A stretch of 44,132 nucleotides of DNA from NCBI GenBank assembly GCA_021809805.1, contig JAJZKA010000012.1, positions 1-44,132 on the forward strand. Direction: 5' to 3'. The notes beneath the pieces are model-generated. The model had not been told where the DNA came from. It ran no database searches and was given only the letters and a program-made list of their open reading frames with translations. Positions 1-44,132 of the stretch are shown here, in pieces; the stretch's first letter is position 1; each line of letters opens with the position of its first letter. The translations under genes were made by a program, and so were the position numbers. Source of the stretch: Actinomycetes bacterium (GTDB lineage: Bacteria; Actinomycetota; Acidimicrobiia; Acidimicrobiales; Bog-793).

Positions 1-1
1 G

Positions 2-94
2 GCGGCTCAGCTTCAGATTGCAGAGATCCTGGGGCCGCGGCGCTATGCCCAGCTGCACAGCTCCCTTGAGCTACTGACCCAGCAGCTCGGCTAG
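2..94 (+). CDS. C-terminal end of a truncated CDS, possibly a MarR-type regulator (AAQLQIAEILGPRRYAQLHSSLELLTQQLG*)
   Basis: Open frame from the window edge to TAG at 92-94; the tail resembles MarR C-terminal helices. Very short. Confidence 0.3.
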   Translation, partial: AAQLQIAEILGPRRYAQLHSSLELLTQQLG

Positions 95-701
95 TCGGCT
101 CACATTTTTTCTGTGCGGTTTGATGCCCAGATCGCGCACATTGTCGATGTCCGCCATACCAGCTCCACGAACGATCCCGACGCGAAGACCGGCTCCGCCC
201 GTGTGAAGCTGCTTGAAGATGTTCACCTCGTCTTCCTCCTGCCGCCATGGCGTTCAACCCTGGGATCGCGCTTGCAGAAACGGCCGAAGATGCATCGCAT
301 CGACTTGGTCTTGCGTCCCGACAGATGCGCATGTCGCCGGAGAAGGCCACTCGCAGTGCTACCCCCGAGTGCACACCGGGTATGGACGTCTCCTTGAGGC
401 CTTCGTCGTCGGAGAGGTCACGAAACAGCTGTTCGTGGACTGAAGTCGCAGCGCTCTGCGGACATGGGAACCACGTCGACGGCCCACGAAGTGGACCGCG
501 TGATCGAGCGCGAGAACGGACGAATTGTCGGGAGAGAGGTTAAGGCAGTCCGAACAAGCGAGGGGCCGGAATTCAAAGGCTTCAGGGGCGCCTGCCTTTG
601 TGGAACACATGGCAGGACAGAGCAATGACCTATTCGCGGCGCTTTTGTGCTGTCCGGCGGGCGGGACTCCATGACCGTGCCGGCCCGTGCGAACATGGGT
701 G

Positions 702-1310
702 ATGCCCGCGGAACTTCACACCCGACGACTCATGCTGCGCCGCTGGCGCCTAGAGGACCGCAAGCCCTTCGCCGAGCTGAACGCGGACGCCAGCGTAATG
801 GAGCACTTCCCCTCGACGCTTGACCAGGCAACCAGTGACGCGCTCGCGATGTCCGCTGACGAGGCGTTCGACCACGATGGCTTTGGGCTGTGGGCTGTCG
901 AGGTCGCTTCAACGGGCGCGTTCATCGGTTTCGCCGGCCTCGCAGTTCCCCGATTCGCCGCGCATTTCACACCCGCCGTGGAGATCGGCTGGCGGCTCGC
1001 CCGCTCGGCATGGGGGCACGGCTACGCCACCGAGGCGGCGACCGCGGCGCTCGACGACGGCTTCGAACGTGTCCAACTCACGGAGATCACGTCCTTCACT
1101 GCCGTATCCAACGTGCGCTCGCAAGCCGTGATGCGGCGGCTCGGAATGACCCACGATCCCGCAGATGACTTCGATCATCCAGGTCTTCCTGCCGGTCACC
1201 CGCTCCGGCGGCATGTGCTCTATCGCATCGACACGCCAGCATGGCGGGCGCACCGCAGTGGAGTTCGACCAACCCCAAGCGCGCCCTCGAAAACAAGCCT
1301 GCCAACATAA
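702..1310 (+). CDS. GNAT family N-acetyltransferase (RimJ/RimL-like)
   Basis: TRRLMLRRWRLEDRKPFAELN...EIGWRLARSAWGHGYATEAATAALDDGFE...NVRSQAVMRRLGM is typical of GNAT (Acetyltransf_3). ATG at 702 preferred over GTG at 687. Confidence 0.88.
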   Translation: MPAELHTRRLMLRRWRLEDRKPFAELNADASVMEHFPSTLDQATSDALAMSADEAFDHDGFGLWAVEVASTGAFIGFAGLAVPRFAAHFTPAVEIGWRLARSAWGHGYATEAATAALDDGFERVQLTEITSFTAVSNVRSQAVMRRLGMTHDPADDFDHPGLPAGHPLRRHVLYRIDTPAWRAHRSGVRPTPSAPSKTSLPT

Positions 1311-1481
1311 GACGCGGCGTTGTGCGGTGCTGTGGCTTCGCTCGCTACCACTAAGACAGCAGGCGCGGAAAACAAGAAATGGTCTCGACCATTGGGAGCG
1401 ATCCGGTGCGAGCCGAGATGCTCAAGGTGGCCAGCCGGCGGCGCACCCGGCGCGTGCTTGTGAGGTCGATCAATGATCCGC

Positions 1482-2198
1482 TCAGCGCCTCCCGGCAAGG
1501 GTGGCGCGCCGCTTTCCTTGCCGGGCCATGTTCCAGTAGTCGCGCGTGGTCGGGACACCGAGGAGCACCACGCCGGTGTAGCCAAGCGCCGCACCCGCCA
1601 AGCCGACCAGGCGGCCAGCACGCGGGAACGTCTCGGCGATCTTGTGCCCGATCACCTGGATCCCGACCCCCGTGGTGGTTGCGAACATGGCGCGTTTTGC
1701 TCGCCGCGTCACTTGAATCTGCGGCTCCTCGTTGACCACGACGTCCAAGCTCGTGAGGGCCGCATTCGCGAGGTTGTAGGAGGCCACCGCCGCAAGCAGC
1801 GGCTTGTCGGCAAGACCCAGCCTCCAGATCTCCCGAACCCCCCAGAGCACCTTTGGCTTGTCGCCCACATGGTCGACGAGCTCGCCGACGCGGCTCGCGG
1901 TGTTGGTCCGGCGCGCGATGACACCGTCGGCCACATCTGCGAGGTACGACGCGGCCGCCACCCCGATGCCAGACCACTGGTCGAGGCGGGAGGCGGACCA
2001 CGCGACGCCCCACATGGCGAGGATGTCGAGCGCGTTCGCCGGCGTCACGACGCCGTGGGTTCGCTGGGCAGTCCGCTCGAGCAGCGTCGGGCCGATTCCG
2101 CTATCCGTCGGGTTCACGGTCCCGAGCGTAGAGGAGTGTCCGCCAGCGACGGGAACCGGGTCCCGCGCGATCAGCCGAGGTCGCGACACGATCGTCAT
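1482..2198 (-). CDS. CDP-alcohol phosphatidyltransferase family protein
   Basis: Exact signature D-x2-DG-x2-AR-x8-G-x3-D-x3-D: DVADGVIARRTNTASRVGELVDHVGD. Likely start MTIVSRP at 2198; the ORF extends to 2411. Confidence 0.85.
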   Translation of the reverse strand: MTIVSRPRLIARDPVPVAGGHSSTLGTVNPTDSGIGPTLLERTAQRTHGVVTPANALDILAMWGVAWSASRLDQWSGIGVAAASYLADVADGVIARRTNTASRVGELVDHVGDKPKVLWGVREIWRLGLADKPLLAAVASYNLANAALTSLDVVVNEEPQIQVTRRAKRAMFATTTGVGIQVIGHKIAETFPRAGRLVGLAGAALGYTGVVLLGVPTTRDYWNMARQGKRRATLAGRR

Positions 2199-2368
2199 GG
2201 GGAACCCGGATCGCCGCCGAGGCGCCCGGACTGCGCGAACAGCTCGGGTTCTCCCGCCAGCCAAGGACCCGGCGTGTCGACTTGCCCGGTGGCCATTCGA
2301 TTCGACCAGTAGGAGCCATCGAGAAGAGCCCGGCTTCGCCGACGCGCACGCGCAACGGCGCGCGAGTG

Positions 2369-3583
2369 CTATTGGCCGATATAGCCCGCGAGATGGGCGG
2401 GGCGGTCCCATTCGGCGAGCGAACCACGCTGGCGTTCAAGGGCCTCGGGATCGAGCGAGACCCCGAGGCCGGGCCCTTGCGGGACCAGCAATGTGGCACC
2501 GCGGTACTCAACCCCCTGTGCGACCACATCATCGAGGTAGAGCAGCGGTCCGACCGCGTCGCCGGTGAAATGGAGCGCCGCAGCGGAGGCGCCGAGATGC
2601 GCGACCGCCGCCGTCCCGATACCCAGTTCCTGGGTCGTGCCGAGGAGGGCCTTCAGGCCGGCGGCGTCGGCAAGTCCAAGAAGGCGCTGCGCGCCCCAAA
2701 GCCCTCCGGAATGATGAACGACGTTGAAGACATCGATTGCATTCGCGCGAATGAGGCGCATCGCCTGCGCGTAGCTCGACACGTGCTCGGAGACGGCGGC
2801 ATCGACGCGACGCCGGACCTCCGCCATGCCCTCGTAGTCCTCGTGCCAGCTCACACTTTCCACGAGGTCGACCCCATACTGCTTGAGCCGGTCGTAGTGC
2901 GCGACCGCGTCCTTCCAGTAGAAGCGACCCTGAAAATCGAGCCCCTTTAGCTGAATGCGTGGCCCAAAGCGCGAGCGGAGCGCGTCGAGCAATGCATCGT
3001 CGGCATCCCGGTCGACACCGACGTAGTAACGGAAACAGTCCACGCCGAGGGCGAGCAGCTCCTCGACCGAGGCGAGGCGCTGTGCGACGCCCTCCTCGCC
3101 GGCCGCAGGAAACAACGGGTAGGCCATCTCGAGTTCATCGCGACTGCGCCCACCGAGCAGATCACACACCGGGATGCCAGCCGCCTTGCCGGCGAGGTCA
3201 TAGCAGGCCGAATCCAGCGCCGCGGCGAGCTGTGAGGTCAAAGTAAACGGTGGGTAGCTGTTCGCCGCGACGAGATACGAAGGCATCTGAGCGTGCAGCA
3301 TCTGGTGCAGCGCGGCATGTCGGGTGGGGTCGAAGCCGACCATCACGCGATCGATCGCCACCGAAAGCGCATCGAGGTCGGGCAACGTCATCCGGTAGCA
3401 ATCGAGGTCAGACATCTCGCCGAGCCCGATCAAGCCGACGTCGGTCGTGACCTCGATGATCACGTGGACGGAGATGCTGCCCGTGCGGCGACGCGACCGC
3501 ACCGGGGTCAGACGGTGCCCGGTAATGATCACAGCCGGGTCCTCCTCTCGCAGACCTGCCCACGGTGAGCGAAACGCGAGCAA
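2369..3583 (-). CDS. Enolase-superfamily (mandelate racemase/muconate lactonizing enzyme-like) protein
   Basis: VIIEVTTDVGLIGLGE, ALDSACYDLAGKAAGIPVCDLLGG, LKGLDFQGRF, VESVSW, SEHVSS, NAIDVFNVVHHSGGLWGAQRLLGLADAAG. The exact start is uncertain. Confidence 0.85.
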   Translation of the reverse strand: MLAFRSPWAGLREEDPAVIITGHRLTPVRSRRRTGSISVHVIIEVTTDVGLIGLGEMSDLDCYRMTLPDLDALSVAIDRVMVGFDPTRHAALHQMLHAQMPSYLVAANSYPPFTLTSQLAAALDSACYDLAGKAAGIPVCDLLGGRSRDELEMAYPLFPAAGEEGVAQRLASVEELLALGVDCFRYYVGVDRDADDALLDALRSRFGPRIQLKGLDFQGRFYWKDAVAHYDRLKQYGVDLVESVSWHEDYEGMAEVRRRVDAAVSEHVSSYAQAMRLIRANAIDVFNVVHHSGGLWGAQRLLGLADAAGLKALLGTTQELGIGTAAVAHLGASAAALHFTGDAVGPLLYLDDVVAQGVEYRGATLLVPQGPGLGVSLDPEALERQRGSLAEWDRPAHLAGYIGQ

Positions 3584-3605
3584 CCGATGTGAAAGTTCAT
3601 CGGCG

Positions 3606-3628
3606 ATCGTGCACGATACGTGATCGTG
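3606..3628. promoter_or_regulatory. Overlapping inverted repeats ATCGTG-CACGAT-ACGTG-ATCGTG; candidate GntR operator
   Basis: ATCGTGCACGAT (3606-3617) is a perfect palindrome and CACGAT pairs again with ATCGTG at 3623-3628. It lies in the divergent intergenic region between the enolase-type gene and the GntR gene. Confidence 0.5.
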
Positions 3629-3650
3629 CCGAATCTGTCAAAGTGAGGAC

Positions 3651-4361
3651 GTGCAGCCCGATACGATCCCGGGCCGCGAGGTCCTCAGTCGGACGATGCT
3701 CGCGGACAGCGCTTATGAAATGGTGCGCCGGCGCGTCATGGACCTGTCGATCCCACCCGACTCGCACATCAACATTGACCATCTCGCGCGTGAACTTGAC
3801 ATCTCGAACACGCCTCTGCGAGAAGCGCTCGCGCGTCTTGAGCGCGAGGGTTTCGTCGAGCGGCGAAACCTGCGCGGCTACCGCACGACAGGGCTGCTCA
3901 CCCGGCGCGCGCTGGACGAGCTGTTTGACCTCCGGCTCCTCCTTGAGCCCGAGGCGGCACGACTCGCGCGCTTGGGTGCTGACCTCCGAGCACTTGAGAC
4001 CGAGTTGCGAAAGACGCTGAACGAGATGCAGGAGATGCTCGGCCGGGCCGCTGGCGACGATAGCTATTCCCTCTATCGGGCCTTCATCGAAGCGGACGCC
4101 GCCTTCCACGCCGCCATCTCCCAGGCGTCGGGGAATCACCTGCTCCAGGCGACCTTCAGTGGCCTCAACGCGCACGTCCACCTCTACCGCCTGCTAGTCC
4201 GCTCTCGGATCGCCCCGTGGGCGGTCACCGAGCACCTCTTGGTGCTGGACGGTCTGCTCGCGCCAGACCCCGAGGAGGCGGCAGCCGGCATGCGTCAGCA
4301 CCTCGAGCGGGCCCGCCATCGCCTCATCGACCTGGTATTCGGCGAGGATGTGGACGGTTGA
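3651..4361 (+). CDS. GntR/FadR (FCD domain) family transcriptional regulator
   Basis: wHTH INIDHLARELDISNTPLREALARLEREGFVERRNLRGYRTT followed by an FCD-like helical domain. Confidence 0.9.
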   Translation: MQPDTIPGREVLSRTMLADSAYEMVRRRVMDLSIPPDSHINIDHLARELDISNTPLREALARLEREGFVERRNLRGYRTTGLLTRRALDELFDLRLLLEPEAARLARLGADLRALETELRKTLNEMQEMLGRAAGDDSYSLYRAFIEADAAFHAAISQASGNHLLQATFSGLNAHVHLYRLLVRSRIAPWAVTEHLLVLDGLLAPDPEEAAAGMRQHLERARHRLIDLVFGEDVDG

Positions 4362-5129
4362 GGCGATCGCGCAGCTCCCCGAAGACGTCGCCGTCGGGCA
4401 CCGCGAAGGTGACGACCCCCGCCTCGTCCGGCGCGACGTCATCGTTCGCGCCGACTCTGCGGGCTGCACGACGGGCTTCACGGCTGCCTGCCGGTCACGC
4501 AACGTCTCCTTCGCGGTCTCGCCCGCTCGACCCAAAAGATCACCGAGGCGATCCTTGCGACGCTCGAGCTCGAGAAGCGCTGGGCACCTGCAATCTGCCA
4601 GGACGGCGAGCTGCGCGAGGGTGCGGCGGTCACCGAGCTCACCGAGCTCGTTGATCTGTCGTCCTTCCTGAGCGGGACACGCCTCATCGTGCGACGCGAG
4701 CCGTTGCATCCTGGCGCCCAGCAGAGCCTCTTTTCCTCCCTCGAGCACCGCTACTGGGGCTTTTCCACCGACCAGGCAGGCGACCCGGTCGCTCTTGACG
4801 CGTTCATCCGTGCGCATGCCCACGTGGAGCAGTACATCGCAAGGCTGAAGGACTCCGGGCTGTGCCGCTTCCCCTTCTCGAACCTCGAGGCGAACCGGAA
4901 CTGGCTGATGGTCGTCGCCGCTGCCGCAGACCTCGTGAGATGGTTCCAGCTCCTTTGCTGCGACACCCACCTCGCCGGTGCCCGCCCAAAGCAGCTCCGC
5001 TGGACGATCTCCCACGTGCCGGGGCGTCTCGTCGCCTCGGCCCGGCGCAACTTCGTCCGGATCCTCGAGGGCTGGCCGAGTGCGGAGGCGATCATCGCCA
5101 TCTACCGGTGCATCGCACTGATTACCTGA
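4357..5129 (+). pseudogene. 5'-truncated, frameshifted IS1380-family transposase remnant
   Basis: Frame 1: VRADSAGCTTGFTAACRSRNVSFAVS. After a frameshift near 4520: ARSTQKITEAILATLELEKRWAPAICQDGELREGAAVTELTELVDL...GTRLIVRREPLHPGAQQSLF..HRYWGFSTDQ..HVEQYIARLKDSGLCRFPFSNLEANRNWLMVVAAAADLVRWFQLL. These are IS1380 C-terminal motifs. Confidence 0.75.
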
Positions 5130-5888
5130 GCGCCCTCACACCGAGCTCTGCGGCCGAACGTGGATGGCTCACGTCCCCGTTCTCGTTGTCGTCCTCCTCA
5201 ACCGGCCAGCTCGGTCGATTCACACCCGGACCGGTCCGAGAATCACCCGCATCACGCGATCGGGGGCCAAGGAATGGTCGAGGAGGTCCGCTCCATCACT
5301 CTCGTGAATGATCGGAGCTAGCGCCCACTCCTCGTCGCTTAGATTGCCATGTGTCGTGCACAATGTCTTTGATTTCTTGGTCTTCAGCAATATAACACCA
5401 TTCTACATGGTGCTAGTTACACCCATACAAGTCACTACCCGCGCGAGCATCGCCGAGAGCCTCTCAGAGATCGCCGAACTGCACGGGAAAGGTCTCGGGC
5501 CACCGTCACGCGAGCCGATTGCCATGAGCGCTCAACAACGCGGCGCGTGCCTCACTGATGGCTGCCGCAGTCGGCGGAAAGGCGCTCGCCGTCGACACGT
5601 GTGCGAAAAAGGTGACTGCCAGGCTCACCCGCACCTGGACCTACGGCATGCAACCCATACCCATCGGATCTGACCGACCGAGGATGCTCAGTGCAGCCGA
5701 ACCGTCGTCATCAAGAGCTACTGACAACACCAGCCTCCCCCCCCCGCAAGTCGACGGTGCGCGTGAGGCGGTAGTCTGTTGTTCACATCCCCTTGGGAGA
5801 GTCGCCTCGCTTGGCAGGACGGCCATTCGGCCTCGTGTTCGCCCCGTGCAGGTTCGACGCCTCGACCGAGCGTGCCCCAAGGAGCCGC

Positions 5889-7043
5889 ATGACTGTCATC
5901 TCACCTCGCGACGTCTCCTCCACGCGTCGCCCGCCGGTCTTCGGCATCCTCAGCACGTATCCCCCAACGGCGTGCGGTCTTGCGACCTTCAGCGCCGCTC
6001 TGTCCACGGCAGTGGTTGCTCTCGGAGGGGCGGCTCGCGTCGTGCGTATCGCCGATGGGAGTGTCTCCACGCTGCCCGGAGTGGTCGGGGAGCTGGAAAA
6101 CGGTTCTCCGAGCTCAATGAGCGCTGCGGCGCGCCTGCTAAACGAGGGCGACGTGGCGATCATCCAACATGAGTACGGCATCTACGGCGGCAGCGACGGC
6201 GACGAGGTACTCGCGGTCCTCGGACACCTCCAAGTGCCAGCGATCGTCGTCGCACACACCGTGCTGATGCATCCAACAAGCCATCAACGCACCGTGCTGG
6301 AGCGCGCCGCGGCCATTGCCTCACAGGTGGTCGTGATGTCGAACGCGGCGCGCACGCGCTTGTGCCAGGTGTTCGATGTCGATCCGCAAAAGGTGGTGAC
6401 CATTCCGCACGGCGCGGCAACCCCGGGTGTCGTCGCGCCCCCGGCGGGCCGCCCCACACTATTGACCTGGGGCTTGCTCGGCCCCGGCAAGGGGATCGAG
6501 CGCGTCATCGACGCAATGGTGCCCCTTGAACACCTCCAAGCCCGTCCACGGTATGTCGTGGCAGGCCAGACGCATCCCAAGGTCTTAGCCCTGGACGGGG
6601 AGGCCTACCGCAACGCGCGGATCGAACAGGCGTGGCGACGCGGCGTCGCGGCGTCGGTGTCAGTCGACGCGAGTTACCGCACCGTCGCCTCGCTGACCTC
6701 GCTCGTGCAGTCCGCCGCTGTCGTCGTGCTGCCGTACGACTCGACCGACCAGGTGACCTCCGGCGTGCTCGTCGACGCGATCGCCGCCGGCCGTCCCGTC
6801 GTCGCCACAGCCTTTCCGCACGCCGTCGAGCTCCTCAAGAGCGGCGCGGGCACCGTCGTCGAGCACGACGACCAGGAAGCCCTGGTGTCGGCGCTCGCCC
6901 GCATCCTTAACGAGCCAATGATTGCCGACGCCATGGCAACCGAAGCCCGGCGCCTCGCCCCGACCATGTCGTGGTCGGTCGTCGCTGACGCCTACCTCGT
7001 GCTCGCCGACCGGCTCATCGCCGAACGCCTGGCGCTCGTGTGA
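5889..7043 (+). CDS. GT4-family glycosyltransferase
   Basis: FGILSTYPPTACGLATFSAAL, VVTIPHGAATPG, LTWGLLGPGKGIERVIDAM, VLPYDSTDQVTSGVLVDAIAAGRPVVATAFPHAVELL. ATG at 5889. Confidence 0.87.
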   Translation: MTVISPRDVSSTRRPPVFGILSTYPPTACGLATFSAALSTAVVALGGAARVVRIADGSVSTLPGVVGELENGSPSSMSAAARLLNEGDVAIIQHEYGIYGGSDGDEVLAVLGHLQVPAIVVAHTVLMHPTSHQRTVLERAAAIASQVVVMSNAARTRLCQVFDVDPQKVVTIPHGAATPGVVAPPAGRPTLLTWGLLGPGKGIERVIDAMVPLEHLQARPRYVVAGQTHPKVLALDGEAYRNARIEQAWRRGVAASVSVDASYRTVASLTSLVQSAAVVVLPYDSTDQVTSGVLVDAIAAGRPVVATAFPHAVELLKSGAGTVVEHDDQEALVSALARILNEPMIADAMATEARRLAPTMSWSVVADAYLVLADRLIAERLALV

Positions 7044-8056
7044 CCGGGATCGCAGCACCGGACTTCCGCCACCTTCTGCAGCTGAGCGATGGGCGCGGCA
7101 CCTTCGAGCACGCTCGGTTCACCGAGCCCCGGCGCGAGGGTGGCTACTGCACCGACGACATGGCTCGCGTGCTCGTGGTCGCCGCGAGAGAGCCGGAGCC
7201 AAGCGGCGCGGTGCACGGCCTGATCGGACTCAGCCTTGACTTTCTGACGAGCGCGCAGAGCCCCGACGGCGCCTACCGCAACCGACGGGACCGCCACGGA
7301 GGATGGTGCGACGAACCGACGCTGGACGACTGCTGGGGCCGAAGCCTCTGGGGACTCGGGGTCGCCGCCGCACATTGCGGGCCCGGACCGATTCGCGAGC
7401 GCGCGCTCGCCGAGTTCGAGCGCGGCGCGCGGCGCCGCTCACCGTGGCCACGAGCAATGGCCTACGGCGTGATCGGCGCCGCCGAGATCCTGATCGCCGA
7501 TCCGCGCAACGTGGTCGCGCACTCGCTTCTTGCCGACGCCGCCGGCCAGATGGGGAGAGCCCGCGACCGCGCTTGGGCATGGCCCGAGGAGCGCCTTGCC
7601 TACGCGAACGCGGTGCTCCCCGAGGCGATGATTGCCGCCGGGTGGGCGCTCGGCCGCGAGGAGCTCGCTGCTGACGGTTTGACGCTCCTCGGCTGGCTGC
7701 TCGAGCACGAGACCCGCAATGGGCACTTATCCGTCACCCCGGTCGGCGGCGCGGCTGAAGGGGACCGGGGTCCGGCTTTCGATCAGCAGCCGATCGAGGT
7801 TGCCTGTCTCGCCGAGGCATGCGCGCGCGCAGGTCGCCTCGACGACTCTGAGCAATGGGTCGCCGGCATTGCTGCCGCCTCAGCTTGGTTTTGCGGAGAC
7901 AACGATGCCGCTCAGCTGATGTGGGATCCCGACGGGGGTGGCGGCTACGATGGCCTTCACAAGCGGGGCGTGAACACCAATCAGGGCGCCGAGTCGAGCC
8001 TCGCGTTGCTGGCGACCCAGCAGCATGCCCGGCACCTCATTGGCGTCGCGACGTGA
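7040..8056 (+). CDS. Conserved protein with predicted (alpha/alpha)-toroid, glycosidase/transferase-like fold
   Basis: GTG start overlaps the upstream stop. Motifs GGYCTDDMARVLVVA, DDCWGRSLWGLG, FDQQPIEVACLAEAC, NTNQGAESSLALLAT recur beside GT4/GH130 genes. Confidence 0.7.
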   Translation: MTGIAAPDFRHLLQLSDGRGTFEHARFTEPRREGGYCTDDMARVLVVAAREPEPSGAVHGLIGLSLDFLTSAQSPDGAYRNRRDRHGGWCDEPTLDDCWGRSLWGLGVAAAHCGPGPIRERALAEFERGARRRSPWPRAMAYGVIGAAEILIADPRNVVAHSLLADAAGQMGRARDRAWAWPEERLAYANAVLPEAMIAAGWALGREELAADGLTLLGWLLEHETRNGHLSVTPVGGAAEGDRGPAFDQQPIEVACLAEACARAGRLDDSEQWVAGIAAASAWFCGDNDAAQLMWDPDGGGGYDGLHKRGVNTNQGAESSLALLATQQHARHLIGVAT

Positions 8057-9528
8057 GCGGGAGCGCTGCCGAGCGGATCCGGCGCCACGAACAGCGCCTC
8101 GTCCCTGACCGTTCGCGGGTCATCAGCCAGTTGTTCGTCCCGGGACAAGAGAGCTTCGACCACCATGACTCGCGCGTCGCCGCAGTCCTCACGCGGTTGC
8201 TCGCCCTCAGCGAGGACGAGGTTGAGAGCACTCTTCGTGATGTCCTCACCCGCTTTGGTGCGCGCCACCGCGACCTGCCCGCAGTCATCGAGCACCACGC
8301 CGGGGCGGTGCTCGACCGGCTGCCCACCGGCTCTGTGCCACCCGGCCCGCTGCGCGCACTCATCGGGGCAACGTTCACGAGCGAGTACGCTCTCGAAGGG
8401 GCTGCCATCTGCAATCCCAGCCTCGTGGCGCACCCCGACCAGGGCCAGACGCCCGCGGACCGTTTGCGGGTCGTGATGAGCCTTCGGGCAATCGGCGAGG
8501 GGCACCGCTCCTCGATCGAATTCCGTGAAGGCACCATCGACGCCGGCGGTCAACTCGAGTTCGACGTCCCCGCTGCCTACGCCACAACCGGTATGCATGA
8601 GCCGGCAGAACTTCACAACACCGTGCTGCGCGCCGAGCTCCGGCGCCTCGATTATGGCACTGAGGACGCTGACTACGTCCTCGACGCCCTCGGCGAGCGC
8701 TTCAGCGCGGTCGACCTCGAGCGAGAGCTGGCGCGCCTGCACGCCAACGTCGCGACAAGACGTCACGGCGCGCGGACTGCCGAGCTACTCCGCGGCGTTG
8801 CCGAGCGCACGTACGGGACGCGCTTTTCCACAAGCACGACGCTGTCCGAGCGCGTCCTCGCGCCTCGGATGGCCGCTGAACGCAACGGCATGGAGGACGC
8901 CCGCTTTCTCCGGTTCGTCGACGACGATCGCAGCGTCACCTACTACGCCACCTACACCGCCTATGACGGCACGCGTATCTCCCAGCAGATGCTCGAGACC
9001 GCCGACTTCGCGAGGTTCACCTCCTCGCCAGTCGTCGGGGATGCGGCTGTGAACAAGGGGCTCGCGCTGTTCCCGCGTCGGATCGGTGGGCGGTTCGCCG
9101 CGCTCTCGCGCTGGGATCGCGAGACCAACGGCGTTGCTTTCTCAGATGATCCGCGACTGTGGCGAGGCGCTGTCGCCTTTCAGGTGCCCCAGCGGGGCTG
9201 GGAGATCCTCCAACTCGGCAACTGCGGCGCACCGATCGAGACCGAGCGGGGCTGGCTCGTCCTTACTCATGGGGTGGGGCCGATGCGGACCTACGGAATC
9301 GGCGCCGTGCTCTTGGACCTCGACGACCCGAGCCAGGTTCTCGGCCAGCTCCTCGATCCTCTCCTCGTTCCCAATGCGAGCGAGCAGGACGGCTATGTTG
9401 CAAACGTCGTCTACTCCTGCGGCGCGATCGTCCACGCCGGCAACCTCGTCATCCCCTACGGCATCGGTGACGCTGCGATCGGCATTGCCACGGTGCCGCT
9501 GGGCGACATCCTCGAGGACCTGTCCTGA
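8053..9528 (+). CDS. GH130-family glycoside phosphorylase/hydrolase-like protein
   Basis: GTG start overlaps the upstream TGA. NGMEDARFLRFVDDD, YATYTAYDGTRISQQMLET, KGLALFPRRIGGRFAALSRWDRETN, YSCGAIVHAGNLVIPYGIGDAAIGIATV. Confidence 0.82.
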   Translation: MSGSAAERIRRHEQRLVPDRSRVISQLFVPGQESFDHHDSRVAAVLTRLLALSEDEVESTLRDVLTRFGARHRDLPAVIEHHAGAVLDRLPTGSVPPGPLRALIGATFTSEYALEGAAICNPSLVAHPDQGQTPADRLRVVMSLRAIGEGHRSSIEFREGTIDAGGQLEFDVPAAYATTGMHEPAELHNTVLRAELRRLDYGTEDADYVLDALGERFSAVDLERELARLHANVATRRHGARTAELLRGVAERTYGTRFSTSTTLSERVLAPRMAAERNGMEDARFLRFVDDDRSVTYYATYTAYDGTRISQQMLETADFARFTSSPVVGDAAVNKGLALFPRRIGGRFAALSRWDRETNGVAFSDDPRLWRGAVAFQVPQRGWEILQLGNCGAPIETERGWLVLTHGVGPMRTYGIGAVLLDLDDPSQVLGQLLDPLLVPNASEQDGYVANVVYSCGAIVHAGNLVIPYGIGDAAIGIATVPLGDILEDLS

Positions 9529-9545
9529 CACAAAGGAGCATCACC

Positions 9546-9665
9546 ATGCCTGATAAGTCCCCGCAGAAGCCCTCCCAGAAGAAGGTCGGCAAGTCGCTCA
9601 AGGAAAAGCGCGCGGCGAAGAAGGAAAAGGAAAAGGAGCAGGAGCGGCCCACCATCGGCCGCTGA
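9546..9665 (+). CDS. 39-aa Lys-rich microprotein MPDKSPQKPSQKKVGKSLKEKRAAKKEKEKEQERPTIGR
   Basis: ATG at 9546, TGA ending 9665, SD-like AAAGGAG upstream. Absent from the ORF track because of its size. Confidence 0.7.
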   Translation: MPDKSPQKPSQKKVGKSLKEKRAAKKEKEKEQERPTIGR

Positions 9666-9712
9666 TGCGCATCGCAGCGCACTCATGGTGACCGCTGTCG
9701 AGGTCGGTTGCT

Positions 9713-10300
9713 TTCCGGCGGGCGGGACTCGATCGCCGTTCCGGGCCCCTGCGATGATGAGTGATGCCCGAGGAACTTCACGCCTAAGGACTCGTGCTGC
9801 GCCGCTGGCGCCCAGAGGACCGCCGGCCGTTCGCCGAGCTCGACGCGGATCCCCCGGGGTAATGGACACGTTCCTTCGAAGCTTGACCAGGCAACCAGGG
9901 CGAGCTCGCCCCGTCCGCCGACGGTGAGTTCGGCCACCACGGCTGTGGGCTGCCAAAGTCGCGGCAACGGGCGCCTTCATCGGTTTCACCGGCCCCGCGG
10001 CCCCGCGATCGCCGCGCATTTCACGCCGGCCGTGGAGATCGGCCGGAGGCTCGCCCACTCGGCGTGGGGACGAGGCGACGCCGCCGACGCGGCAATGCAG
10101 CGCTCGCCGAGACGTCGAACGTGTCCAACTCGCTGAGATCACGCCCTTCACAGCCCTATCCAATTTGCGCCCTACAGCGGCTCGCAATGACCCACGTTCC
10201 CGCCGACGGCTTCGAGCATCTCAATCTTCCTGCCGGCCGCCCGATCCAGTGCCATGTTGCTGGGTCGCCCCGACCCAGCAACATGGCGGGCGCCCGCAAC
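9713..10300 (+). pseudogene. Decayed second copy of the GNAT acetyltransferase gene
   Basis: Co-linear with 650-1250 (gcgggcgggactc; gtgatgcccg.ggaacttcac; ctgcgccgctggcgcc.agaggaccgc; cgccgcgcatttcac.cc.gccgtggagatcgg; cgaacgtgtccaactc), but with an in-frame stop (CGCCTAAGG) and frameshifts. Confidence 0.82.
10252..10286. repeat. Perfect 16-bp inverted repeat with 3-bp spacer: CCATGTTGCTGGGTCG-CCC-CGACCCAGCAACATGG
   Basis: Direct inspection; the arms are exact reverse complements. Confidence 0.9.
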
Positions 10301-10514
10301 GGAGTTGTGTGGTGGTGTGGCCCCGCTCGCTACCAGCAAGACGGGCGTGGGAAACACGAAACCGACTCGACCACAGCAGCAGCGTTCCGTTTCGAACCAG
10401 ATGCTCAAGGTGACCGTGCCAGCCCGGCGGCCAGCGCGGTCGCGTCCCGGGCGCGCGGTCGTGAGGCCGATAAATGATCCGCTCAGCGCCTCTGCGCGAA
10501 GGCGGCGCGCGGCG

Positions 10515-10692
10515 TTCCTTGCCGGGCCATGTTCCAGTAGTCGCGCGTGGTCGGGACACCGAGGAGCACAACGCCGGTGTAGCCAAGCGCCGCACCCGCC
10601 AAGCCGACCAGGCGGCCAGCACGCGGGAACGTCTCGGCGATCTTGTGCCCGATCACCTGGATCCCGACCCCCGTGGTGGTTGCGAACATGGC
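10515..10692 (-). pseudogene. Duplicated 3' fragment of the CDP-alcohol phosphatidyltransferase gene
   Basis: 178-bp block aligned to 1514-1691 with one visible mismatch (1569 C / 10570 A). It stops abruptly at gcgaacatggc. Confidence 0.9.
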
Positions 10693-11420
10693 TCCCGGTA
10701 GGGCCCCGCGTCGCGCTCTTTGGTGATCGCCTCGAACGACGCCCGTGCGGCGTCGTTGCTGCCAGCACCGAACTGGCAGCGCGCCAGCTCGAATCGAGCA
10801 CTGAGCAGCCCGGCGGCGTCCGTGCCGCGTTGGCGCAGGTCAGTGATCTCGAGCTCCGCGAGCCGGGCGTTCCGGGCGGCCTTCATCCGGATCGTCTCGT
10901 CGTCGCCGTAGCCGTGATGGAGCAGTCGGATTACGCGCGCTTCGATCGGCTCGACGCGCGGCGGTGCACCGTTCACCCGCACGAGGCGCTCGTGAACTCG
11001 GCCTTGCCAGCGGACCCGCTGGCGCCGAAAAAGCTTGGCTTCGCGATGCCACAAAATGCCGCCGGAGCGCCCGTCCGCGTCGAGCTCGATCTCGATGGCA
11101 TACGCATCAACCGCCTCGGGCGCTCGAGCGAGGCGCTCATGCAGGCCACTGCCGATCGCGGCGATCTCGTCGGCGTCGATGCTCAGGACCCACTCGGTCC
11201 GGCAATGCTCGAGGGCGACGTTCCAGGCGGCCGCGAAGTCATCTTGCCAAGCCCACTGCACCACGCGTACGCCGGAATGGCGCGCGATCGCGACGGATTC
11301 GTCGACTGACCCCGTGTCGACGACCACGATGACGTCGATCGCGCCTTTGAGCGACGCAAGGCAGGCCCGGAGTGCCGTCGCGCCGTCTCTCACGATCAGG
11401 CAGGCCCCGAGGCTCGGCAT
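10690..11420 (-). pseudogene. GT2-family glycosyltransferase, 3'-truncated at the duplication junction
   Basis: MPSLGACLIVRDGATALRACLASL..DVIVVVDTGSVDES..WAWQDDFAAAWNVALEHCRTEWVLSIDADE..LFRRQRVRWQGRVHERL, TPR-like tail. The frame runs into antisense duplicated DNA and ends at 10653. Confidence 0.72.
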
Positions 11421-11505
11421 CTCCAACCTGCGGCCTCTCCTTGGCGGGCGCTCTGGCCATGCCATCCGCCCGGGTGACACTGCAGTCCGGCAATACTGCC
11501 ATGGA

Positions 11506-11763
11506 GTGGCCAAGCTCAAGCTCGACCTACACGACATCTATAACCGCGGCGACCAGATCGACCGGGCGCTGCGCGAGGTAATAGACGAGGCCGTACGACG
11601 GCACATTCCTCTCGTCGAGATCATCCCGGGCAAGGGGTCTGGACAGCTCAAAAAGCGCGTCCTGCGATTCCTCGAGCAAAAGGAGGTCCGAGCCCTGTAC
11701 CACCGCGTCGAGAAGGACGCCGACAACTTCGGGCGAATCTTCGTCCACTTCCGCTGGAAATAA
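11506..11763 (+). CDS. Smr-domain protein
   Basis: VAKLKLDLHDIYNRGDQIDRALREVIDEAVRRHIPLVEIIPGKGSGQLKKRVLRFL: LDLHD and GKGSG are Smr motifs. GTG start inferred. Confidence 0.82.
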   Translation: MAKLKLDLHDIYNRGDQIDRALREVIDEAVRRHIPLVEIIPGKGSGQLKKRVLRFLEQKEVRALYHRVEKDADNFGRIFVHFRWK

Positions 11764-11852
11764 ACGCGCATAGATACATCACATCTCCTTCAGCGGACTT
11801 TCAGCTTCTTGGGAGATCCTAAAGACGTATCATCGCCCCGAATTCGGTTCGA

Positions 11853-11872
11853 GCCCGCTTGCACGAGCGGGC
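11853..11872. other. Hairpin GCCCGCT-TGCACG-AGCGGGC upstream of the eqolisin gene
   Basis: Perfect 7-bp stem, 6-nt loop. Confidence 0.5.
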
Positions 11873-11891
11873 AGACGCTCGGAGACGCTCA

Positions 11892-13061
11892 ATGCCCCCG
11901 ATCTGCCCCGCTCGCCTCCGGGGGACCGCATCGATGGCGTGCGCAGCCACTCTTGCCGCCGCAGGGCTGGTACCACTCACCGCGATGAACGGTGCGCCAG
12001 CCGCCGCCTCCCGGATCGCTGCGCCCGAGCGGCTCGTCGCTCGGGCGGCGCCAGTCCACGCCTCGCTGAGCGCAGCGCACTATGCCGCAAAAGGCGGCCG
12101 ACTCATCGTCCATTTGAGCCACATCCCGGCGCTGAGCACGTGCGCATTCAGCTCGGGAGCGGGCGTGGTCCGCTACGCGGGCACGTTCGCGTGCGCCGGG
12201 AGGTTCGTCCACGTCGGAATCGTGCACCCCAACTTTGCCAACGTCGCTCGGCGCTGGACGGTGCGTGCTTCGGTGGCGGCGGGCGGGCGACTCCGCCACT
12301 TCGCCTGGGTGATCTCGCTGGCAGCCCGTCCGACGCCGGACACCCCAACGACGAGCCCCACCACCACGTCACCCACACCTGCTTCTACGGCTCCGAGCAC
12401 GCTGCCAACACCGACCTCGCCGACGCCGGGTTCCCTCTCCTCGAACTGGGCGGGTTACTCCCTGCGGGGCAGCGCGGGATCCATCAATGAGGTCGCCGCA
12501 ACCTTTCGGGTGCCGACAGTCAATTGTACGGTGACCCCCCAGGGCCAAGACGCCGAATGGGTAGGCGTCGACGGCACCTCGGGCGCCAGCCTGTTCCAGA
12601 CGGGCGTCGCGTCAAGCTGCGCAAGCGGCGTCCAGCAGAGCACCGCGTGGTATGAGGACATCCAGGGCAACCCTCCCGTCCCCGCGCAAGACCTCTTCAC
12701 GGCAAGTCCCGGTGACCTCATCAGGGCCCAGGTCCAGGAGATCTCCCCCGGCTCATGGCAGTACGTCTTGAGTGATCTCACGAGCGGGCAGAGCGCGAGC
12801 GCATCAATGGCCTTCGACGGGCCGGGCGCCGCTGCAGACTGGATCGAGGAGGATCCAGCGACTGCAACCTATGGCGGAAACGTTCATCTGCTGCCCTATG
12901 CCGATTTCGGCAGCGTAAGTTTCACCGATCTGTCACTGAACGGACAGGCGCCCAGTCTCGACCTCGCCGGCGACGGGATCGCGCTCGTCCAATCCGGTCA
13001 GATCCGTGCGCTACCCACGTCGCCTTCGGGGAACGGCTTCAGCGTCACCTACCAAGGCTAG
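11892..13061 (+). CDS. Secreted peptidase of family G1 (eqolisin / glutamic endopeptidase)
   Basis: Signal-like N-terminus, PT-rich linker (TPDTPTTSPTTTSPTPASTAPSTLPTPTSPTPGS), then SSNWAGY, AEWVGVDG, TAWYED, ADWIEEDPAT and FSVTYQG, the G1 order. Confidence 0.87.
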   Translation: MPPICPARLRGTASMACAATLAAAGLVPLTAMNGAPAAASRIAAPERLVARAAPVHASLSAAHYAAKGGRLIVHLSHIPALSTCAFSSGAGVVRYAGTFACAGRFVHVGIVHPNFANVARRWTVRASVAAGGRLRHFAWVISLAARPTPDTPTTSPTTTSPTPASTAPSTLPTPTSPTPGSLSSNWAGYSLRGSAGSINEVAATFRVPTVNCTVTPQGQDAEWVGVDGTSGASLFQTGVASSCASGVQQSTAWYEDIQGNPPVPAQDLFTASPGDLIRAQVQEISPGSWQYVLSDLTSGQSASASMAFDGPGAAADWIEEDPATATYGGNVHLLPYADFGSVSFTDLSLNGQAPSLDLAGDGIALVQSGQIRALPTSPSGNGFSVTYQG

Positions 13062-13073
13062 TGGGCCCGCGCG

Positions 13074-13424
13074 TTAGTTCGTCGGCGTATCCGGCAGCCA
13101 TAAGGCCAGGTCACTGAGGTAAAGGTCGCCGGCGCAGTCGAGGGCTTCCTCGGGGCTGCCGCCCATGATGCCGCTCGGCAGGAACGAATCCTCGTAGTCG
13201 TCGTGGCTGGCGCGGTAGATGGCGAAGCCCCATAGGCTTGCCGAGCCGGCGTAGCGGAGGCGGCAGAGCTTGATCGCCGTCCCGCCGGGCAGGACCGCGT
13301 CGACGTAGGCGAAGTTCGCCCGGAAGCGGACCTGGAGGTCGGCAAGCTCCGGCCAGCGCTGCCGTGCGTGGCGGCGCAGGCGGTACTCGAGACTTTCCTT
13401 GGTGGAGGTCGGCGCTTTCTTCAC
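13074..13424 (-). CDS. Conserved hypothetical protein (116 aa), passenger ORF inside the IS630 element
   Basis: MKKAPTSTKESLEYRLRRHARQRWPELADLQVRFRANFAYVDAVLPGGTAIKLCRLRYAGSASLWGFAIYRASHDDYEDSFLPSG... downstream of and co-oriented with the transposase, inside the TIRs. Confidence 0.78.
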   Translation of the reverse strand: MKKAPTSTKESLEYRLRRHARQRWPELADLQVRFRANFAYVDAVLPGGTAIKLCRLRYAGSASLWGFAIYRASHDDYEDSFLPSGIMGGSPEEALDCAGDLYLSDLALWLPDTPTN

Positions 13425-13448
13425 GCCCCCATCTTGACGGCCGGCGCG

Positions 13449-14603
13449 TCAGGCGGCGAGCAGCGTCTCATCGGCCGGCCGGTGCGCGTCGAGCCGCTCC
13501 AAGAGGGCGGCCAGGTCCTTGGTGGTGAAGCGCCAGTCGAAGGGCGTCGCCGTCGCGTTGTAGCGCGTCGTGAAGCGCACGAGGCGGTCCGCCAGCGCCG
13601 AGAGGTCGGCGAAGTCGGCCGGCTTGATCACCTTGCGCTGTATGACCGAGAAGACGATCTCGATCTGGTTCAGCCAGGAGGCGTGCACGGGCAGGTGTAC
13701 GAGCTTGGCATGCGGGAAGGCGGCGGCCATCCGCTCGACCGAGCGCTGCCCGTTGTGGGAGGACCCGTTGTCGACGACCCAGTAGACGTTGGCCGCGCTG
13801 GGGTAGGGCTCGCTCGTCATCACCTCCTCGACGAGCTCCATGAACGGGACGATGCCGGTCTTGTCGGCCACTTTCCCGAAAAGGCGTGCCAGATGGACGT
13901 CGTAGGCGCCGAAGGAGGCGAGGGTGCCGCCGCGGTCGTACTCGAACTCGACCCGCCGCCTGCGTCCGGCGGCCGTGCCGAGCTCAGGGTGACAGCGACG
14001 AAGCGCCTGCAGCTGCGACTTCTCGTCGGCCGAGATCACGTAGTCGTGCGGACCGAGCGGGACGCCGCCGAAGGCGCGTTGGTACAGGTCGAGGACTCGC
14101 GCCGCTTTGGTGGCAAAGTCGGGATCGCGGGGGAAGATCCACGACCGGTACTGCCAGGGCTTGATCGCCGCCGCGTGCAGCCAGCGGCGCACCGTCGAGG
14201 ACGAGATCGTCTCGACCAGTCCTTCGCTCACCGCCTGGGCGGCCAGCTCGTGCGAGCTCCAGCGCGAGAGTGGCACCGCCCGCCGCTCGGGCGGTTCGCA
14301 GGCGAGCGCCTTGATGCCGGCGACGACGCCCGCGCCGAAGCGCCGTGGTCGTCCCGAGCGAGCTCGGTCGCGCAGGCCGCCGAGCCCCTCTTGAGAAAAG
14401 CGCTTGCGCCACTTGGAGGCGACGTCGACGCACACTCCGACGCGTCGCGCGATCTCGACGTTCTGCACGCCTTCCGCCGCCAGGAGCACGATCCGCGCCC
14501 GAACGACTGCGGCGTGCGAGACCGTCCGCGACGCCGACCGTTGCTCGAGAACGGCCCGTTCCTCCGGCGAGAGTCGCACTTCGAAGGGTGAGCGACGAGA
14601 CAT
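13449..14603 (-). CDS. IS630-family transposase
   Basis: HTH NVEIARRVGVCVDVASKWRKRFSQEGLGGLRDRARSGRPRRF; DDE region VISADEKSQLQAL, YWVVDNGSSHN, HLPVHASWLNQIEIVFSVIQRKV. Full length. Confidence 0.95.
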   Translation of the reverse strand: MSRRSPFEVRLSPEERAVLEQRSASRTVSHAAVVRARIVLLAAEGVQNVEIARRVGVCVDVASKWRKRFSQEGLGGLRDRARSGRPRRFGAGVVAGIKALACEPPERRAVPLSRWSSHELAAQAVSEGLVETISSSTVRRWLHAAAIKPWQYRSWIFPRDPDFATKAARVLDLYQRAFGGVPLGPHDYVISADEKSQLQALRRCHPELGTAAGRRRRVEFEYDRGGTLASFGAYDVHLARLFGKVADKTGIVPFMELVEEVMTSEPYPSAANVYWVVDNGSSHNGQRSVERMAAAFPHAKLVHLPVHASWLNQIEIVFSVIQRKVIKPADFADLSALADRLVRFTTRYNATATPFDWRFTTKDLAALLERLDAHRPADETLLAA

Positions 14604-14667
14604 GACGACCCCCAGCTCGCGAGGACGCCTTCAAATTACACCGATGTACTTATCGGCGGGACCACTA

Positions 14668-14763
14668 GTCCACCGCCAACTTGCCCGTCGACGCGTTGTC
14701 CCTGACGAGCTCTGGACGGTCCCGCCGCTGACGGCTGGGCCCCGGAGGGATCGGCAGGGTTGA
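14668..14763 (+). pseudogene. Possible short IS5-family transposase N-terminal remnant
   Basis: VHRQLARRRVVPDELWTV..PPLTAGP resembles the VPDELW.LVEPLLP start of IS5 transposases. Very short. Confidence 0.35.
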
Positions 14764-16761
14764 TGAGCAACGGTGCGTTCGAGGTAGTGCGCGGTCCCCG
14801 CGAGATCTCGGCCCCGGTGGATAGCGCCTGGTGTCGGCGCAGCGGGCGCGCCGGCGCGCGATCTCCGGGCGGCCACGAGAATCGACCGTCGCCCGATCTG
14901 CACGCCCGATGGCCAGTCGACCGTGTCTCGAGCGCCATCGAAACGCCGGCTCGCGCCCTCGTGACCCGCTCTCACCCACTTCGTCAGCACTCCGCACCGA
15001 CGGCAGTGCAGGGTGGACGATGACCTGCGCGAATGCGTACTCGCCTCCTTGTTCCGATTGCGATCCAGCCCCTCCCGGGCGCATGGCGGCGGGAGCGCTG
15101 GCGAGCGTCGGCCTCGTCGTGGCGCTCTACGTTCTGCTTCTCGGCGGCGTCGTCCGCGTCTGCTGGGGCGCCGCGACCGCGGAGGGCGAAGCGGCGTCGG
15201 GGTCTTCGAAGTGACGGTCAGCATCTTGTTCGGCACTCGGTTCTTGCCGATGATCCCGCGGTCTGTGGTGGCCGCCACCCACTTGTTCGAGTGGGCCGAG
15301 GTCGTGGTGCTCGGCTGGAGAGGGATCACACCCGTTCTTCTCCCAGCTCCAGAGGCCGCCGGCGGGAGCATCCTCGCCTTCGGCGGCGCGCTGGCCCGTC
15401 TCGCCAGCACCTTCGTGGCGCTGCGCCGGCACCACCGTCGCCTCCCACCGCGCATCGGCTCCGCCGCTCACGTGCTCACCTGCGCGGGCCCGCCCGTGGG
15501 CGTTCCGCCCCTCGCCAGCTGGCTGGCGGCCACGCCGGCGTGCGCGTTGGCGAGCCCTGGCGGCATCGATCGTTCCGGCGCCAAGGGGTCTCGCGTCCAG
15601 GGCCTGGTCCCGGGCAGCAACGAGAGAGGCGTCGCACGGGCACCAAGGCACGCTTCGCCGTCCCCGGCCGAATGATCACCTCGCGTGGCATCTTCTTGGT
15701 GAGCCGTGGGCTCGGCGCCTTGTCGCCGTCGCACCTGCGTCCCTGCGGGTGCGGATCTCGGACCGCTCATTCCGCCCGGAGATCACATCGCGGACCATCG
15801 AGGTGGCAAGCCCGCGGTGCGCAAGCACCTCGTGCTCGGCCTTTGCGGCACTCCAAGCGCCGACGAGGGGATCGAGTCCTTTCTGCACTCGACAGCTCGA
15901 CATCAGCTATCTTGCTTGATATTGCACGCGAGGCCGTGTTCTGCTGCCATTGGTCTTCCGGCGCTCGACGCTCGGCGTTGCCACCACCATAAGGGCGGTC
16001 GCCAGCGCTGGCGGCCGGGTCGCCCGCTCGGATCAAGGGCTGCACCGTTTTCGCCGCTCGATTCCTTGGGCCAGATCCGGTTCGAGCGCTCGCCGCCCTC
16101 AGCATGCTTGGCCGAGCGCGAGCCCTTGTCTTTGCCTACGAAGAACTCGGCCGTCGGGGCGGCGACGACCGCTTGGGCAGGGTCCTTCGGGGTCTTCAGC
16201 GCGGCGGGCCCGTGGCAAGAGACCACCGAGCGGCCTCAAAGACCAAGGCCATCGCCGTCCCCTGGGGCACCACCGGGTCCTCGGCCGGGGGGCGCTCGGC
16301 GTGGGGACGTGAGCCGACGGCGATCTCCCGAAAAGGGACGCAATCCCGCCGGACGCCGGAGACGAGGAGTGGCAGATGAAACGGCTCGCATTTCACCACG
16401 CCAGCCGCTGCTGTCGCGGGGGTGGCGCCTTCACCCTGACAGGCCTGGCGATCCTGCCGAGATCACGATTGTCGGGAGCAACCACCAGACCTACCTCCCA
16501 GACATCGACGACGGCGTCGCTTCGTGCGAGGACTTTGCAAGCGCGGGGGCAACGGGAGCCTTCGACATCCCGCCAGTCGCCACCCAGACCGGCTCCGTCC
16601 ACGTGATCGTTCCTGCCGGCGTAACGGTCGCCCCCCGTCGGATTCTCTCCGGGCGCGCACTGGGTGAGCGGCGGCTACGTCGCCTGGCGTCTTGATCCCG
16701 ACGACACGGTGTCCCACACGGTCGCTTTGATCAATCACGGACCGGCAAGAAGGAGATTGCG

Positions 16762-17139
16762 ATGACTTCACTGAGGGACAAGCTCGCCGAGCGCACAAGG
16801 TCCTACCTCGAACCAGGCGAAGAGATCCAACACGTCTTTCTCGCCCAGTCAGGGCCGAATCCGAACGTCGCCGCCCTGAGTGCGTTCGTCTACCTGTTCA
16901 GCAAATACCGAATTGTGGCGGTCACCGATCAGGAGATCGTCGTCCTCGCGGCCAAGGGCTTTTTCAAACAGTCCGTCCCCGGGCAGCTCCTCGAGCGCCT
17001 GCCGCGCCAGACGGTACTCGGGCCGCCCTCGGGCGCGCTCTGGTCGCGGATCAACGTGCCTGGCGAGAGGCCGAGTTGGGTGCATCATCGCTTCTATCGC
17101 GACCTCCAGGCGGCAGACGCCTACCTGACGGCGCCCTGA
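16762..17139 (+). CDS. Conserved hypothetical protein (125 aa)
   Basis: SD AAGGAG before ATG at 16762. MTSLRDKLAERTRSYLEPGEEIQHVFLAQSGPNPN..FSKYRIVAVTDQEIVVL resembles actinobacterial PH-like small proteins. Confidence 0.72.
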   Translation: MTSLRDKLAERTRSYLEPGEEIQHVFLAQSGPNPNVAALSAFVYLFSKYRIVAVTDQEIVVLAAKGFFKQSVPGQLLERLPRQTVLGPPSGALWSRINVPGERPSWVHHRFYRDLQAADAYLTAP

Positions 17140-17470
17140 CGACGCCGGTGCGCCTCGCCCGATCTCCACGTGCGCATCGCATCGGCCCTCTGACCGCCCG
17201 CGGCCCTGGTGTGAATTGAGGGCGGCCGCCGGGGGCAAGACTCGCCGGTGCGTTCTTGACGCGCCTCGTTGGCTGGTCTCGAAGATCACCGATGCCCAAG
17301 GAAGCTGAGCCGCTCGCGGCCCGTTAGGCCCACCGGACCGCTGGGCAAGTCGCGCGCGCCAGACGGAGCGACCCTTCTCTGGCCGTCCGCGCGCCGGGGG
17401 CGCGGGCACAGCCGAGCCGCGCCGCCGTCCGCGAAGCGGGCGAGGCGCGCCCTAGACCTGCGAGGTGCGC

Positions 17471-18613
17471 ATGAAAGCGGTCGTCTACCGAGGTCCACGC
17501 AACATCGTCATCGAAGATCGCCCAGATCCCACGATCCAAGAGCCGCTCGACGCGATCATCCGGATCACCACGACGAACATCTGTGGGTCTGACCTGCACA
17601 TGTACGAAGGTAGGACGAGCGTGGAAAAGGGCAAGATCCTCGGACACGAGAACATGGGCATCGTCGAAGTGGTCGGCCCTGGGGTGCGCCGAATCAAGGG
17701 CGGCGACCGCGTTTCGATCCCGTTCAACGTGGCGTGCGGGACCTGCCGCAACTGCAATGACGGGTGGACCTCGTTTTGTTTGCGGACGAATCCCACCGAG
17801 GGCGTGGACGGGGCCGCGTACGGCTATGCCAACATGGGGCCATACGACGGCGGGCAGGCCGAGTACCTGCGGGTGCCCTTCGCCGACTTCAACTTGTTGC
17901 GCCTACCGCCCGGGCGGGACCACGAGCTCGATTTCACGATGCTGAGCGACATCTTCCCCACCGGCTACCACGGCTGTGAGCTGGCGGGGGTGGTGCCCGG
18001 GGACTCCGTCGCCGTCTTCGGCGCCGGCCCGGTCGGTTTGCTCGCCGCCCACAGCGCGATGTTGCGCGGAGCGAGCCGCGTCTTCGTCGTCGACAAGGAA
18101 AAGGACCGCCTGGCGCTCGCAGGCAAGATCGGGGCGGAGACGATCAACCTCTCCGATCAGGATCCCGTCGAGGCGATCATCGAGGCGACGAACGGCATGG
18201 GTGCCGATCGGGGCGTGGAGGCTGTCGGGTACCAGGCCCACGACCCGACCGGGACCGAGCACCCCGAGATGGTCCTCGACAACCTCGTGAAGGCGGTCCG
18301 CTCGACCGGCGGCATCGGCGTCGTTGGCGTGTACCTGCCCGAGGACCCCGGGGCGAAGAGCGACCTCGCCAAGCAGGGCCGGATCGCATTCGACTACGGG
18401 ACGCACTTCGCCAAGGGCCAGCACATGGGAACGGGTCAGTGCCCCGTGAAGCGCTACAACCGCCAGCTGCGCGACCTCATCATCTCCGGCAGGGCGACCC
18501 CGAGCTTCCTCGTCTCCCACGAGCTCTCGCTCAGCGAGGCAGGCGACGGCTACGCCCGCTTCGACGAGCGCCGCGACGGCTACACCAAGGTGGTCCTGCA
18601 CCCAGCTGCATAG
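17471..18613 (+). CDS. Zn-dependent, glutathione-independent formaldehyde dehydrogenase-type MDR alcohol dehydrogenase
   Basis: NICGSDLHMYEGRTSVEKGKILGHENMGIVE, CGTCRNCNDGWTSFCLRTNP, GYHGCELAGVVPGDSVAVFGAGPVGLLAAHSA, HFAKGQHMGTGQCPVKRYNRQLRDLI. Confidence 0.92.
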   Translation: MKAVVYRGPRNIVIEDRPDPTIQEPLDAIIRITTTNICGSDLHMYEGRTSVEKGKILGHENMGIVEVVGPGVRRIKGGDRVSIPFNVACGTCRNCNDGWTSFCLRTNPTEGVDGAAYGYANMGPYDGGQAEYLRVPFADFNLLRLPPGRDHELDFTMLSDIFPTGYHGCELAGVVPGDSVAVFGAGPVGLLAAHSAMLRGASRVFVVDKEKDRLALAGKIGAETINLSDQDPVEAIIEATNGMGADRGVEAVGYQAHDPTGTEHPEMVLDNLVKAVRSTGGIGVVGVYLPEDPGAKSDLAKQGRIAFDYGTHFAKGQHMGTGQCPVKRYNRQLRDLIISGRATPSFLVSHELSLSEAGDGYARFDERRDGYTKVVLHPAA

Positions 18614-18622
18614 GACGGGCGG

Positions 18623-18659
18623 AACGGGCGCGGGCAGCCAACGGTGCTCGCGCCCGTTT
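18623..18659 (+). terminator. Terminator-like hairpin downstream of the dehydrogenase gene
   Basis: AACGGGCGCG (18623-18632) pairs perfectly with CGCGCCCGTT (18649-18658); inner GCA/TGC pairing. Confidence 0.6.
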
Positions 18660-18676
18660 CGCGCGACAGTTGGGCG

Positions 18677-19879
18677 GTGATCACCTCGCAGGCCATCAGC
18701 GATGCCGCGAGGCGCCTCGCGGGGGTGATCCGTCCGACGCCGGCGGCAACCTCAGAAGAGCTCTCCGGCCTCATGGGGCGCCGCATCATCATCAAGCCCG
18801 AGCACCTCCAGCGCACGGGCTCCTTCAAGATCCGCGGCGCCTACAACCGCCTCGCCGCACTCGCGCCCGGCGAGGTGAGCGAGGTCATCGCCGCCTCGGC
18901 GGGCAATCACGCGCAGGGCGTCGCGCTGGCGAGCGCGCTATGCGGACTGCACGCGACGATCTTTATGCCGACCGGAGCCTCGCTGCCCAAGATCGAGGCG
19001 ACCCGCGGCCACGGCGCGACCGTGGAGCTCGTCGGCACGAGCGTCGACGAAGCCATCGACGCGGCGAGGGCGGCAGCCGCGGCGAGCGGCGCGCTGTATG
19101 TCCCCCCCTTTGACGATGACCTCGTGATCGCCGGCCAGGCGACGATCGGAGTCGAGCTCGCCGAGGAGGCACCCGAGGCCGAGGTCGTCGTCGTGCCGGT
19201 GGGAGGGGGCGGCCTGATCTCGGGGGTTGCCGCCGGCCTCGCCGCGGCCGGACACCGGGCCCGGGTGATCGGCGTCGAGGCTGCCGGGGCCACCGCCATG
19301 CTCGCCGCCCTCAAGGCGGGCACGCCGAGCAAGCTCGCGACGGTCGACACGATCGCCGACGGCATCGCCGTACGCGCCGTATCAGCGCGGACCCTCGAGC
19401 ACGTGCAGGCGCTCGTCACCACGATCGTGACCGTCGACGACGAGCAGATCAGCGCCGCGATGCTCGTCCTGCTCGAGCGCTGCAAGTGGGTGGTCGAGCC
19501 CGCCGGCGCGGTCGCGCTCGCCGCCGTCATGGCAGGTGCGGTCGACGGCGACGGGCCGGTCGCAGTCGTCTGCTCGGGCGGCAACGTCGACCCGCTCCTG
19601 CTCAGCCGGCTGATCACCCACGGCCTGCTCGCCGCCGGGCGCTACTTCATCGTGCGCGTCGTGGTGCCCGACCGGCCCGGATCGCTGGCCGCGCTCACCG
19701 CCAAGCTCGGCGAGCTCGGCCTCAACCTCTTGACGGTCGAGCACCAGCGCTTTGGCACGCGTGCGGGGATCAACGAGGTGGAGGTGGTGGTCACGCTCGA
19801 GACGCGGGACCCCGCCCACCGCGACGCGATCGTGCCGGCGCTCGAGGACGCCGGCTTCCGCGCCGAGCCATACCACTGA
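18677..19879 (+). CDS. ilvA: Threonine ammonia-lyase (PLP-dependent) with C-terminal ACT-like domain
   Basis: EHLQRTGSFKIRGAYNRLA, SAGNHAQGVALA, PVGGGGLISGVAAGL, VVCSGGNVDPLLL, C-terminal FIVRVVVPDRPGSLAALTAKLGELGLNLLTVEHQR. Start inferred. Confidence 0.88.
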   Translation: MITSQAISDAARRLAGVIRPTPAATSEELSGLMGRRIIIKPEHLQRTGSFKIRGAYNRLAALAPGEVSEVIAASAGNHAQGVALASALCGLHATIFMPTGASLPKIEATRGHGATVELVGTSVDEAIDAARAAAAASGALYVPPFDDDLVIAGQATIGVELAEEAPEAEVVVVPVGGGGLISGVAAGLAAAGHRARVIGVEAAGATAMLAALKAGTPSKLATVDTIADGIAVRAVSARTLEHVQALVTTIVTVDDEQISAAMLVLLERCKWVVEPAGAVALAAVMAGAVDGDGPVAVVCSGGNVDPLLLSRLITHGLLAAGRYFIVRVVVPDRPGSLAALTAKLGELGLNLLTVEHQRFGTRAGINEVEVVVTLETRDPAHRDAIVPALEDAGFRAEPYH

Positions 19880-19963
19880 ACGCGCTTGCGAGCCGGAGCG
19901 CCGGCGCCGAGGTGTGGCGTTCGCCGGATCGTCGGCGTGGGGTGTGCGGGTAGCGTCGTGGGC

Positions 19964-20731
19964 ATGGCCATGCCTCTCTTCGACGGAGTCGGCGTCGCCC
20001 TGTTGAGCTTGTTTGCCGAGGACGGCGCGCTCGAGCTCACCGCGACGGCCGAGCATGCGGCGCGTCTCGTCGAGCTCGGCATGAACGCCGTCGTCGTTGC
20101 CGGCTCGACCGGTGAGGCGGCCGCGCTCGAGCCCGAGGAGCGTCGCGCGCTGCTGGTGGCCGTGCGGGACACGCTCCCCCGACGCGTCCCGGTGATCGCT
20201 GGCACCGGCGCAGCCTCCGCCCGCCAGGCGATGCGCCTTACCGAACAGGCGATCGACCACGGCGCCGACGCGGTGCTCGCGCTCTCGCCGCACGGGGTCG
20301 CCGACCCGCGCCCCTACTACAGCGCGATCGCCGGGGTTGCCGGCGATGTGCCGGTCATCGCATATCACTTCCCCGCGATGGCATCTCCGGGCATCCCCGT
20401 CTCGATGCTCGGCGAGCTTCCGATCGTTGCCTGCAAGGACACCTCAAGCGACGCCGAGCGCCTGCTCCACACCCTCTCGAGCGTCGAGCTGCCCATCTAT
20501 GTCGGCGCGAGCGGCATCTTGTCCTTCGCGGGCCCGCTTGGCTGCGCCGGGGCGATCTTGGCCTTGGCCAATGCCGAGCCAGAGGGGTGCATTGCCGCTT
20601 TTGCCGGCGACGCCAAGGCGCAACTGCGCATCGCCGAGGCCCACCGCCAGGCGCTCGTCGACTTTCCCGCTGGCCTGAAGGGCCTGACCGCGAAGCGCTT
20701 CGGCACCCCCACGACGGCCCGGATCGGCTAG
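19964..20731 (+). CDS. Dihydrodipicolinate synthase / N-acetylneuraminate lyase family protein
   Basis: VVAGSTGEAAALEPEERRALLVAV, VPVIAGTGAASARQAMRLTEQAIDHGADAVLALSP, ACKDTSSDAERL (Schiff-base Lys context). Confidence 0.85.
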   Translation: MAMPLFDGVGVALLSLFAEDGALELTATAEHAARLVELGMNAVVVAGSTGEAAALEPEERRALLVAVRDTLPRRVPVIAGTGAASARQAMRLTEQAIDHGADAVLALSPHGVADPRPYYSAIAGVAGDVPVIAYHFPAMASPGIPVSMLGELPIVACKDTSSDAERLLHTLSSVELPIYVGASGILSFAGPLGCAGAILALANAEPEGCIAAFAGDAKAQLRIAEAHRQALVDFPAGLKGLTAKRFGTPTTARIG

Positions 20732-20889
20732 TTCCTCCTCAGGCGATCGATCGTCAGATCGCGACGGCGCACGAACGCCTCGATCAACAGCGGGACGAAC
20801 AGCACCACACCGAGCAGCCACACCTGAGGGACGGCAAAGCCGACCCCGACGCAGGCCAGCACTGCGGCCAGCAATCCCACGAGGACCAT
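20728..20889 (-). CDS. Small membrane protein (53 aa)
   Basis: MVLVGLLAAVLACVGVGFAVPQVWLLGVVLFVPLLIEAFVRRRDLTIDRLRRN; two hydrophobic segments; SD aaggagg before the ATG at 20889. Confidence 0.55.
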   Translation of the reverse strand: MVLVGLLAAVLACVGVGFAVPQVWLLGVVLFVPLLIEAFVRRRDLTIDRLRRN

Positions 20890-21007
20890 CGCGGCCTCCT
20901 TCGCACCATTTGGCTCTGCCCGCCAGGCGCGCCGGCAATGCCGTCCTCGCACGAGGAACCGACCGCCCGAACCCCTCGGGCCAGGTCAGAGTTCCTACGA
21001 TGGCGCC

Positions 21008-23215
21008 TTGCGCTACGACCCGCCGATCGCAAGCGAGCCGCCCGCGACCTTGCGTCCCGACGCCCCGGCACGAGCCGGGCGGTGCGAGCGCTTCGCGCCG
21101 CTCGGCATGGTCGCGGCCGCCGTCGGCTTCGGCCTGGTCGCGCTGCATGCCGAGCTCACACCCGTCGCCTACCTCAACGACAGCGCGATGCACGCCGAGA
21201 TGGTGCGATTCGCCACGTCCCAGTTGCGCGCCGGCCGTCTCCCGCTCGAGTCCTGGTATCCCTACCTCGGCCTCGGTTCACCGCAGTTCATGCATTACCA
21301 GAGCCTCGGGGCCACCCTCACCGGTGCGCTCGGCCTCCTGGTCGGACCGGACCACGCCTTTCGCTGGTCGCTGTACCTGCTCCTCGCGACCTGGCCGATC
21401 AGTGTCTACCTGGCAGGCCGCCTCTTCGGTGTCGACCGCTGGCGGTCCGGCGCGGCGGCGATGTTGGCGCCCTTTGTCATGAGCATCCTCGGCATCGGCT
21501 ACGGCGAGGTGGGCTACCTCTTCGTCGGCTTCGGGCTCTGGTCGCAACTGTTCGGGATGTGGACACTCCCTCTCGCCTGGGGCGCGACGGCTCGAGCGCT
21601 GCGGAACCGGCGCTTCATCCCCCTCGCGGGGATCGCGATCGCGATCACCATCGCCTTCCACTTCATGACCGGCTACCTTGCCATCGGGGTCGTGCCCCTC
21701 TTCGCGCTGGCGCTCCCCGGGCCGCGCCGGCGCCACCTGATCGCGGCGGGCGGCATCCTCGTGGTGGCGTTCTGCGCCTCGGCGTGGGTGATCGTGCCGC
21801 TCTTGCACTTTCGCCCGTGGGCCTCGATCAATGAGTCGCTCGCCGGCGGCGTCGACGCCACCTCCTACGGTGCACCGACCGCGCTGCGCTGGCTGGCCGA
21901 CGGCCAGTTGCTCGATGCCAGGCACTGGCCCGTGCTGACCGTGCTCGCCGGCATCGGCGGCCTGCGCACCATCTGGTCCTGGCGCCGCGAGCCCGCGGGC
22001 CGACCCCTGCTCGTCGGCTTCGCGCTCTCCCTGGTCCTCTTCTTCGGCACCTCGAGCCTTGGCCCGCTGGTCCGCCTGCTCCCTGGCCACCAGGACTTGT
22101 TCATGCGGCGTTTTTTGATGGGCGTGCAGCTTGCCTGCATCTTCTTCGCCGGAAGCGGCCTCATCAGCGTGCTTCGGGGCCTCGCGGCGCTCGCACGCCG
22201 CGCCCGGCTCACGGCGCTTGCCGCCCGCCCGGCACTTGCCGCCGGCCTTGGCGGGCTCGTTGCGATCGTGCTCCTCGCGCCAGCCTGGAGCGCCGTTGCC
22301 TCCATCGACCTCAGCAACAGTCGCTACATCGCAGCCCAGCGTCTCGCCGATCTGGGCCCGGGCGCCGAACTCGCTGCGCTCGTCACAACCACGCGCCATC
22401 TCGGTGGCGGGCGCATCTACGCCGGCATGCCGAGCAACTGGGGACTCGGCTTCTCCATCGGCGCGGTGCCGGTGTTCCGCTACCTCGCGGCCCTCAATGC
22501 CGACGAGGTCGGCTTCACCTTACGCACCGCATCGCTGATGACCAATCCCGAGGTCCACTTCCAACAGGACAACCCGGGCGACTACGCGCTCTTCGGCATC
22601 CGTTTTCTGATCCTGCCCGCCACCATGCCGCCGCCGGTCCCCGCCCGACTCGTGACGCGTCGCGGCCCCTTTGCCCTCTGGAGCCGCGGGCGCTCGCGCT
22701 ATGTGAGCGTCGTCGACACGATCGGTCCACCGATCGTCGCCAACCGGGCGGACCTCGGCGCCGCCACCGCAGCGTTCTTGGCTTCAGCGCTGCCCGGGCA
22801 GAGTCGCTACCCCCTCGTGGCCTTCAATGGAGCACGCGCCGGCGCCCCCTCGAGCCACGGAACGCCCACCGGGGCGCCGGGGAGGGTCCTGGCCGAGCAG
22901 GACTCCCTCGCGACCGGCCGCTACGCGGCGACCATCACGGCGCGCCGGCGCGCCGTGGTGCTGCTCCACTCCTCCTACGACCCGGGCTGGGGGGTCACCG
23001 TCGACGGCCGTCCGGCGCGCATCGAGATGGTCGCGCCTGCGCTCGTCGGCGTCACCGTCGGGCGCGGCACCCACCGGGTGGTCTTCACCTACCACCGCTA
23101 CGGCGCGCTCCCGGGGCTGCTGACGCTCGCGGCCCTGACCGTTGTCGTTGCCGCGATGGTCCCGCTCGTATCGTCCTGGCGCAGGCGCCGCGCCGCTCCC
23201 CCGAGCCCGACGTGA
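21008..23215 (+). CDS. Large polytopic membrane protein (YfhO / 6-pyruvoyl-THPS-related membrane protein type)
   Basis: 735 aa; many TM segments; HAEMVRFATSQLRAGRLPLESWYPYLGLGSPQFMHYQSL; C-terminal VVLLHSSYDPGWGVTVDGRPARIEMV. Confidence 0.75.
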   Translation: MRYDPPIASEPPATLRPDAPARAGRCERFAPLGMVAAAVGFGLVALHAELTPVAYLNDSAMHAEMVRFATSQLRAGRLPLESWYPYLGLGSPQFMHYQSLGATLTGALGLLVGPDHAFRWSLYLLLATWPISVYLAGRLFGVDRWRSGAAAMLAPFVMSILGIGYGEVGYLFVGFGLWSQLFGMWTLPLAWGATARALRNRRFIPLAGIAIAITIAFHFMTGYLAIGVVPLFALALPGPRRRHLIAAGGILVVAFCASAWVIVPLLHFRPWASINESLAGGVDATSYGAPTALRWLADGQLLDARHWPVLTVLAGIGGLRTIWSWRREPAGRPLLVGFALSLVLFFGTSSLGPLVRLLPGHQDLFMRRFLMGVQLACIFFAGSGLISVLRGLAALARRARLTALAARPALAAGLGGLVAIVLLAPAWSAVASIDLSNSRYIAAQRLADLGPGAELAALVTTTRHLGGGRIYAGMPSNWGLGFSIGAVPVFRYLAALNADEVGFTLRTASLMTNPEVHFQQDNPGDYALFGIRFLILPATMPPPVPARLVTRRGPFALWSRGRSRYVSVVDTIGPPIVANRADLGAATAAFLASALPGQSRYPLVAFNGARAGAPSSHGTPTGAPGRVLAEQDSLATGRYAATITARRRAVVLLHSSYDPGWGVTVDGRPARIEMVAPALVGVTVGRGTHRVVFTYHRYGALPGLLTLAALTVVVAAMVPLVSSWRRRRAAPPSPT

Positions 23216-23230
23216 GGTATGCCGGCGAGC

Positions 23231-25198
23231 TCAGGGGCGCTTCAGCTGGTCCATCTCGGCGATCTCGACTGGCTCGAGGACGTCGGCTGGCCGGAAACCG
23301 AGCACGCGGGCGTAGAAGTAGAGCTCGGCCTCGGCGACGCGCCTGATCGTCTCGGCCCGGCGAAAGCCGTGCTGCTCGCCCGCAAAGGCCACATACGCGT
23401 GAGGAATGTGGCCCTGCGCGAGTGCCGCAACCATCGTCTCGGCCTGGCTCGGCGGGACCACTTTGTCCTCGAGGCCTTGGAACAAGATCGTCGGTGTGCG
23501 CATCGCATCGAGGTGCCGGACCGGTGAACGCTCCTCATAGCGCGCCATGGCTTGTGGCCACGGACCGATCAGCGAGTCGACGTAGTGCGCCTCGAACTTG
23601 TGGGTGTCGCGGGCCAGCGCGGCCACGTCGCCGATGCCGTAGGAGCTGGCGCCGGCTGCGAAAACGTCACGGAACACCAGCGCGCACAACGTCGTGAAGC
23701 CGCCGGCGCTGCCCCCGTGGATCAACAGGCGCGCACCATCGGCGAGCCCGCGCTCGACGAGCGCCACGGCAGCGTTGACACAGTCGTCGACGTCAACGAT
23801 GCCCCAGTTCCCCTTCAGCCGCTCGCGATAGGCGCGGCCATACCCGGTGCTCCCGCCGTAGTCGACGTCGACCACGCCAATGCCGCGGCTCGTCCAGAAC
23901 TGGATGGCGTAGTTGAGCGCCCGGCTCGCCGCGCTGGTGGGCCCCCCGTGGCTGCGCACGAGCAAGGGAGGGCGCTCACCGGGCGGTGCCTCGAAATCGG
24001 CATTGCGCGGCGGGTAATACCAGGCGTGGGACTCGAGCCCGCCCCCGGTGGGGAAGGTGATCGGCTCGGGCACCGACAAGTAGCCGGATTCGACGACGCG
24101 GGTGCGACTCTGGCGAACGACCTCGAGCTCGCCCGATCCGGGGCGCATGCACACCACCGCGCTCGGGCGGTCGGGCGCGGCGAGCAGGGCCACGACGCCA
24201 CCCGCGTCACCGAGCGGCTCGAGATTGGTGAACTGGCCCGGCAGCGAGATCTCGGCAACAAAGGCTCGCGCAACTTCATCGAGTGCGCCGATGCAGCCGC
24301 GCCCGGCTTCCCCGAAGCCCGCGATCACCGTGCCGTCCGCGAGGAATGCGTAGGCCGAGTTGCCAAAGACCCAGTCGGGTTGGCCGAGATCGCTCGCCAT
24401 CGGCGCCAGCGCCACCGGGACACCGCCGCGCTCGGCGTACAGGTTCCAGTACCCGGTGCGATCGGAGATGAAGTGCAGGACGCCCGCCGGGGAGTAGGCG
24501 GGCTGGATGATCGACTCACCCGGGGCTCCTGCCACGCGTCGCAGCGAGATGACGCCAAGGCGCTCGTCGAGCCCTGCCTCCCACAGCTCGCTGTGATCCC
24601 ATGGCATGTCGGGGTGGTCCCAGGTGACGTAGGCCAGTCGCCGCCCATCTGGGCTGAGACTGCAGCGCCCGTAGAAGTCATGCCCCGAGGCGATCATCCG
24701 TGCGGGCGCGCTTGCATCGATCGTCAGCGCGACGATGTCGTTGCGGACGTGCTCGGCGGCCTCGTCACCGCCGTGCCGTTCCCGGACGACGATGACGTGA
24801 CCCCCATCGGCAGTCGGCAGGGGCGCCACGAAGCGCACCGCACGCGGCGAGCTCGGCTCGGGAGTGATCGGCTCGGGCGCCGCGCCCGGGGACACCCGAT
24901 ACAGGCGCTGGTCGGCGAAGTTAGAGAAGACGACCGTCTCGCCGATCACGCCATAGCTGCGCCCGCCGTACTCGTGTACCGCGCTGCGGGCGTTGAACTC
25001 GGGGCCGAAGACATCTTCGGGGCGCCCCCCGGGCCGGCGGCGGACGACGACTTGGCGGCCGCCTTCGCTCGCTCGCCCCTCGGTCCAATACAGCGAGTCG
25101 TCACCCGCCAGCGGGAAGCTCAAGCCGACCGCGTCCTCGACGAGGAGGTCGAGGGTGATCGGCGAGGCCCACGATCCATAGGGGGCACGCCTGGGCAT
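23231..25198 (-). CDS. S9 family (prolyl oligopeptidase-type) peptidase
   Basis: GGPTSAASRALNYAIQFWTSRGIGVVDVDYGGSTGYGRAYRERLKGNWGIVDVDDC, LLIHGGSAGGFTTLCAL (nucleophile), KVVPPSQAETMVAAL, EQHGFRRAETI (His). Confidence 0.93.
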   Translation of the reverse strand: MPRRAPYGSWASPITLDLLVEDAVGLSFPLAGDDSLYWTEGRASEGGRQVVVRRRPGGRPEDVFGPEFNARSAVHEYGGRSYGVIGETVVFSNFADQRLYRVSPGAAPEPITPEPSSPRAVRFVAPLPTADGGHVIVVRERHGGDEAAEHVRNDIVALTIDASAPARMIASGHDFYGRCSLSPDGRRLAYVTWDHPDMPWDHSELWEAGLDERLGVISLRRVAGAPGESIIQPAYSPAGVLHFISDRTGYWNLYAERGGVPVALAPMASDLGQPDWVFGNSAYAFLADGTVIAGFGEAGRGCIGALDEVARAFVAEISLPGQFTNLEPLGDAGGVVALLAAPDRPSAVVCMRPGSGELEVVRQSRTRVVESGYLSVPEPITFPTGGGLESHAWYYPPRNADFEAPPGERPPLLVRSHGGPTSAASRALNYAIQFWTSRGIGVVDVDYGGSTGYGRAYRERLKGNWGIVDVDDCVNAAVALVERGLADGARLLIHGGSAGGFTTLCALVFRDVFAAGASSYGIGDVAALARDTHKFEAHYVDSLIGPWPQAMARYEERSPVRHLDAMRTPTILFQGLEDKVVPPSQAETMVAALAQGHIPHAYVAFAGEQHGFRRAETIRRVAEAELYFYARVLGFRPADVLEPVEIAEMDQLKRP

Positions 25199-25786
25199 TG
25201 CTCCAGGCTATTGCCTGGGCGCTCTCGAGCTGGGGGCGCGCCGGCGCCACCGGGGCGCCAGGCCGGTTGTTACCGCCAACGTCCTTCGCCGCCTCGCGGG
25301 TCCGCTGGCAGGCACCGTCGCCTTCGACGATGGCGGCGGGCTGGCCGTCCTCGCCAAAGGCGGTCACCCCCAGCGGTCCGGGCAGCTGGCGCATGGAGGC
25401 GTGGCGAATCGAGCTCGTCATCGCCTCGCTCGCCACCAGGGCGACACCGTCTACGGCCGCCGGCGCGGCGCCGCGGACCGCATAGGCCGAGAGCTTGCGG
25501 CGCCTCGTCGGGAGCGCCCCGGGCACGGCCGAGCTCTGGCGCTCGAAACGCTCGAGCAGCGACGTCCTCGGCAAGCAGGTGGTGCCGGCAAGGCGCGCGG
25601 CTCACGGTGCCCTCTGCCTGCTTGCCGTGACGCGCGCGATGCGACGCCGGCCGCTGCGACTCCATCGCCCAGCTGCCCATCACGCCCCACTACTCGCCTG
25701 CCGATTGGCCGAACCCCCCGCGCCGGCTGCCCGGCAACCAAGCCGCCGGGGGCGGGTCGGATCGGCGGCCTTGGTACCGTGGGCCG

Positions 25787-26677
25787 ATGCGCTTCAGCGT
25801 CTGGCCGACCACTACTCAGTCCTGGACGGATCTTTCAGAGTTGGCACGCCACGCCGCAGCAACGGGATGGGACGGGCTTTGGGTCGCCGATCACTTCATG
25901 GGCCCGAGCGAGCCGGCTGACGGGCCGATGCTCGAGTGCTGGAGCGTTCTGGCGGGCCTCGCCACGAGCGTGGGCCGCCTGCGTCTCGGGCCACTCGTCA
26001 GTGGCAACACCTACCGTCACCCCGCCGTCCTCGCCAACATGGCGAGCACGATCGACCACCTGAGCGGCGGACGCTTCGTGCTCGGCCTCGGCGCCGGCTG
26101 GCAGGAGAACGAGCACACCGCCTACGGCCTCGCTGCCTACGACGTCCCTGGCCGCCTGGCTCGCTTGGAGGAGGCCTGCGCGGTTTTGCGCGCGCTGTTC
26201 GATGAGCCCCGTGCTGAGTTCTCCGGGCGCTTTTATGCCCTAAAGAACGCACCGATGGAGCCCAAGGCCCTCCAAGCCCATCTGCCCTTGTTGATCGGCG
26301 GCGGCGGGGAGCAGGTCACGCTGCGGATCGTGGCGCGCTTTGCCGACGAGTGGAACACCTGGGGTCTCCCCGAGGTGCTCGCCCGCAAGGGTGCCGTGCT
26401 GGCGCGCCACTGCGAGGCGATCGGGCGAGACCCCGCCACGATCGCGCACTCCGCCCAGGTGCTCGTCGCCCTTGAGGGGACCGGCGAGCTTCCCGCCCGG
26501 CTGCCCGGGATACGGGTCAGCGCGGCGGAGATGCAGGACCTGCTCGGCCGCTATCGCGACGCCGGCGTCGACGAGTTCATCCTCCCGGACTGGAACCTCG
26601 GCACCGCTGCGGTGCGCACCGATGTGCTCGACCGCTTCATCGGCGAGATCGCCGCGCCCTTTCGCGACGCTCGCTGA
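25787..26677 (+). CDS. LLM-class F420-dependent oxidoreductase
   Basis: WDGLWVADHFMG, RLRLGPLVSGNTYRHPAVLANMASTIDHLSGGRFVLGLGAGWQENEHTAYGL, LLIGGGGEQVTLRIVARFADEWN. Confidence 0.92.
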   Translation: MRFSVWPTTTQSWTDLSELARHAAATGWDGLWVADHFMGPSEPADGPMLECWSVLAGLATSVGRLRLGPLVSGNTYRHPAVLANMASTIDHLSGGRFVLGLGAGWQENEHTAYGLAAYDVPGRLARLEEACAVLRALFDEPRAEFSGRFYALKNAPMEPKALQAHLPLLIGGGGEQVTLRIVARFADEWNTWGLPEVLARKGAVLARHCEAIGRDPATIAHSAQVLVALEGTGELPARLPGIRVSAAEMQDLLGRYRDAGVDEFILPDWNLGTAAVRTDVLDRFIGEIAAPFRDAR

Positions 26678-26699
26678 ACAAAGCGCACGACTCGCGCGC

Positions 26700-27000
26700 A
26701 CCGGACGCACTCGTCCTCAAGGCCAATGGCGCCGAGGATCCAAGAGACGTGCGGCAGCACGTTGGCGCGCATGGGGTGACCTCCCCTGAGGGCAGGTCGT
26801 GGGCGACGTCAGAGATCGGCGCCAGTGATCCGACATCAAGGAAGCTGAGCGCACCGAGATCGAGCGCCACCACGCGCGTCGCGTCATGGCGCGCGGACAA
26901 CGCACGCGGCATCGTGGCACGCCCGGCGAGGTCCACGTCGCCACCCCACTTGAGGCCGAAGCGCTCCGAGCTCGCGGCGAAGCTGGCCATGGGCACCCCG
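26700..27000 (-). pseudogene. Frameshifted STAS-domain (anti-sigma-factor antagonist-like) remnant
   Basis: KWGGDVDLAGRATMPRALSARHDATRVVALDLGALSFLDVGSLAPISDVAHDLPSGE in one frame, continued as VTMRANVLPHVSWILGAIGL in another (frameshift near 26778). Confidence 0.5.
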
Positions 27001-27261
27001 GCTTCCACGCCGTCGTGGAGGCTCCTCCAACACTGGCGGCGCGCGCCAGTTGCCCTGGGGGATCGACGAGCACGGCCCAGGCTGGAACGGGCCCGAGGTC
27101 ATGGTGCGGTCGAGGCGGCGCGTGCGCTCCGCATCCTCCGGTTGGATCTCTTGGCCCGAGGGGGGACCTGGATGGGACATCGAAGGGCACCAGATGGCGC
27201 GCTCGACCAGGGCCTCGAGGTGGCGTCGTAACCATACGCCAACAGGCATTACCGTTGCCCC

Positions 27262-29142
27262 ATGGACACCGCCGACATCCGCCGGTCGTATCTCGAGTTC
27301 TTCGCCGCGCGGGGCCACTGCTTGATTTCGCGGGCCAACCTCGTGCCGCGCGAGGATCCCAGCACCTTGTTCACCGGTTCAGGGATGCAGCCCCTCATCC
27401 CCTACCTCCTCGGCGCACCGCACCCCGATGGGGTGCGCCTCGTCGACTCCCAGCCGTGCTTTCGTGCCGAGGACATCGACGAGGTCGGCGACGCGCGCCA
27501 CACGACCATGTTCGAGATGCTCGGCAACTGGTCGCTCGGGGACTACTTCAAGGCCGATCAGCTGCCCTGGCTGTTTGAGTTCCTCACCGAGGTGATCGGC
27601 CTCGATCCCGCTCGCTTGTACGTGACGGCGTTCTCGGGCTCTGCCGCCTGGGACATCCCCCGGGACCAGCACTCAGTCGAGATCTGGGAGCAGCTCTTCT
27701 CCAAGGTGGCAATCGCCGCCGAGACGGTCGAGCCGGGCTCGTCCGCGCACGCGGCCGAACACGGCATCGGTGATGCCCGCATCGTCTTGTACGACGAGTC
27801 CCAGTCGTGGTGGAGCCGCTCGGGGCCGCCGGCGACGATGCCCGCCGGCGAGCCCGGGGGGCCGGACTCGGAGATCTTCTACCTCTTCCCCCAGGTCGAG
27901 CACGACCCGGCTTTCGGCGCGCACTGCCATCCCCACTGCGACTGCGGCCGCTTCATCGAGATCGGCAACTCGGTCTTCATGCAGTACCGCCGCACCGAGT
28001 CGGGCTTCGAGGAGCTCCCGCATCCAAACGTCGACTTCGGCGGCGGCCTCGAGCGGATGGCGATGGCGGCGGCAGACGCCGCGGATGTGTTCCACATCGA
28101 CCTGCTCTCGGCGCTCACCGCGACCATCGAGAAGCTCGCGCCGCGCCCCGTCGCGCACGAGACGCGCGCGCTGCGCATCATCGCAGACCATGCCCGGGCG
28201 GTGGTCTTCCTCGCACTCGACGGCGTCGAGCCCTCCAATAACACCCAGGGGTACGTGATGCGCCGCTTCGCACGGCGCGCCATGCGCCAGGGCCTGGCGC
28301 TCGGCATCGAGTCGGGCCTGCTCGCCACGCTCGTCGCCGCCGTCGTCGAGGAGTACCGCGCCGCCTACCCCGAGCTCGCGACCGGTGCGGACCACGTGCG
28401 CGAGGTGCTCGAGCGCGAGGAGTCGCTGTTTCGAAAGACGCTCGCCCGCGGCGTGCGCGAGCTGCCCCGGCTGGCGGGCGCACAGCTTTCAGGCGAGGCG
28501 ATCTTCACGCTCTTTGACACCTTCGGCTTTCCGCCCGAGCTGTCGCTCGAGGAGGCCGAGGCGACCGGCATCGCCGTCGACTCCGCCTGGCAGGCACGCT
28601 ACGAGCAGTTGATGACCGAGCAGCGCGAGCGCTCGCGCACCGCCGCCGCTGGAATGTTCAAAGGTGGCCTCGCGGACCACTCCGAGGCCACGACCAAGCT
28701 CCACACCGCAACCCACCTGCTGTACAAGGCGCTGCGGCTTGTCCTTGGTGACCACGTCGTCCAGCGTGGCTCCAACATCACCGCCGAACGGCTGCGCTTT
28801 GACTTCTCCCATCCTCAAAAGATGACCCCGGAACAAGTCGCCGAGGTCGAGCGCATCGTCAATGAGAACATCGCCAAGGACTGGACGATGCAGGTGCACG
28901 AGATGCCGCCGGACGAGGCGTTCGCACAGGGCGCGCTCGGCGCCTTCGGGGACAAATATGGGCCGCTCGTCACCGTCTATACCGCAGGTGATCCCGACGG
29001 GGAGTGGTATAGCAAGGAGATCTGCGGTGGCCCGCACGTCGAACACACCAGCGCGCTCGGCCGCTTCCGCATCCTGAAGGAGGAATCCTCGAGCGCCGGT
29101 GTGCGCCGCATCCGCGCGGTCGTGGAGGACGCCGCCCCCTGA
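27262..29142 (+). CDS. alaS: Short alanyl-tRNA synthetase (catalytic, tRNA-binding and editing domains; no C-Ala), CPR-like
   Basis: FTGSGMQPLIPYLLGAPHPDGVRLVDSQPCFRAEDIDEVGDARHTTMFEMLGNWSLGDYFK, CHPHCDCGRFIEIGNSVFMQY, NVDFGGGLERM, editing HTATH and CGGPH. Ends at FRILKEESSSAGVRRIRAVVEDAAP. Confidence 0.92.
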   Translation: MDTADIRRSYLEFFAARGHCLISRANLVPREDPSTLFTGSGMQPLIPYLLGAPHPDGVRLVDSQPCFRAEDIDEVGDARHTTMFEMLGNWSLGDYFKADQLPWLFEFLTEVIGLDPARLYVTAFSGSAAWDIPRDQHSVEIWEQLFSKVAIAAETVEPGSSAHAAEHGIGDARIVLYDESQSWWSRSGPPATMPAGEPGGPDSEIFYLFPQVEHDPAFGAHCHPHCDCGRFIEIGNSVFMQYRRTESGFEELPHPNVDFGGGLERMAMAAADAADVFHIDLLSALTATIEKLAPRPVAHETRALRIIADHARAVVFLALDGVEPSNNTQGYVMRRFARRAMRQGLALGIESGLLATLVAAVVEEYRAAYPELATGADHVREVLEREESLFRKTLARGVRELPRLAGAQLSGEAIFTLFDTFGFPPELSLEEAEATGIAVDSAWQARYEQLMTEQRERSRTAAAGMFKGGLADHSEATTKLHTATHLLYKALRLVLGDHVVQRGSNITAERLRFDFSHPQKMTPEQVAEVERIVNENIAKDWTMQVHEMPPDEAFAQGALGAFGDKYGPLVTVYTAGDPDGEWYSKEICGGPHVEHTSALGRFRILKEESSSAGVRRIRAVVEDAAP

Positions 29143-29168
29143 GGCGCCGAGCAAGCGAGCGCGAAGCG

Positions 29169-29678
29169 GTGCGGGTCGTCGTCCTGGCGGACACCCACCT
29201 CCGCGGGGGGATCGAGCGCCTCCCCGAACGCCTTCGCGACGATCTTGGGCGTTGCGACGCCATCCTGCACGCCGGCGACGTGCTCGACGGCGACGTCCTC
29301 ACCGCCCTCGCGCGCCACGCGCCGCTGTACGCGGTGCTCGGGAACAACGATGCCGCCCTCGCCGGACAGATCCCCGACGAGCTCGTCATCGAACTCGCGG
29401 GCGTGCGGATCGCGCTGGTGCACGACGCAGGGCCGCGCGTCGGGCGCGACACTCGCTTGGCAGACCGCTTCCCCGATGCGCAGCTCGTCGTTTACGGCCA
29501 CAGCCATGTTCCCGACGATCGCATCGGTCTTCGCGGCCAGCGCCTGTTCAATCCAGGCTCGCCCACCCAGCGGCGCCGCCAGCCCTGCCCCAGCTACGGC
29601 GAGCTGCTGCTCGGAGCCGGGCGCGTCCTTGGCCATCGGGTCATCGCGCTCAGCACGGGCCCGACCCGCACGCATTAA
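29169..29678 (+). CDS. YfcE/MJ0936-type metallophosphoesterase
   Basis: VVLADTHLR, ILHAGDVLD, AVLGNND, VYGHSHVP, NPGSPTQRR. Confidence 0.93.
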   Translation: MRVVVLADTHLRGGIERLPERLRDDLGRCDAILHAGDVLDGDVLTALARHAPLYAVLGNNDAALAGQIPDELVIELAGVRIALVHDAGPRVGRDTRLADRFPDAQLVVYGHSHVPDDRIGLRGQRLFNPGSPTQRRRQPCPSYGELLLGAGRVLGHRVIALSTGPTRTH

Positions 29679-29732
29679 TGCCGAAGATCGAAGGGCTCCA
29701 CCCATCTCGACGCCCTCGCGGGATCCGCCACA

Positions 29733-30251
29733 ATGGTGGCCATGGGGATCGCCAGCGGCAGGGACATCGAGATCAGGGCCATGCTCGCCGAGGATTGGCG
29801 CGCAGTCGCGGCGATCTTCGCGGCTGGCATTGCCACGCGCAACGCAACTTTTGAAACTGCGGTGCCCACCTTTGTTGAGTGGGATCGCAACCATCGTCGA
29901 GATCTTCGTGCCGTCGCCGTGCTCGCCGACGAGGTGGTCGGCTGGATCGCGGCGAGCCCGGTCTCGGACCGGTGCTGCTTTGGCGGAGTGGTGGAAGACA
30001 GCATCTACGTCGCTCCCGGCGCGCTCGGCCGGGGGATCGGAAGGTCGCTGCTCGAGCACTTCCTGGCCGCTGCCGACGCTGGCGGGATCTGGACGGTCCA
30101 AGCCGGGATCTTCCCCGAGAACCGGGCGAGCATGGCGCTGCACGCCCGCTCCGGCTTCCGACTCGTCGGGACGCGCGAGCGCCTCGGCCAGCTGGACGGC
30201 CGCTGGCGGGACGTCGCCCTCCTCGAACGCCGCGGGCCCGACCCGAGCTGA
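29733..30251 (+). CDS. GNAT N-acetyltransferase, phosphinothricin acetyltransferase-like
   Basis: IFAAGIATRNATFETAVPTFVEWD, EDSIYVAPGALGRGIGRSLLEHFLAAADAGGIWTVQAGIFPENRASMALHARSGFRLVGTRERLGQLDGRWRDVALLERR. Confidence 0.9.
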   Translation: MVAMGIASGRDIEIRAMLAEDWRAVAAIFAAGIATRNATFETAVPTFVEWDRNHRRDLRAVAVLADEVVGWIAASPVSDRCCFGGVVEDSIYVAPGALGRGIGRSLLEHFLAAADAGGIWTVQAGIFPENRASMALHARSGFRLVGTRERLGQLDGRWRDVALLERRGPDPS

Positions 30252-30287
30252 ACCCGAGTCGGGAATAGCCGTCGCCACCAAGAGGTT

Positions 30288-30315
30288 GGATGAACTTGAA
30301 GTTTCAAGTTCATCC
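30288..30315. promoter_or_regulatory. Perfect palindrome GGATGAACTTGAA-GT-TTCAAGTTCATCC; candidate MarR operator
   Basis: 13-bp arms, 2-bp spacer, ending 15 bp before the ATG of the dioxygenase gene that is linked to a MarR gene. Confidence 0.75.
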
Positions 30316-30330
30316 GTGAGGAGCCCGCCG

Positions 30331-31233
30331 ATGTCGATCCCCACTCTCTCTCCCACCGCCGCGGCTGATGCCGCAATCCCGAGCTCGCATCCTTTTGTGA
30401 ACCACCTCGCTCGAGTCGCTTCGCTCGAGGCGCAACGGCCGCACCGGGCCTGGGCCGAGAGCGATGGTCCGATCCCCAGCTTGTATGTGAGCCACGGGGC
30501 GCCGCCGCTGCTCGAAGACCCGGCATGGATGACCGCGCTCGCCGAGTGGGCACGCGCCCTCCCCCGTCCCCGGGGCATCGTCGTCGTCTCGGCACACTGG
30601 GAGTCGGCACCTGCGGCGATCAGCTCGAGCGCGCCCCGGACCCCCCTCGTCTATGACTTCGGCGGCTTCGATCCGATCTACTACGAGATGCAGTACGCGA
30701 CGCCGGACGCCAGCGCCCTCGCCGCGCAGCTGCGCGGGGTCCTGTCGCCCCTCGAGTCGCTGAGCGAGCATCGCCGCGGCCTCGACCACGGTGCCTGGGT
30801 CCCGCTCAAGGCCATGTACCCCGAGGCAGACATCCCCGTGCTCCAGCTCAGCCTGCCGACCGATCGGCCCGACCGCCTGCTCGCCCTCGGGGAGCGCCTC
30901 GCTGAGCTGCGCCAGCTGGGTGTCCTCGTGATCGGCTCCGGCTTCATGACCCATGGCCTCCGCTTCGTCGACTTCCGCCGTCCGAGCCACGTCCCCTCAT
31001 GGTCGGCCGACTTCGATGCCTGGGCGAATGGCGCGCTGTCGAGGGGGGACCTCGAAGAGCTCGCACATTTCCGCGACCGCGCGCCGGGGATTTCCTATGC
31101 GCACCCAACCGTCGAGCACTTCACCCCCCTGTTTGTCACGCTCGGGGCGGCCGGGGGCGCCGGTGCGATCGTGACCACGACGATCGATGGCTACATGTTC
31201 GGCCTCTCCAAGCGCTCCTTCCAGGCGGCGTGA
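30331..31233 (+). CDS. Class III extradiol ring-cleavage dioxygenase, DODA (YgiD-like) family
   Basis: SLYVSHGAPPLLED, RGIVVVSAHWE, YDFGGFDPIYYEMQY, GLDHGAWVPLKAMYPEADIPVLQLSL, LVIGSGFMTHGLR. Confidence 0.93.
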   Translation: MSIPTLSPTAAADAAIPSSHPFVNHLARVASLEAQRPHRAWAESDGPIPSLYVSHGAPPLLEDPAWMTALAEWARALPRPRGIVVVSAHWESAPAAISSSAPRTPLVYDFGGFDPIYYEMQYATPDASALAAQLRGVLSPLESLSEHRRGLDHGAWVPLKAMYPEADIPVLQLSLPTDRPDRLLALGERLAELRQLGVLVIGSGFMTHGLRFVDFRRPSHVPSWSADFDAWANGALSRGDLEELAHFRDRAPGISYAHPTVEHFTPLFVTLGAAGGAGAIVTTTIDGYMFGLSKRSFQAA

Positions 31234-31722
31234 ATGGCCGCCCCGAAGCGGCGGTCCGCCGCAGCCGAGGCACGATGGCTGGACGCGGACGAGATGGCGG
31301 CCTGGCTGGCGCTCTTGCGCGTGGTGGTCACGCTCCCCCAGACACTCGACCGCCAGCTGCGCCGCGAGGCAGGGATCACCCACATCTCCTATTCGATCTT
31401 GGCGGTGCTGTCTGCGGGCACCGATCGCCGACAGACGATGCGCGACCTCGCCGGGGCAACGGGCATTTCGCTCAGCCGCCTCTCGCACGCCGTCGACGCT
31501 CTCGTCGAGCGCGGGCTCGTCGCGCGCCGACCGAGCACGGACGGACGCCGCCAGCTCGCCGAGCTCACCGATGCCGGTGCCGCGCAGCTCGCTGGAATCG
31601 CACCGGGACACCTCGCCGAGGTCCGTCGGGTGGTCTTCGACCACTTGGAGCGCCGCGAGGTCGCCGTACTTGGCGCAATCATGCAACGAATCGGCGATGC
31701 CGCCACCACGGCGCTCGGCTGA
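31234..31722 (+). CDS. MarR family transcriptional regulator
   Basis: ITHISYSILAVLSAGTDRRQTMRDLAGATGISLSRLSHAVDALVERGLVARRPSTDGRRQLAELTDAG. ATG immediately follows the upstream TGA. Confidence 0.93.
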   Translation: MAAPKRRSAAAEARWLDADEMAAWLALLRVVVTLPQTLDRQLRREAGITHISYSILAVLSAGTDRRQTMRDLAGATGISLSRLSHAVDALVERGLVARRPSTDGRRQLAELTDAGAAQLAGIAPGHLAEVRRVVFDHLERREVAVLGAIMQRIGDAATTALG

Positions 31723-31895
31723 GCTCGCACCGCCTGCTGGCGCGAGGTGCCCGCAGCGCGTCGCGGCTGATGGGACTGGCAGGCGGTCTCGCGGCGGTGA
31801 CGCAGCCCGGCGAGGAGCGCTCAGGAGGAGAAACGCGCTTCTCTGTCACCAGGTGCGCGACCTCGGTGATGCTGATCGTGCCGGACACACTGAGC

Positions 31896-31952
31896 GCGAT
31901 CGCCTGAACCGGGGGCGATCGCCTGATGCGGGCGCGATCGCCTGATGCGGAC
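31896..31952. repeat. Three tandem 19-bp units, each starting with palindrome GCGATCGC
   Basis: GCGATCGCCTGAACCGGGG / GCGATCGCCTGATGCGGGC / GCGATCGCCTGATGCGGAC at 31896, 31915 and 31934. Confidence 0.85.
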
Positions 31953-32608
31953 GGGCGCTCGACGCGCCCGTGCGGTGGGATCTCGGCGCGGATCCCGACG
32001 CCTTGGTGACGCGGCCAGTCGCCTGTGGGGCCGCGCTGATCTCACCGGTAAAGGCGCGCCGTACCGTGGGGCACGCATCGCCAGGGAGCCTACGATGATC
32101 CCCTCGACCACCGCTCCTGGGCAATCGAGCGCCGTCGACGGTCCCCGCCACGGTCGACGAACGCGTCGATGGCGAGCCCGATCAAGCGGCCCATGATCGC
32201 CGATCGATCCCGTCGTCACCAAGATGTGCTCGCGTGACCGGCTCACCGAGTGCCAGTGCGGCCAGGGCGCCAGGGCACCACCGGCTCTGTTTCTCGCACC
32301 AGTCATCGTCGGGCGCTCCGATGCAGCTCGCCCCGGGGTCGGCGCCGGCGCTCATCCGATGCACGTCCGACTCAGCTGCTGAGATGGCGGGCCGGCATCG
32401 CCGGCTGTGGCACCCCAAGCCACCGGGATGCCGCAAAGGACCGCTTTCGCCAAGCTGGTGACGATCGCCTCTTGCAAGATCGCGGGTCGGATCGCACGCT
32501 CGACATGGAGGACGCGCGCAGATCGGAGCACGCCATGGTCCGCCACTCGCGCGCAACCCAGGGCGTCGGGGCACGCTTCGGCCCACCCGCCACCTCGCGA
32601 GGGCAGCG

Positions 32609-34780
32609 ATGACCATGCCTCCCCCGCTGGTGCGCAGCGGCCCACGCAACGTGATCGGCGCCCTGGTGGACGTCGTCACCGGGCGGCGCGCCAAGTACCT
32701 CGTGGTGGCGTGCTGGCTGGCGCTGCTCGTCCTCGCCGTGCCCATTGCAGGAAAGCTCGCGGACGTGGAGCACAACGAGGCGCAGTCCTGGCTCCCGGTC
32801 AGCGCCGAGTCCACCAAGGTGCTGAAGGCCCAGGCCGCCTTCCGCTCGCCGAACCTGCTTCCTGCCGTCGTCGTCTACCACCGCTCGGGCGGCCTCGATG
32901 CCGGCGACCGGACGAAGATCGCGACTGACACGGCGCGCTTTGCGCACCTTGCGCACGTAGCGGGCCCCGTCTCACCGGCGCAGTACGCCGCCGACGGCAC
33001 GGTCGCCGCCGTCGTCATCCCCTTCGATCTCGGTGCCGAGGGATGGCAGCGCGCCGCCGCGGCGGTCGCCGCGGTCCGCGCCGTGGCGGGCGGCCGCGCC
33101 GGCCTTGAGACCGACGTGACCGGTGCTGCCGGCTACGCGGCGGACGCCTCCCAGGTCTTCGCCGGGATCGATGGGACCCTGCTGTACTCGACGCTGGCCA
33201 TCGTCGTGTTCATCTTGCTCCTCACCTACCGCAGCCCGCTGTTGTGGCTGTTGCCCGTGCTGTCGGCCGGCGCCGCCCTGATGAGCTCTGAGGCGGTGAT
33301 CTACCTGCTCGCCCGCCACGCCGGCCTCACGGTCAACGCGCAGAGCGCCGGCATCTTGACGGTCCTCGTCTTTGGGGCCGGCACGGACTACGCGCTCTTG
33401 CTCGTCGCCCGCTACCGCGAGGAGTTGCGGGCGCGATCGGACCGCCACGCGGCGATGCGGGCCGCGCTGCGCCGCGCCGGCCCCGCGATCATCGCCAGCG
33501 CCAGCACCGTCATCTTGGGCCTGTTGTGCCTGCTGCTCGCCGAGACCAACTCCACCAAAGGCCTCGGCCCGGTGGCCGCGATCGGGATCGGCGTCGGGCT
33601 GGTCTCGATGTTGAGCCTGCTGCCCGCGCTCTTGGTGATCGCCGGGAGGTGGATCTTCTGGCCCACCGTCCCGCACTTCGCCTCGCCCGAGCCGACGGCG
33701 GCTGGAGCCTGGGCCCGCGTGGGGAACCGGATCGCCCGCCATCCCCGGCGCATCTGGACCCTCACGGCGTTCGGCCTCGCCCTCTTGGCGCTCGGGCTGC
33801 TCGGCTTCAGTGCGAGCGGCCTCACGAACCGCGAGGCCTACGTCGGCCATCCCGCCGCCGTGCGCGGCGAAGAGCTCCTCGCAGCACACCTCCCGGCGAG
33901 TGGGGGGAGCCCGATGATCGTCATCTCGAGGGCGGCGGCGACTGCGGTGCGCGCTGCGCTCGTTCGCGATCCCGGCCTCGCAAGCGTCTCTCCCCCACTC
34001 GACAAGGGCGGCAGGGCCTACTTCCAGGCCACGCTGCGCGTGCGGCCGGACTCCAAGGCGGCACGCAGCATCGTCGAGCGGGTGCGCGCCGAGCTCCACG
34101 CCATCCCGGGGGCTGGCGCCCTCGTCGGCGGCGACAGCGCGATCAACCTCGATGTCCAGCAGGCGGCGGTCCACGACCGCAACCTCGTGATCCCCGTCGT
34201 GCTCGCCGTCGTCTTCGTCGTGCTCGCGCTGCTGCTGCGTGCCCTGATCGCGCCGCTGCTGCTCATCGGCACCGTCGTGCTCTCCTTCTTCGCCGCCCTC
34301 GGGGTGAGCGCCCTCGCCTATCGCCACCTCTTTGGCTTCGCAGGCGCCGACACGGGCCTCCCGCTGTATGTCTTCGTCTTCCTCGTCGCCCTCGGCATCG
34401 ACTACAACATCTTCCTCGTGTCCCGGGTGCGCGAGGAGGCGCTGCGCCAGGGGACCCGGCGGGGCGCCATCAGCGCGCTCGCCGCCACCGGCGGCGTGAT
34501 CACCTCCGCCGGCGTCGTGCTCGCCGGCACCTTCGCCGTCTTGGCGACGCTCCCGCTCACGACCTTCGTCGAGATCGGGTTTGCCGTCGCCTTCGGCGTC
34601 CTGGTCGACACGACCGTCGTCCGCTCGGTGCTCGTGACGGCGCTCAACTTGGACCTCGGCGACGCCATGTGGTGGCCGGTCGGCCTGGGGCGCCATGGGA
34701 TTGAACCGCTCAGCGACACCTCGCGCCGTCAAGGCGGCGAGCCCGGCGAGGCGGCGGGCGGCCGGGCGCAGGCCAGCTAG
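32609..34780 (+). CDS. MMPL/RND-family transporter
   Basis: FGAGTDYALLLVARYREEL and LGIDYNIFLVSRVREEA flanked by TM bundles; two homologous halves; 723 aa. Confidence 0.93.
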   Translation: MTMPPPLVRSGPRNVIGALVDVVTGRRAKYLVVACWLALLVLAVPIAGKLADVEHNEAQSWLPVSAESTKVLKAQAAFRSPNLLPAVVVYHRSGGLDAGDRTKIATDTARFAHLAHVAGPVSPAQYAADGTVAAVVIPFDLGAEGWQRAAAAVAAVRAVAGGRAGLETDVTGAAGYAADASQVFAGIDGTLLYSTLAIVVFILLLTYRSPLLWLLPVLSAGAALMSSEAVIYLLARHAGLTVNAQSAGILTVLVFGAGTDYALLLVARYREELRARSDRHAAMRAALRRAGPAIIASASTVILGLLCLLLAETNSTKGLGPVAAIGIGVGLVSMLSLLPALLVIAGRWIFWPTVPHFASPEPTAAGAWARVGNRIARHPRRIWTLTAFGLALLALGLLGFSASGLTNREAYVGHPAAVRGEELLAAHLPASGGSPMIVISRAAATAVRAALVRDPGLASVSPPLDKGGRAYFQATLRVRPDSKAARSIVERVRAELHAIPGAGALVGGDSAINLDVQQAAVHDRNLVIPVVLAVVFVVLALLLRALIAPLLLIGTVVLSFFAALGVSALAYRHLFGFAGADTGLPLYVFVFLVALGIDYNIFLVSRVREEALRQGTRRGAISALAATGGVITSAGVVLAGTFAVLATLPLTTFVEIGFAVAFGVLVDTTVVRSVLVTALNLDLGDAMWWPVGLGRHGIEPLSDTSRRQGGEPGEAAGGRAQAS

Positions 34781-35196
34781 AAGATCTCGTCGGCCCGGTC
34801 CCCGTGGCGCTCGGCGACCTGGCGCGAGCGCAGAACGAGCGCCCCCGGTCACGACAGCCGGGCACGGGCACCAGCCACGCTCAGGATCGCCTGCGCCCCG
34901 CTCAGCTGGTCGGTCCCGGCCGGAGGCATGGGAGGCAGGCCGCCCCCCGCGTCGTACCACCTCACTGGGCCCGGTTCGGCCCCGAGGACCGAGGTGGGGT
35001 GGCCATGCGCTCCTCGGGTCGCACGGGCGCTCGCCGAGGCGGCGCTCGCCCACCTGGCGCACCAGGCTTGTTCGCTAGGGCCAAATGGGATCGTCAAACT
35101 CACTTTTGCCCCCGCTCGCGCTGTGTAAGAAGTCGCTTCCATGGGGCTGGCCACGCCGCGCTGGCGCGGAGCGGCCACAGCTTGCGACCAAGGGAG

Positions 35197-35961
35197 ATGG
35201 CCATGGGACGAGTAGCGGGCAAGGTAGCGGTGGTAACCGGAGCGGCGCTCGGGATCGGCCGGGCCACGGCGTTGTTGCTGTCCCAAGAGGGCGCACGCGT
35301 TGCGGTCACCGACGTCTTGGACGAGGTCGGCCAACAGCTCGCCGAGGAGATCTCAGCCAAAGGCGGCGACGCTCGCTACTGGCACCTCGACACGGGCGAC
35401 GAGCAGTCGGTCGCCGACGCCCTCGCCGGGGTCGTCGATGCCTACGGGCGCCTCGACGTGCTCGTCAACAATGCCGGCATCTCCGGAGTGAGCAAGCCCA
35501 CCGACGAGATCACCCTCGAGGAGTGGAACCGGGTGATCGCGATCAACCTGACCGGCGTCTTCTTGTGCACCAAGCACGCGATCGCCTATCTGCGCCGAAG
35601 CGGTGGGGGCAGCATCGTCAACCTGTCTTCGATCTACGGTCTGATCGGCGCGCCGGACGCGCCCCCCTACCACGCCGCCAAGGGCGGGGTCCGCCTGATG
35701 AGCAAGACCGACGCCCTCTTGTACGCCGCCGACCACATCCGGGTGAACTCGGTCCATCCCGGCTTCATCTGGACGCCGATGGTGGAGCACTTCCTCACCG
35801 ACCAGGGTGCGTCCCGCGCCTCGATCGATGAGCTCCATCCAATCGGTCACATGGGCGAGCCCGACGACATCGCGTACGGGATCCTCTACCTCGCCTCAGA
35901 CGAGTCCAAGTTCGTCACGGGCAGCGAGCTCGTCATCGACGGTGGCTATACGGCCCGCTGA
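35197..35961 (+). CDS. SDR family oxidoreductase
   Basis: KVAVVTGAALGIGRATALLLSQEGA, LDVLVNNAGISG, IVNLSSIYGLIGAPDAPPYHAAKGGV (Ser, Tyr, Lys), GSELVIDGGYTAR. Start may be 35203. Confidence 0.94.
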   Translation: MAMGRVAGKVAVVTGAALGIGRATALLLSQEGARVAVTDVLDEVGQQLAEEISAKGGDARYWHLDTGDEQSVADALAGVVDAYGRLDVLVNNAGISGVSKPTDEITLEEWNRVIAINLTGVFLCTKHAIAYLRRSGGGSIVNLSSIYGLIGAPDAPPYHAAKGGVRLMSKTDALLYAADHIRVNSVHPGFIWTPMVEHFLTDQGASRASIDELHPIGHMGEPDDIAYGILYLASDESKFVTGSELVIDGGYTAR

Positions 35962-36157
35962 GCGGCTCTCCGCTCCCCGAATGCGACCCCGGGCCCGTGA
36001 AGTCAGCGCTGGCGCCATCTCGGCCTCCCAGCCGGCTCGCCTGGCGAAACGGGCGCGGCGCCCGGGCGATGCAGGGCGGCGCCGGCTGATCCTCGTGATC
36101 CCCCGACGACACGACCTCGTTCGGACCGAGGACGTCGGGCGCGCCGAAGTCAGCTCA

Positions 36158-37825
36158 TCATCCCGGTGAAGACCCCTCGCTGATGGCCAATGGGTCACGG
36201 ACATGGAAGCGCGCGACGACGCTGTGCAGCATCGAGTCACCGCGAAGCCGGCGTGCGCGGCCGTGGACAGGTCGGCCATCATCGGTGGGCCCCTCGCTAT
36301 CGGGGGCCGGTGCCTGAAGATCTCGCCACGCCCGGCCGAGCCCGAGGACTCGATCGCCTGGCGTGTCCGCCAGCACCGCGACCTTCCCCGCACGCTCGCG
36401 CACCGGCACCGTCGCCTCGATGACACAGCCGTGTCCGGGCTCAGCGGTGATGCGCAGCGCGCCCCCAACGAGCTGGGCGCGTTCGGCCATGCCGCGCAGT
36501 CCAAGGTGTGAGGCCTGCCACTCGCCGGCGACCTGGTCGGGAACAAAGCCGATCCCGTCGTCGCGCACCTCGAGGCGGACCACGTCGGCCCCGAAGCTCA
36601 GCGTGAGCCGCACCGAGCTCGCCTCGGCGTGGCGCTCGACGTTGCTCAGCGCTTCCTGGCCGATGCGGAAGACCGTGAGCTCGACGTCACCGTCCAAGCG
36701 GCGCGGCTTTCCCTCGAGGTCGAGCTTGGTCTTGAGCCCTGCGCGACTCCCCACCTCGTCGAGCAGGCGGGCGAGCGTGGGGACGAGACCGAGATGCTCG
36801 AGCGCGGGAGGCCGCAGCCCACGCAGGATCTCGCGCAGTTCGGTGACGATCACCTCGGTGAGCTCGCGTGCGTCGGCGAGCTCGCTGCGCACGGGACCCG
36901 ACACCTCCTCGACCTCCTCGACGAAGTCGAGCGTCCGGCACAGCTGCACCAGGCGCTGCACGGGGCCGTCGTGGAGCTCCTGGGCGACCCGACGGCGCTC
37001 GTCCTCCTGCGCGCCAAGCACGTGACGGGCGTACGTCGCGGCCTCCTGCTCGCGGCGCATCTCCTCGGTGAGGTTCTCGATGACCACCTGCATCTGCACC
37101 TCGCCGCGCCGACTGCGCAACCGGCTCGGCACCGCCCGGAGGCGCGCGCCCTGCTCAGGCGCGCCAATAAGGGCGACGTTCCCCTCGAGCAGCGGCGCGG
37201 CGCTCGCACCGAACAGCTCCTCGAGTGGCCGTCCGACGATCGCGGCCCTCGAGGGTGGGATGGGGGCCGACGCAAACCTGCTCGGATCCGGCGCGCCGAG
37301 CAGGCGGCGGGCCGCATCGTTGACCTCCCGCACCACGCCATTGCCGTCGAGCAGCAGGATCGGTGCGGCATTGGCCTCGAACAGATCGCGGTATCGGTCA
37401 CGCGCGCTTTGTTCAACCGCCATCCGCCAGCCGACGAAGACGGCGACCGCATCGAGGATGAGCATCATCACGAGATCGGTGCCTGCGTCGTGAAGGCGGT
37501 GATCGCCGAGGTCCACGGCGATATCGCCGATGGCGATCAGCACGGTCACCAGCCCTCCGGTCAGCAGCGAGCCCGCCACCCCAAAGTTCAGCGCCGCGTA
37601 CATGATCGGTACGAGGAAGCACGCCTCGACGGCAAGGTCGAGCACCGAACCCGACGGGGTCGTGCCGGGGCGACCGGTCAGCAACTCGTTGCCGACGAAG
37701 ATGCCCACGACGAGCGCCTCGACAAGCAGGATGCGCGGATTGGCAAGCCAGCGGACGCGCCGAATTGCCGCCAGGACCGTCCTCGGCACGCTGGGATCGG
37801 GCGCGCGCGGCTGTGACCCTTTCAT
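36158..37825 (-). CDS. NarL-type sensor histidine kinase (TM region, PAS, HisKA_3, HATPase_c)
   Basis: EDERRRVAQELHDGPVQRLVQLCRTLDFVEEV; PAS ANAAPILLLDGNGVVREVNDAARRLLG; GQEALSNVERHAEASSVRLTL..DDGIGF..HLGLRGMAERAQLVGG. Its ATG overlaps the upstream TGA (ATGA). Confidence 0.93.
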   Translation of the reverse strand: MKGSQPRAPDPSVPRTVLAAIRRVRWLANPRILLVEALVVGIFVGNELLTGRPGTTPSGSVLDLAVEACFLVPIMYAALNFGVAGSLLTGGLVTVLIAIGDIAVDLGDHRLHDAGTDLVMMLILDAVAVFVGWRMAVEQSARDRYRDLFEANAAPILLLDGNGVVREVNDAARRLLGAPDPSRFASAPIPPSRAAIVGRPLEELFGASAAPLLEGNVALIGAPEQGARLRAVPSRLRSRRGEVQMQVVIENLTEEMRREQEAATYARHVLGAQEDERRRVAQELHDGPVQRLVQLCRTLDFVEEVEEVSGPVRSELADARELTEVIVTELREILRGLRPPALEHLGLVPTLARLLDEVGSRAGLKTKLDLEGKPRRLDGDVELTVFRIGQEALSNVERHAEASSVRLTLSFGADVVRLEVRDDGIGFVPDQVAGEWQASHLGLRGMAERAQLVGGALRITAEPGHGCVIEATVPVRERAGKVAVLADTPGDRVLGLGRAWRDLQAPAPDSEGPTDDGRPVHGRARRLRGDSMLHSVVARFHVRDPLAISEGSSPG

Positions 37826-38475
37826 CCCTGGGTTCGGCGCTCCGCGCCGGGGGCGGCCACGAGATCGTGGCGCATCGCGAAGAGCACGACTTCGGTGCGC
37901 GAGCTGACTTGGCACTTCTCAAAGATGTGGTGGAGATGCCCCTCGACGGTGCGTCGGCTGATGCCGAGGCGGCTCGCGATGCGCTGGTTCGACAGCCCCT
38001 CGGCGAGCAGCTGCACCACTTCGACCTCGCGGGCGGTCAACGCGTTGACGTCATCGCTCCGGCCGGCCGGTAGGCGCGGCGAGACTCCCACGTCGAAGAC
38101 GAAACTGCCCGAGTGCACCGCCCGCACCGCATCGATGAGCTTTTCGGGTCGGGCGGTCTTCAACAGGTAGCCCGCGGCCCCTGCCTCGAGCATCGCCTCC
38201 ACGTACTCCGGGTCACCGAAGGCCGACAACGCAAGGACTCGCGAAGCGGGGCAGCGCCGGGAGATCTCGGCGGCGACATCGACGCCGTTGCGCCCGGGCA
38301 GGAAGATGTCGAGGATCACCACGTCGGGCTCGAGCGCCGCAACGACGTCTGCGGCCAGGTCCCCACGCTCGGCCTCGCCCACCACGGCGATATCGCCGCG
38401 GCGCTCCAGGATGTGGCGCGTCCCCTCGCGGGTCATTGAGTGGTCGTCGACGAGAACGACGCGAATCGCTCGGCT
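37822..38475 (-). CDS. NarL/FixJ-family response regulator (REC + LuxR HTH)
   Basis: IRVVLVDDHSMTREGTRHILERRGDIAVVGEA, PDVVILDIFLPGRNGVDV, LTAREVEVVQLLAEGLSNQRIASRLGISRRTVEGHLHHIFEKCQV. Start approximate; the ORF extends to 38619. Confidence 0.92.
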   Translation of the reverse strand, partial: SRAIRVVLVDDHSMTREGTRHILERRGDIAVVGEAERGDLAADVVAALEPDVVILDIFLPGRNGVDVAAEISRRCPASRVLALSAFGDPEYVEAMLEAGAAGYLLKTARPEKLIDAVRAVHSGSFVFDVGVSPRLPAGRSDDVNALTAREVEVVQLLAEGLSNQRIASRLGISRRTVEGHLHHIFEKCQVSSRTEVVLFAMRHDLVAAPGAERRTQG

Positions 38476-38768
38476 GGCCACCGGCTCGGTCGCTCCCTCG
38501 ATGCCACCCCGCCCTCCGGCGTGCAGCCGCACGGCAACCGCCGCCCGCCTCACCGGATGCTCCCGGTGTTGCGACGCGGGGCGAGCGGCAGGCGCGCAGG
38601 TGGAATCACCGGGGTGCAATTTCCGAGCGGCACCGCGGGTCGGCCCGCTTGTGGGCGACCCCGCACCCGACCAGGGTGGTCACGCAAGCTCCGAACGGGC
38701 GCCGGGCGCGTGCAAGCCCGACCGCCCCCGGCGATCGCGACATGGCGCGACGAGGAGGAAGTGGACCG

Positions 38769-39254
38769 ATGCAGAGCGTCCGGACGGCCGATCGCCGGGG
38801 GGCGGCGCGCCATTCCGAGGGGACCGCCCGCTGGTGGCAGCGGCGTCCTGGTGACCCTGTCCTCGTCTCCCGGCGTGTGGCGCGCCGACTCGGTCGGCGG
38901 TTCCGCGCGATCGAGCATGAAGTCGCTGCGGAGCGGGCGGCGGCGGGTCTCGCAAAGCTCAATGAGCTCTCCTCCGCCGGCACCCGTGTCCTCGCGATCA
39001 ATGGCGCACCCGCCCGAGCGCGCTCGGGTCGGGTGCAGGCAACGCTCGTTACGGCGGCCGGGACGTGCCTCGTGCTGCGCGACGTCGCCGTCGAGCAGCT
39101 CGAGGCGGTACGAGCCCGCGTCGAGCAAGAGCCGCTCGAGATCGGCGGCGGCGCCATGCCCGGTGAGCGCGTCGTGGTCGTCCTCTCGGGACGCCGCGGA
39201 ACGTGTCACCTGAGCGGCAGCCGCCTCGAGGTGATCGCCCGATCCGCACCCTGA
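38769..39254 (+). CDS. Hypothetical protein (about 161 aa)
   Basis: SD-like gaggagg before ATG 38769; C-terminus GRVQATLVTAAGTCLVLRDVAVEQLEAVRARVEQEPLEIGGGAMPGERVVVVLSGRRGTCHLSGSRLEVIARSAP. No family recognised. Confidence 0.5.
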   Translation: MQSVRTADRRGAARHSEGTARWWQRRPGDPVLVSRRVARRLGRRFRAIEHEVAAERAAAGLAKLNELSSAGTRVLAINGAPARARSGRVQATLVTAAGTCLVLRDVAVEQLEAVRARVEQEPLEIGGGAMPGERVVVVLSGRRGTCHLSGSRLEVIARSAP

Positions 39255-39268
39255 CGGCGCGTTCCGCA

Positions 39269-41656
39269 TTACCGCCCGCCCGACTCGACGCGCGAGGCGA
39301 GCGCCCGATCGACGACCTTCAGCGCCGCCGATGCGTCGACGTCGTGCGCGTCAGTGCCGATCCGCTCGACCAGCTCGGCGCGAGCCGCCACGAGGAGGTC
39401 GCGGCGGCCACCGGCGAAGCGGAGCAGGCGGTGGCCCGCCATCGCGGCACTCGCTGATGGCGCCAAGGCTCGGGCGTGCGCGGCAAGATCGCTCCGCGAG
39501 GGCGCCGGCAGCAGCACGCCGGCGATCTCGTCCGCAAGGCCCGCCAATTGCGACGCCGCGTCGCCGGGAGCGAGTACCGCCTCGGCCACGACTTCCGCCC
39601 CATTGCCCTCGAGCGCCGCGCGCAAGATCGCCGGCGCCTTCCTCGGCGCGACCCCATAGGTGCAAAACGTCGCAAACTTGCGGGCACCAAGGCTCGGCAA
39701 CCCCTCCAGCCATCGCCGCGTGGGACGCGCGGGCTGGACGCCTGCGACCACAAAGCCCTCCACCCAGGTGCCCACCACCACGAGGTCGGCGGCCGCGATC
39801 TCGGCCAGACCGACCGCGGCGAGCCGCTGCAGGTTGACACTGAGGCCCCGCGCGTCGAGCTCGTGGGCAAGCGCGGTCGCCGCGCGCTCGGTGCGACCGC
39901 CGCGGCTCTCATAGGCAATGAGAACGGCGGGCTCGCGTCCGGGCACCGCATGGGGGTGCCGCGACGGGCGTTGCTCAAGGATGGACTGCGCGGCACGGCG
40001 CCCCTGGGCCATCGCCTCGACGACCGTCGCCGGCCCGACGAGCGCGTCGCCGGCCACCCAGACCCGCTCCCCTGCTCCGAGCCCGGCAGACAGTCGGCCG
40101 ACCTCACGCCCGAGCGCGAGCGTGCCGACGGGCTGGTGGCGGGCAAAGGGCGGTGCGCCACCGGCCAGCAATCCGCTCGCCTGCCACTCGCGTGGCGGGA
40201 TCCCGCGGGCCCGGCGGCGCAGCGGCGCCCCGGGGACCAGTGGCGCGAACCCCTGATCGAGGCGATAGCCCATCGCCATCACGACGAGATCGACCTCCAG
40301 GGTCGCCGCGCCGTGCTGGACCACCTTTGGCGCCTTGTTGGCTTTGTCCTGGCGAGTGCGGCTGAGCACGGCAAGGCGGACCTTTCCTTCAAGGCCCTCC
40401 AGGCGCTCGAGCGTCGAGCAGAAGCGGATCTCCACGCCTTCTTCGGCGGCCTCGGTCAGCTCGTCAGGACGCACCGGAGCAAAGCGACGGTCCATCCAGT
40501 CCACGCAGATCGCCCGGTGGCCAAAGCGCCGCGCCAGGCGAGCGACGTCCATCGCCGTGTTGCCCGCCCCGAGCACGAGGACCGTCGCGGGCCGCCCGTC
40601 GGTGGTCTCGAGCAGGTCGAGCTCGCGCCCTTCAGCAAGTGCAAGGTGCGCGCGGGTCAAAAAGCGAGTCGCGTCGCAGACGCCTTCGAGCTCCCCGCCA
40701 GGCACCGGCAGTCGCAGTGGCACCCCTGCACCATGGGCGAGGACCACGGCGTCGTGGTGACGCAGCAGCGTGGCCACCTGGTCGGGCGCGACCTCGCTCT
40801 CGCAGCGCAGGTCGACCCCAGCCTCGCACAAGGCCGCCCAGGGGCGCTCCGCCACGGCGGCGGGCAGGGTGAACTCGGGAATCCCCCAGACGAGGAGGCC
40901 CCCCGGGCGCTCGGACTTCTCATAGACGGTCACCGCCGCACCCGAGCGCACGAGCTCGTAGGCCGCACCGATCCCGGCGGGCCCGCTGCCGATGATGCCG
41001 ACCGACATTCCCTCGCCCCGCTGGTCGACGGGCACCGGTGCAGGCACCGGCGCGTGGTCGGCGATGAAGCGCTCGAGCGCCCCGATCGCCACCGGGGCGC
41101 CGCCGGCGAGCGACCAGCTGCAGGACCCCTCGCACTGCACGGCCTGGTCGCAGACGCGCGAGCACACGTCGGGGAGGAAGGTCGTGCGCGAGAGCACGGT
41201 GTGTGCGGTCTCGAGATCGCCCGCGGCAAGCGCCCGGACGAAGCCAGGAATGTCGTTGTGGACCGGGCATCCCCGCACACAGGTCGGGTCCGGGCAGTCC
41301 AGACAGCGGCTCGCCTCGGCACGCGCGGCCTCCAGGCTCGAGATCCCCGGGCGGGTCTCTTCGCGCGAGCCCAGCAAGGACTCGGGATGGTGCGGGGCGA
41401 GGACGACCCGCTCGTCGACGAGCAGCGGCCCGTCGACGGTGATGGCAGCAAAGGGGCAGGTGCGAACGCACTGGCGGCAGCCCACGCAGCGCGCCTCGTC
41501 GACCTGGGCGATCCATCGCGCCAGATCCATCGACAACGCGGCGGCCGGGCAGCGCACCACGCACTCCTGACAACCCGCACAGCGGTCGCTCAGCACCTCG
41601 ACGTGCGGGTGTGCCCACTGCGCCGGGTCGGCGATGCGGTTTTCGGTGACGGTCAC
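39269..41656 (-). CDS. Multidomain redox protein: 2x[4Fe-4S] ferredoxin + GltD-like FAD/NAD(P)H oxidoreductase + flavodoxin-like C-terminus
   Basis: CAGCQECVVRCP, CVGCRQCVRTCP; CLDCPDPTCVRGCPVHNDIPGF..CSRVCDQAVQCEGSC; GIIGSGPAGIGAAYELVRSG; VLVLGAGNTAMDVARLARRFG; VWVAGDALVGPATVVEAMAQGRRAA; AVLIAYESRGGRTERAATALAHEL..DLVVVGTWVEGF. Confidence 0.87.
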   Translation of the reverse strand: MTVTENRIADPAQWAHPHVEVLSDRCAGCQECVVRCPAAALSMDLARWIAQVDEARCVGCRQCVRTCPFAAITVDGPLLVDERVVLAPHHPESLLGSREETRPGISSLEAARAEASRCLDCPDPTCVRGCPVHNDIPGFVRALAAGDLETAHTVLSRTTFLPDVCSRVCDQAVQCEGSCSWSLAGGAPVAIGALERFIADHAPVPAPVPVDQRGEGMSVGIIGSGPAGIGAAYELVRSGAAVTVYEKSERPGGLLVWGIPEFTLPAAVAERPWAALCEAGVDLRCESEVAPDQVATLLRHHDAVVLAHGAGVPLRLPVPGGELEGVCDATRFLTRAHLALAEGRELDLLETTDGRPATVLVLGAGNTAMDVARLARRFGHRAICVDWMDRRFAPVRPDELTEAAEEGVEIRFCSTLERLEGLEGKVRLAVLSRTRQDKANKAPKVVQHGAATLEVDLVVMAMGYRLDQGFAPLVPGAPLRRRARGIPPREWQASGLLAGGAPPFARHQPVGTLALGREVGRLSAGLGAGERVWVAGDALVGPATVVEAMAQGRRAAQSILEQRPSRHPHAVPGREPAVLIAYESRGGRTERAATALAHELDARGLSVNLQRLAAVGLAEIAAADLVVVGTWVEGFVVAGVQPARPTRRWLEGLPSLGARKFATFCTYGVAPRKAPAILRAALEGNGAEVVAEAVLAPGDAASQLAGLADEIAGVLLPAPSRSDLAAHARALAPSASAAMAGHRLLRFAGGRRDLLVAARAELVERIGTDAHDVDASAALKVVDRALASRVESGGR

Positions 41657-41667
41657 GGATTCCCCTC

Positions 41668-43230
41668 CTACGGCGCAGCGTGCATGGCGACGTACAGAAC
41701 ACTGGCCAGCAGGCCGAAAGCGGCGGCGAGCCCGACGGCGCTGAAGCGAGCCAAGAGCGGCCGGGTGGCGATCGCCGTCAGCTCACGGCCCGAGATGCGC
41801 CAGCTGGTCCACATCGCCGCCAACGTGCCGATGGCGATGACGACCACCTGGATGGCGACAATGCCCGATCCGGTGGCGATGCTCGTGTGGTAGAGCAACG
41901 AATGGGTGGACCCCGCACCGAAGAAGTGGCCCACGGCGGGCACCACGCGGGGGGAGTGCAGCAAGAACTTCGGGAGCTGGCGGGCGAAGTAATCAGCACC
42001 CACCACCGGCACGATGCCGTACATCAACGGCTGGAAGAAGCTCCGGAACGCGCTGGTCCGCTCGAGAAACGTCCCGGGCCGGTCCAGGTTCATGTCGCGC
42101 CGGCCGAGGGCGAGCTGGATCACCTTGGCCAGACCTGCCGTCACCGCCGCCGCGAGGCCGATGAGGCCGAGGTAGTCGATCGGGTTGGGGTACTGGGGAA
42201 AGTGCGTGTAGCGGTTCAGCCAGGAGTCCAGCCTGGCGTAGAGGTTGAGGGCGTTGAACTGCTGGAAGACGACGAGGCCCCAAAGCAACGCGATCGCCCA
42301 TGCCACATCGATGCGCCGTCTCGTTGGCGCCACGATCGAGGTGAGCGGCTTTTGCACGTACAACCCGATGTTGTCGCTCGGACAGGCCTTGTAGCACTCG
42401 CTGCACAGCCCGCAGGCCAGGTTCGAGTCCGCGCTCCCCGGCCAGGTGTACCAAGGGCAGCCATAGCCGGACTCACCGCCGCGCATGCAGTCCTTGGTGT
42501 TGCACGACAGGCAGACCTGGCGATCCCGGGTGCGAAATCCCGCCACCGAGCCGATCCCGCCGACCGTGCCGATCACTGCCGACAGCGGGCAGATGTAGCG
42601 GCAGAAGGTCCGGCGGTCGAAGAGCAAGAAGAACGTGAGCGCGCTCGCCACGATGCCGAGCACCATGAGGCTCGTCGCGACGGGGTTGCCCGGTCCGGCG
42701 ATGTTGAAGAACTCCTCGATCCAGGTGAGGAGCAAGAACGAGCCGACCGAGAGCAAGAAGCCATAGCGGGCGATCGGCTCGGGGAGGGTGCGACCGAGGC
42801 CGAGGCGGTGCTGGGTTCGCCGCCAGAAGCTGCGGCGCTGTATCCATTCGGCGAAGCCTCCGAACGGGCACATCACACACCAGGCCCGGCCGACGACCAC
42901 CATCATCACGAAGACGAGGCAGAACCACACGTACCACGTGATGGCCGTGCCGAAGTTGAGCCCCGGCACCACGCTGCCGAGCACGCCGACGAAGATCACG
43001 AGCCAGAAGATCAGCTGGTTCGGCAGAATGAGGAAGAACTGAAACTTGCGACTCCTCAGCAGCCGCGCAATGTGCGGATTTCGAGCGAGGTCCCAACCCC
43101 GGGGCGGATCGCTCGGCCCGAAGCGTTGCTCCATGCCCCGCGACTCGCGCGGTCGCAGGCGAACGGCGACTGCGACCGGATCGGCACGCGGCGGCAACGA
43201 TTGCTCGGATCGCTCCTCGAGCAGTGTCAT
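41668..43230 (-). CDS. NosR/NirI/NapH-like membrane polyferredoxin (4Fe-4S binding protein)
   Basis: CVMCPFGGFAEW, CRYICPLSAVIGT, CLSCNTKDCMRGGESGYGCPW, CGLCSECYKACPSDNIGLYVQKP, with several TM segments. Confidence 0.87.
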   Translation of the reverse strand: MTLLEERSEQSLPPRADPVAVAVRLRPRESRGMEQRFGPSDPPRGWDLARNPHIARLLRSRKFQFFLILPNQLIFWLVIFVGVLGSVVPGLNFGTAITWYVWFCLVFVMMVVVGRAWCVMCPFGGFAEWIQRRSFWRRTQHRLGLGRTLPEPIARYGFLLSVGSFLLLTWIEEFFNIAGPGNPVATSLMVLGIVASALTFFLLFDRRTFCRYICPLSAVIGTVGGIGSVAGFRTRDRQVCLSCNTKDCMRGGESGYGCPWYTWPGSADSNLACGLCSECYKACPSDNIGLYVQKPLTSIVAPTRRRIDVAWAIALLWGLVVFQQFNALNLYARLDSWLNRYTHFPQYPNPIDYLGLIGLAAAVTAGLAKVIQLALGRRDMNLDRPGTFLERTSAFRSFFQPLMYGIVPVVGADYFARQLPKFLLHSPRVVPAVGHFFGAGSTHSLLYHTSIATGSGIVAIQVVVIAIGTLAAMWTSWRISGRELTAIATRPLLARFSAVGLAAAFGLLASVLYVAMHAAP

Positions 43231-43285
43231 CGCATTCCCCCTCTAGGTAAAAACCTGTCTGCCCACGTATCTGCACGCAGGATCG

Positions 43286-43307
43286 TTATACGTAGATTTA
43301 CCTATAA
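43286..43307. promoter_or_regulatory. Inverted repeat TTATACGTA-GATT-TACCTATAA, candidate CRP/FNR-type or other dimeric-regulator site
   Basis: 9-bp arms matching 8/9 with 4-bp spacer, in an AT-rich stretch 56 bp upstream of the polyferredoxin start codon. Confidence 0.5.
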
Positions 43308-43597
43308 CATCAAGTTGGCCGCTCAAGATAGGAGTTCAGCCACCCTCGGGACCTCCGTCATCGGGAAAGGGACCAAAGTCCTCCGCCCACACTGGCTTTC
43401 GGAACGCCGCGTCTTTTAAAAAGTCCTCTATTTCGCAGCGGGGGCGCACCGCCGGTACCCGAAGCAGCGGGCCCAGGTTGACGGCGCTGCAACGTGGGAG
43501 CTGGCGTGTCCGCCCTGCCGATCTGGCCGGCTCCTTGCCACCTCAATGGCGGCCGTTCATGTTGAGTGTCCCCGTCATGTTTCCACGACGCGGGCGC

Positions 43598-44132
43598 ATG
43601 AACCACCGCATCGTGATCATCGGCGGCGGGACCGCCGGCCTCAGCGTCGCTGCTCGATGGCGACGCCTCGGGATGCGGGACGTCGCGCTCGTCGAGCCCG
43701 CCAGCACCCACTGCTACCAGCCGCTCTTCAGGTTCGTCGGCGCGGCCGCCGTCCCCCTCTCACGCAGCGCGCGGAGTGAGGTCGACCTCGTTCCCCAGGG
43801 TGTCGCGTGGATCCGCGACGCGGTCGCGGCCAACGATCCCTCCGAGCGCCTCCTGCAGAGCGAGAGCGGCGCACGGATTCGCGACGACGCCTTTGGTGCT
43901 CACCTTGGGGTGGAGCTCGCCTGGGACCTCGTGCCCGGGCTCTCCCAGGTCATGGCGAGCCCGGCTGCCAGCTCCAACGACGCGGCCGGCCTCGCCGACA
44001 ACACGCGTCGGCTGATCGAGCGCTTCGAAGGCGCCAGCGCGCTCTTCTGCGCCCCGGGCAACGCCCATCACGTGCCCCGGCGCCCCGCAGAAGGCCGCTC
44101 ATCTCGCGAGCGGCTTCTGGCACGGCCACGGG
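43598..44132 (+). pseudogene. Sulfide:quinone oxidoreductase-like FAD protein; runs off the window and appears frameshifted
   Basis: MNHRIVIIGGGTAGLSVAARWRRLGMRDVALVEPASTHCYQPLFRFVGAAAVPLSR then ..VELAWDLVPGL. CPGAPQKAAHLASGFWHGHG is found only after a frame change near 44061. Confidence 0.65.

Follow-up and report, generated by a model that had tools for sequence, protein, structure and literature searches.

In the membrane complexes Rnf and Nqr, flavins and Fe-S clusters connect NADH to another carrier, and the known NapH-like systems are oriented to quinol and the periplasm. The NapH-like Fe-S proteins (PF12801: NapH, NosR and PceC) combine CxxCP/CxxxCP motifs at transmembrane ends with ferredoxin-type clusters, and NapH is a putative quinone-binding subunit (PMC8238504). 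Among soluble enzymes, members of the GltD-like class (GltD, NfnB, DPD and AegA) carry two [4Fe-4S] clusters followed by an FAD/NAD(P)H domain of the adrenodoxin reductase type. In AegA and YgfT of enterobacteria, a ferredoxin-type N terminus precedes this GltD-like module (PMC8097209), while in the NAD(P)H oxidoreductase DsrL a long linker joins the GltD-like core to a one-electron module at the C terminus (PMC7596348).

The window analyzed here, an entire contig of 44,132 bases, carries such parts in two neighboring genes. PF, a membrane polyferredoxin, lies upstream of FUS, a soluble iron-sulfur flavoprotein; both frames are open and are separated by 11 bases (41657 to 41667), in agreement with the earlier note, which had placed a fusion directly downstream of a polyferredoxin. 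The parts themselves are known (a NapH-like membrane Fe-S protein, a GltD/Nfn-like flavoprotein and a flavodoxin), and in the literature we found no report of the PF and FUS parts as an obligate pair. The features are as follows.

41668..43230, minus strand: PF, membrane polyferredoxin, 520 aa (open reading frame; Fer4_5 twice; 12 invariant Cys; ca. 9 to 10 predicted transmembrane segments)
42868..42879, minus strand: PF Cys motif 1, C118-x2-C121-P, on the cytoplasmic side following predicted TM2 (conservation and topology; coordinates computed from residue numbers)
42589..42603, minus strand: PF Cys motif 2, C210-x3-C214-P, on the cytoplasmic side following predicted TM4 (conservation and topology)
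42382..42513, minus strand: PF ferredoxin-like loop, C240 C243 C248 C258 / C273 C276 C279 C283, predicted two [4Fe-4S], cytoplasmic (conservation and topology)
39269..41656, minus strand: FUS, soluble iron-sulfur flavoprotein and PF partner, 795 aa, GTG start (open reading frame; 102/102 adjacency; AlphaFold2 mean pLDDT 80)
41438..41593, minus strand: FUS N-terminal 2x[4Fe-4S] ferredoxin domain, residues 22-73, C26 29 32 36 / 57 60 63 67 (Fer4 dicluster match; conservation)
41051..41338, minus strand: FUS GltD/Nfn-type Fe-S domain, residues 107-202 (Fer4_20; conserved ligands)
39971..41014, minus strand: FUS FAD/NAD(H) domain, residues 215-562, with Pyr_redox_2 at 218-469 (Pfam, sequence and fold matches; D/E386-W387 at the place of the YRR motif)
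39557..39928, minus strand: FUS C-terminal flavodoxin domain, residues ca. 577-700, with S584-x2-G587-x-T589 FMN loop (Pfam, PDB, AlphaFold2, conservation; optional)

PF and FUS were adjacent and co-oriented in all 102 nonredundant loci, with a median gap of 16 bases, and in a set of 90 loci FUS followed PF in 88, both exceptions being contig ends, a pairing well beyond chance. FUS orthologues were present in 41/41 PF-carrying genomes versus 0/39 genomes lacking PF, and the distances of the two proteins were correlated (r = 0.79, against values of ≤0.21 in 500 permutations). PF-FUS is thus an obligate two-gene module of Acidimicrobiales (81/397 genomes), apparently including Acidimicrobium ferrooxidans. 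In a phylum-wide comparison, distant PF homologues of other actinobacterial groups lacked FUS, with the exception of a deep relative outside the order (L152). Only distant, stand-alone PF relatives were found in the plasmid collection, and no GltD-like gene is named among the annotated neighbors of the four that were examined. Neighboring genes were predicted with a codon-usage ORF caller, so that small genes were possibly missed and starts are approximate. We propose, with a probability of about 0.52, a membrane-anchored NADH oxidoreductase with PF and FUS as its two subunits, passing electrons from NADH to a membrane partner, likely quinone.

FUS was described earlier as a fused oxidoreductase, and its succession of Fer4 dicluster, Fer4_20, Pyr_redox_2 and flavodoxin bears this out. 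The core has the arrangement of the GltD-like class and matched Nfn/GltD in both sequence (4ylf_B, 2.9e-97) and fold (5jca_L, 4.1e-34). Like NfnB/NfnI-L and GltD, it combines an FAD/NAD(P)H core with two [4Fe-4S] clusters that have the same ligands: C118 C121 C126 C179 for the distal cluster and C130 C169 C175 E195 for the proximal one, that is, the full Nfn set as matched to the NfnB ligands (4ylf alignment and PMC7596348). Across the 102 pairs, 16 FUS cysteines were conserved at 100%, and E195, which corresponds to the Glu that ligates the proximal cluster of Nfn, was also conserved. On the other hand, FUS differs from NfnB and GltD in its extra N-terminal 2x[4Fe-4S] domain, its C-terminal flavodoxin, the absence of an NfnA or GltB partner and its fixed membrane-protein partner. 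Assignment as NADPH-dependent glutamate synthase (TIGR01316; 261.8/471.75 bits) or as AegA/YgfT (205.2/1003 and 182.8/1154 bits) was rejected, and an Nfn-type transhydrogenase with NfnA did not fit either, there being no FNR/[2Fe-2S] domain in FUS and no such constant neighbor.

A further difference from NfnB and GltD concerns the nucleotide. The YRR motif binds NADP in NADP-specific Nfn/DsrL-2 (PMC7596348), and at its place FUS has D/E-W-x-D, with D/E386, which ends the second Rossmann strand, in 99/102 members and W387 in 98/102; R-R-S was found there only in divergent paralogues (L136, L138 and L140). Because D/E-W-x-D replaces the NADP-binding motif, FUS is predicted to use NADH and not NADPH. 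The NAD(P)H-quinone conduit suggested by the earlier note survives as a link between pyridine nucleotide and membrane, which is our best reading, and would lose its NADPH part.

Up to residue 562, the domain order of FUS is like that of AegA/YgfT, with ca. 28 to 30% identity over ca. 540 to 560 residues; the flavodoxin was not reached among the plasmid matches listed. DsrL has the same core (PMC7596348), although its C-terminal module is a ferredoxin instead of a flavodoxin, it has no extra N-terminal ferredoxin, and its partner is DsrAB. These similarities would suit a FUS with a soluble enzyme as its terminal partner, like DsrL and, presumably, AegA, and with PF mainly as membrane anchor or electron source. 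However, no constant third gene besides regulators was found in the 102 loci, and we consider such a role very improbable. We know of no PF-type partner of AegA or YgfT.

PF falls among the NapH-like proteins in the broad sense, since Fer4_5 (PF12801, NapH/NosR-type) matched two stretches with 42.4 bits versus a gathering score of 22. The four Cys clusters noted earlier (C118/C121, C210/C214, C240/243/248/258 and C273/276/279/283) are all invariant, with 12/12 cysteines at 100% conservation in the 102 pairs. Based on hydropathy and the positive-inside rule, the short N terminus is predicted to be cytoplasmic and all clusters to face the cytoplasm, which puts the cysteine loops on the same side where FUS must be. 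The AlphaFold2 model of PF was poor (pLDDT of 52), and a PDB profile search gave no convincing match. Despite sharing the cysteine motifs and ferredoxin-type clusters of NapH-like proteins, PF is far below the NapH cutoffs (25.1/213 bits for TIGR02163 and 26.5/234 bits for PRK09477), has extra C-terminal transmembrane helices and lacks FMN_bind (no Pfam match at E values up to 0.001), so that assignment as NapH or as a flavinylated protein of the NosR/PceC type is not supported. Its partner is a cytosolic NADH-type enzyme, while that of the NapH-like proteins is a periplasmic one. The same holds for CcoG: it did not appear among the NCBIfam matches, and a search of 16 PF genomes yielded no ccoN, although the ccoN control gave its signal. 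Hence, the nap and ccoG branches of the nos/nap/ccoG assignment contemplated earlier are not supported. The absence of nosZ and nap/nir catalytic genes holds for the stretch read; a NosZ probe gave no match in the genomes tested, nor in the control genomes. No sequence relation to Rnf/Nqr was seen in the family scans, and PF-FUS has two genes versus their six.

The Fer4_5 family common to PF and NapH/NosR-like proteins also bears on whether PF could move NADH electrons across the membrane to Cu/Fe ions or to a periplasmic enzyme, in maturation or metal reduction comparable to CcoG or NosR. Many carriers come from acidic, metal-rich sites (judged from MAG names), and a cupredoxin/Fe-S/NrfD cluster adjoins PF-FUS in a handful of loci, but in the genome of the window this cluster is located elsewhere. 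Moreover, neither the CcoG nor the NosR family was matched, the scans detected no periplasmic domain for binding FMN or metal in PF, every PF cysteine is predicted to be cytoplasmic, and ccoN was not found, as described above, all of which makes this function improbable.

In the NADH oxidoreductase that we favor, the two proteins would form a complex in which hydride is exchanged in the cytosol between NADH and the FAD of FUS. From FAD, single electrons would then run over the proximal and distal [4Fe-4S] clusters of the Nfn type to the N-terminal 2x[4Fe-4S] domain, a ferredoxin domain that would pass them on to the [4Fe-4S] clusters on the cytosolic side of PF. PF would hand them to the membrane partner, most likely quinone by analogy with the proposal for NapH; neither a quinone site nor the terminal partner was identified. 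This link between NADH and the quinone pool is perhaps reversible. The flavodoxin, if present, might act as an optional one-electron outlet or buffer.

The flavodoxin was fused in 78 of 101 scored FUS members and was missing from deep branches and repeatedly elsewhere, indicating that it is an optional add-on of the family. It is of the short-chain type, with matches to PDB flavodoxins at ca. 1e-8 and S584, G587 and T589 in 79/80 domain-bearing members, although in the window FUS its Pfam score (24.3) was slightly below the cutoff of 25. Its frequency, together with the complete cluster ligands of bifurcating Nfn in the core, would be consistent with PF-FUS making low-potential reductant, with either bifurcation at the Nfn-type FAD or membrane potential acting through PF driving electrons of NADH and/or quinol uphill onto ferredoxin or onto the fused flavodoxin, which would supply ferredoxin-dependent enzymes like POR/OGOR. 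In L152, an FdxA-type ferredoxin gene adjoins FUS, and POR/OGOR have been reported as near-universal in Acidimicrobiia (PMC11697166). However, the module is present in just the 81/397 genomes mentioned, neither an NfnA-type subunit nor another bifurcation partner is encoded alongside, GltD, with the same core, does not bifurcate electrons of NADPH to ferredoxin, and the flavodoxin is dispensed with in the branches cited. We regard low-potential reductant formation as unlikely, and the specific version of a minimal two-subunit membrane complex for it as less likely still. If the latter is true, largely aerobic acidophilic Acidimicrobiales would possess a functional counterpart of Rnf/Nfn encoded by two genes.

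Upstream of PF, the window has a predicted promoter, and a two-component system lies on the same strand.

43285..43314, minus strand: predicted PF-FUS promoter, TTGATG - 17 - TATAAC (fits the conserved upstream pattern)
37822..38619, minus strand: NarL/LuxR-type response regulator, start uncertain (Response_reg and GerE)
36158..37915, minus strand: membrane histidine kinase, PAS and HisKA_3, start uncertain, 37789 or 37915 (domain matches)

The promoter pattern was found in 61/102 upstream regions, compared to ≤4 in 100 shuffles. Among 69 well-flanked loci, a response regulator was near PF-FUS in 35, far above background, and a histidine kinase in 29; overall, 57 of them had regulators of one or both types nearby (NarL-type two-component system, Rrf2-type Fe-S regulator), with almost none 5 to 8 genes away. 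The earlier note had left it at "may or may not control"; of this, the co-location is now supported, and since regulators adjoin most PF-FUS loci, the system at 36.2 to 38.6 kb is probably linked to the module in a regulatory role. Expression would be set by one or both regulator types in response to redox, NO or Fe-S status. Palindrome searches upstream of PF for a regulator site gave weak signals only, and an Rfam scan of the window gave no match.

Among 41 genomes with PF and 39 without, none of three traits was fully predictive of PF-FUS. NrfD was enriched (36/41 versus 14/39), a difference confounded by phylogeny that we retain as a lead, whereas hydrogenase (5/41 versus 6/39) and RuBisCO (9/41 versus 2/39, mostly one family) were rejected as linked traits. 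If the NADH oxidoreductase reading holds, PF-FUS would give acidophilic actinobacteria, which often cycle metals, an extra point of electron entry or exit between NADH and membrane; it would also be a testable candidate for balancing NADH, quinone and ferredoxin in its carriers. Such a balance could serve, e.g., CO2 fixation, which has been proposed to be ferredoxin dependent in Acidimicrobiia (PMC11697166). With a cultured carrier, apparently A. ferrooxidans, the module can be tested now.

The third gene of the redox module proposed in the earlier note is an SQR-like flavoprotein.

43598..44132, plus strand: SQR-like flavoprotein fragment, outside the module (divergent; frameshifted; ends at the contig end)

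Its divergent orientation from position 43598 onward was confirmed, but it was near PF-FUS in only 2/102 loci and was rejected as a component; conservation of neighborhood among relatives thus held for PF and FUS and failed for this gene. Compared to an intact sister copy of 397 aa, its reading frame is shifted by a net +1 at ca. 44,049 to 44,065, and there is probably a compensated indel pair at ca. 43,890 to 43,912.

The window spans a whole contig (G000:C9, 44,132 bases) from a draft genome of 3.57 Mb. As the earlier note had described, a soluble iron-sulfur flavoprotein fusion (FUS) lies directly downstream of a membrane polyferredoxin (PF), on the same strand and after a gap of only 11 bases. 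The features considered here are as follows.

41668-43230, minus strand: PF, 520 amino acids
39269-41656, minus strand: FUS, 795 amino acids
43598 to beyond the contig end, plus strand: SQR-like open reading frame, incomplete
43285-43314: predicted PF-FUS promoter, TTGATG-17-TATAAC, with a pattern common to 61 of 102 loci

PF and FUS are an obligate pair. In a species-level genome collection, PF relatives were encoded on 238 stretches, the named ones being nearly all MAGs labelled Acidimicrobiaceae, Acidimicrobiales or Actinomycetes. Of 60 close relatives, 24 carried PF, as did 81 of 397 genomes from the order, while strong matches in a phylum-wide sample came only from the order and from a single, more distant genome outside it (L152); the weaker ones (E values of 1e-44 to 1e-75) were different proteins without FUS. 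FUS followed PF in 88 of 90 loci, and since the two misses were contig ends, every assessable locus was positive. The genes were adjacent and co-oriented in all 102 nonredundant loci (median gap, 16 bases), a set defined by the presence of both genes, so that the unbiased figures are the 88 of 90 and the genome-level count. For the latter, we selected 80 genomes by whether they had PF, almost all with a completeness of 90% or more; orthologues of FUS (E value of <1e-140, with the match starting at the N-terminal ferredoxin) were found in 41/41 genomes with PF versus 0/39 without it, where the best matches were ordinary GltD/Nfn proteins. The distance matrices of the two proteins were correlated (r, 0.79; best of 500 permutations, 0.21), and all 12 PF cysteines, as well as 16 in FUS, were invariant across the 102 pairs.

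The divergent SQR-like gene, which had been proposed as part of the same set, has to be removed from it, as it lies next to PF-FUS in just 2 of the 102 loci, those of the window and its sister species. Compared with the intact 397-amino-acid sister gene (L022:9858-11051), it has a net +1 insertion at about 44,049-44,065 and an apparent compensated indel pair at about 43,890-43,912, and is thus a fragment, either broken or mis-sequenced. These differences (43886-44065, right at the contig end) would reflect errors in sequencing or a gene that is decaying. On the other side, a small plus-strand gene (38901-39236) converges on FUS, with 75% identity over 112 amino acids to a 129-amino-acid gene that the sister species has at the corresponding position (L022:5131-5520).

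FUS comprises, in this order, an N-terminal 2×[4Fe-4S] ferredoxin, a Fer4_20 [4Fe-4S] domain, a Pyr_redox_2 FAD/NAD domain and a C-terminal flavodoxin. Its core resembles NfnB/NfnI-L and GltD, both by profile search against the PDB (4ylf_B, 2.9e-97; also 5vj7_A and 5jca_L) and by the fold of a structure model with a pLDDT of 80 (5jca_L; E value, 4e-34; TM-score on target, 0.76). Using the 4ylf alignment and the NfnB ligands listed in PMC7596348, we assigned C118, C121, C126 and C179 to the distal cluster and C130, C169, C175 and E195 to the proximal one; all are conserved. In that paper, NADP(H) use is linked to a YRR motif, at the position of which FUS has D/E386 (99/102), W387 (98/102) and mostly D389, a site that by general Rossmann-fold rules would favor NAD(H). 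The three exceptions to D/E386 (L136, L138 and L140) read R-R-S and may use NADP. These loci carry a divergent paralogue of the whole pair (ca. 40% identity) without flavodoxin, which in L138 comes after an Fe-S/NrfD cluster.

The flavodoxin of FUS resembles short-chain flavodoxins, with the FMN loop kept in 79 of 80. It was scored absent in 23 of 101 members, the deepest branches included, which on the PF tree amounts to 12 or more changes, although this history is only approximate given that some deep branches are long and two absences are artefactual (L088 is cut by a contig end, and L025 is apparently split by a frameshift). The domain is an optional attachment, and the core would work without it. 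The locus of the most distant pair found, outside the order (L152:3394-7861), runs from a NarL-type regulator through PF and a FUS lacking flavodoxin to a FdxA-type ferredoxin.

The only domain matches of PF were to the NapH/NosR-type Fer4_5 family; the domain and family scans gave no match to FMN_bind or CcoG, and NapH itself was ruled out (26.5 of 234 bits). Four Cys clusters had been claimed for this protein, and four cysteine motifs are indeed present, but the ligand count points to two [4Fe-4S] clusters of the ferredoxin type, with the CxxCP and CxxxCP motifs probably binding a third. Among about nine to ten predicted transmembrane segments, the cysteine loops are positively charged and predicted to be cytoplasmic, with the intervening loops of the N-terminal half neutral or negative, so that the clusters would face the compartment of FUS. 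In contrast, the flavinylated NapH-like systems in the survey of PMC8238504 pass electrons outward to periplasmic enzymes; that survey selects for FMN-binding partners and would therefore miss the pair. We found no description of PF-FUS in the open-licence literature searched, and its individual parts all fall into broad classes already known.

The observed parts, pairing and ligands, together with the predicted orientation, suggest a mechanism for which we infer the nucleotide, the complex, the quinone and the direction. NADH would reduce the FAD of FUS, and single electrons would move along the proximal and distal clusters and those of the N-terminal ferredoxin to reach the clusters of PF, in a putative complex, and then a membrane partner, most plausibly quinone. 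Such a route could serve NADH disposal when respiration is restricted. In the opposite direction, it could let quinol reduce NAD+ at the expense of the proton gradient, a reaction required by lithotrophic acidophiles. This architecture would fit the production of reduced ferredoxin or flavodoxin as well, and POR and OGOR are reported to be almost universal in Acidimicrobiia (PMC11697166); however, PF-FUS occurs in just a fifth of the sampled order. An electron-bifurcating or potential-driven reading, if true, would be much more novel.

Regulators recur around the pair. Of the 69 loci with sufficient flanking sequence, 49 had an Rrf2-type regulator no more than three genes upstream or four downstream, 35 had a NarL-type response regulator in that range and 57 had one or the other; both were nearly absent 5 to 8 genes away. 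The Rrf2-type proteins (Pfam Rrf2) show a C-x6-C-x5-C motif in their sequences, as in Fe-S sensing regulators. In one single-contig genome (G065; 2,158,157 bases), PF-FUS is accompanied by a divergent Rrf2-type gene. The window has a two-component system and no Rrf2 gene; its genome encodes an Rrf2-type relative on another contig (C194; 47% identity) and, on C173, another kinase of the type seen in the window (38% identity). Upstream of PF, the promoter pattern CTTGA(C/T)(A/G)-N15-19-TANNN was found in 61 of the 102 loci, versus four at most in shuffles. A cupredoxin/Fe-S/NrfD cluster adjoins PF-FUS in a few loci and is unlinked in the genome of the window (C35), and NrfD genes were enriched with PF (36/41 versus 14/39 genomes without it, as raw counts ignoring kinship).

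Some neighbors deserve mention. At L110:13363-17939, PF-FUS without flavodoxin is immediately followed by an apparent group-3 type NiFe hydrogenase operon, read from sequence as an Fe-S protein, a cNMP-type protein, an FAD/NAD protein and the small and large subunits. The Rrf2-type regulators at L141:7425-8393 and L180:8250-9173 have an unusually long C-terminal half (about 310 to 350 amino acids in total), and a 231-amino-acid protein of locus L034 groups with them by similarity, so their C-terminal part may be a separate domain. About seven loci share recurrent neighbors (L141:5029-6584), namely a 360-amino-acid protein with weak DUF455/ribonucleotide-reductase-small-chain similarity, possibly a ferritin-like di-iron protein, often with one of 150 to 160 amino acids. 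Elsewhere in the window, an ARAGORN tRNA with undetermined anticodon (3906-3997) lies within a predicted GntR-type gene and is probably a false positive, and an alanyl-tRNA synthetase-like protein (27262-29142) has only 626 amino acids, which is short for that enzyme.
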